Program-made: the position numbers and the translations under genes
The notes under the pieces: model-generated
What the model was told of the DNA's origin: nothing
The model's input: the letters and a program-made list of their open reading frames with translations, nothing else
Databases searched by the model: none
In this document: positions 1-33,229 of the stretch, piece by piece
How positions within the stretch are numbered: position 1 is the first letter of the stretch
Layout: the number at the start of each line of letters is the position of its first letter
Assembly (NCBI GenBank): GCA_004298115.1
Contig: SCRJ01000186.1
Coordinates: 1-33,229, forward strand
From: Acidobacteriota bacterium
GTDB taxonomy: Bacteria > Acidobacteriota > Thermoanaerobaculia > Thermoanaerobaculales > Thermoanaerobaculaceae
Reading direction: 5' to 3'
Length of the DNA stretch: 33,229 nucleotides

Positions 1-119
1 TCCGAGAAGTTGTACAGGCGCGCCGCGCCGCGGCGGATCTGGAGGTAGTCGCAGATGCGGTCGGTCAGCTCCGGGTGCGCCCGGCCGGACAGTACGACCA
101 AAGCTCTGTGCTCGTGCAT
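1..119 (-). CDS. prs: Ribose-phosphate pyrophosphokinase, N-terminal fragment
   Basis: Only the first 39 codons are inside the window; the gene runs off the left edge. The translation begins MHEHRALVVLSGRAHPEL and reaches LYNFSD, which matches the start of PRPP synthetases (family pattern: ...FSGNAxPELA...VxRFSDGE). The enzyme makes PRPP from ribose-5-phosphate and ATP in the cytoplasm for nucleotide, His and Trp synthesis. The ATG at 119 has GAGG five bases upstream and lies 20 bases past the 3' end of tRNA-Gln. Linkage of prs to ispE and spoVG is a widespread arrangement and supports the call. The catalytic regions are outside the window. Confidence 0.8.
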   Translation of the reverse strand, partial: MHEHRALVVLSGRAHPELTDRICDYLQIRRGAARLYNFS

Positions 120-139
120 GCGGTCCTCGCAACGCGGTT

Positions 140-215
140 TGGCTGGGGCGGCAGGACTCGAACCTGCACATGCGGGATCCAAAGTCCCGTGGCTTATCCA
201 TTTGCCGACGCCCCA
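140..215 (-). tRNA. tRNA-Gln (UUG anticodon)
   Basis: On the minus strand a 76-base cloverleaf can be read. The acceptor stem TGGGGCG pairs with CGCCCCA, the discriminator is G, and the CCA end is encoded in the DNA. The anticodon loop reads CTTTGGA, giving UUG (Gln), and the T arm contains GGTTCGAGTCC. It sits between spoVG and prs. Confidence 0.96.
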
Positions 216-228
216 GCAATCGGCGTGA

Positions 229-234
229 AGTCTA
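229..234 (-). promoter_or_regulatory. -10 box TAGACT upstream of tRNA-Gln
   Basis: TAGACT on the minus strand ends 13 bases before the mature tRNA 5' end at 215, a normal distance for a tRNA promoter. No convincing -35 is visible. The spoVG transcript could also read through. The match is short, so this is a tentative call. Confidence 0.35.
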
Positions 235-263
235 GTGCGCGCGTCCCCGCGTGTCCAGGGCGG

Positions 264-626
264 TCACTCTTCGTCGCCCTCCTCATCGGTCCAGAACTTC
301 TCCCCCAGCAGGCGTCCCGAGATCTGCTGCGCGCGGGTGGCGCCCGCCCCGTCACCACCCGGCCCGCGTTCCGCGATCACCCGCTCGAACTCGGCGAGAA
401 TCGCCTCGTCGAGGCGCTTGCGGGTGTCGCCGTTGAGGGGGTGGGCGATGTCGCGGAACGATCCGTTGCGCAGCCGTCGCGACGGCATCGCGACGTACAC
501 CGTCCCCTCCTTGCCCTCGAGCACCCGGATGTCCCCGACCAGGAAACAACCGTCGAACACCACCTGCGCAAACGCCTTGACCTTGCCGCCCTTGTTCAGG
601 TTGATGCGGACTTCGGTGATCTCCAT
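264..626 (-). CDS. spoVG: SpoVG family RNA/DNA-binding regulator
   Basis: The 120-residue protein starts MEITEVRINL and contains FDGCFLVGDIRVLEGK and VAMPSRR, then DIAHPLN near residue 65 and a helical tail, all hallmarks of SpoVG. The tail after about residue 85 is acidic (DEEGDEE at the end). SpoVG is a small nucleic-acid-binding regulator first described in sporulation and septation of Bacillus and found widely in non-sporulating bacteria. The start is fixed by AGGAGG eight bases upstream, which lies across the end of ispE (its TGA ends 3 bases before this ATG). The ispE-spoVG pairing is conserved in many phyla. Nothing here suggests sporulation. Confidence 0.93.
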   Translation of the reverse strand: MEITEVRINLNKGGKVKAFAQVVFDGCFLVGDIRVLEGKEGTVYVAMPSRRLRNGSFRDIAHPLNGDTRKRLDEAILAEFERVIAERGPGGDGAGATRAQQISGRLLGEKFWTDEEGDEE

Positions 627-629
627 CGT

Positions 630-1514
630 TCAATCCTCCTGGGCCGACGCCCGCAGGCGGGACGCCTCCCGCCCGAGCACCGGCGCCGCGACGGGTCCGG
701 CCGTGGCCAGCGCCACCGCGGCTCGCCGCGCGTCGGTCTCGCCGCGGTAGAGCCCGAACACGGTCCCTCCGCTACCCGAGAGCATGGCCAGCATCGGTTC
801 CGTGGCCCGCACCCGCGCCAGGCGCTCCGCAACCTCCGGCCAACGCGCTGCGACCGCCGGCTGCAAGTCGTTGCGGCAGCGGCCGACCGGAAACTCGCCG
901 CCACCCGCCACCCACTCCAATATCTCACAATCCGAGTCCCCGTCCAGTCCGCGCTCGTCCAGCGCCCGGTACGCCTCGGCGGTGGAGATCGGCGACGGCC
1001 CCGGCACCAGGACCACCCACCAGGGCGGCAAATCCGGCAGCGGCGTGACCTCCGAGCCGCGCCCGACGCCCCACCCCGCGCCCCCCACGAGGAAGAACGG
1101 CACGTCGGCCCCGAGAGCGGCCGCGAGTTCGGCCAGGTCTCGCGGGGTCGCGTCGGCGCCCCACAGACGGGCGGCCCCGACCAGTGCCGCGGCGGCGTCC
1201 GCCGAACCGCCGCCGAGTCCGCCCCCCAACGGGATCGCCTTGCGCAGCGTCATGCGGGCACCGCGGTTCATGCCGGCGGCGGCCGCGAGGGCGCGGGCGG
1301 CCCTCACCACCAGGTTTTCGGGGCCTTCCGGCGCGGCACCGGCCGGCACGACGCTCAGCTCGAAAACCCCGGCCGGCGCTTCCTCGAGCGCCAACTCGTC
1401 CCAGACGCCGACCGCCGCGAACAGCGTGCGCAGCTCGTGGTAGCCGTCGGGGCGCCGCCCCAACACCTCGAGGTGCAGGTTCACCTTGGCCGGACACGCA
1501 ACGACAATGGTCAC
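630..1514 (-). CDS. ispE: 4-diphosphocytidyl-2-C-methyl-D-erythritol kinase
   Basis: This 294-residue GHMP kinase phosphorylates CDP-ME in the MEP isoprenoid pathway in the cytoplasm. Visible motifs are PAKVNL near residues 8-13 (Lys10 is the conserved substrate lysine), the glycine-rich ATP loop PLGGGLGGGSADAA at about 96-109, GADVPFF near 136-142 with the conserved Asp, and LSGSGGTVFGL in the C-terminal GHMP domain. The open frame extends far upstream, but the start is set at the GTG whose bases overlap the TGA of the preceding lipoprotein gene (GTGA), a translational coupling. Length is normal for IspE (about 280-300). Confidence 0.93.
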   Translation of the reverse strand: MTIVVACPAKVNLHLEVLGRRPDGYHELRTLFAAVGVWDELALEEAPAGVFELSVVPAGAAPEGPENLVVRAARALAAAAGMNRGARMTLRKAIPLGGGLGGGSADAAAALVGAARLWGADATPRDLAELAAALGADVPFFLVGGAGWGVGRGSEVTPLPDLPPWWVVLVPGPSPISTAEAYRALDERGLDGDSDCEILEWVAGGGEFPVGRCRNDLQPAVAARWPEVAERLARVRATEPMLAMLSGSGGTVFGLYRGETDARRAAVALATAGPVAAPVLGREASRLRASAQED

Positions 1515-2209
1515 GGCCGTGCCCCGCAGACCGGCGCCGTCAACCAATCCGGCGGCGCCGGCGGCGCGTTCGGGCGCCATGCCTGGAGCTCGAGGCTCGC
1601 CTCGACCGATCCGGCCGTGAGGACGAGGTGATGGGGCACGGTGCCGCCCTCGTCGGTGCGCACCGCGGTCATGGTCGGGGCGCCGTCGCCCACCCGCGTC
1701 AGCTGCACGCGGGTCCAGTGCGGCTCGGGGCCCGCCACCTGCGCCCGCCACGCGAGGCCGCCGGCGGTCGCCTCCACCCAGCCCGACATCCCGGGCAGCT
1801 CGCGCGCGGCGGCGGGCAGCAGCCCGGAGAGAAGCAGCGCGGCGAGCGTGGGGTCGATCGGCAGCGAGGCGTCCGCGGAGACGGGCAGCACGCCGGGCGG
1901 CAGGGCCTCCCGACAACCCTCCTTCACCCGCTCGACGAAGCCGCCGCCGGGTTCGACCCATGCGGCCAGCGCCGTCCCACCGGGCGGAACCGCCACCGCG
2001 AGAGACAGCCGCTCGCCGTCACCCCGCACGGTCAGCACGAGCCCCCGATGCCCGCAGCATGCGAGGCGGTACAGGGCGGCGAATGGGCGCGGCGCCGCGG
2101 CGAGCACCCGCCATCCCGCGGGGAGCGGGGTCGGAGGCGGGACCGCGTGCCGGCAGCCCACGGCCACGGCCAGCACCGCGAGCAGGGCCGCGTTACGGCG
2201 TCTTGGCAC
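1511..2209 (-). CDS. Putative outer-membrane lipoprotein in the LolB position
   Basis: 232 residues. A basic N-terminus and hydrophobic segment lead to the lipobox LAVAVGC (Cys19), so it should be lipidated and membrane-anchored. The rest is a beta-rich sequence without recognisable catalytic motifs. The gene lies between a secreted TPR protein and ispE; in Gammaproteobacteria lolB occupies the same place before ispE, and in other phyla a LolB-like or uncharacterised lipoprotein is found there. A role in lipoprotein insertion is therefore a contextual inference, not shown by motifs. Its start overlaps the end of the TPR gene by 17 bases and its stop overlaps the ispE start. Confidence 0.65.
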   Translation of the reverse strand: MPRRRNAALLAVLAVAVGCRHAVPPPTPLPAGWRVLAAAPRPFAALYRLACCGHRGLVLTVRGDGERLSLAVAVPPGGTALAAWVEPGGGFVERVKEGCREALPPGVLPVSADASLPIDPTLAALLLSGLLPAAARELPGMSGWVEATAGGLAWRAQVAGPEPHWTRVQLTRVGDGAPTMTAVRTDEGGTVPHHLVLTAGSVEASLELQAWRPNAPPAPPDWLTAPVCGARP

Positions 2210-4121
2210 CCGCGACCTCGGCGAGCTTCTTCTCGATCCTGTCCTTCTGGCCCGCCTCCTCGGGGTGGTTCGCGAGCGCCTGCCGGTACGCCTCGGCCGC
2301 CCGGGTCATGTCGCCGCGGGCGCGCAGCAGGTCGCCGACGTGTTCCTTGACGGAAGCGTCGAACGGGTCGAGCCGGCCCGCCTCGGTGAGGTATTTCTCC
2401 GCCCGGTCGAGGTCCCCGAGCCTGAAGTACACCCAGCCGAGCGAGTCCTGGAACGCCCCCGACGAGGGATCGAGCTGCACGGCCTTGATCAGCATGCCGC
2501 GCGCCTCGTCGAGGTGGACGCCCTTGTCGGCGAACATGTACCCGAGGTAGTTGAGCGCCGCCGCGTTGTCGGGCTGCTTGGCGAGCAGCTTCTTGAACTC
2601 CGCGACCGCGTCGTCCCACGCGCCCGAACGCTCGAGGGCGGCGGCGTACGCGAACTGCACCTCGGGCGCGTCCCCGAGGCGCGCCATCGCGACGCGTGCC
2701 TTCGCGGCGGCGTCGGCAAATCGTTTCGCACGGTCGAGGACGCCGAGCGCGGCCACCACGTCGTCCGCGTCCCCGGCCAGCAGCTTGTCGAGGACCGGCG
2801 CCGCCGCGGACGCGTCGCCGGCGGCCAGCGAGAACTCGGCGAAGATCGCGCTCTTCAGGCGCACCGCATCGGGACCGTCCTCGACCTTGGCGCCGCGCAG
2901 GAACGCCAGGCCGTCGCTCCACGCCTCCCGCAGGCGGTAGTACTCCCCCCAGAGGGCGAGGGTGCGCCGCGCCAGCGGGCCCGGGCCGCACTTCTCGAGC
3001 CACGGCAGCGCCGCGTCGGGCCGGTGGTCGAGCAGCTCGAGGGCCGCCCGCTCCTGCGCCACCTCGACCGTCGCGTCCGGGTTGTCGATCTTCTTCTCCT
3101 CGATCTGCTGCCACACGGAGTTGAGGAGGGTCCTGGCCTCGGGGAGCCGGCGCATGTCGACGAGCAGTCGCGCCAGTCCCATCGCCGCGTCGGGGTCGTC
3201 CGGGTGGGCGGCGTGCGCCCGCCGGTAGAGCCCCTCGGCGACGTCGAGATGGCCGTCGCCGGCCTCCAGGATCGCCTTCAGGAGGATGGCGTCCCGCTGG
3301 TTGGGGTCGCCCGCCAGCACCTTGTCCAGAACTTCGCGCGCGTGGGCGCGGTCGCCGGCGCGCGCCAGCAACGTCGCCCAGCGCGTCATCCCCGCCAGCG
3401 TGCCGCCGTCCTTCTTCAGCAGATTGCCGAGGAGCTCGGCGGCTTCCTTGTACTTGCGGGCGCTGGCGAGGGTATCCACGAGCTGCAGGGTCGCCTGCTG
3501 GTTGAGGTCCGGGACGGCGGCGGCGCGCTCGAGGTACCCGGCGGCCTCGTCGAACTTGCCGGTCAACCGCAGCGTCTCACCCGCCATCAGCCAGATGCGC
3601 GGGTCGTCGGGGCGGTCGTCGAGGAGCACCTTCACCTGCTCCCACGCCTCGGGACCCTTCCCGAGCCGGAGCAACGACTGGGCGAGCACCAGACGAGCCT
3701 GCCCCCCGTTCGGCACCGCACCCACTCCGCGCTCGAGGTGCGGCAGCGCCGCTTCGAGTTCCTGCGGGGTTTGTGCCGCCTGTGCCAGGAGCATGCCGAG
3801 CGTGGCCTCGCCGGTCGGGGTGAGCTCGCCGGCCCTGTCGAGCTGTTTGACCGCCTCGTCGTTGATCCCCGCGTCCGCGAGCGCCTGGCCGAACTCCTCG
3901 GCGAGCGCGTGGCTGTCGGGGTCGAGCGCCACCGCGCGACGGAAGAGCTTGAGCCCCTCGGCGATCGCCCCGACCGCGAGGCGCATCTGTCCCTGGGCGA
4001 CGAGCGCCAAGGCCTCGGCGCTCGGGTCCGCCTTCTCGGCCGCCCGGTCGTCGGCCCGCGCCGGCGACGCCAGGGCCACGACGACCGCACTCATCAGGAT
4101 GACTGCCAAGCCTCGCCTCAC
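2193..4121 (-). CDS. Secreted/periplasmic tetratricopeptide-repeat protein
   Basis: About 642 residues from the chosen start. The N-terminus (RRGLAVILMSAVVVALASPARA) is a typical Sec signal peptide cut after ARA. The mature part is a long solenoid of TPR helices; clear units include AVALDPDSHALAEEFGQALAD, the unit around KLLAKQPDNAAALNYLGY, and AVQLDPSSGAFQDSLGWVYF. TPRs mediate protein-protein contacts; the N-terminal export signal places it in the periplasm or at the outer membrane. Two GTG starts are possible, 4127 and 4121: the first overlaps the GGAGG ribosome site, while 4121 has GGAGG at a 5-base spacing and is preferred. It heads the lipoprotein-ispE-spoVG string and overlaps the lipoprotein gene by 17 bases. 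Confidence 0.82.
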   Translation of the reverse strand: MRRGLAVILMSAVVVALASPARADDRAAEKADPSAEALALVAQGQMRLAVGAIAEGLKLFRRAVALDPDSHALAEEFGQALADAGINDEAVKQLDRAGELTPTGEATLGMLLAQAAQTPQELEAALPHLERGVGAVPNGGQARLVLAQSLLRLGKGPEAWEQVKVLLDDRPDDPRIWLMAGETLRLTGKFDEAAGYLERAAAVPDLNQQATLQLVDTLASARKYKEAAELLGNLLKKDGGTLAGMTRWATLLARAGDRAHAREVLDKVLAGDPNQRDAILLKAILEAGDGHLDVAEGLYRRAHAAHPDDPDAAMGLARLLVDMRRLPEARTLLNSVWQQIEEKKIDNPDATVEVAQERAALELLDHRPDAALPWLEKCGPGPLARRTLALWGEYYRLREAWSDGLAFLRGAKVEDGPDAVRLKSAIFAEFSLAAGDASAAAPVLDKLLAGDADDVVAALGVLDRAKRFADAAAKARVAMARLGDAPEVQFAYAAALERSGAWDDAVAEFKKLLAKQPDNAAALNYLGYMFADKGVHLDEARGMLIKAVQLDPSSGAFQDSLGWVYFRLGDLDRAEKYLTEAGRLDPFDASVKEHVGDLLRARGDMTRAAEAYRQALANHPEEAGQKDRIEKKLAEVAGAKTP

Positions 4122-4140
4122 CGGCACCTCCGGATCAATG

Positions 4141-4146
4141 ATTGTA
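4141..4146 (-). promoter_or_regulatory. -10 box TACAAT for the TPR-ispE-spoVG string
   Basis: TACAAT on the minus strand is 19 bases upstream of the GTG at 4121, which allows a short leader carrying the GGAGG site. The -35 region is not recognisable. It lies in the only non-coding gap (4122-4178) upstream of the string. Confidence 0.45.
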
Positions 4147-4178
4147 ATCGCGTTCGGCCCTCCGGCGTTCCCACGGCG

Positions 4179-5120
4179 TCATGGCGCCGTCGCGTCGCTC
4201 CACGCCGGGACCAGCGACAGCGGCTTCGCCGGTTCCACGGCCAGATCGGTCGCGCCCGCCACCGCCGCCATCCGGAGCACGTGGCGACCGTTGGCCGCGA
4301 GCACGACGAGGTTGGCGCCGGCAAGCGCGACGATCTCGCCCCCGGCGGTTCCGACCGCGGTCACGGGGGCCGCCAGGGCGGTCCGGAACTCGATGCGGAA
4401 CGGGTGCGCCGAGCCGGGTTCCACGCGCACGCCGACCAGCTCCCCGCCGGTCAGGCCGGCCAGTCCCACCAGAACGCCGCGGCCGTCGGCGCTCACACCC
4501 AGGGCGCGAACCGTCGCACCGAGGGGAAGGACGCCGCGGACGCCGCCATCGGCGCCGGGGGCGATCAGCGCGAGCGACCGCCCATCGGAGACCGCGACCG
4601 CGAACCCCCCGTCCGGGCCGATGGCGACGAGACTCGGTTCGCCGCCGAGCGCGATGGGGATCGCCGCGCCGCGCTCGAGCGCAGGCACCAGCAGCAGCGT
4701 CCGGCCGGCGCCGCCCTCCGGGACGACCGCCACGAGCCGGCCGTCGGCGGAACAGGCGGCGCGGCGCGCGCCGGTCAGACCGGGGAGCGAGGTCCGCGTG
4801 ATCGGGACGCGCTCCGGGTAGGAGAGCGTGGCGAGCACACCCGGCAGCACGACGTACATGCGATCGGGCTCGCGGAAGAACAGCGGAAACACGCGGCCCG
4901 GCCAGCGCACGACGGCGCCCGATCCCGCCACGACCGCCGTTCCCTCGTCCCGCGCGAGCGGGACGACGATTCGTCCGTCCGGCGCAGCGAACGCGGCGAG
5001 CCCCTCGCCCGGCAATCCCACCCGGCGCACGATCGCCGCGCTGGTGGCGTCGACGAAAACCACTTCGCGTGGGGTGAGCACCGCGACGACCGCGGCGGCG
5101 AGCAGGAAGCTCCCCGGCAC
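4179..5120 (-). CDS. Secreted beta-propeller-like protein of unknown function
   Basis: 313 residues from a GTG at 5120. The start PGSFLLAAAVVAVLT looks like a short signal peptide or membrane anchor. The body is made of repeated blade-like strands with DG turns (SADGRLVAVVPEGG, GPDGGFAVAVSDGRSL, SADGRGVLVGLAG), as in WD40/YncE-like propellers. No catalytic residues can be pointed to. The longer open frame upstream runs through the divergent promoter and into queG on the opposite strand and is not credible. The start is supported by a TACACT box exactly six bases before the GTG, suggesting a leaderless transcript. It is divergent from queG and separated by 57 bases from the TPR gene downstream. 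Confidence 0.6.
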   Translation of the reverse strand: MPGSFLLAAAVVAVLTPREVVFVDATSAAIVRRVGLPGEGLAAFAAPDGRIVVPLARDEGTAVVAGSGAVVRWPGRVFPLFFREPDRMYVVLPGVLATLSYPERVPITRTSLPGLTGARRAACSADGRLVAVVPEGGAGRTLLLVPALERGAAIPIALGGEPSLVAIGPDGGFAVAVSDGRSLALIAPGADGGVRGVLPLGATVRALGVSADGRGVLVGLAGLTGGELVGVRVEPGSAHPFRIEFRTALAAPVTAVGTAGGEIVALAGANLVVLAANGRHVLRMAAVAGATDLAVEPAKPLSLVPAWSDATAP

Positions 5121-5126
5121 GCCTGC

Positions 5127-5132
5127 AGTGTA
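5127..5132 (-). promoter_or_regulatory. Leaderless-type -10 box (TACACT) for the propeller gene
   Basis: TACACT on the minus strand is followed by six bases and then the GTG start at 5120. That spacing places the transcription start on or next to the start codon. No Shine-Dalgarno site precedes the GTG. Confidence 0.5.
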
Positions 5133-5142
5133 CCGCCTCCGG

Positions 5143-5148
5143 TAGACT
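5143..5148 (+). promoter_or_regulatory. Leaderless-type -10 box (TAGACT) for queG
   Basis: TAGACT is followed by six bases and the GTG start of queG at 5155. It is arranged back to back with the -10 box of the divergent propeller gene; both genes share a 34-base intergenic gap with no ribosome-binding site for either. Confidence 0.5.
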
Positions 5149-5154
5149 GGCGCC

Positions 5155-6111
5155 GTGAGCGGCGACCTCGCGGCCGAAATCAAACGCTTCGCGCTCGACG
5201 ACCTCGGGCTCTCGCTCGTCGGCATCGCCGGCGCCGAGCCGCTCCCGGGTGCGGCGTGGCTCTCCGCCTGGTTGCAGCGCGGCGATCACGGCGCGATGGC
5301 GTACATGGCGGACACCGCCGCGGTGCGGGGTGACCCGGGGCGCTTCCTTCCCGGTGCCCGGAGCGTCATCTGCGTCGCCATGAGCTATCACGACGCCCCC
5401 GACCCTCCGGGCACCGCCGCCTCCCCCGGGCGGGCCGCCGTCGCCCGCTACGCCCGCCGTTCCGACTACCATCGCGTCATCCGCGCCAGGCTCGTCCGCC
5501 TCGGGCGCTTCCTCGCCGCGCGCGAGCCGGGGGCGTCGTGGCGCCCGGCCGTCGACACCGCCCCCCTGCTCGAGAAGGAGCTCGCCCAGCGCGCCGGCCT
5601 CGGGTGGATCGGCAAGCACACCTGTCTCGTCAACCGCGCGCTCGGCAGCGAAATCCTCCTCGGCGAGCTCGTCACGGACGTGCCGCTTCCCCCTGACCGG
5701 CCCGAGACCGACCACTGCGGGACGTGCTCGGCGTGCCTGACGGCGTGCCCGCCGCAGGCGTTCGCGGGCGCCCACCGCCTCGACGCCCGCCGCTGCCTGG
5801 CTTACGCCACGATCGAGCACCGTGGGGCCTTCCCCGCCGGTTTGCTCCCCACGCTGGGCAACCGCCTGTTCGGGTGTGACGCCTGTCAGGACGTCTGCCC
5901 ATGGAACCGGCGGGAACGCCCGACCTGCGCCGGGGCGCTCGCTCCGCGCGAGCATCTCGGCGCGCTCGACCGCTCGCGCCTCGATCGCATCGACCGGGAG
6001 GGGTGGGCCGCCATCGCCGCCGGCACGCCCCTGCGCCGGCTGGACTTCCCCAGGCTCGCGCGCAACCTCGAGGCGATCGCCCGCGGCGAGCGACTCCGGG
6101 ACGGCGGATGA
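5155..6111 (+). CDS. queG: Epoxyqueuosine reductase
   Basis: 318 residues. QueG is a cobalamin and iron-sulfur enzyme that reduces epoxyqueuosine to queuosine at the wobble base of tRNAs. The sequence shows the conserved VDTAP segment (Asp134), LGWIGKH, and two ferredoxin-type clusters: CGTCSACLTACP (Cys188/191/194/198) and CDACQDVCPWN (Cys241/244/248). A C-terminal region follows, shorter than the HEAT-repeat version seen in some QueG proteins. The GTG at 5155 gives a normal N-terminus (AEIKRFALDDLGLSLVGIA). The stop overlaps the next start (ATGA), so the Rieske protein is translationally coupled. Confidence 0.95.
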   Translation: MSGDLAAEIKRFALDDLGLSLVGIAGAEPLPGAAWLSAWLQRGDHGAMAYMADTAAVRGDPGRFLPGARSVICVAMSYHDAPDPPGTAASPGRAAVARYARRSDYHRVIRARLVRLGRFLAAREPGASWRPAVDTAPLLEKELAQRAGLGWIGKHTCLVNRALGSEILLGELVTDVPLPPDRPETDHCGTCSACLTACPPQAFAGAHRLDARRCLAYATIEHRGAFPAGLLPTLGNRLFGCDACQDVCPWNRRERPTCAGALAPREHLGALDRSRLDRIDREGWAAIAAGTPLRRLDFPRLARNLEAIARGERLRDGG

Positions 6112-6497
6112 CCGCCGCGCCCGAGGGCCTGCGGTTCCTCGCCGCCGTGGCCGAAATTCCCCTCGGCGGGCTGGCGTTCACCTATCAGTGGGGACCGTTC
6201 CCCGCGGGCGGGGTTCTCGTGCGCACCGCAGCCGGCGTACGGGCGTGGCGCAACGTCTGTCGCCACCTGGCCGTGCCGCTCGACCGCACCGACCCTGGGC
6301 GACTTGCCACCCCGGACGGTCGCCATCTGGCGTGCGGCGAGCACGGCGCCCTCTACCGGCCCGACGACGGCGTGTGTGTCGCCGGCCCGTGTCTCGGCGC
6401 GCGGCTGCGGCCGCTGCCGGTCGTCGTCCGCGATGGGAGGGCCTACCTTGACGAAACGGCGCTCCCCGACCCGCTCGCGGGGTGGGGTGGACCGTGA
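6108..6497 (+). CDS. Small Rieske [2Fe-2S] ferredoxin-type protein
   Basis: 129 residues forming a stand-alone Rieske domain. The cluster ligands are visible as CRH (Cys51, His53) and CGEH (Cys76, His79), the pattern C-x-H...C-x2-H; a further Cys90/Cys95 pair (GVCVAGPC) follows the second box. There is no oxygenase catalytic domain, no signal peptide and no membrane segment, so it should be a soluble electron carrier. It begins within the queG stop codon (ATGA). QueG needs external electrons, and a coupled Rieske protein could supply them; this is inference from the overlap only. An alternative is a NirD-like or general redox partner. Confidence 0.85.
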   Translation: MTAAPEGLRFLAAVAEIPLGGLAFTYQWGPFPAGGVLVRTAAGVRAWRNVCRHLAVPLDRTDPGRLATPDGRHLACGEHGALYRPDDGVCVAGPCLGARLRPLPVVVRDGRAYLDETALPDPLAGWGGP

Positions 6498-6502
6498 CTT
6501 TC

Positions 6503-6531
6503 TTGACTTTTCGCCCCGAGGGGACTATAAA
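6503..6531 (+). promoter_or_regulatory. Strong sigma70-type promoter of the lipoprotein gene
   Basis: TTGACT (6503-6508) and TATAAA (6526-6531) are separated by exactly 17 bases, the clearest consensus promoter in the window. The expected transcription start is near 6538, so the mRNA would carry a leader of about 200 bases before the lipoprotein start at 6740. The -35 box begins six bases after the Rieske gene stop. Confidence 0.8.
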
Positions 6532-6537
6532 CCCCGC

Positions 6538-6739
6538 CTCAGAGGGACCGTGACGGTTCCTCGCGGAGGTGCAAGCCCGCCGCACAAACCAAGAGGAGTG
6601 AAGCAGACGGGCTCCCACCGCGCACGGGCAGCCGGTGATCTCCCGTTTGTGTTACGTTGCACGCCACTGTTTACGAGAGTACGCTATGAACAGGCATCCG
6701 GAAGATGCCACCCTCTACCAGGAGGAAAGGAGAGCTGAG
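6538..6739 (+). other. Long structured 5' leader, unrecognised
   Basis: Between the promoter and the ATG at 6740 lies a 200-base leader with several helices. One is GAGGGACC/GGTTCCTC with a 5-base loop (6542-6562). A second is a GCCCG/CGGGC pairing enclosing 28 bases (6575-6612), and CACCG/CGGTG follows at 6616-6637. A small hairpin GGCATC-CGGAA-GATGCC (6693-6709) stands just before the ribosome-binding site GGAGGAAAGGAG (6721-6732). It does not match any riboswitch consensus I can recall (c-di-GMP-I, Moco and cobalamin were compared by eye). It may be an mRNA-stabilising leader, a cis-regulator or a small RNA. Confidence 0.4.
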
Positions 6740-7360
6740 ATGCGTAAGAATCAGGTGTTCGTTGGTGCGTTGCTGTTGGTTGTGGCCGTCCTGGCCGTCG
6801 GCTGCGCCAAGCCGCCGCAGCAGGAGATCGATGGTGCCAAGGCTGCGCTGGCCGCGGCCGAGCAGGCCGAGGCGCCGAAGTACGCCGCTGACGCTTGGGA
6901 CAAGGCCCAGCAGGCGATGAACGCGGTCAACGCCGAGCTCGAGGCGCAGCAGGCCAAGTTCGCCCTGTTCCGCTCCTACACCAAGGGCAAGCAGCTGATC
7001 GCCGATGCGACCAACGCCGCCAACGCCGCCAAGGACGCCGCGGTCGCCGGCAAGGAAAAGGCGAAGACTGAGGCCCAGGCCGCCATCGACGCCGCCAAGG
7101 CTTCTCTCGCCAGCGCCAACACGCTGCTCGCCGACATCGAGAAGTGCGGCCGCGCGAAGCGCGCCAAGGAAGTGAAGAAGGACCTCGAGACCGTCAAGGG
7201 CAACCTCGAGTCCTACAAGGCCACCGTGGCCGACCTCGACAGCAAGTTCACCAAGGAAGACTTCTTCGGCGCGAAGGCCGCGGCCGAGACCCTCAAGGGC
7301 CAGATCGACCCGATCGCCAGCGACCTCACGGGCATCAAGACCAAGTTCAAGTGCAAGTAA
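6740..7360 (+). CDS. Alanine-rich coiled-coil lipoprotein (DUF4398-like)
   Basis: 206 residues. The signal peptide RKNQVFVGALLLVVAVLA ends in the lipobox LAVGC (Cys22), so the protein is lipid-anchored at the inner or outer membrane. The remainder is Ala/Lys/Glu-rich, almost entirely helical, with heptads such as AKAALAAAEQAEAPKYAADA that resemble the DUF4398 domain. It is likely an elongated periplasmic helix, and given its strong promoter and ribosome site (GGAGGAAAGGAG) may be an abundant structural lipoprotein. An in-frame ATG at 6686 would put a hydrophilic stretch before the signal peptide and is disfavoured. Two L,D-transpeptidases follow, which suggests a link to peptidoglycan; covalent attachment to it is not shown, as the C-terminus is KFKCK. 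Confidence 0.8.
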   Translation: MRKNQVFVGALLLVVAVLAVGCAKPPQQEIDGAKAALAAAEQAEAPKYAADAWDKAQQAMNAVNAELEAQQAKFALFRSYTKGKQLIADATNAANAAKDAAVAGKEKAKTEAQAAIDAAKASLASANTLLADIEKCGRAKRAKEVKKDLETVKGNLESYKATVADLDSKFTKEDFFGAKAAAETLKGQIDPIASDLTGIKTKFKCK

Positions 7361-8472
7361 GTCGTTTCGATCCTGATACCAGCGGAACGGCGGCGGGCAA
7401 CCGCCGCCGTTTTGCTGTCCGTACGGTCGCACTGGCCGCGGCGCTCGTCACGCTCGCCGCCTGCGCCCGCCGTCCGGCGCCGGAGGTCGACGCCGCCCGG
7501 CGCACCGCGCGCCGGGCCGTCACGATCGTCCGTACGGAGGCGCCAGCCCAGGCGAGGCTGATCGAGCGCCTGGTCGCGTTCGCGGAGGTCGCCACCGCCG
7601 CGGAGGCGAACGCCCCGTGGTGGGAGGGATCGGTCGGGCGCACCGAGGCGGCGTGGCTGCGGGTGGCGCGCGCCGCCCACGACGCCGTCATCACCGTACG
7701 CGCGGCCGACGAGCAGGCCGAAAAGCGCTACGCCGGTCTGCACCCCAACGCCCGCAGCGAGGTCGCACGCGCCCTGGCGGAGATCAACGAGGCGGGGATG
7801 GGGCGGCGCGAGGCGGCCGCGATGCAGCGCGCCCTGGTGAGCATCTCGCTCGGCGAGAAGCTGGCGACCGCCGGGCGGCGCCAGGAAGCCGCGGACGAGC
7901 TCGCGAAGGCGCACGCGAGCGCGGCGATCGTGCACCGCAAGTGGATCGCGCTGCACGCCCGCTTCTCCGATCCCGCCAACCTGAGACTTTGGCGCACGTG
8001 GGCGGAGCAGACGATCGGGGAGTCGCGGCGCACGGGCGAGACCGTGATCCTCATCGACAAGCTGCGCCGCCGGGTGATCCTGTACCGTGGCGGCCGGGTG
8101 ATCGCGAGCTACCCGGCGGAGTTGGGCGCCAACGGCCTGGTGCGCAAGGAGCATTCCGGCGACCGCGCCACCCCCGAAGGCAGGTACCACGTCGTGCTGG
8201 CCAAGCGGGCGCCGCAGACGAAGTTCAACAAAGCGCTCCTGATCAATTACCCCAACGACGAGGATCGGATGCGTTTCGCCCTGGGGCGCAAGCGCGGTAC
8301 CATCTCCCGGGGGGCCGGGATCGGGAACCTGATCGAGATCCACGGCGACGGGGGCGAGGGACGGGATTGGACGGATGGTTGCGTGGCGTTGACCAACGAG
8401 GACATGGACAGGCTATTCGCCCACGTCCGCGTCGGGACGCCGGTGACCATCGTGGGGAGCTATGAACGCTGA
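7351..8472 (+). CDS. Lipoprotein L,D-transpeptidase (YkuD domain)
   Basis: 373 residues from a GTG that overlaps the last codons of the preceding gene. An N-terminal basic stretch and hydrophobic segment reach the lipobox LAAC (Cys38). Residues 40-230 are helical, Ala/Arg-rich, and reminiscent of the preceding lipoprotein. The C-terminal YkuD domain begins near VILIDKLRRRVILYRGG. Catalytic residues are HGDG (His331) and TDGCVALTN (Cys344), in the usual His...GC order; the common SxGCxR reads TDGCVA here, so the arginine after Cys is replaced by Ala. These enzymes form 3-3 peptide cross-links or attach proteins to peptidoglycan in the periplasm. A terminator-like hairpin lies within its first 20 codons. 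The stop overlaps the next gene by 11 bases. Confidence 0.85.
   Translation: MQVSRFDPDTSGTAAGNRRRFAVRTVALAAALVTLAACARRPAPEVDAARRTARRAVTIVRTEAPAQARLIERLVAFAEVATAAEANAPWWEGSVGRTEAAWLRVARAAHDAVITVRAADEQAEKRYAGLHPNARSEVARALAEINEAGMGRREAAAMQRALVSISLGEKLATAGRRQEAADELAKAHASAAIVHRKWIALHARFSDPANLRLWRTWAEQTIGESRRTGETVILIDKLRRRVILYRGGRVIASYPAELGANGLVRKEHSGDRATPEGRYHVVLAKRAPQTKFNKALLINYPNDEDRMRFALGRKRGTISRGAGIGNLIEIHGDGGEGRDWTDGCVALTNEDMDRLFAHVRVGTPVTIVGSYER
7386..7413 (+). terminator. Terminator-like hairpin inside the start of the first L,D-transpeptidase gene
   Basis: ACGGCGGCGG and CCGCCGCCGT form a perfect 10-bp GC-rich stem with a GCAA tetraloop, followed by TTTTG. It stands 26 bases after the lipoprotein stop and looks like an intrinsic terminator. 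It overlaps the N-terminal codons of the next gene if that gene starts at GTG 7351. It could partly terminate the abundant lipoprotein mRNA and lower expression of the downstream enzymes. Confidence 0.65.
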
Positions 8473-9163
8473 AGCGATCGCTGGGTTGCATGACGAGGCC
8501 GCGGCGCCGCGCCGCTCGCGCTGGCCGCTGGCTCTCGCCCTGTTCGTCGTCGCGCTGCTCCTCGTCACGGGGGGCGCCACGGCGGTGCTCGCGCGGCTCG
8601 GGCGGCCGTTCATCGCGTCCCCGTTCAACGCGACGCCATCCGTCGGGGTCGACTCGGACAACCCGGTCGGCCTCGGCAAGCTGGCCGGCCAGGCCGCCCG
8701 GGAGATCGCGAAGGTCCAGCCCAAGGGTACCTACATCGTCGTGGACACCTACCGCAACCAGCTGCACCTGATCGACAACGGCGCGGTCATCCGCACGGCG
8801 ATCTGCTCGACCGGGACGGGGCGGGTGCTCAAGGACCCGCGCAACGGCAAGGAGTGGGTCTTCGACACCCCGATGGGGGAACGCATCATCCAGCGGAAGG
8901 TCACGCACCCGGTCTGGGCGAAGCCCGATTGGGCGTTCATCGAGGACGGGTACCTGCCGCCCAAGGACTCGAGCGAACGCTTCGACAACGAGTCGCTGGG
9001 CAACTACGCGATGTACATCGGCGACGGCTACATCATCCATGGGACCTTGTTCCAGAGCCTGCTCGGCCGCAGCATCACCCACGGCTGCGTCAGGCTCGGC
9101 GACGCAGATCTGGAGTTCGTCTACCACCATGCGCCACTCGGCACTCGCGTGTATCTGTATTAG
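8462..9163 (+). CDS. Membrane-anchored L,D-transpeptidase (YkuD domain)
   Basis: 233 residues. After a cytoplasmic N-tail, residues 21-43 (WPLALALFVVALLLVTGGATAVL) form one membrane anchor. The YkuD fold starts at about residue 94 (YIVVDTYRNQLHLIDNG). The active site is canonical: HGT (His193) and SITHGCVRL (His207, Cys209, Arg211). It catalyses L,D-transpeptidation in the periplasm. The ATG overlaps the stop of the previous L,D-transpeptidase and the tail overlaps the following secreted-protein gene, so all three are probably co-translated. It is more canonical than its upstream neighbour and is not a recent duplicate, as the two share only the fold. Confidence 0.9.
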   Translation: MNAEAIAGLHDEAAAPRRSRWPLALALFVVALLLVTGGATAVLARLGRPFIASPFNATPSVGVDSDNPVGLGKLAGQAAREIAKVQPKGTYIVVDTYRNQLHLIDNGAVIRTAICSTGTGRVLKDPRNGKEWVFDTPMGERIIQRKVTHPVWAKPDWAFIEDGYLPPKDSSERFDNESLGNYAMYIGDGYIIHGTLFQSLLGRSITHGCVRLGDADLEFVYHHAPLGTRVYLY

Positions 9164-9803
9164 CCTGGCTGCGGGCACGGTGCGGGCGGGCGACGTCACC
9201 CCCAGCCCGTCCAGCGTCGCCGCGCTGCAACTGGAGGCCGGCCTGGCCAAGAAGCCGGACGTGTACCTGCTGCTCGACCCCGAGCGGCGGGTGCTCGAGA
9301 TCAAGGCGCGCGGCACCGTCCTCGACACCGTGCGCCTGACTGGCATCGAGGTCGTCAGCCAGCAACCGATCCTCGGCAGGAGCCTGCCCTCGCACCCCCC
9401 GATCCCCGCGATCTGGACCGTGGAGGACAGCTCGTTCGACGCCAGCCGGGAGGTCGAGGCGCCCACCGACCTCAAGCCGGCGCCCAAGAACGACAAGGAC
9501 GACGACGAGGATGCGACGCCGGACGCCGGTCCGACCGCGACGCCGACGCCGGCGCCGGAGGCGCCGACCTCGTACCGCAGCCGGCTGGACAACGGCTGGG
9601 ATCTCTGGATCACCGACCAGCTCCCGCCGCAGAGCCGCTGGCAGACGTTTCTCGCCGCGGTCAAGGACGGCTGGCGCAGGCTGCGCGGGCGCGGCCAGAA
9701 CCACATCCCCGCCATCACCCTGGCGATGGCCGACTCCGACGCGCAGCGCGTCCACCACCTCCTGCGCACCGGCATGCCGATCCTCGTCGCCGACGAGATG
9801 TAG
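9129..9803 (+). CDS. Secreted protein of unknown function
   Basis: 224 residues from the ATG at 9129, which lies inside the end of the L,D-transpeptidase gene. MRHSALACICISLAAGTVRA is a signal peptide. The mature chain has a compact beta-type region (VYLLLDPERRVLEIKARGTVLDTV), a low-complexity acidic and Thr/Pro/Ala linker (DKDDDEDATPDAGPTATPTP) near 121-140, and a C-terminal part ending RTGMPILVADEM. The N-terminal part resembles the beta-strand entry of YkuD domains, but no HG...GC active site exists, so it could be a non-catalytic relative or partner of the two upstream enzymes. I do not recognise the family. Confidence 0.65.
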   Translation: MRHSALACICISLAAGTVRAGDVTPSPSSVAALQLEAGLAKKPDVYLLLDPERRVLEIKARGTVLDTVRLTGIEVVSQQPILGRSLPSHPPIPAIWTVEDSSFDASREVEAPTDLKPAPKNDKDDDEDATPDAGPTATPTPAPEAPTSYRSRLDNGWDLWITDQLPPQSRWQTFLAAVKDGWRRLRGRGQNHIPAITLAMADSDAQRVHHLLRTGMPILVADEM

Positions 9804-9825
9804 CGTCGGCGCCCGCCCGATTCTC

Positions 9826-10053
9826 ACGCCGGCTTCCCCTCGCCCGTGAAGGCATCGCGGTCATCGCGATTGCGTCGTGCCGCAGGCGGGATGACGCGGC
9901 GAGCCGGCCTCCTGGCGAGCGCCCGCGTCCGACGCGGCGGCACGGGTCCGGCGCGGCGCTGCGCCCTTCGAAGACGGGAGGAACCGGGGCGCGTCGCCCC
10001 GCTCGGAGTTTCCCGGCGTGCCTCTCCTCGCGCGACGGCGGGCAAGCCGGCGT
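9826..10053. repeat. Inverted repeat framing the gap between convergent genes
   Basis: The gap 9804-10052 between two convergent genes holds no open frame that looks real. Its ends carry an inverted repeat: ACGCCGGCTT at 9826-9835 and AAGCCGGCGT at 10044-10053, extending imperfectly to about 14 of 16 bases. The right arm runs into the stop codon of the large TPR gene. It may act in termination from both sides or be a degenerate small element; there is no T tract. Confidence 0.35.
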
Positions 10054-12845
10054 CAGTTGCTGCGCAGCTTGGAGATGCGAGCCACGACGTCGCGGAAGGA
10101 CGGGTTGATCGCGAGCACCTCGCCGAAACACGCGAGGGCGGCCGTGGTGTTCCCCGCCAGCTCGTGCGCGCGGCCGAGTTCGTACCGCAGGCCCACCTCG
10201 GCCTCCGCGGGCAGGGTGGGCGCCGTCAAGGCGCGCTGATACCACTCGGCACCCTGCTCGGGCAGGCCCTTCTCGATGTAGCACGCGCCGATCATGCTCG
10301 CGCTCTCCATCAGGTAGTCCGGGGACTTGGCCGAGAGTTGGAACTCCCCGATCGCCTCGTCCAGGAGCCCCATCTCGCGGTACGCCAGACCGAGGTTGAA
10401 GTGAGTATCGAAGTCTTCCTCCTCGACCTGCTCGGCGACCCCGCGCTGGAACTCCTTGAACAGGTCCTCGATGGAGACGTCGTTCCCCTTCCCCGAGCCG
10501 GTGGCCTCGGCGACCATCTCTTCGTCGGCCAGTTCCTTCTCGAGTTCGGCGGCGAGGTCGAAGAAGTGTTCCTCCTCGCTGAAGAGCTCGGCCGCAGTCG
10601 CCGTGGCGGTTCCCCGCCGCTCCTCGTCCCAGCCGCGGGCCTTGAGCATCGCCTGGCGCGCGAGCACGTCCGGGTGATCGGCGAACACGTCGTGAAGCTT
10701 CTGCAGGAGCTTGGCGGCGTCGTCGAGGAGACCCTGCTGAATCAGGAAATCGAGCTCGCGCAGCTGGTCCGCCCCGGGCCCGGCGAGCGCACTGGCGACC
10801 TCGACGAGTTCCATCACCTCCTCGGCGACCTCGACCGGTTCCGCGTCGCCCGGCGCCGCGGCCGGAGTCGGGGCCGCGGCGGCGGACGCTCCGGCCGGCC
10901 CGGCGGAGACCTCGACCCCAGCGGTCGCGGCCGCGGCCGGCGGGTGACGCAAGCCCAGCAACGCCTCGAGGTCGTCGAGGCGCACGCTCCGTGCGCCCGA
11001 CCGCGCGCTCTCGGCGCGCAGCGTGGCGATCGGGGGGGCCTCCAGGAGAGCATCGAACGAGGGCAGCGGCGTCCCCGCGTTGGCCGCGGGCGACGGGGGG
11101 CTGGCTGGGGCCGGAGCGCCGAGCTCACCGAGATCGAGGCGGGGGACCGGCGGCGCCAGCTCCAGCGCGGCGTCTGGATTCGCCGGGGCCGCATCCTCCG
11201 GTGCCGGCGCCGGCGGCAACGAGATCGGCTGCGAAAACGCCGCGAACGCGGCGCGGGCGCCTTCGGGCACGCCCGCGGCGGCAGCGGGCGGCGCGGTCGG
11301 CGGGGGCGGCGTTTCGGGTTGTTGCGGTTCGACCTGTGCCGGCTCCCCCCCGAGCGACGCCAACAGCTCGCGCCCGCGGCCGTGGGCCGGATCCATCGCC
11401 AGCAGCCGCTGCAGGTGGGCGACCGCCTTGTCCGTCAGCCCGTACTTGGCGAACACCACGGCTTCGGTGAAGAGCTCCTCCAGGTTGGCCGGACCGAGCG
11501 AAGGCTCCGTGAGCCCACCGGCCGGAGGCGGTTGCGGCCGGGGCGCCGCCGCCTCGGGGGCCGGGCCCGGCCCCGCCGCGGCCGAACCGATGTCGACCTC
11601 CACGAACTCGAGGTCGTCGTCGCCCTGCCCCGGCGCCGGCGGTCGCGCGTCTTTCGACGCAGGAACGGTCGACGGGGTTTCGCCCAGCTCCGCCAGACGC
11701 CTGGCGAAGACCGGGTCGGACGGTGCTTGGGTCGCAAGCCGGCGGTAGAGAGACACCGCCTCGGAGCGCCGGCCGGCCACGAAGTACGCGTCGGCCAGGG
11801 CCGTTTCGACGCCGACCACCGCCCCGGTGTCGTCGAGCTGTCCGAACACCCTGAGCGCGCGCTCCAGCACCCCGATGTCGCCGGGCGCGCCCGCCATCAG
11901 CTTCTTGACCAGGGTGGCCGCCCGCGCGACGTCGCGGGCCTGCAGGAGCCGGTCGATCAGTGGCAGCGGCCGGCCCTTGAGGTCCCCGGTGATCCCGGTC
12001 CGGATCATCACGTCGGCGAGGAGCTGGGCCACGTCGGTTCGTTCCGGGGCCTTGTCGAAGAGATCCTCGAGGAGGACGACGGCCTCGTCGGTCTCCCCGG
12101 CGTCGACCAGGACGCGCGCCGCCGCCCGCCGCAGTTCGATCCCGCCCGTGCCCGTGGCGAGCGCTTTCTTGGCCAGCTCCACCCCCTGGGCCTGGCGGCC
12201 GGCGGCCACGAGCGCGTCGATGCACGGCGCGACGAGATCCGCCTGCTCGGGACCGAGGTCGAGGATCCGGAAGTAGAGCTTCACCGCCTCGTCGAGCATG
12301 CCGCGGGAGAGCAGGGAGCGCCCGAGGGCGTCGATCTCGGGGCCCACGTTCGCGACGTCGCCCGTCTGCACCGCCAGATCGACGAGCTTCGCCCTGGCCT
12401 GCAGGTTGGAGGGCTCGTGCTCGATCAGGCGGCGGAAGACCCGCATCGCGTCCTTGGGTTGCTTCGAGCGCAGGAACCAGTCGGCGAGCGTCAGCAACTG
12501 CTGCCGTCCCTCGATCGCGAGGCCCTGCTTGAAGTAGAGGTCCGCAAGCCGCTCGTACGTCTCCGTGCGGCGCGGGTCGAGGCGGTTGACCTTCTTGTAG
12601 ATCGCAATCGACTTGAGGAAGAAGCCGTCGGTGGCGAAGTGCTCGGCGATGCGCTGGTAGACCTCGATCGCCTCCGGGATGCGCTCCACCCTCACCAGGA
12701 GATCACCGAGGCGGTTGAGCGTGTTGGTGTCGCTCGGGACCTGATCGACGGCGCGCATGTACTGCTTGATGGCGGCATCGAGCTTGCCGCGCGCGGCGAG
12801 CTTCTCCGCCTCCTGGATGATCTGATCCCTCTTCGACGAAGCCAT
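10053..12845 (-). CDS. Large cytoplasmic TPR protein with Pro/Ala-rich linker
   Basis: 930 residues without signal peptide or membrane segment. Residues 1-400 are a TPR solenoid (AAIKQYMRAVDQVPSDTNTLNRLGDLLVR, then AIEVYQRIAEHFATDGFFLKSIAIYKKVNRLDP). A low-complexity Pro/Ala/Glu-rich region at about 400-680 contains a short TPR block (VVFAKYGLTDKAVAHLQRLL), and a C-terminal TPR domain follows (DTHFNLGLAYREMGLLDEAIGEF). The N-terminal part resembles large TPR proteins found in Myxococcota and Acidobacteriota, some linked to polarity and type IV pili; function here is unknown. It follows rnhB by 22 bases in the same direction. No Shine-Dalgarno site precedes the ATG; the bases before it instead spell the complement, CCTCCTT. 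Confidence 0.75.
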   Translation of the reverse strand: MASSKRDQIIQEAEKLAARGKLDAAIKQYMRAVDQVPSDTNTLNRLGDLLVRVERIPEAIEVYQRIAEHFATDGFFLKSIAIYKKVNRLDPRRTETYERLADLYFKQGLAIEGRQQLLTLADWFLRSKQPKDAMRVFRRLIEHEPSNLQARAKLVDLAVQTGDVANVGPEIDALGRSLLSRGMLDEAVKLYFRILDLGPEQADLVAPCIDALVAAGRQAQGVELAKKALATGTGGIELRRAAARVLVDAGETDEAVVLLEDLFDKAPERTDVAQLLADVMIRTGITGDLKGRPLPLIDRLLQARDVARAATLVKKLMAGAPGDIGVLERALRVFGQLDDTGAVVGVETALADAYFVAGRRSEAVSLYRRLATQAPSDPVFARRLAELGETPSTVPASKDARPPAPGQGDDDLEFVEVDIGSAAAGPGPAPEAAAPRPQPPPAGGLTEPSLGPANLEELFTEAVVFAKYGLTDKAVAHLQRLLAMDPAHGRGRELLASLGGEPAQVEPQQPETPPPPTAPPAAAAGVPEGARAAFAAFSQPISLPPAPAPEDAAPANPDAALELAPPVPRLDLGELGAPAPASPPSPAANAGTPLPSFDALLEAPPIATLRAESARSGARSVRLDDLEALLGLRHPPAAAATAGVEVSAGPAGASAAAAPTPAAAPGDAEPVEVAEEVMELVEVASALAGPGADQLRELDFLIQQGLLDDAAKLLQKLHDVFADHPDVLARQAMLKARGWDEERRGTATATAAELFSEEEHFFDLAAELEKELADEEMVAEATGSGKGNDVSIEDLFKEFQRGVAEQVEEEDFDTHFNLGLAYREMGLLDEAIGEFQLSAKSPDYLMESASMIGACYIEKGLPEQGAEWYQRALTAPTLPAEAEVGLRYELGRAHELAGNTTAALACFGEVLAINPSFRDVVARISKLRSN

Positions 12846-12867
12846 AAGGAGGTTAACGCCCCGAAAA

Positions 12868-13479
12868 TTATGCTAGCACACGGACCGGTGCGTACGTCGT
12901 CCGGTGCAGCGCACAGGCGCCCTGGCGCCGGAGCGCTTCGAGGTGCGCCCGCGTCGGATACCCCTTGTTCGACTCCCACCCGTACCCCGGGTGTTCGCGG
13001 GCGAGCGCGGTCATCGCACCGTCGCGCACGACCTTGGCGAGGATCGAAGCGGCGGCGACGCACAGGTAGCGGCCGTCCGCGCGCGGCTCCGCGAGGACGG
13101 GCACGGCGACGCCGGGGAGGGACACCGCATCGCTGACGACGAGGCCGAAGCCGCCTCCGAGCGTGAGGATCGCCTCCACCATCGCCGCGCGCGTGGCCTC
13201 GAGGATGTTGATGCGGTCGATCTCGGCAGGGCTGCGGTGGACGACCGTCCAGGCGACCGCCTTGCCGCGGACCTCGTCGGCCAGCCGTGCGCGGACGCTG
13301 GGGGACAGCCGCTTGGAGTCGTCGAGACCGGCGATCGGACGGTCGGGGTGCAAGATCACGGCGGCGACCGTGACGGGCCCGGCGATCGCGCCCCTCCCCA
13401 CCTCGTCCACACCCGCGATCAGCCCGTAGCGGGCCGCGAGCGTCCGGTCAAGCGAGCCGTCGGGCGGCGCGCCGCTCAC
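12868..13479 (-). CDS. rnhB: Ribonuclease HII
   Basis: 203 residues. RNase HII cleaves RNA in RNA-DNA hybrids and starts removal of misincorporated ribonucleotides. The active-site motif GVDEVGRG (Asp25, Glu26), the conserved [16 protein letters not shown] (Asp117), and [12 protein letters not shown] are all visible, as is the C-terminal [15 protein letters not shown]. The GTG start overlaps the rplS stop codon (GTGA), so it is coupled to ribosomal protein L19. This is the usual rplS-rnhB order. Confidence 0.96.
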
Positions 13480-13826
13480 CGACGGTCGTATTCTTCCTCG
13501 AGGCGGGCCGCCTTGCCCTTGAGGTTGCGGAGGAAGTAGAGCTTGGCGCGGCGGACGCGGCCGTGGCGCACCACCTCGATGCGGTCGATGCTCGGCGAGT
13601 GCACGGGAAAGACCCGCTCGACTCCGATACTGTAGGAGACCTTGCGGACGGTGAAGCTCTCGCGGACGCTGCCGCCCTTGCGGCCGATCACCACGCCTTC
13701 GAACACCTGGATGCGTTCCTTCTCGCCCTCGCGCACCTTGACGTGGACCCGCACCGTGTCACCGGGGCCGAACGCCGGGATATTGTCGCGCAACTGCTCT
13801 TTCTCGAGCTCGCGTAGCAGATCCAT
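13476..13826 (-). CDS. rplS: 50S ribosomal protein L19
   Basis: 116 residues, the normal size for bL19, a protein at the 30S-50S interface. Recognisable segments are [52 protein letters not shown] and [14 protein letters not shown]. The frame is open upstream, but the ATG at 13826 is chosen because GGGAGG stands seven bases before it and gives the standard N-terminus ([11 protein letters not shown]). It is separated from trmD by 73 bases that hold its own promoter. Confidence 0.97.
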
Positions 13827-13880
13827 GATCAACCTCCCGCCCTGACCACGCTCGACACAAGGACGTGGCGCGGAACGGGG

Positions 13881-13886
13881 ATTATA
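13881..13886 (-). promoter_or_regulatory. Consensus -10 box (TATAAT) for rplS-rnhB
   Basis: A perfect TATAAT on the minus strand, preceded by TGTG, lies in the trmD-rplS gap. No -35 match is seen at 17 bases. Transcription would start near 13874, giving a leader of about 48 bases before the rplS ATG. Confidence 0.65.
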
Positions 13887-13899
13887 CACACAATCCGGC

Positions 13900-14709
13900 T
13901 CAGCGCCTAGTTCGGACCTCGCGCCGGCCGTCCGGCCCGCCGCCGGACGGCGGCCAGGGCAAGCCCTCCTCACCCGCCAGCAGCGCCGCGAGCGTCCGCA
14001 CCTCCTCCGGGAGGCCGGCCCACCCCCGCGCCAGCAGGTCGGGCCGCCGCCGCAGCGTATCCAGCACCGCCCGACGGAGGCGCCAGCGGCGCACGGCCTC
14101 ATGGTCCCCCGAGGCCAGGACCTCGGGCACGCCCAGGCCCTCGAACTCGCGCGGCCGGGTGTACACCGGATGGTCGAGGAGCATCGAGGTGAACGAGTCG
14201 GCGGCCACCGAGGCGGGGTCGCCGACCACGCCGGGAAGGTGGCGGGCGGCGGCGTCCAGCATCGCGAGGGCCGCCAGCTCGCCGCCCGACAGCACGAAGT
14301 CGCCGAGGGAGATCTCGTCGGCGCGCAGCGTTTCGTGAACCCGCTCGTCGCAACCTTCGTAGCGACCGCACACGAATACGATCCGGTCGAGCGAGGCCAA
14401 CTCGCGCGCCACCGCGTCGTCGAAACGGCGGCCGCGCGGGTCGGGGAGGACGATGTGCGGCGCCTCGGGCGCCATCGCGGCGACCGCGCGCACCGCCGGC
14501 ACCACGGCGGAAACCATCAGCACCATCCCGGGACCGCCGCCGTACGGCTCGTCGTCCACCTGGCCGTAGCGGTTGACCGCCCACCTCCTGAGGTCGTGGA
14601 CACGCACGTCGAGGGCGCCGGCCGCGATGCCGCGACCGAGCACGCCGACGGCCAGGTACGGTTCGACCGCAGCCGGAAACAGCGTCAGGATGTCACAGCG
14701 CATCGTCAT
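13900..14709 (-). CDS. trmD: tRNA (guanine-N1)-methyltransferase
   Basis: About 269 residues. TrmD methylates G37 of tRNAs with SAM to prevent frameshifting. The trefoil-knot SPOUT motifs are visible: [10 protein letters not shown] at the N-terminus, [12 protein letters not shown] near residue 53-64, [14 protein letters not shown] and [22 protein letters not shown]-rich variable C-terminal tail ends RREVRTRR. Two ATGs (14709 and 14703) both lie inside the last codons of rimM; the second gives the standard [10 protein letters not shown] start. Order rimM-trmD-rplS is classical. Confidence 0.96.
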
Positions 14710-15226
14710 CGAACAGCCCGCGCGGGGGATTCAGCTCGATGACTCGGGCATCGATGTCGACGTGGGCCACGATCGGCGAGCGGAACGGCACCAGCACCTC
14801 GCCCGTCGGCGCCGCGACCACGAGGAGGCCGCCGCCGGGCCCGTCCTGCAGCGCCGTCACCGCGCCGAGCGCCGCGCCGGCGCTGGACACGCACCGGCAA
14901 CCGGTCAGTTCGTGCTCGTAGTAGTAGTTCTCGGGTAACCGGGAGCGCTCCTGGGCGGGCAGGAACACCCACAAACCGCGCCACGCGTCGATTTCCTCGC
15001 GCGTGAAGACATCGGTGAAGCTGAGCAGCCATTCGCCCTTGTGCAGGCGCACCTGGTGGACGGTCGCGCGCAACCGGGGGGCGTCCTCGCCGAGCCCGAT
15101 CTCGGTCCCCGCTACGAGGCGCTCCGGGAAGTCCGTCACGATCTCGACGGTGGCCTCGCCGTGGATCCCGTGGGGCCGGCGCACGCGCCCCACCGCCAAC
15201 CAGCCGGCTGCCGGGTCCTCGACCAC
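14693..15226 (-). CDS. rimM: 16S rRNA processing protein RimM
   Basis: 177 residues, a 30S assembly factor that binds S19. The N-terminal RimM barrel is seen in AVGRVRRPHGIHGEATVEIVTDFPERL, and the C-terminal PRC-barrel in YYYEHELTGCRCVS with GAALGAVTALQDGPGGGLLVV and VPFRSPIVAHVDIDARVIEL. It starts with GTG at 15226, five bases downstream of the KhpA stop, and its end overlaps trmD. Confidence 0.94.
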   Translation of the reverse strand: MVEDPAAGWLAVGRVRRPHGIHGEATVEIVTDFPERLVAGTEIGLGEDAPRLRATVHQVRLHKGEWLLSFTDVFTREEIDAWRGLWVFLPAQERSRLPENYYYEHELTGCRCVSSAGAALGAVTALQDGPGGGLLVVAAPTGEVLVPFRSPIVAHVDIDARVIELNPPRGLFDDDAL

Positions 15227-15230
15227 GGCC

Positions 15231-15461
15231 CTACTCGAGGATCTCGAGCACGAAGCGCTTGCGCACCTTCATGCCGGCCGCGGCGAGGAGGGTGCGGACC
15301 GCCCGGGCGGTCTTCCCCTGCTTGCCGATCACCCGGCCGAGGTCTTCGGTGGCGACTCGCAACTCGAGCACCGTGGTCTGCTCGCCGACCACCTCGCGCA
15401 CCTGGACCTTGTCGGGCTGATCGACGAGCGCCTTCGCGATCTGTTCCACGAGCTCCTTCAT
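15231..15461 (-). CDS. khpA: KH-domain RNA-binding protein KhpA
   Basis: 76 residues comprising a single KH domain. The RNA-binding GxxG loop reads [18 protein letters not shown], with the flanking [12 protein letters not shown]. KhpA binds RNA, often with KhpB/Jag, and influences cell division and translation. Its position between rpsP and rimM is conserved in many phyla. Confidence 0.93.
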
Positions 15462-15495
15462 GCGCGCCTCCGATGGAGCGGTGTGCAGCGGGCGT

Positions 15496-15732
15496 TCAGC
15501 TCTTGGACTTTTCGAACAGGCTCTTCACGGTCGGGGACAGCTTGGCGCCGCGTCCGATCCAGTACTCCACGCGCTCGCGGTCGACGCGGACCTCCGCCGG
15601 CACGGTGCGCGGGTTGTAGAAGCCGACTTCCTCCAGCACCGCGGCGGTCGGCGTCTGACGGCGATCAGACACCACCACACGGTACACAGGGCGCTTGTTG
15701 GAGCCCATTCGCCGCAGTCGAATCATCAGCAT
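15496..15732 (-). CDS. rpsP: 30S ribosomal protein S16
   Basis: 78 residues, normal for bS16. The sequence includes [31 protein letters not shown] and [19 protein letters not shown]. The ATG at 15732 is favoured over 15726 because AAGGAG lies eight bases upstream of the former. Its leader contains a CGCGG/CCGCG hairpin around 15759-15773. Confidence 0.97.
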
Positions 15733-15779
15733 CGAACACTCTCCTTACCTTGTCCGCCGCGGATCCACCGCGACCGGGT

Positions 15780-15788
15780 ATTGTACCA
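15780..15788 (-). promoter_or_regulatory. Extended -10 promoter (TGGTACAAT) for rpsP and downstream genes
   Basis: In the 73-base ffh-rpsP gap the minus strand carries TGG directly before TACAAT, an extended -10 arrangement. It lies 47 bases upstream of the rpsP ATG. No good -35 is found, which is tolerated by extended -10 promoters. Confidence 0.55.
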
Positions 15789-15805
15789 AATCTCCGCCCG
15801 TTCCT

Positions 15806-17125
15806 TCACAACCCCATGCCACGCAATGCGCGGCGCGGGTCGCCGCTCGACAGGCGTCTGACCATGCGCTTCATCTCGCCGTACTGCCGCAACAGCCGGT
15901 TGACCTCCTCGACGGTGCTGCCGGCGCCGCGGGCGATGCGTTTGCGCCGCGAACCGTTGATGATCTCGGGGTGGTGGCGCTCGGCGGCGGTCATCGAGCC
16001 GATGATCGCCTCGAAGCGGATCAGCTTCTTGTCGTCCACCTGCGGCGCCTTCAGCGCCTTGGCCCCGGGCAACAGGTCCACGAGCTGGTCGAGCAGCCCG
16101 CCGCCGCGCATCTGCTTGAGCTGGTCGCGCAGGTCATCGAGGTCGAACCCCTGTTTCTTGAGCTTCTTCTCCATTTCCTCGGCGCGCTTCTCGTCCACCA
16201 CCGCCTGCGCCTTCTCGAAGAAGGTGGCCATATCGCCGAGGCCGAGGATTCGGGCCGCCATCCGGTCCGGGTGGAACAGCTCGAGGTCCTCGAGCCGCTC
16301 GCCGACGCCGACGAGGCGGACCGGCTTGCCCGCCACCGAGACCACCGAGAGCGCCGCGCCGCCGCGAGCGTCGCCGTCGAGCTTGGTGAGGATCACGCCC
16401 GAGAGCGGCAACCGGGCCGCGAACGCGGCCGCCTGGCGCACCGCGTCCTGACCGGTCATCGCATCGGCCACGAACAGCACCTCGGAGGGTTTGAGGATCT
16501 CGTTCAGCTCGGTCAACTCCGCCATCAGCTCCTCGTCGACATGGAGCCGGCCGGCGGTGTCGAACACGATCACCTCGAACCCCTTGCGCCGCGCCTCGAC
16601 GAGCGCCGCGCGGGCGATCTCCGGCGGTGTCGGCCAAGCGTGCGTGTCGAGCACCGGCACCCCCGCCTGGCGGCCGAGCTGCTCCAGCTGGTCGCGGGCG
16701 GCGGGCCGCTGCGTGTCGGCGGGGACGAGGAGCACGTGCTTGCCGAGCGTGCGCTTGATGAACACCGCGATCTTGGCGGCGGTCGTGGTCTTGCCGGTCC
16801 CCTGCAGGCCGACGAGCAGCAGCGGAGCCGGGAACCCCTTGAACTTGAGCGGCCGCGCCTCGCCGCCGAGCAGGCCGGTCAGCTCCTCGTGCACGATCTT
16901 CACGACCTGCTGCGCCGGGGACAACGACGCGAGGACTTCCTTCCCCAGGGCGCGCTCCCTCACCTTGCCGGTGAACTCCTTGACGACCGGCAAGGCGACG
17001 TCGGCGCCGAGCAGGGCGCGGCGGATCTCGGCCAGGGCGTCGTCAACGTGCTTCTCGGTGAGGTGTCCCTCGCCGCGCAACGTCTTGAACACCTTCTGCA
17101 GCCGTTCGGAGATCGCTTCGAGCAC
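15806..17125 (-). CDS. ffh: Signal recognition particle protein
   Basis: About 439 residues. Ffh binds 4.5S RNA and signal sequences of nascent membrane proteins and docks to FtsY. The N domain (LEAISERLQKVFKTLRGEG), the GTPase G1 loop GLQGTGKTT near 107-115, G2 PADTQRPAARDQL, G3 DTAGRLHVDEELM, G4 TKLDGDARGGAAL, and an M domain with the finger region and SRRKRIARGAGSTVEEVNRLLRQY are all present. The frame could begin at ATG 17155, but starting at GTG 17125 gives the family's usual N-terminus, has GGAGG four bases upstream, and lies correctly behind an extended -10 box. GTG 17128 is a third option. It heads the ffh-rpsP-khpA-rimM-trmD-rplS-rnhB cluster. Confidence 0.95.
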   Translation of the reverse strand: MLEAISERLQKVFKTLRGEGHLTEKHVDDALAEIRRALLGADVALPVVKEFTGKVRERALGKEVLASLSPAQQVVKIVHEELTGLLGGEARPLKFKGFPAPLLLVGLQGTGKTTTAAKIAVFIKRTLGKHVLLVPADTQRPAARDQLEQLGRQAGVPVLDTHAWPTPPEIARAALVEARRKGFEVIVFDTAGRLHVDEELMAELTELNEILKPSEVLFVADAMTGQDAVRQAAAFAARLPLSGVILTKLDGDARGGAALSVVSVAGKPVRLVGVGERLEDLELFHPDRMAARILGLGDMATFFEKAQAVVDEKRAEEMEKKLKKQGFDLDDLRDQLKQMRGGGLLDQLVDLLPGAKALKAPQVDDKKLIRFEAIIGSMTAAERHHPEIINGSRRKRIARGAGSTVEEVNRLLRQYGEMKRMVRRLSSGDPRRALRGMGL

Positions 17126-17145
17126 CACCCCTCCCAGGGCCCCAA

Positions 17146-17154
17146 AGTCTATCA
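17146..17154 (-). promoter_or_regulatory. Extended -10 promoter (TGATAGACT) for ffh
   Basis: On the minus strand TGA directly precedes TAGACT, giving an extended -10 box about 20 bases upstream of the GTG at 17125. The end of repeat copy A begins 12 bases further upstream. If this is the real promoter, the ATG at 17155 cannot be the start. Confidence 0.45.
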
Positions 17155-17165
17155 TCCCGCCGAGG

Positions 17166-17621
17166 GCGCTGCCGACATCGGACCACTATCCGGGCGGGGG
17201 GTCCCGTCCCGCCTGCGGCGGGACTCCACCGCCCGCCCGGCCGCTCTTGCCCCCCGAACCCCCCGGCGAGCCGCGGCGGAGCCGCGCCTCGCCCGGCGAT
17301 GCCCTTCGACGGCTCGCGTGCTCACGTAGCCTCCGGCCACACTCCGGTCCGACCGCCTTGCCCTCCTAGCCAGGGGCCGGGCATCACACCTTGTTGAGTG
17401 CTCGGCAGCGCTGGTTCGCCGGCCGGGCGAGATGGGTACCCCTGGTCAGGCCGCAGGCGGCAAAGTGTGATCACCGGCCCCTACCACTCTCGGCAGCGCG
17501 GCTACACGCCCCAAGTGACGAGGGTCTGCCTATCGTTTGGATTTTTGTCTTCGAGGGGGGCGCTCGAGGCTGGGCGGCCTGGGGCCGGCGCAGCCGGCTC
17601 GGACCACGGACCACGGACCAC
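17166..17621 (-). repeat. Dispersed repeat family, copy A (with nested insertion)
   Basis: The gap 17155-17715 contains no credible gene. It is filled by a copy, in minus orientation, of a repeat also found at 20742-20906 and 31524-31813. Landmarks on the minus strand are three GGACCAC/GTGGTCC heptads (17601-17621), CCTCGAAGACAAA (about 17545-17558), and CTTGGGGCGTGTAGCCGCGC (17515-17496, identical in all 20 bases to copy C). A hairpin TGTGGCC-GGA-GGCTACG (17341-17325) and the end motif GTGGTCCGATGTCGGCAGCGC without its last base (17186-17167) follow. It carries an inserted 109-bp element and an extra GC-rich hairpin block (17190-17300, stem 17265-17293) absent from the other copies. Confidence 0.75.
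17373..17481. mobile_element. Nested 109-bp inverted-repeat (MITE-like) element
   Basis: The ends are imperfect terminal inverted repeats: GGGGCCGGGCATCACACCTT (17373-17392) and, reversed, GGGGCCGGTGATCACACTTT (17481-17462), matching at 18 of 21 positions including the next base. The block interrupts copy A at a point where copies B and C are continuous. It has no open frame for a transposase, so any movement would need one from elsewhere. The interior holds GGGTACCC. Confidence 0.6.
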
Positions 17622-17715
17622 TGTAGTTCCGGTGGCGGACTGGGCGCGGGAGGCGCAGAATTGAGACCGGACAGGTGCGGCGCGGAGGTACGACGCGCGG
17701 CGGCGGAGGCGGGCG

Positions 17716-18411
17716 ATGGCGATGGACCCGAAGGCGCTGTGGACGATGTCGTACGGGATGTACCTGGTGACGGCGCGCGCCGGGGGGCGCGCCAACGGGC
17801 AGATCGCCAACGCCGTCTTCCAGGTCACGGCCGAACCGCCGCGCCTCGCCATCGCGATCAACAAGGAGAACTTCACCCACGACCTGATCCGCGACGGCGG
17901 GTGGTGCGGCTTTGCCGTGCTCGCCGAGAGCGCGCCGATGGAGTTCATCGGGCTGTTCGGCTTCAAGTCGGGGCGCGACGTGGACAAGCTCGCGCACGCC
18001 ACCGTCCGCGACGGACTGCACGTGCCGCTGGTCGTGGACCACGCCGTCGCGGTCGCCGAGGCGCGGGTGCTGCAGACGACCGATGCCGGCACGCACACGG
18101 TGTTCATCGTCGAGGCCGTCAACGCCGAGGTCGTCTCCGGCGCCGCCCCGCTCACCTACGCCGGCTATCACGCGCGCAAGGGGAAGGCGCCGAAGAACGC
18201 CCCCACGTACCGCGGCGAGACCGAGCCGCCGGCGCCGCCGGCCGCTTCCCCCGCCTCGACCTGGACGTGCGGCGTCTGCGGCTACACGTACGACCCGGAG
18301 GAAGGCGACCCGGCGCACGGCGTCGCGCCCGGCACGCGCTTCGAGGACCTCCCCGACGACTGGGTCTGCCCCGTCTGCGGCGCCCCGAAGGACGCCTTCC
18401 TGCCGGATTAG
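17716..18411 (+). CDS. hrb: Flavin reductase-rubredoxin fusion (high-molecular-weight rubredoxin)
   Basis: 231 residues. Residues 1-165 form a flavin-reductase-like FMN-binding domain ([57 protein letters not shown]). After a Pro/Ala linker near 172-183 comes a rubredoxin with both iron knuckles, CGVCGY and [11 protein letters not shown], separated by the usual DYDPEEGDP-like stretch. Such Hrb proteins pass electrons from NAD(P)H via FMN to partners such as flavodiiron NO/O2 reductases, and act in the cytoplasm. No flavodiiron gene is nearby. GGAGG stands six bases before the ATG. The gene is high-GC, unlike the DUF262-HEPN pair beside it. Confidence 0.88.
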
Positions 18412-18414
18412 CTA

Positions 18415-18453
18415 GTCGTCGCCAACGCGACGACCGTGTTCCCCTAAAGGAAC
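18415..18453 (+). terminator. Two hairpins downstream of hrb
   Basis: GTCGTCGC-CAAC-GCGACGAC (18415-18434) is a perfect 8-bp stem directly after the hrb stop, and GTTCC-CCTAAA-GGAAC (18438-18453) follows. No T run is present, so intrinsic termination is uncertain. The rest of the gap to 18641 shows no credible gene and marks the change to lower-GC DNA. Confidence 0.4.
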
Positions 18454-18641
18454 GCTACTGTCGGGATTTCCGAAAGCGGCACACCGGCCGACTACCACAC
18501 CCACAACTCGGGCCCGTTGCTTGCCGCCGACTAGGCAGAATATTCCCCATTACACTCCGACAGACTGGGCAGCGGCGGCGCCGAGCGCGGCCTGCGAACC
18601 TCAAATAGTTGGACGGCACGGGCCGGCAGCAAAGTCGAAGG

Positions 18642-19265
18642 TCATCCATTCGCCACCAGCCCTGCCACAACGAGGAGCTTCTCACGGAATTCAGCGAATA
18701 CCGTGTTCCCCAGGGCTGACCGCGGATCAACTGCCGTCAAGACGGAGTAGAGGTCTATGCCTGCTTGCGGCGTTGAGAAGAGCCGCTGCGCAAGCCCCTC
18801 CAAAGCTGCCTGCGTGGTGGAGGTCATGTGCGCCGAGGCGTTTCTCATGGTTCGCAGGTCGCAGAGGTCGGTGTTGATCGCGCTTAGGTGCGGCTCGAAG
18901 GGGTAACCCTTCTCAAAGTACATTGCGACCATCTTCCTTACGTTGTCGTGCTTTCCATAGTCGAAGTAGCGCTGCACGCCAATAACCAGACACCGCGCCG
19001 CTTCAATGCCTGCTGGCACGACGTACCTAACCGGAGCTCGCCCTGAGATCGTCGGGCTGCCCGCCATCAACAAAACCAGAGACTCCTCCAAGAACGTCTC
19101 CCACGCAACAAAAAGGTTTAGGAATGCGGCCACCGTGATCTGGCGCTGGTCCAGCGCAGGTAGGACAGGGACTCCCCCCGGGTCTTCCCGGTGAGCGTTC
19201 GCGATCAGGCGATCGCACTGGGAAGCGCTTGCCTGAAAAGTCGTCAGCGTTTCTGCAAGCGACAC
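18642..19265 (-). CDS. HEPN-domain ribonuclease-like protein (RiboL-PSP/MAE_28990 type)
   Basis: 207 residues, all-helical, no signal peptide. The first half contains FVAWETFLEESLVLLMAG (about 52-69), a segment typical of MAE_28990 and RiboL-PSP HEPN families. The catalytic HEPN motif R-x4-H is intact as RNASAH (Arg141, His146) within LRTMRNASAHMTSTTQ. HEPN proteins of this kind are RNA-cleaving effectors of toxin-antitoxin and abortive-infection systems. The GTG start lies 11 bases after the DUF262 stop in the same direction, so the two form an operon. GC content and codon choice are clearly lower-GC than the core genes, pointing to horizontal acquisition. The function is inferred; no assay or homologue search was possible. 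Confidence 0.75.
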   Translation of the reverse strand: MSLAETLTTFQASASQCDRLIANAHREDPGGVPVLPALDQRQITVAAFLNLFVAWETFLEESLVLLMAGSPTISGRAPVRYVVPAGIEAARCLVIGVQRYFDYGKHDNVRKMVAMYFEKGYPFEPHLSAINTDLCDLRTMRNASAHMTSTTQAALEGLAQRLFSTPQAGIDLYSVLTAVDPRSALGNTVFAEFREKLLVVAGLVANG

Positions 19266-19276
19266 TGAGCGCCGCC

Positions 19277-20317
19277 TCAGCTCATTAAGGTCAGCAGGAA
19301 GACCGTTCGACGCGATCGCACCTTTTCGTCCGTCGTCGCACGGCGAGAATCCTCAAGGAACTGCTTTTCATCTTTAGTCAGCGTCGGAGAGTTCTCGGGC
19401 GAGAAGATCTCCTCAACCCGCTCCAGTTTGCTCCTTGCTGCCTCAACGGAAGAACCCGTGGCGCGCAACTCGTCTCCGAGATTGCAAAGACCACGGGTAC
19501 GGTGGGCAATTGCCGCGAAAAGCGAATAGAAGAGGTGTGGGCGTCGAAACTCTGTGTCAGCCAGACCTTCGGGATAGAGCTCAGCTATTGCGCCAATTAC
19601 TCGATCAAATTCGGCCTCAAGGACATCAGCATCGTGTTCGAATGTCGCTTCGTAGGCATCGTAGTACTTCTTCACCTGTTTCTTCGACTTAATGCCCTCA
19701 AGCATGGCAATGAGGAGATCTGCGACAAGATTGACCTCAAGCATTCGCATGATCTGCTTCGAGGTCAGGATGCCCTGGTTGGTCCAATACTCGTAATACT
19801 TGTGGCCGATCTTATCCGCCAGAACCTTGAACGGGCCGAAATGATTGGCGTTGATCTTCTCCTGCTCGTTGAGCACCACTGCGTACGAGTTGAGACGACT
19901 GAAAATGTCAAGGACTTCAGGGTCTGGGATGTTAATCAGAAGGTCGACCGACACCTCGTACGCCAGCACCTGCGCCTGAATGTCCTCGGGAAGCTGGCTG
20001 AACAGAAATCCGCCATGTATTGGGTTCTGCCGCTTACTCACGACGAAGCCGTCTTTGATAAATGAGAGGATCGTCCTGAGGCGCTGTTGGCCATCGACGA
20101 CTTCGCGACTGGAAGTCTTTGTGGAGACGTTTATCTTCTGCCGAATAAAGATCTTTGGAATTGGCTTGCCGCGCAAAATGGTGTCAATTAGAAAGCTCTT
20201 GGCCTTGTCGGTCCACACGGGCCGGCGCTGAAAGCGGGGGTTCAGCTCCAGTTGCTTGGCTTTGTCCCACTCGACGAAGTCGTTGATACTGTAGGTTCTG
20301 GAATCGTAGCTCTTCAT
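19277..20317 (-). CDS. DUF262 (ParB-like/GmrS N-terminal type) protein
   Basis: 346 residues. DUF262 signatures are in order: LELNPRFQRRPVWTDKAKS (24-41), ILRGKPIPKIFI (47-58) and the nucleotide-binding VVDGQQRLRTILSF (73-86). The later helical part (YWTNQGILTSKQIMRMLEVNLVADL) is typical of the family. There is no C-terminal DUF1524 His-Asn-His nuclease as in GmrSD or BrxU, so it would be a sensor or NTPase without its own nuclease, with the downstream HEPN protein as the candidate effector. ATG has GGAG eight bases upstream. It is AT-richer than all core genes and uses codons such as AAT and AAA rarely used elsewhere here. It starts the two-gene operon. Confidence 0.85.
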   Translation of the reverse strand: MKSYDSRTYSINDFVEWDKAKQLELNPRFQRRPVWTDKAKSFLIDTILRGKPIPKIFIRQKINVSTKTSSREVVDGQQRLRTILSFIKDGFVVSKRQNPIHGGFLFSQLPEDIQAQVLAYEVSVDLLINIPDPEVLDIFSRLNSYAVVLNEQEKINANHFGPFKVLADKIGHKYYEYWTNQGILTSKQIMRMLEVNLVADLLIAMLEGIKSKKQVKKYYDAYEATFEHDADVLEAEFDRVIGAIAELYPEGLADTEFRRPHLFYSLFAAIAHRTRGLCNLGDELRATGSSVEAARSKLERVEEIFSPENSPTLTKDEKQFLEDSRRATTDEKVRSRRTVFLLTLMS

Positions 20318-20741
20318 TCAATGGCTCCAAGTTGGCTCGAGGCAAACTGGAGCGCCGAGCCCGGGATCTGCACCCCTAACGGACGGACTACTTGTGGAAA
20401 TCCCGGTCCCGCGACTAGCGTCTGCGAGGGTGCCAAGCTCCCACGAATTCTAGCCCGTTGGGACGAAGATTGGATGAACGATGACGCCAGGCGACCGACG
20501 CCGTGACCACGCAAGCCCTGGTCCTGCTCGCAACGTTCTCGTTCGCAACGAGATGGTTGAGCCGACATTGCTGCCCCTCCAGCGGGTTCGCCGGGAGTAT
20601 ACGCCAGCCGAAGATGGGCAATCACGGCGGGAGCGAAAACGCACCTGCAAACAGGACAAAGGAGTAAGCGGCCATTGGAGTGCGGTAACGGCACTATACC
20701 TCTCCTGCAATCTAGTGAAGTTGGCATAGGACTTCACCAGG
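20318..20741. other. Intergenic region upstream of the DUF262-HEPN operon
   Basis: About 420 bases with no protein that looks real in any frame and no tRNA. Small hairpins are visible: CTCGTT-CGC-AACGAG around 20539-20553 and GTGAAGT/ACTTCAC with a 9-base loop (20715-20737). The operon promoter should lie near 20320-20420, but no convincing -10/-35 pair was found. Composition is intermediate between the island and the core. Confidence 0.4.
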
Positions 20742-20906
20742 ATTCCTGGCGCGTAGCCGCCTTGTTTCGGCCCGCGGCAGCGGCGCCGCCGAGAGTGGGC
20801 CAGCCGCAAGGCGCCCGAGGCGGACGCGGCGGAGTGTGGCCGGAGGCCACATGAGCACGCGAGCCGCCGAAGGGCAACGCCGCGGATGGTCCGCTATCGG
20901 CGGCGC
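20742..20906 (+). repeat. Dispersed repeat family, copy B
   Basis: A plus-orientation copy that aligns with copies A and C. Landmarks are GGCGCGTAGCCGCC at the start, GCCGAGAGTGG (shared with A), the hairpin TGTGGCC-GGA-GGCCACA (20835-20851), GAGCACGCGAGCCG (shared with A), and the end motif ATGGTCCGCTATCGGCGGCG (20886-20905). It lacks the heptads and the CGAAGAC section. Its end lies three bases from the stop codon of the Lon-like gene. Copies A and B are inverted relative to each other and enclose hrb-HEPN-DUF262. Confidence 0.7.
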
Positions 20907-20909
20907 AAT

Positions 20910-23291
20910 TCACACCTCGCGGTAGCGGCGGAGCTGCTCGGCCATGGCGGCCAGCCGCGCGGCGCAGCGCCCGAGCACGGTGTCGGGGGCGTAGGCGCCC
21001 TCCGTGCCGCGCGTGCCGGCGGGCACGCCGGTGAGGAGCGCGATTCCCTCCTCGACGCGGGCCACGGCGTAGATGTGAAAGCGCCCGCTCTCCACCGCGG
21101 TGACGATCTCCGGGTCGAGCTGCAGGTCGGCGACGTTGGCCTCCGGGATCAGGACGCCCTGCGTCCCCGAGAGGCCGCGCCGGCTGCAAAGCGCGAAGAA
21201 CCCCTCGATCTTCTCGTTGACGCCGCCGATCGCCTGGACGCCCCCGTTCTGATCCACCGAGCCGGTGACCGCGAGGTCCTGCCGGATCGCCACGCCGGAG
21301 AGCGCCGAGAGGATCGCATACACCTCCGTCGAGGAGGCGCTGTCCCCGTCCACGCCGCCGTAACTTTGCTCGAACGCGATCGAGGCGCTCATCGAGAGCG
21401 GCATCTCGGCGGCGAACGTCCCGCGCAGGAACCCGGTGAGGATCAGCACCCCCTTGTCGTGGGTGCTCCCCGACATGTGCGCCTCGCGCTCCACGTTGAT
21501 GACGCCTTCGCGGCCGAGCCCGACCCGCGCCGTGACCCGCCCGGGCAAGCCGAAGGCGTGGTACCCGAGGTCGTACACCGCGAGGCCGTTGATCTGGCCG
21601 ACGACGCTGCCCGCGCTCGCGATCACCAGCACGTCGTCGAGCATCATCCCGGTGAGCTTCTCCTCGGGGAGCGAGTGGCGGTCACGACGCTCTCGGACCG
21701 CCGCGCGGATGTGCTCGGCCGTGACCGCGCCGCGGCGGCGCTTGTGCGCCAGAAACGCGGCCTCGCGCACGATGTCGGCGACGTCCGAGAAGCGCGCCGA
21801 GATCCGTTTGCGGTTGCGCGCCAGACGGACGGCCTCCTCCACCAACGCGGCCATCCCCGTCCGATCGAGGTGCGGGAGACCTTCGTCCCGGACGATCTTG
21901 GCCATCAGCGCGAGGAAGTCTCCGACCTGCTCGCGGCCGTTCGGCATCTCGTTGTCGAAGTCGCAGAGCACCTTGAAGATCTTGCGGAACTCCTCGTCCA
22001 GCTCATGGAGCATGTCGTAGAGGGCGCGGTCGCCGATCATCACGACCTTGACGTCGATCTCGACCGGCTCGGGCTGCAGCGCCTGCCCCGAGATGGCGAA
22101 CAGGATGTCGCGCGGACGGATCACGACCCGGCGGTAGCGCAGCGCGCGCTTGAGCGCCGGCCACACACCGGCCTCCGAGACCGAGTCGAAGGCGTTGACC
22201 ACGAGGAACCCGCCGTTGGCCCGCAGCAACGAGCCGGCCCGGATCCGCATGTGATCGGTGGTGGAGTGCAGGTCGGGCCCGACCTTCGCTTCGACGGTGC
22301 CGAACAGGTTGCCGTAGGACGGTTCGGTCTCGATCACCACCGGACGCCCGGCGGTGGCGCCGTTGTCGACCACGACGTTGACGCGGTAGCGCAGGAAGCG
22401 GTCGCCGTCGTCTCCGTCCTTGGCCGCGAAGAGGTCGAGGTGGTCGAGCATGTCGGCGAGCATCTCGTCGAGGTAGGGGCCGACGCGGGGCTCCTTGACC
22501 TCTCCCGCCACCGCGCCGAGCGCCTGCTTGAGCGTCGGCTCCACGCTCGAGCGCCGCAGGCGTTCGGCGCGCGACACCATCTCGTCGCGCAGCACCATCA
22601 CCTCGTGGAAGACCCGCTGCAGCTCTTCCGAGAGCTTGGCGTGCTCGGCCTCGAGGGCCGCGGCGCGCTCGCGATCGACCTTCCCCTCCTCGGCGAGGCT
22701 CTGCAGCTTGTCCAGGGTGACGGGGCGCTCCTCGACCGTCGGCAGGATCTCGGGGCGGGTCACCGAGCCCACCTGCACCTGCACGAGGGTGAAGCCGGCC
22801 TCGCGCACGCGCCGTTCGAACCCCTTGATCAGCTCCTGCTGCTTGGCCTTGAGGTCCTCCACCGCGAGCTCGAGCCGGCGCTGGAACTCGTCCCCGTCGA
22901 ACATCCCGGGCAGGCTCGCCGAGAGATCGCGCAGCAGCTTGTCCAGCTGGTCGCGCAGCACGACGGCGCGCCCGGCGGCCAGGCGCAGCAGCCGGGGCTG
23001 CTCCGGGTGGGCGAAGTTGTAGACGAACGTCAGGTCGTCGGGGGGCGCGCCTTCGGCGGCGAGCGGCCGCAAGTGCAGCTCGATCGCCGTCATCCTCCCG
23101 GTGCCGGTGAGACCGGTGACGAAGACGTTGAAACCCAGCGATTCGACCGCGAGGCCGAACTCGAGCGCGCGTACCGCCCGCTCCTGGCCGATGATCCCGT
23201 GCGACGGCTCCACCTCCGCCGTGGTGTCGGCCGGCAGCCACGCCTCGGGACATCGCCACCGCAGATCGCTCGCCGCAAGCTCTCGTGCCAT
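20910..23291 (-). CDS. Lon-like ATP-dependent protease (AAA_32 / Lon_C)
   Basis: 793 residues. This is the LonB-like family with an N-terminal region, a split AAA+ module and a C-terminal Lon protease domain. The P-loop reads VTGLTGTGRMTAI, with Arg in place of the usual Lys. A coiled coil (about 130-260) is inserted, followed by GGFLVVNAFD (Walker B region). Protease catalytic residues are the Ser in GVDGDSASSTEVYAILSAL and the Lys in AIGGVNEKIEGFF. It degrades proteins in the cytoplasm or at the membrane face; no transmembrane segments are seen. ATG at 23291 is chosen over an upstream in-frame TTG; no strong ribosome site exists. It follows the MMPL gene in the same direction after a gap containing heptad repeats. 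Confidence 0.92.
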   Translation of the reverse strand: MARELAASDLRWRCPEAWLPADTTAEVEPSHGIIGQERAVRALEFGLAVESLGFNVFVTGLTGTGRMTAIELHLRPLAAEGAPPDDLTFVYNFAHPEQPRLLRLAAGRAVVLRDQLDKLLRDLSASLPGMFDGDEFQRRLELAVEDLKAKQQELIKGFERRVREAGFTLVQVQVGSVTRPEILPTVEERPVTLDKLQSLAEEGKVDRERAAALEAEHAKLSEELQRVFHEVMVLRDEMVSRAERLRRSSVEPTLKQALGAVAGEVKEPRVGPYLDEMLADMLDHLDLFAAKDGDDGDRFLRYRVNVVVDNGATAGRPVVIETEPSYGNLFGTVEAKVGPDLHSTTDHMRIRAGSLLRANGGFLVVNAFDSVSEAGVWPALKRALRYRRVVIRPRDILFAISGQALQPEPVEIDVKVVMIGDRALYDMLHELDEEFRKIFKVLCDFDNEMPNGREQVGDFLALMAKIVRDEGLPHLDRTGMAALVEEAVRLARNRKRISARFSDVADIVREAAFLAHKRRRGAVTAEHIRAAVRERRDRHSLPEEKLTGMMLDDVLVIASAGSVVGQINGLAVYDLGYHAFGLPGRVTARVGLGREGVINVEREAHMSGSTHDKGVLILTGFLRGTFAAEMPLSMSASIAFEQSYGGVDGDSASSTEVYAILSALSGVAIRQDLAVTGSVDQNGGVQAIGGVNEKIEGFFALCSRRGLSGTQGVLIPEANVADLQLDPEIVTAVESGRFHIYAVARVEEGIALLTGVPAGTRGTEGAYAPDTVLGRCAARLAAMAEQLRRYREV

Positions 23292-23308
23292 CGCAGCCCC
23301 CCAACAAA

Positions 23309-23343
23309 GGTGCAAGGTCAGGCGTCAAAAGTCAAAGGTCAAA
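23309..23343 (+). repeat. Heptanucleotide tandem repeat (NGTCAAA type)
   Basis: Five consecutive 7-base units can be laid out: GGTGCAA, GGTCAGG, CGTCAAA, AGTCAAA and GGTCAAA. Read on the minus strand they give TTTGACN, which also resembles -35 boxes upstream of the Lon-like gene. The unit differs from the GTGGTCC heptads elsewhere in the window, but the period is the same. Confidence 0.6.
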
Positions 23344-23389
23344 TCCAAGAACGGCAAGGGGCCGTCCCCCGAAGTCCCGCCACCAAGCG

Positions 23390-25927
23390 TCAACGCCCAA
23401 CGGCCCGGCCGGGGCGATCGGCAGCCCCGTCGACCGGGCGGCCCACCAGCGGCACCACGACGACCGCGGCCAGGACCGCGAACACGACCCCGAGCGACGC
23501 CATCCACCCCATGCTGCGCAACCCCGGGTAATGGGTGGTCACGAGCGTCCCGAAGCCGACGACGGTGGTGAGCGCCGACAGAACGACGGCGCGGGCGGTC
23601 GCCGCAAGCTCCTCCGTGCCGGCTCCCTCGCGCACGCGGTGCACGATGTAGATCGCGTAGTCGCTCCCGACCCCGATGATCATCGTGATCACGAAGACGT
23701 TGAGGAGGTTCAGGGGATAACCGACCACCGCCATCACACCGAGCGCCCACAGCACGCCGGCGGCCACCGGCAGCAGGCATATGAGCGCCCGCTTCAGGGA
23801 GCGCGAGTCCCACAACAAGAGACCGACGACCAGCACGAGACCGAGCCCGCCCGCGAGCACCGCGTCCTGCCACACCGTGTGCCGGAGCCGCTGCGAGACG
23901 AGGTTCACGCCGGTCAGGTGAGCCCCTGGCACGCGCCCCACCAACGCCTCAAGCTCGGGCGGCGCCTCGCGCCGCCACTGGTCGGGCGGCGCAAAGACGT
24001 TGATCACCGTGGTGACGCCGGCGGCGGAACGGTGCAACGAACGATCCACCACCTGCTGGACGGGCGTCCCGTTCCAGACGCTCAGCGAGATCGGCCCGCT
24101 CGGACGGAGCGCCTCGCCCAGCGTGGCGAAGCCGGCGTCGAACGCCGCCGGCACCAGCCCGACCTTCGTGAACGCCGCGGCGAGGGCTTGCTCGACCCGG
24201 GCCGGATCGGTGAGCTCCCGGTGCGTCGCGATCCAGGCCAGGTTGCGCTCCTGGGCCTCCCGCGGCGGCAGCAGGTTGGCGAGCGAGTCGTACGAGGAAA
24301 TGACCTTGCGCGAGACCAGGTCGTCGAGACCGGCCGCCAGGCGCTGCACGCGGTCCAGAGCCGTCGCGGTGTCGGGGGCCTCGATCCGGATCATCATGGC
24401 GTTGAACGAGAGCCCGAACGCCTTGGAGACCCTCTCCTGCACGGCGACGCCCTGGTTGGAAGGCGAGCGCAAGTTGCGGACGTCGTCGTCGAAGCGCAGG
24501 AATGCCAGCGACCCGAGCGCGGCCACGGTGACGGTCGCGGCCGCGGCGAGCACCGCGGCCCGGTGGCGCTGCGCCCACCCCAGGAGCGGCTCGAGGCGAA
24601 GCCACGCCGACGGCGGAACCGGCGGCCGGCGGTCGAAGAGGGTGACGAGCGCCGGCAGGATCAGGAACGCCGACAGCATCATGAACACGATGCCGGTGCC
24701 GGTCAGCAGGCCGAATTCGCGCAGGCCGGTGAACCGGGTCGCGAGGAACGCGAAGAACGTGCCCACGGTCGTGATCGCGCCCAGCACGACGGCCGGCCCG
24801 GTATGGGCGGCCATCTGTTCGAGCGCGGCGCCGACGGAGGCCCCGGCCAGACGGCCCTCGAGGTAGCGGCCGTACGTCACGATCGTGAAGTCGATCCCGA
24901 GGCCGACCAGCAGCGCCGAGAAGCCCGACGTCGCCGAGTTGAGCTCGCCCAGCGTCACCGCCGCGAAGATGAAGGTCAGAGCGAGGCCGGCCGCGAGCGG
25001 AAGGAAGGCGTAGTGCGCGGTCGCGAAGCGCCGGTACGCGAGGAAGAAGAGCAGCATGACCCCGACCACCGAGGAGACCGAGTTGGACACGATGTCCTGC
25101 TTGATCAGGGTGGCGTCCTCGAGCGCCGTGCGATGGCCGCCGCCGATCTCGACCGCCGGAACGTCCTCGACCGGAACGTCCTCCTGCTCGGCGAACTTCT
25201 GCCGCACCAGGGTGATCCGGCGCTCGACATCGGAAATCAGCGTGCGGTCGAAGTCGATGTTCTGCGCCGGGCCGGTCGGCTTCGCCAGGATCAGCACCAT
25301 CGAGTGGTCCGCCGAGAGGTAGTACCCGCTCGCGTAGTCGATCTTGAGCGAGGCCGGGGCCCGGTTGATGCGCGCCAGGAGCAACGGCAGGAAACCGAGC
25401 GGGTCGCGCACGGCGAACTCTTTGGCCACCATCCCCTGGGGGGTGTCCAGCGCCGCGCGGATGTCGGCGGCACGCGCGGCCAGGCCCACGGGCGTGAGGC
25501 GCTCCTGCAGCGCCGTCAAACCGTCCTGATCGAGGAACAGCACCGCATGGCGCAGCACGGTCTCGGCGAGCTTGACGGGATCCTGGATATGCGCCGTGAC
25601 GTGGCTCAGGTATGGGCTCGTCTTCAGCTCGGCGTCCAGGGAGTCCACGAGCGCGAGCGCGTTCTCGAGGCGCTCCTCGTTCGCCACCGGCACCGCCACG
25701 AGCAACGTATCGAGCGAGCCGAACTCCTCGAGCACCCGCCGGAACTCGCTGACGATCGGGTCGTGGCGGGGCATCAGGTTGAGCACGTCGGTCTCGAACT
25801 TGAGCCTGGTGCCGAGGAACACGCCGACGACGACGACCACGGCCGCTCCGGCCAGCACCAGCCTCGGGTGACGGTGCCCGGTGCGGACCAGGCCACGGGC
25901 CACGGCGCCGGCCAACGGAACGCTCAC
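23390..25927 (-). CDS. MMPL/RND-family lipid exporter (HpnN-like)
   Basis: 845 residues from the GTG at 25927 that overlaps the pgsA stop (GTGA). It has the RND plan: a first membrane helix (LVLAGAAVVVVVGVFLGTRL), a large periplasmic loop with FETDVLNLMPRHDP, a block of five or six helices (GIDFTIVTYGRYLEG), a second helix and periplasmic loop (RFDDDVRNLRSPSNQG), and a second helical block (IIGVGSDYAIYIVHRVREG). The FETDxxxLxP motif and overall size fit the hopanoid/lipid transporter HpnN branch. It would move lipids toward the outer membrane. No squalene or hopanoid biosynthesis gene is in the window, so the substrate is unknown. Coupling to pgsA hints at phospholipid or envelope maintenance. 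Confidence 0.88.
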   Translation of the reverse strand: MSVPLAGAVARGLVRTGHRHPRLVLAGAAVVVVVGVFLGTRLKFETDVLNLMPRHDPIVSEFRRVLEEFGSLDTLLVAVPVANEERLENALALVDSLDAELKTSPYLSHVTAHIQDPVKLAETVLRHAVLFLDQDGLTALQERLTPVGLAARAADIRAALDTPQGMVAKEFAVRDPLGFLPLLLARINRAPASLKIDYASGYYLSADHSMVLILAKPTGPAQNIDFDRTLISDVERRITLVRQKFAEQEDVPVEDVPAVEIGGGHRTALEDATLIKQDIVSNSVSSVVGVMLLFFLAYRRFATAHYAFLPLAAGLALTFIFAAVTLGELNSATSGFSALLVGLGIDFTIVTYGRYLEGRLAGASVGAALEQMAAHTGPAVVLGAITTVGTFFAFLATRFTGLREFGLLTGTGIVFMMLSAFLILPALVTLFDRRPPVPPSAWLRLEPLLGWAQRHRAAVLAAAATVTVAALGSLAFLRFDDDVRNLRSPSNQGVAVQERVSKAFGLSFNAMMIRIEAPDTATALDRVQRLAAGLDDLVSRKVISSYDSLANLLPPREAQERNLAWIATHRELTDPARVEQALAAAFTKVGLVPAAFDAGFATLGEALRPSGPISLSVWNGTPVQQVVDRSLHRSAAGVTTVINVFAPPDQWRREAPPELEALVGRVPGAHLTGVNLVSQRLRHTVWQDAVLAGGLGLVLVVGLLLWDSRSLKRALICLLPVAAGVLWALGVMAVVGYPLNLLNVFVITMIIGVGSDYAIYIVHRVREGAGTEELAATARAVVLSALTTVVGFGTLVTTHYPGLRSMGWMASLGVVFAVLAAVVVVPLVGRPVDGAADRPGRAVGR

Positions 25928-26469
25928 CCGTCGGCTCCCACGACCCGCCGCCAGAAGACGGCGAAGTAAGTGACCAACGATGCCAGCGTCATGAGCAGCG
26001 CGATCCACAGCGCCACCTTGGAGATCAGCGCCCACTGCCCGAGTTGGAAGCTGACGATCAGCAGTGAGACCGCCACGATCTGCGAGAGCGTCTTGAGCTT
26101 GCCCCACCAGTTGGCCGCGATCACGACCCCCTGCTGGTGCGCGACCTGGCGCAGACCCGCCATTGCGAACTCCCGCCCGACGATCACGACCACCATCCAG
26201 GCGGGGGCGAGCCCGAGCTCCACCAGCGAGATGAACGCCGCCGACATCAGCAGCTTGTCGGCGATCGGATCGAGCAGGGTGCCGGTCACCGTCACCGCCT
26301 TGGTCCGGCGGGCGATCATCCCGTCGGCGAGGTCGGTCAGCGCCGCCAGCAGGAAGATCCCGAGGCCCCAGAACTCGCTGCCGGAGAAACGGGTCAGCAG
26401 GACCACCACGAGCAGCGGCACCATGAGGATGCGCGCCACCGTGAGCGAGTTGGGCAGGTTCCAGGTCAA
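25924..26469 (-). CDS. pgsA: CDP-diacylglycerol-glycerol-3-phosphate 3-phosphatidyltransferase
   Basis: 181 residues with several membrane helices. The CDP-alcohol phosphotransferase signature D-G-x2-A-R-x8-G-x3-D-x3-D is complete in LADGMIARRTKAVTVTGT followed by LLDPIADK. PgsA makes phosphatidylglycerol phosphate from CDP-diacylglycerol and glycerol-3-phosphate in the inner membrane. The TTG at 26469 is chosen since it gives TWNLPNSLTVARI, the usual beginning; the longer frame upstream is Arg/Pro-rich and runs into the divergent promoter. It is the first gene of pgsA-MMPL-(lon-like). Together with plsY and gpsA at the right end, phospholipid synthesis is well represented here. Confidence 0.93.
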   Translation of the reverse strand: MTWNLPNSLTVARILMVPLLVVVLLTRFSGSEFWGLGIFLLAALTDLADGMIARRTKAVTVTGTLLDPIADKLLMSAAFISLVELGLAPAWMVVVIVGREFAMAGLRQVAHQQGVVIAANWWGKLKTLSQIVAVSLLIVSFQLGQWALISKVALWIALLMTLASLVTYFAVFWRRVVGADG

Positions 26470-26594
26470 GGCGTCAATCCCGCGGGGATTGTAGCCCAGA
26501 CGCGGCGGCGGTCCGCCCAGGGGCGGTCGGAAGGCGGAGGTGGGCGGGCGAGGCGCCCGCGCCGCGGGCTTCGGCGCCTGGCGCGCCCGCAACG

Positions 26595-26600
26595 TACAAT
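26595..26600 (+). promoter_or_regulatory. Leaderless-type -10 box (TACAAT) for the deacetylase gene
   Basis: TACAAT is followed by six bases and then the ATG at 26607. No Shine-Dalgarno site exists in the space. The -35 region is GC-rich and does not match consensus. Confidence 0.55.
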
Positions 26601-26606
26601 GCCGGG

Positions 26607-27416
26607 ATGATCCTCCCGGCACCGGCGCTCGCCGCGCTCCTGCTCACGGCCGCGCCCGGCCCCGTCAACGTCGCGGCCGTCCCCGGGGCGGGCCCCTATT
26701 TCGCCCTCACCTTCGATGCGCACGTCGAGGCGAACGGGGCCGCCCGGCTGCTCGCGTTGCTGCGGGAGCGCCACATCCGCGCGACGATCTTCGTAACCGG
26801 GCGCTTCGCCGAGACGCACCCCGAGCTGCTCCGGCAGGCCGCGGACGACGGGCACGAGGTCGGCAACCACACTTTCTCCCACCCGCACCTCACGACCTGG
26901 GCGACGAACCACCGCCACGACACGCTGCCCCAGATCACCCGAGCACGGCTCCAGGACGAGCTGCTGCGCACGGCCGCCGCGATCGCGGCCGCCACCGGGC
27001 GCCCGCCGTCGCGGTTCTGGCGCGCTCCCTACGGCGAGCACAACCCCACCATCCGCGCCTGGGCGGCCGAGTTGGGCCTCGTCCACGTCGATTGGACGCA
27101 CGGCGATCACGACGCCCTCGACGCCCTCGACTGGGTCGAGAATCCCGGCTCCCGCCGTTACCTGGGGCCGGAGGCGATGGCGCGGCACCTCCTCGACTTC
27201 GAGGCGACGACCGGGGTACCGCTGGCGGGGAGCATCATGCTCATGCACCTGGGCAACAGCCGCCCCGATCTGCCGCTGCTGGAAGCGCTCCCGCTCGTTC
27301 TCGACGAGACCGACCTGCGCGGCCTGCACGCGGTCGGCGTCGGCGAACTATTGCGGCGGGGAGGCGTGTCCCTGCCACCCGACCCGCGGTCGTCCGGCGA
27401 CCCCGCCGCCCGCTAG
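26607..27416 (+). CDS. Secreted polysaccharide deacetylase (NodB domain)
   Basis: 269 residues. The N-terminus ILPAPALAALLLTAAPGPV is a signal peptide. The NodB fold follows: motif 1 reads ALTFDAHVEANG (Asp37, with Ala38 where most members have the second Asp), motif 2 reads GHEVGNHTFSHP (His88, His92, the metal-binding pair), motif 3 FWRAPYGEHN (Arg139), and late motif SIMLMHLG near 211-218. It would remove acetyl groups from an N-acetylated glycan in the periplasm or outside. The loss of the second Asp in motif 1 occurs in some branches and may change metal binding. Its stop shares CTAG with the stop of the convergent ligase gene. Confidence 0.88.
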   Translation: MILPAPALAALLLTAAPGPVNVAAVPGAGPYFALTFDAHVEANGAARLLALLRERHIRATIFVTGRFAETHPELLRQAADDGHEVGNHTFSHPHLTTWATNHRHDTLPQITRARLQDELLRTAAAIAAATGRPPSRFWRAPYGEHNPTIRAWAAELGLVHVDWTHGDHDALDALDWVENPGSRRYLGPEAMARHLLDFEATTGVPLAGSIMLMHLGNSRPDLPLLEALPLVLDETDLRGLHAVGVGELLRRGGVSLPPDPRSSGDPAAR

Positions 27417-29188
27417 CTCCACGACTCGAACGAGCCTTCCTCGGTGTACATCGAGGCGAGGATCTCCTGGTAGCGCCGCTCGACCACCCGGCGCTTCACC
27501 TTCAGGGTCGGGGTCAGCTCGCCGCCCGCGATCGAGAACGACTCGGGCAGGAGCCGGAACTTCTTGATCGTCTCGAAACGGGCGAGGTTGCGGTTGACGT
27601 CGTCGACGATCTTCTGGTAGGCGGCCAGGACCTCGGGCTTGTCGAGCAGGGAACGCACGTCGGACGCCGGAAGGCCGTGCTCCTGCGCCCAGTGCGCGAG
27701 CGGCTCGGGGTTCGGCACGATCAGCGCCACGATGTACGGCTTGCGATCGCCGAACAACACCGCGTTCTCGACCAGCGGGGACGTGCGGAGCTGCTCCTCG
27801 ATCGCCTGCGGGGCCACGTTCTTGCCCCCGGCGGTGACCAGGATGTCCTTCTTGCGGTCGGTGATCCGGAGGTAGCCGTCGGCGCTCAGCTCACCGATGT
27901 CGCCGGTGGCGAACCAACCGGCGGCGTCGAGCACGTCGGCGGTCGCCTGCGGCTTGTTCCAGTACCCCCGCATCACGTGCCGGCCGCGCGTGAGTATCTC
28001 GCCGTCGGCGGCGATCCGCACCTCGACGCCGGGGAGCGCCTCGCCCACCGTACCCAGCCTGGGCCGCGCGAACCGGTTCACCGTGATTACCGGGGATGTT
28101 TCCGTCAGCCCGTACCCCTCGAGCACCAGGACTCCGATGCCGTGAAAGAACTCGCCCACGAACACCGGCAGCGGCGCCCCGCCCGAGATCGAGAAGCGCA
28201 GCCTCCCGCCCACCGCGGCGCGGATCTTGGAGTAAACGAGAACGTCATAGAGCCGCCAGCTCAGCCCTCGGCGCCCGCTCCTGACGCTGGCGAGCGCGAC
28301 GTGGACCGCCCGCTTGAAGATCGACCGCTTGAGACGGGGCGCGGCGGAGAGCTCGTGGAAGATGCGGTCGTAGACCTTCTCGTAGAAGCGCGGCACCGCC
28401 GCAAAGATGTGCGGGCGGATGCGGCGCAGCACGTCGCCGGTCTCGAGGATGCCGCAGTAGGCGATCGTGAGCTCCTTGCCGAAGTAGATGTAGTCGACCA
28501 TCCGTTCGAGCACGTGCGAGAGCGGCAAGAAGACGAGCACCGTCTCTTGCCCCGGCCAGGGCATCATCTCCGCCCCGGAAACCGCATCGAAGACGAAGTT
28601 GTCGTGCGCGAGCATGACCCCCTTGGGCTCCCCGGTCGTGCCCGAGGTGTAGATCAGCGTGGCGAGGTCCCCAGCCTGAACCTGCGGGCGACACGCCTCG
28701 AGGAACGCCGCCGCATCGTCTTCGCTCATCGGTTCGGTGATCGCCGCCAGCGTGCGCACGCCGTCGGGCGCCTCCCCGTCGATCAGGATCACCGCGGTGA
28801 TCGCCGGGCACGAGGCGCGCACCTCGAGCACCTTGGCGAGCTGCTCCGGGTTCTCGACGACTACGGCTCGGGCGCCCGAGTCGGCAAGGATCGCGCGCAC
28901 CTGGTCGGGGAGGAGCGTGGGGTAGATCGGCACGTCCGCGGCCCCCAGGTGGAGCAACGCGAAATCGACGACGTGCCACTCGGGGCGATCCCCGGAGATG
29001 AGGGCGACACGGTCGCCCTTGCCGACCCCGAGCGCCGCGAAACCCCGCGCCAGGCCGGCCACCCGCCGTGCCACCTCGGGGGCGGAGGTCCGCACCTCGC
29101 GGCCCTCGCGCGCGTCGATCAGCGACGGTGCGGGGGACGCCGCCCGCCACTTCGCGAAGACGTCCAGCAACGTGCGTGGTTCGTTCAT
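27413..29188 (-). CDS. Long-chain fatty acyl-CoA ligase (AMP-binding)
   Basis: 591 residues. The enzyme activates fatty acids with ATP and CoA through an acyl-adenylate. Motifs are LIYTSGTTGEPKGVM (P-loop), GYGLTETSPV, GWFATGDIGELSADGYL and ITDRKKDILVTAGGKNVAP, then the C-terminal LTPTLKVKRRVVERRY. It resembles the FadD15/FAA1-type bacterial ligases of about 600 residues. The ATG at 29188 overlaps the tetR stop (ATGA) with GGGAG five bases before it; the slightly longer GTG start is disfavoured. Co-transcription with a TetR regulator suggests acyl-CoA- or fatty-acid-responsive control. Confidence 0.94.
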   Translation of the reverse strand: MNEPRTLLDVFAKWRAASPAPSLIDAREGREVRTSAPEVARRVAGLARGFAALGVGKGDRVALISGDRPEWHVVDFALLHLGAADVPIYPTLLPDQVRAILADSGARAVVVENPEQLAKVLEVRASCPAITAVILIDGEAPDGVRTLAAITEPMSEDDAAAFLEACRPQVQAGDLATLIYTSGTTGEPKGVMLAHDNFVFDAVSGAEMMPWPGQETVLVFLPLSHVLERMVDYIYFGKELTIAYCGILETGDVLRRIRPHIFAAVPRFYEKVYDRIFHELSAAPRLKRSIFKRAVHVALASVRSGRRGLSWRLYDVLVYSKIRAAVGGRLRFSISGGAPLPVFVGEFFHGIGVLVLEGYGLTETSPVITVNRFARPRLGTVGEALPGVEVRIAADGEILTRGRHVMRGYWNKPQATADVLDAAGWFATGDIGELSADGYLRITDRKKDILVTAGGKNVAPQAIEEQLRTSPLVENAVLFGDRKPYIVALIVPNPEPLAHWAQEHGLPASDVRSLLDKPEVLAAYQKIVDDVNRNLARFETIKKFRLLPESFSIAGGELTPTLKVKRRVVERRYQEILASMYTEEGSFESWS

Positions 29189-29802
29189 TTGCACTCCCCC
29201 CCGCGCGACTCGAGACCCCCGAACAGCAGTCTCAGGAGCGGCGCCGCCTGCCCGGCGAGCGACCGCGGGCGTTCAGCCAGTACCCATGACGTGATGAGTT
29301 CGTCCACCGCCCCGAACACCGCCCGGGCGGCCACGTCGGCAGGGACGTCGTTGCGAAAGCGGCCGGACGCCATGCCGTCCGCGATGATCCGCTGCAGCAA
29401 CCGCAGGTACTCCGCCACCTGCCCCCTCGCGACCTGGCGGAGGAAACGCCGGCTGTGCCGGAGTTCGATCTGGAAGATGTGGGCGAGGGCGCGGTCGTTC
29501 TCGAGACTCAGGAGGTGGCGCTCGATGACCTTGCGCAGCCTGGCGCCGGGGTCCTTCTGTTTGGCGGCATCCCGCCGCGCCCGCTGCAGGAACGCCTTGG
29601 CGTGTTCCTCGAGGATCGCCACCAGGATTGCTTCCTTGCCCTCGAAGTAGAGGTACGTGGTGCCGTCCGCCACCCCGGCGCGCTCCGCCACCTCGCGCAT
29701 GCGGGCGTCCTCGTACCCGCGCTCGGCGAACACCTCGACGGCCGCCCGCAGGATCGCGGACCGCTTGGCCTCCCGTGCGTCGTTGCGAAGCGCCCCCCCC
29801 AA
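29185..29802 (-). CDS. TetR-family regulator of fatty-acid metabolism
   Basis: About 205 residues. The N-terminal helix-turn-helix is clear: AKRSAILRAAVEVFAERGYE, then MREVAERAGVADGTTYLYFEGKEAIL. The C-terminal ligand domain has HAKAFLQRARRDAA and later FGAVDELITSWVLAERP, similar to FadR/PsrA/YsiA-type regulators. TTG at 29802 is preferred because GGGAGG is six bases upstream; earlier TTG codons at 29820 and 29808 are possible. It forms an operon with the acyl-CoA ligase (ATGA overlap) and probably represses it via the palindrome at 29826-29839. Confidence 0.9.
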   Translation of the reverse strand: MGGALRNDAREAKRSAILRAAVEVFAERGYEDARMREVAERAGVADGTTYLYFEGKEAILVAILEEHAKAFLQRARRDAAKQKDPGARLRKVIERHLLSLENDRALAHIFQIELRHSRRFLRQVARGQVAEYLRLLQRIIADGMASGRFRNDVPADVAARAVFGAVDELITSWVLAERPRSLAGQAAPLLRLLFGGLESRGGECK

Positions 29803-29825
29803 GGCCAACCTCCCGAACAAACAAG

Positions 29826-29839
29826 TGAATGCTCGTTCA
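29826..29839. promoter_or_regulatory. TetR operator palindrome (TGAATGCTCGTTCA)
   Basis: The site has arms TGAAYG and CRTTCA around a 2-base centre, one mismatch short of perfect. It is very like FadR-type TetR operators of fatty-acid genes. It lies 23 bases upstream of the probable tetR start and just downstream of the promoter, so binding would block transcription start. Autoregulation of the tetR-ligase operon is inferred. Confidence 0.65.
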
Positions 29840-29867
29840 GTCTCACCGAGCCTCCCGCCGCTGTCAA
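29839..29867 (-). promoter_or_regulatory. Promoter of the tetR-ligase operon
   Basis: A perfect -35 box TTGACA (29867-29862, minus strand) is followed after 17 bases by GAGACT, a weak -10. The operator abuts the -10 box. This fits a TetR-repressed promoter. Confidence 0.5.
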
Positions 29868-29885
29868 GCGCCGCGGCCGCAGTGC

Positions 29886-29891
29886 TAGGAT
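29886..29891 (+). promoter_or_regulatory. Leaderless-type -10 box (TAGGAT) for the histidine kinase
   Basis: TAGGAT is followed by six bases and the ATG at 29898. No Shine-Dalgarno site is present. It is divergent from the tetR promoter in a gap of under 100 bases. Confidence 0.5.
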
Positions 29892-29897
29892 GGCGGC

Positions 29898-30575
29898 ATG
29901 TCCGCAGCCGACGCCTCGGCGCTCGAGAACCTCGTCAACCAGGTCGCCCACGACGTGCGCAACCATGCGTTCACCATGGGGTTGCAGGCCGAGATGGGGC
30001 AGCGGCGGTCGGCGGCGGCGCCCGAGATCAAGGCGCACTTCGACGCGATCGTGCGCCAGGTGGACGCGCTGTCGCGGTACCTCGACCAGCTCCTGCTCTT
30101 CGGCCGCCCCGTCAACGTGGCGCCCACCCTCGTCGACCCGGTCGCACTGGCGCAGAGCCAGATCGACCTCCTGCGCGGCCGCCACGGTGACGAGACCGCC
30201 CTCGACGTCCGCGTCGAGGCCGACCCACGCGGGCGCAGGGCGAACTGGGACCCACACGCGTTCGGCCACGCATTGCGGGCGCTCCTCGACAACGCGGTCG
30301 AGAGCGCGACCCCGCCGCCGGCGATCGTCGTCGCCGTGCGCGACGCCGGCGACCACGCCGAGGTCGAGGTCCGCGACGCGGGTCCCGGCATCGCCCCCGA
30401 CGTGCTCGCGCAGTTGGGGACCCCGATGGCGGTGCGGCGCCCTGGAGGCGCCGGCCTCGGCATCGCGATTGCGAGGAAGATGGCGGGGGCTCTCGGCGGC
30501 CGCCTCGAGATCGAGAGCACGCCGGCCGGCGTCACCGCCCGTCTCGTCCTGCCGTGGGAGGCGTCGCCTGCCTGA
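29898..30575 (+). CDS. Orphan soluble histidine kinase
   Basis: 225 residues with no sensor domain or membrane segment. The H-box is VAHDVRNHAFTM (His18 followed by DVRN), then a dimerisation helix, N-box ALLDNAVES, G1 VRDAGPGIAPDV and G2 GGAGLGIAIARKMAG of the HATPase fold. It begins almost at the H-box, so any sensing must come from a partner protein. No response regulator lies nearby. The stop overlaps or precedes the RluA-type gene by a few bases, depending on that gene's start. Likely it phosphorylates a regulator encoded elsewhere or is part of a phosphorelay. Confidence 0.85.
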   Translation: MSAADASALENLVNQVAHDVRNHAFTMGLQAEMGQRRSAAAPEIKAHFDAIVRQVDALSRYLDQLLLFGRPVNVAPTLVDPVALAQSQIDLLRGRHGDETALDVRVEADPRGRRANWDPHAFGHALRALLDNAVESATPPPAIVVAVRDAGDHAEVEVRDAGPGIAPDVLAQLGTPMAVRRPGGAGLGIAIARKMAGALGGRLEIESTPAGVTARLVLPWEASPA

Positions 30576-30600
30576 GCCGCAGCCGGCCGTCGTCCGCTAC

Positions 30601-31503
30601 GTGGTGCCGCCGGCGCTCGCCGGTGAGCGTCTCGATCAGGGGGCAGCGGCGCTGTGCGGGCTGCCGCGGCGGCGTGTGCGCGCGCTGGCGGCGGAGGGGC
30701 GGCTCTGGCTCGACGGCAAGGCCGTCCGCGTGCTCTCGCGGCCGCTGCGCCTGGCGGACGTCGTGGAGATCGTTCGCCGGGACGAGGCGCTCGCCGAGCC
30801 CGCGCCGGTGCCGCCGCTGCCGATCATCCACGAGGACGGCTGGCTCGTCGCAATCGACAAGCCCGCGGGCGTCGCGTCGCAGCCGCCGCGCGAACGAGCG
30901 CCCGGCGAACTCACCGCCCAGGAACGGCTGTTGCTGCAACTGGCGCTGCGCGAGGGCCGCCGGGTGGACGCGCTGCTGTTCCACCGGCTGGACCGGCTCA
31001 CGACCGGGGTGCTGGTGTTCGCCCGCCAGCGCGACGCGGCGCGCGCGCTGGCCCGCACCTGGGCCACCGGGAGCGCCGACAAGCGCTACCTCGCGGTCGT
31101 GCGCGGCGACCCCGGCGAGGCGAATCGCACGCTCGCCGGTCCGATCGCCGCGGACCTGCTGGTCCCCGGGCGCTTCCGCGTCGCCCGCGACGGCCGCCCG
31201 GCCCGCACCCGGGTGCGCCGGCTCGCCGCCGCCGACGGTCTTGCGCTGGTCGAGGTCCACCCGCTCACCGGCCGCACCCACCAGGTTCGCGTTCACCTCG
31301 CCCACGCCGGCGTTCCGGTCGCGGGGGACGGGCTCTATGGCGGCGGCGACCTGCCGCGCCCGTTCCTGCACGCCTGGCGCCTGACGCTGCCGCACCCGAA
31401 GGACGGCGTGCCGCTGCGCCTCGAGGCGCCCCTCCCGGCCGACATGGTCGCGTTCCTCGCCGCCCACGGCCTCACACTCCCCGACGCGCCCGCCCGCGGC
31501 TGA
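30601..31503 (+). CDS. RluA-family pseudouridine synthase
   Basis: 300 residues. An S4-like RNA-binding domain occupies about 1-60 (GERLDQGAAALCGLPRRRVRALAAEGRLWLDGK). The catalytic domain follows with PLPIIHEDGWLVAIDKPAGVAS and the catalytic motif FHRLDRLTTGVLVFA (the Asp of HRLDR). Later are DKRYLAVVRG, RTRVRRLA, VHPLTGRTHQVRVHLAHAGVP and GDGLYG. It converts uridine to pseudouridine in rRNA or tRNA; the target is not identified. The GTG at 30601 is the first conventional start. A CTG at 30568 with GGGAGG six bases upstream gives 11 more residues and would overlap the kinase stop; it is an attractive but rare start. Confidence 0.93.
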   Translation: MVPPALAGERLDQGAAALCGLPRRRVRALAAEGRLWLDGKAVRVLSRPLRLADVVEIVRRDEALAEPAPVPPLPIIHEDGWLVAIDKPAGVASQPPRERAPGELTAQERLLLQLALREGRRVDALLFHRLDRLTTGVLVFARQRDAARALARTWATGSADKRYLAVVRGDPGEANRTLAGPIAADLLVPGRFRVARDGRPARTRVRRLAAADGLALVEVHPLTGRTHQVRVHLAHAGVPVAGDGLYGGGDLPRPFLHAWRLTLPHPKDGVPLRLEAPLPADMVAFLAAHGLTLPDAPARG

Positions 31504-31523
31504 CCCACCGGGGCATCGATGGC

Positions 31524-31813
31524 GTGGTCCGTGGCCGCGGGTCCGTGGTCAGTAGGGGTCCGTGGCCAGTGGTCCGTGGCCAGTGGTCCGAAACGGCCGC
31601 TCCGGCCGCAGGCCGCGCCGCCTCTCGTGCCTCCCTCGAAGACAAACGCTCCACCGAAGGCAGGGCCCGGCAACTTGGGGCGTGTAGCCGCGCCGCCGCC
31701 GTTGGGCCAGATGCAAGGAAGGCGAGGCGGCCGGACCGGAGCGTAGCCGGAGGCTACGTGAGGATCCGAGCCGCCGCAGCCTGACGCCGCAGATGGTCCG
31801 ACGCCGGCGGTGC
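31524..31813 (+). repeat. Dispersed repeat family, copy C, with heptanucleotide array
   Basis: This copy fills the 312-base gap between the synthase and gpsA; no gene is seen there. It begins with a heptad array (31524-31589) built from GTGGTCC, GTGGCCA and variants, about eight 7-base units plus one 10-base unit. Then come CCTCGAAGACAAA (31634-31646), CTTGGGGCGTGTAGCCGCGC (31674-31693), the hairpin CGTAGCC-GGA-GGCTACG (31742-31758), and the end motif ATGGTCCGACGCCGGCGGTG (31793-31812). The end lies three bases from the gpsA stop codon, as copy B does to the Lon-like gene. Confidence 0.75.
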
Positions 31814-31815
31814 CG

Positions 31816-32817
31816 CTAGAGGATTGCTTCGGCCTTCAGCTCGCGGGTCATCAAGGCCGCCACCGCCGCCCGCGGCTCGATCGCGCCGTCGAGGATCGCC
31901 TCGACGGTGAAGGTGATCGGCATCTCGACGCCGTGCCGGCGCGCGAGGGCGGCGGCCGCGTGGGTCGTCGGGACGCCCTCGGCGACCTCGCGGCCGGCGA
32001 TGATGTCGGCGAGTTTCTCGCCGCGGCCGAGGCGCTCGCCGGCGCTCCGGTTGCGCGACATGCTCCCCGGCGAGCAGGTGAGCACCAGGTCCCCCATCCC
32101 GGCCAGACCGCGGAACGTCTCCTCGCGCCCGCCGAGACGCACGCCGAGGCGCGCGATCTCGTGCAGGCCGCGGGTGAGCAGCGCGGCCGTGGCGTTCTGG
32201 CCGAGGCCGAGGCCCTCGGCCATGCCGGCGGCGATCGCGACGACGTTCTTGAGGGCGCCGGCGAGCTCCACCCCGACGACGTCGGTCGCGGTGTAGAAGC
32301 GAAACGAGCCGGTGGAGAACGCCCGCTGCAGCTCGCCCAGCCTCTGGGCGTTGCCGCCGGCGAGCACGGCCGCGGTTGGCAGGCCCGCCGCCACCTCGCG
32401 GGCGAACGAGGGGCCCGAGAGGGCGACAAACGCCTCCTCCGAAAGGCCGAGTTCGGCGCTCACCAACTCGTCCATGCGGGCGAGGCTCGACACCTCGATC
32501 CCCTTGCTCGCCGACACCACGAGAGCTCCGGGGGCGAGGTGCGGGCGCAGCTCGCGCAGGACGGTACGGACGAACTGCACCGGGACCACGAGCACGACGG
32601 TTTCGGCGCCGCCGCAGGCCTCGGCGAGGTCGCCGGTCGCGCGGACCGCGGCGGGAAACGTGAAATCCGCCAGGAACAGCGGGTTCGCGCCGCGCTCCCG
32701 GATCCCGGCCACCACCTCCGCCTCGCGCGCCCACAACGTCACCGAGCACCCGGCGCGCGCCAGGTGCAGCGCAAGGGCCGTGCCCCAACTCCCCGCTCCG
32801 ACTACCGCGACGTTCAT
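31816..32817 (-). CDS. gpsA: Glycerol-3-phosphate dehydrogenase [NAD(P)+]
   Basis: 333 residues. It reduces dihydroxyacetone phosphate to sn-glycerol-3-phosphate for phospholipid synthesis in the cytoplasm. The Rossmann loop VVGAGSWGTALALHL is at 5-19; VVSASKGIE, LSGPSFAREVA, and the active-site region LAGALKNVVAIAAGMAEGL with the catalytic Lys follow. Near the end are AGMGDLVLTCS and EGVPTTHAAAALARRHGVEMP. The ATG overlaps the plsY stop (ATGA), the common plsY-gpsA pair. Confidence 0.96.
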   Translation of the reverse strand: MNVAVVGAGSWGTALALHLARAGCSVTLWAREAEVVAGIRERGANPLFLADFTFPAAVRATGDLAEACGGAETVVLVVPVQFVRTVLRELRPHLAPGALVVSASKGIEVSSLARMDELVSAELGLSEEAFVALSGPSFAREVAAGLPTAAVLAGGNAQRLGELQRAFSTGSFRFYTATDVVGVELAGALKNVVAIAAGMAEGLGLGQNATAALLTRGLHEIARLGVRLGGREETFRGLAGMGDLVLTCSPGSMSRNRSAGERLGRGEKLADIIAGREVAEGVPTTHAAAALARRHGVEMPITFTVEAILDGAIEPRAAVAALMTRELKAEAIL

Positions 32818-33229
32818 CGCTTCGCCTCCCCCAGCCGCGGCTCCTCACCCCGCGCCAGGCGCCCCAGGTTGGCGCGGTGGCGCCAGATCACGACCGCGGC
32901 CGTCAGAACCGCGCACGTTTCGACCAGGACGCCGGGGCGGACGAGGACGTAGAACGCCACCGGGAACGCCGCCGCCGCGAGCACGCTCGCGAGCGAGACG
33001 AAGCGGACGAGCGCCAACACCGCGACCCAGACCGCGAGCACGACGAGCATCGGCGGCCAGGCGAGCGTGAAGAACACCCCCGCGGCCGTGGCCACGCCCT
33101 TGCCCCCGGAGAACCCGAGCCAGACCGGGAAGCAGTGCCCGACCACCGCGGCCAGCCCGGCGGCGGCGACCCACTCCGGGTTCGGCGTGACGGTGCGCAT
33201 CAGCAGCACCGCCGCGACGCCCTTGCCGA
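32814..33229 (-). CDS. plsY: Acyl-phosphate:glycerol-3-phosphate acyltransferase, C-terminal part
   Basis: The 5' end lies outside the window; 137 codons are visible. PlsY is a multi-pass inner-membrane enzyme that adds the first acyl chain to glycerol-3-phosphate. The segment GKGVAAVLLMR at the window edge and VGHCFPVWLGFSGGKGVATAAG are PlsY signatures (HxFPxxLxFxGGKGVAT). Further helices and the loop VVIWRHRANLGRLARGEEPR follow. It supplies lysophosphatidate using the glycerol-3-phosphate made by the coupled gpsA. Confidence 0.95.
   Translation of the reverse strand, partial: GKGVAAVLLMRTVTPNPEWVAAAGLAAVVGHCFPVWLGFSGGKGVATAAGVFFTLAWPPMLVVLAVWVAVLALVRFVSLASVLAAAAFPVAFYVLVRPGVLVETCAVLTAAVVIWRHRANLGRLARGEEPRLGEAKR

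What the first reader, a model, noticed from the sequence alone, without database searches (positions are those of the whole stretch)
17373..17481. 109-bp MITE-like element nested in repeat copy A
Terminal inverted repeats of 21 bases match at 18 positions. The block sits at a point where copies B and C are continuous, so it is an insertion younger than the repeat family. It encodes nothing and would depend on an outside transposase.
Basis: seen in the sequence. Interest (0 to 1): 0.5.

Follow-up and report, generated by a model that had tools for sequence, protein, structure and literature searches.

The report
Optional hairpin module in intergenic repeats
The short inverted-repeat block is real and recurs, but it does not behave like a free-moving mini-transposon: it is an optional hairpin found almost only at one fixed spot inside a larger family of hairpin repeats, most of which sit just behind genes, in one group of uncultured Acidobacteria.

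Summary
The block is real: 111 bp at 17372-17482, 22-bp ends pairing at 19 of 22. Alone it is within chance reach; recurrence establishes it. The genome has 16 full copies plus a fragment. I found 33 distinct blocks in six genome records; 33 of 33 sit at the same junction of the same host repeat. One weak exception: a hairpin with related ends in G006 (decayed in G004) lies outside any recognised host repeat. No IS with these ends was seen in nine genomes. The host is a ~124-bp palindrome, usually just after a stop codon. At orthologous sites in two sister species 22 of 22 readable copies are short, as are 11 of 11 in outgroups: the block is a derived, in-place gain. Host arms at orthologous sites are no more alike than at unrelated sites: positions persist, interiors turn over. 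Best reading: a composite palindromic repeat, like BOX or Correia elements in build, with an optional hairpin probably copied between host repeats by ectopic gene conversion. Independent MITE: not supported. Transfer mechanism and function are inference.

The parts
17165..17184 (+). left outer arm (cap) of the host hairpin repeat, GGCGCTGCCGACATCGGACC
   Evidence: pairs with the right cap; its first 11 bases are shared with both sister species at the orthologous site
17185..17294 (+). left inserted module X (nested GC-rich hairpins), absent from both sister species at this site; boundaries approximate
   Evidence: alignment; association with the block
17295..17320 (+). left inner arm of host hairpin (approximate)
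17321..17346 (+). host core hairpin CTCACGTAGCC...CTCCG
   Evidence: 40 cores in the genome
17347..17370 (+). right inner arm of host hairpin
17372..17482 (+). the optional block (consensus 112 bp)
17372..17393 (+). left terminal inverted repeat of the block
17461..17482 (-). right terminal inverted repeat of the block
17483..17499 (+). right outer arm (cap) of the host repeat, ACCACTCTCGGCAGCGC
17500..17600 (+). trailing repeat modules (GGCTACACGCCCCAAG..., GC-rich hairpin), often but not always following the host repeat
20783..20906 (-). copy C: short-form host repeat without the block
31690..31813 (-). copy B: short-form host repeat without the block

Best explanation
The 112-bp block is an optional hairpin module of a composite palindromic intergenic repeat family in one uncultured Acidobacteriota genus. 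Shown: the host repeat is a ~124-bp palindrome with covarying arms, usually right after a stop codon and often at the same place in several species. All 33 blocks found lie at one junction in its 3' arm, where the short form has 8 nt instead. The loci carrying it mostly differ between species. Long is the derived state at six loci with outgroup data. Inferred: the block entered the host repeat before the block-bearing species split and spread from copy to copy by homologous copying of the repeat interior (ectopic gene conversion) rather than by its own transposition. Also inferred: on a transcript or single-stranded DNA it folds as an independent side branch, so it can be present or absent without disturbing the host hairpin. 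No regulatory role was tested.
For: 33 of 33 distinct blocks at the identical junction. 22 of 22 readable orthologous host copies in two sisters are short, and 11 of 11 readable copies in outgroup species (ffh tree). Outer ends at the window site are shared by three species with the same site-specific variants (GGCGCTGCCGA/TCGGCAGCGC) while the interior differs. Orthologous arm identity 0.70-0.75 (G000 against sisters, 21 pairs) equals non-orthologous 0.72-0.74 (173 pairs), although long flanking alignments are 83-94% identical. Half-switched copies exist: L015 keeps the sister G003's left arm (1.0) but has another right arm (0.68), L011 the reverse (0.55/0.96). Long copies have poorer arm pairing, 13.4 against 15.2 pairs, p 0.011, and left module X co-occurs with the block, odds ratio 11, p 1.3e-4. 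No IS ends. The fold of the window copy closes the outer stem with the block as its own branch.
Against: No conversion event was caught directly and no reads were examined. A 110-bp hairpin of the same layout with related ends (15 of 20 comparable end positions) stands in G006, with a decayed copy at what looks like the orthologous site in G004, outside any host repeat I could recognise; if it is homologous, the block or its ancestor has lived outside the host repeat. Three loci (L004 against G007, L014 against both sisters, L012 against G007 where readable) differ mainly by the block, which also fits targeted insertion. Genomes are fragmented MAGs with N gaps inside some of these hairpins. 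Related copies are not independent data points in the tests.
Confidence: 0.6

Rival explanations
1. A miniature transposon, site-specific now or mobile in the past: the block is or was moved as a unit by a recombinase or transposase in trans, with the host palindrome as its docking site, as IS elements that insert specifically into REP palindromes do.
For: Fixed junction in 33 of 33; 22-bp ends that co-vary (3 of 22 pairs with changes on both sides); three loci where arms are nearly unchanged apart from the block; a possible distant free-standing relative in G006 and, decayed, G004. Site-specific IS insertion into REP palindromes is published (PMC1525189, abstract read).
Against: No autonomous partner among the single-end hits in nine genomes; 8 host nt replaced and no duplication; arms and left module often change together with the block. 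Of possible enzymes only Y1_Tnp (RAYT-type) genes were searched for: two in the genome, with no similarity to the repeat in the stretches around them.
Confidence: 0.25
2. The long form is ancestral and the short form arises repeatedly by loss of the block (by deletion or by conversion towards short).
For: At loci where only the three closest species can be read, gain and loss cannot be told apart; the divergent G002 and G005 copies show the block at the same junction, so it is older than the three-species split.
Against: Outgroup species are short at L007, L008, L010, L011, L015 and L016; the short form's junction bases complement its cap with coordinated changes, which a simple deletion would not restore.
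Confidence: 0.08
3. An assembly artefact: short-read MAG assemblies have mixed interiors of similar repeats.
For: Fragmented MAGs with N gaps in some hairpins.
Against: Copies differ by many substitutions, lie inside contigs with matching flanks, and the same block and junction recur in six genome records.
Confidence: 0.06

Closest known systems
BOX elements (Streptococcus pneumoniae)
   Same: Composite intergenic palindromic repeat with an optional internal module (boxB) predicted to fold apart from the flanking modules, so it may be absent or repeated (PMC3049150, passages).
   Different: Sequence relation was not tested; here the optional module is a single TIR-bounded hairpin, not seen in tandem in the copies read, sits off-centre in the 3' arm, and stands in place of 8 nt.
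Correia elements / NEMIS / CREE (Neisseria)
   Same: Two length classes of one palindromic repeat differing by a fixed internal segment of about 50 bp (PMC2229807, section read); most locations conserved between two gonococcal strains (PMC2649163, passages).
   Different: There the long form carries an IHF site and insertions are often at TA targets; here the internal segment is itself an inverted-repeat hairpin, and no duplication was seen for the block.
ERIC / IRU (Enterobacteria)
   Same: ~127-bp palindromic intergenic repeat, transcribed with neighbouring genes and affecting stability of the upstream transcript (PMC2229807, section read).
   Different: Different sequence and phylum; internal insertions of ERIC are recalled, not seen in a call.
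REP / BIME palindromes and IS elements that target them
   Same: Palindromic extragenic repeats that serve as precise targets for other elements (PMC1525189, abstract).
   Different: Host repeat is ~124 bp, not 20-40 bp (REP size from the abstract start of PMC3733652, listing); the block has no known autonomous relative; the RAYT genes present are not beside the repeat.

Membership tests
MITE (the block on its own) | short (<500 bp) with TIRs of about 4-30 bp | tested here: met
   111-112 bp, 22-bp TIRs
MITE (the block on its own) | flanking target-site duplication in young copies | tested here: not met
   Flanks GC+n | n+CCA in the 33 blocks with no direct repeat (in L074 the right end is one base short, so its flank reads CCA at once); 8 nt of the short form are missing. 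Old events could have lost a duplication
MITE (the block on its own) | copies inserted at different genomic targets | tested here: not met
   33 of 33 distinct blocks at one host-repeat junction. Exception of uncertain homology: one hairpin site in G006, decayed in G004
MITE (the block on its own) | ends shared with an IS that could supply transposase | tested here: not met
   No widely spaced pairs of ends in the assemblies; lone hits are the fragment (L017), two 2-mismatch hits to the 18-nt pattern and six 3-mismatch hits in G001, G006 and G008, the six without a partner within the stretches held. Plasmids and unassembled DNA not excluded
MITE (the block on its own) | typically AT-rich | tested here: not met
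   69.4% G+C against 70.8% in the window; a tendency, not strictly defining
MITE (the host repeat) | palindromic repeat with TIRs dispersed in intergenic sites | tested here: met
   40 cores in the genome; outer ends GCGCCGCCGAtAGcGGaCC / GGcCCaCTcTCGGCGGCGC
MITE (the host repeat) | target-site duplication at clean empty sites | tested here: inconclusive
   Species without a full copy keep an outer-stem or cap remnant, or have different intergenic DNA; no duplication could be read
BOX-like composite repeat | constant outer modules with an optional inner module | tested here: met
   Long and short forms share caps, arms and core
BOX elements proper | sequence homology to boxA/boxB/boxC | not tested
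   Not compared
REP associated with RAYT (REPIN) | repeat copies flank a Y1 transposase gene | tested here: not met
   Two Y1_Tnp genes found, with GGTACCTGGTACC-like palindromes beside them and no repeat copy in the 3.2-3.3-kb stretches (longest BLAST match 15 nt)
Known structured RNA | match to an Rfam family | tested here: not met
   Only a tRNA in the window at gathering scores; none in 17150-17720 at E up to 5

The most novel reading that the evidence does not exclude
Fixed-position hairpins behind genes act as docking sites whose interiors are overwritten by a targeted cassette exchange (not general homologous recombination), with the 112-bp hairpin as one exchangeable cassette and the left module X as another; complementary arms move together, so whole folded units are swapped while the outer stem stays put.
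Probability: 0.12. Interest if true: 0.7.

Novelty: new variant of a known kind. Interest (0 to 1): 0.42.

Why it matters
It is a natural series in which the position of a palindromic intergenic repeat is conserved between species but its interior is not. Presence and absence of the same module at orthologous sites make it possible to ask directly how bacterial hairpin repeats are rewritten: by gene conversion, by template switching between arms, or by a dedicated enzyme. Papers on template switching (PMC8794818 and others, search listing with abstract starts only) suggest that arm complementarity can be kept by mutation rather than selection; this family could test that. The block itself is otherwise a modest, lineage-restricted curiosity.

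Tried and rejected
Independent MITE: not supported because every one of 33 blocks shares one junction and no IS partner was found. REPIN/RAYT: two Y1_Tnp genes exist but no repeat copy is beside them. Known structured RNA: no Rfam hit. Viral carriage: the exact TIR-pair pattern gave 0 hits in viral contigs. Wide distribution: the exact TIR-pair pattern gave 12 contigs in the collection of 84,980 species genomes, 11 titled Acidobacteria and one titled Anaeromyxobacteraceae (L127). L127 carries what I take to be the upp 3' end (gene name from memory) and the repeat as in this genus, so I take its title to be a misnomer. The covariance model, with stricter filters, reached E 0.1 in 7 of 59 genomes, own included, all in the genus; strong in G000, G002, G003 and G007, weaker in G005 (6e-8), and marginal in G006 (0.014) and G004 (0.087).

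Checked late, and against my reading: I first took the marginal G006 hit for chance. It is a 110-bp hairpin with ends CGGTGCCAGnnATGnCATTnTG, outside any host repeat recognisable at 3 substitutions. A pattern made from its ends gave it again, plus a one-mismatch single end at what looks like the orthologous site in G004 with a decayed second end, and otherwise only three-mismatch hits at about control level. Its interior does not align clearly with the block. I cannot say whether it is a relative; I lowered the best explanation from 0.66 to 0.60 and raised the transposon rival from 0.20 to 0.25 for it. The separate G004 model hit (L066) was not pursued.

Chance control: the TIR alone is not decisive. 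That this family is not in print rests only, none of whose listings described it. A regular expression found no cores and one matched only 2 of 11 loci; cap spacing and printed sequences were used instead, for 24 of the 30 loci fetched.

Full report
What was claimed. A 109-bp MITE-like insertion with 21-base inverted ends at 17373-17481, nested in a repeat copy, needing an outside transposase.

The observation. It is there. The natural ends are 17372 and 17482 (111 bp; AGGGGCCGGGCATCACACCTTG and CAAAGTGTGATCACCGGCCCCT; 19 of 22 positions pair). By itself this is not far above chance: 5 of 20 Markov resamplings of the window held at least one inverted repeat of equal quality and spacing. What secures it is recurrence. 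The genome holding the window (3.97 Mb MAG, 203 contigs) has 16 full copies and one fragment; the 16 align at 91% mean column identity, the window copy lacking one base.

Where the copies are. The best matches to block plus flanks include the flanks, not the block alone. The surrounding repeat is itself a palindrome of about 124 bp: outer arms GCGCCGCCGATAGCGGACC and GGCCCACTCTCGGCGGCGC, inner arms, and a core hairpin. The core pattern occurs 40 times in the genome with up to 3 mismatches allowed (control 0). I read 38 distinct ones with flanks: 16 carry the block and 22 do not; 21 of the 22 have eight bases at the junction instead (ATCTGGCC, GGCTGGCC, ATCCGGCC and similar), and L117 is deleted there. 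In the short form these bases pair with the left cap with coordinated changes; 14 of 42 predicted pairs of 13 short forms show changes on both sides. In the loci fetched I found 33 distinct blocks: 16 in G000, 6 in G003, 7 in G007, 2 in G002, 1 in G005 and 1 in contig L127. Two of them (G002 C28, G005) carry CGACAC instead of TCACAC in both ends. 33 of 33 lie at the same host junction. For 32 of them (G002 C28 left out), 3 of 22 end pairs show changes on both sides; 16 of 500 shuffles reach that, none reaches the observed covariation score or percentage paired, and for the number of pair types 219 of 500 do; few independent events underlie these changes.

No autonomous partner seen. In the own genome an 18-nt end pattern with up to two mismatches gave the paired ends, the fragment and two lone two-mismatch hits. 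In nine genomes of the genus a 22-nt end pattern gave, at up to two mismatches, only ends that form pairs 112 bp apart and the fragment (two partner ends, in G003 C1 and G005, have three mismatches). Six further three-mismatch hits, in G001, G006 and G008, stand alone in the stretches held. Two Y1 transposase genes exist in the genome without the repeat beside them. The exact end-pair pattern occurs in 12 contigs of a collection of 84,980 species genomes, 11 titled Acidobacteria bacterium, and in no viral contig. Among 59 genomes, own included, the covariance model reached E 0.1 only within the genus.

An exception of uncertain meaning. The marginal model hit in G006 (32.4 bits, E 0.014) is a 110-bp hairpin with ends CGGTGCCAGnnATGnCATTnTG, which match the block's ends at 15 of 20 comparable positions (my count from the sequences), with the same two unpaired inner positions. 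G004 has a decayed version at what looks like the same site. No host core or cap is recognisable in the G006 stretch. Other hits to a pattern made from these ends have three mismatches and are about as many as the control. It may be a distant free-standing relative, or chance; if a relative, the block once lived elsewhere.

Orthologous sites. For the window locus, the ffh/flavin-reductase spacer of two sister species (G003, G007) holds the short form, with the same unusual outer ends GGCGCTGCCGA/TCGGCAGCGC as the window copy but a different interior (two Ns in G003); in the spacers of G001, G002, G005 and G008 no such repeat is seen. For the other 15 long loci I searched 180-bp flanks in G003 and G007. 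Two loci (L006, L013) gave no ortholog there; at L016 both species lack the repeat; one ortholog (L148) has Ns in place of most of the hairpin; in L141 part of the hairpin is N but the 3' junction reads short. Over the 13 loci with a readable copy, window included, 22 of 22 copies are short (11 in each species). An ffh tree puts G003 and G007 together next to G000, with G002/G005 and then the others outside. In these outgroups 11 of 11 readable copies, at six loci, are short (24 of 30 fetched loci examined; the other 13 have no element, a cap or truncated remnant, run off the contig, or were not resolved). Long is therefore derived at those six. The reverse survey of 11 long copies from G003, G007 and G002 found short orthologs for L131 and L124 in G003 and for L129 in G003 and G000; a short 3' junction beside Ns for L125 in G003; one long copy shared by G003 and G007 (L133/L185); outer-stem remnants in G000 for L125 and L133; and absent, partial, unreadable or unresolved repeats for the rest. 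The site that I take to be upp is long in G007 and in contig L127, short in G000 and G003.

Interior turnover. Between orthologous copies the arms are on average 0.70-0.75 identical (G000 against sisters, 21 pairs), the same as between unrelated loci (0.72 and 0.74, 173 pairs); G003 against G007 is slightly higher (0.80 and 0.78, 8 pairs). Long flanking alignments at 14 loci are 83-94% identical. Arms of one copy nevertheless complement each other: 15.2 pairs in 48 short copies against 10.1 when arms of short copies are swapped at random; 28 long copies have 13.4 (p 0.011), and a module in the left arm goes with the block (14 of 28 long, 4 of 48 short; p 1.3e-4) (distinct copies of G000, G003 and G007 only). 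These copies are related, so the p values are indicative. At some loci only one arm differs (L015, L011 against G003), at others arms are nearly the same and mainly the block differs (L004 against G007, L014). Some outgroup copies at L011 (G001, G004) and L016 (G001) carry a left module of this kind without the block. Taken together, interiors are rewritten in place, and the block is one of the pieces. Ectopic gene conversion is the simplest process that gives a constant junction, mixed arms and hitch-hiking of the left module; a site-specific mobile block is the main rival.

Position and possible role. By my own codon-usage gene calls, the upstream gene runs in the direction of the repeat in 19 of 20 short copies and 10 of 14 long ones for which a gene could be called, of 38; p 4e-5 for 29 of 34, but 0.18 for the long copies alone. 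In most of these the repeat starts within about 30 bases of the stop codon. The window copy is an exception, lying between divergent genes. The fold of the window copy closes the outer stem and puts the block on its own branch (z -1.95); a short copy folds as one long hairpin (z -2.8). A role at mRNA 3' ends, as published for ERIC, is possible but untested.

Known relatives in kind. Optional inner segments in composite palindromic repeats are known: boxB in BOX elements and the ~50-bp inner segment of Correia elements. This family resembles them in build; sequence relation was not tested. I file it as a new variant of that kind, not as a MITE, since target duplication, dispersed targets and an IS partner were each tested and not met for the block, with the exception noted (features from PMC10969869, section 2.1 read).

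Noticed in passing
17185-17294: A second inserted module (X, nested GC-rich hairpins with TTGCCCCCCGAnCCCCCC...GCGAGCCGCGGCGGAGCCGCG) sits at a fixed place in the left arm and goes with the block; some outgroup copies (L227, L231, L239) have a similar module without the block.
   Followed up: partly
L065 (G006) 1501-1610 and L260 (G004) from 1501: A 110-bp hairpin with ends CGGTGCCAGnnATGnCATTnTG, similar in layout to the block but outside a recognised host repeat; decayed in G004.
   Followed up: partly
17601-17623 and many loci (e.g. L127): Tandem GGACCAC heptamers (GGACCACGGACCAC...) trail many copies of the repeat and vary in number between loci.
   Followed up: no
L136 and L137: Two Y1_Tnp (RAYT-like) genes have GGTACCTGGTACC-type palindromes beside them, perhaps a separate REP/RAYT system in this genome.
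   Followed up: partly
L127 (DAIEMM010000189.1): A contig titled Anaeromyxobacteraceae carries a gene end and the repeat as in this acidobacterial genus; the title is probably wrong or the contig misbinned.
   Followed up: partly
L008, L024, L178, L196: Another palindromic repeat (CCCGCGAACGCGGGGATCCAGG...TGGGTTCCCGC...GCGGGAACGAC, with variants) recurs near several copies.
   Followed up: no
L175 (G000) against L125: A minimal form keeps only the outer stem (GGCGCCGCCG...CGGCGGCGCC) where another species has the long form.
   Followed up: partly
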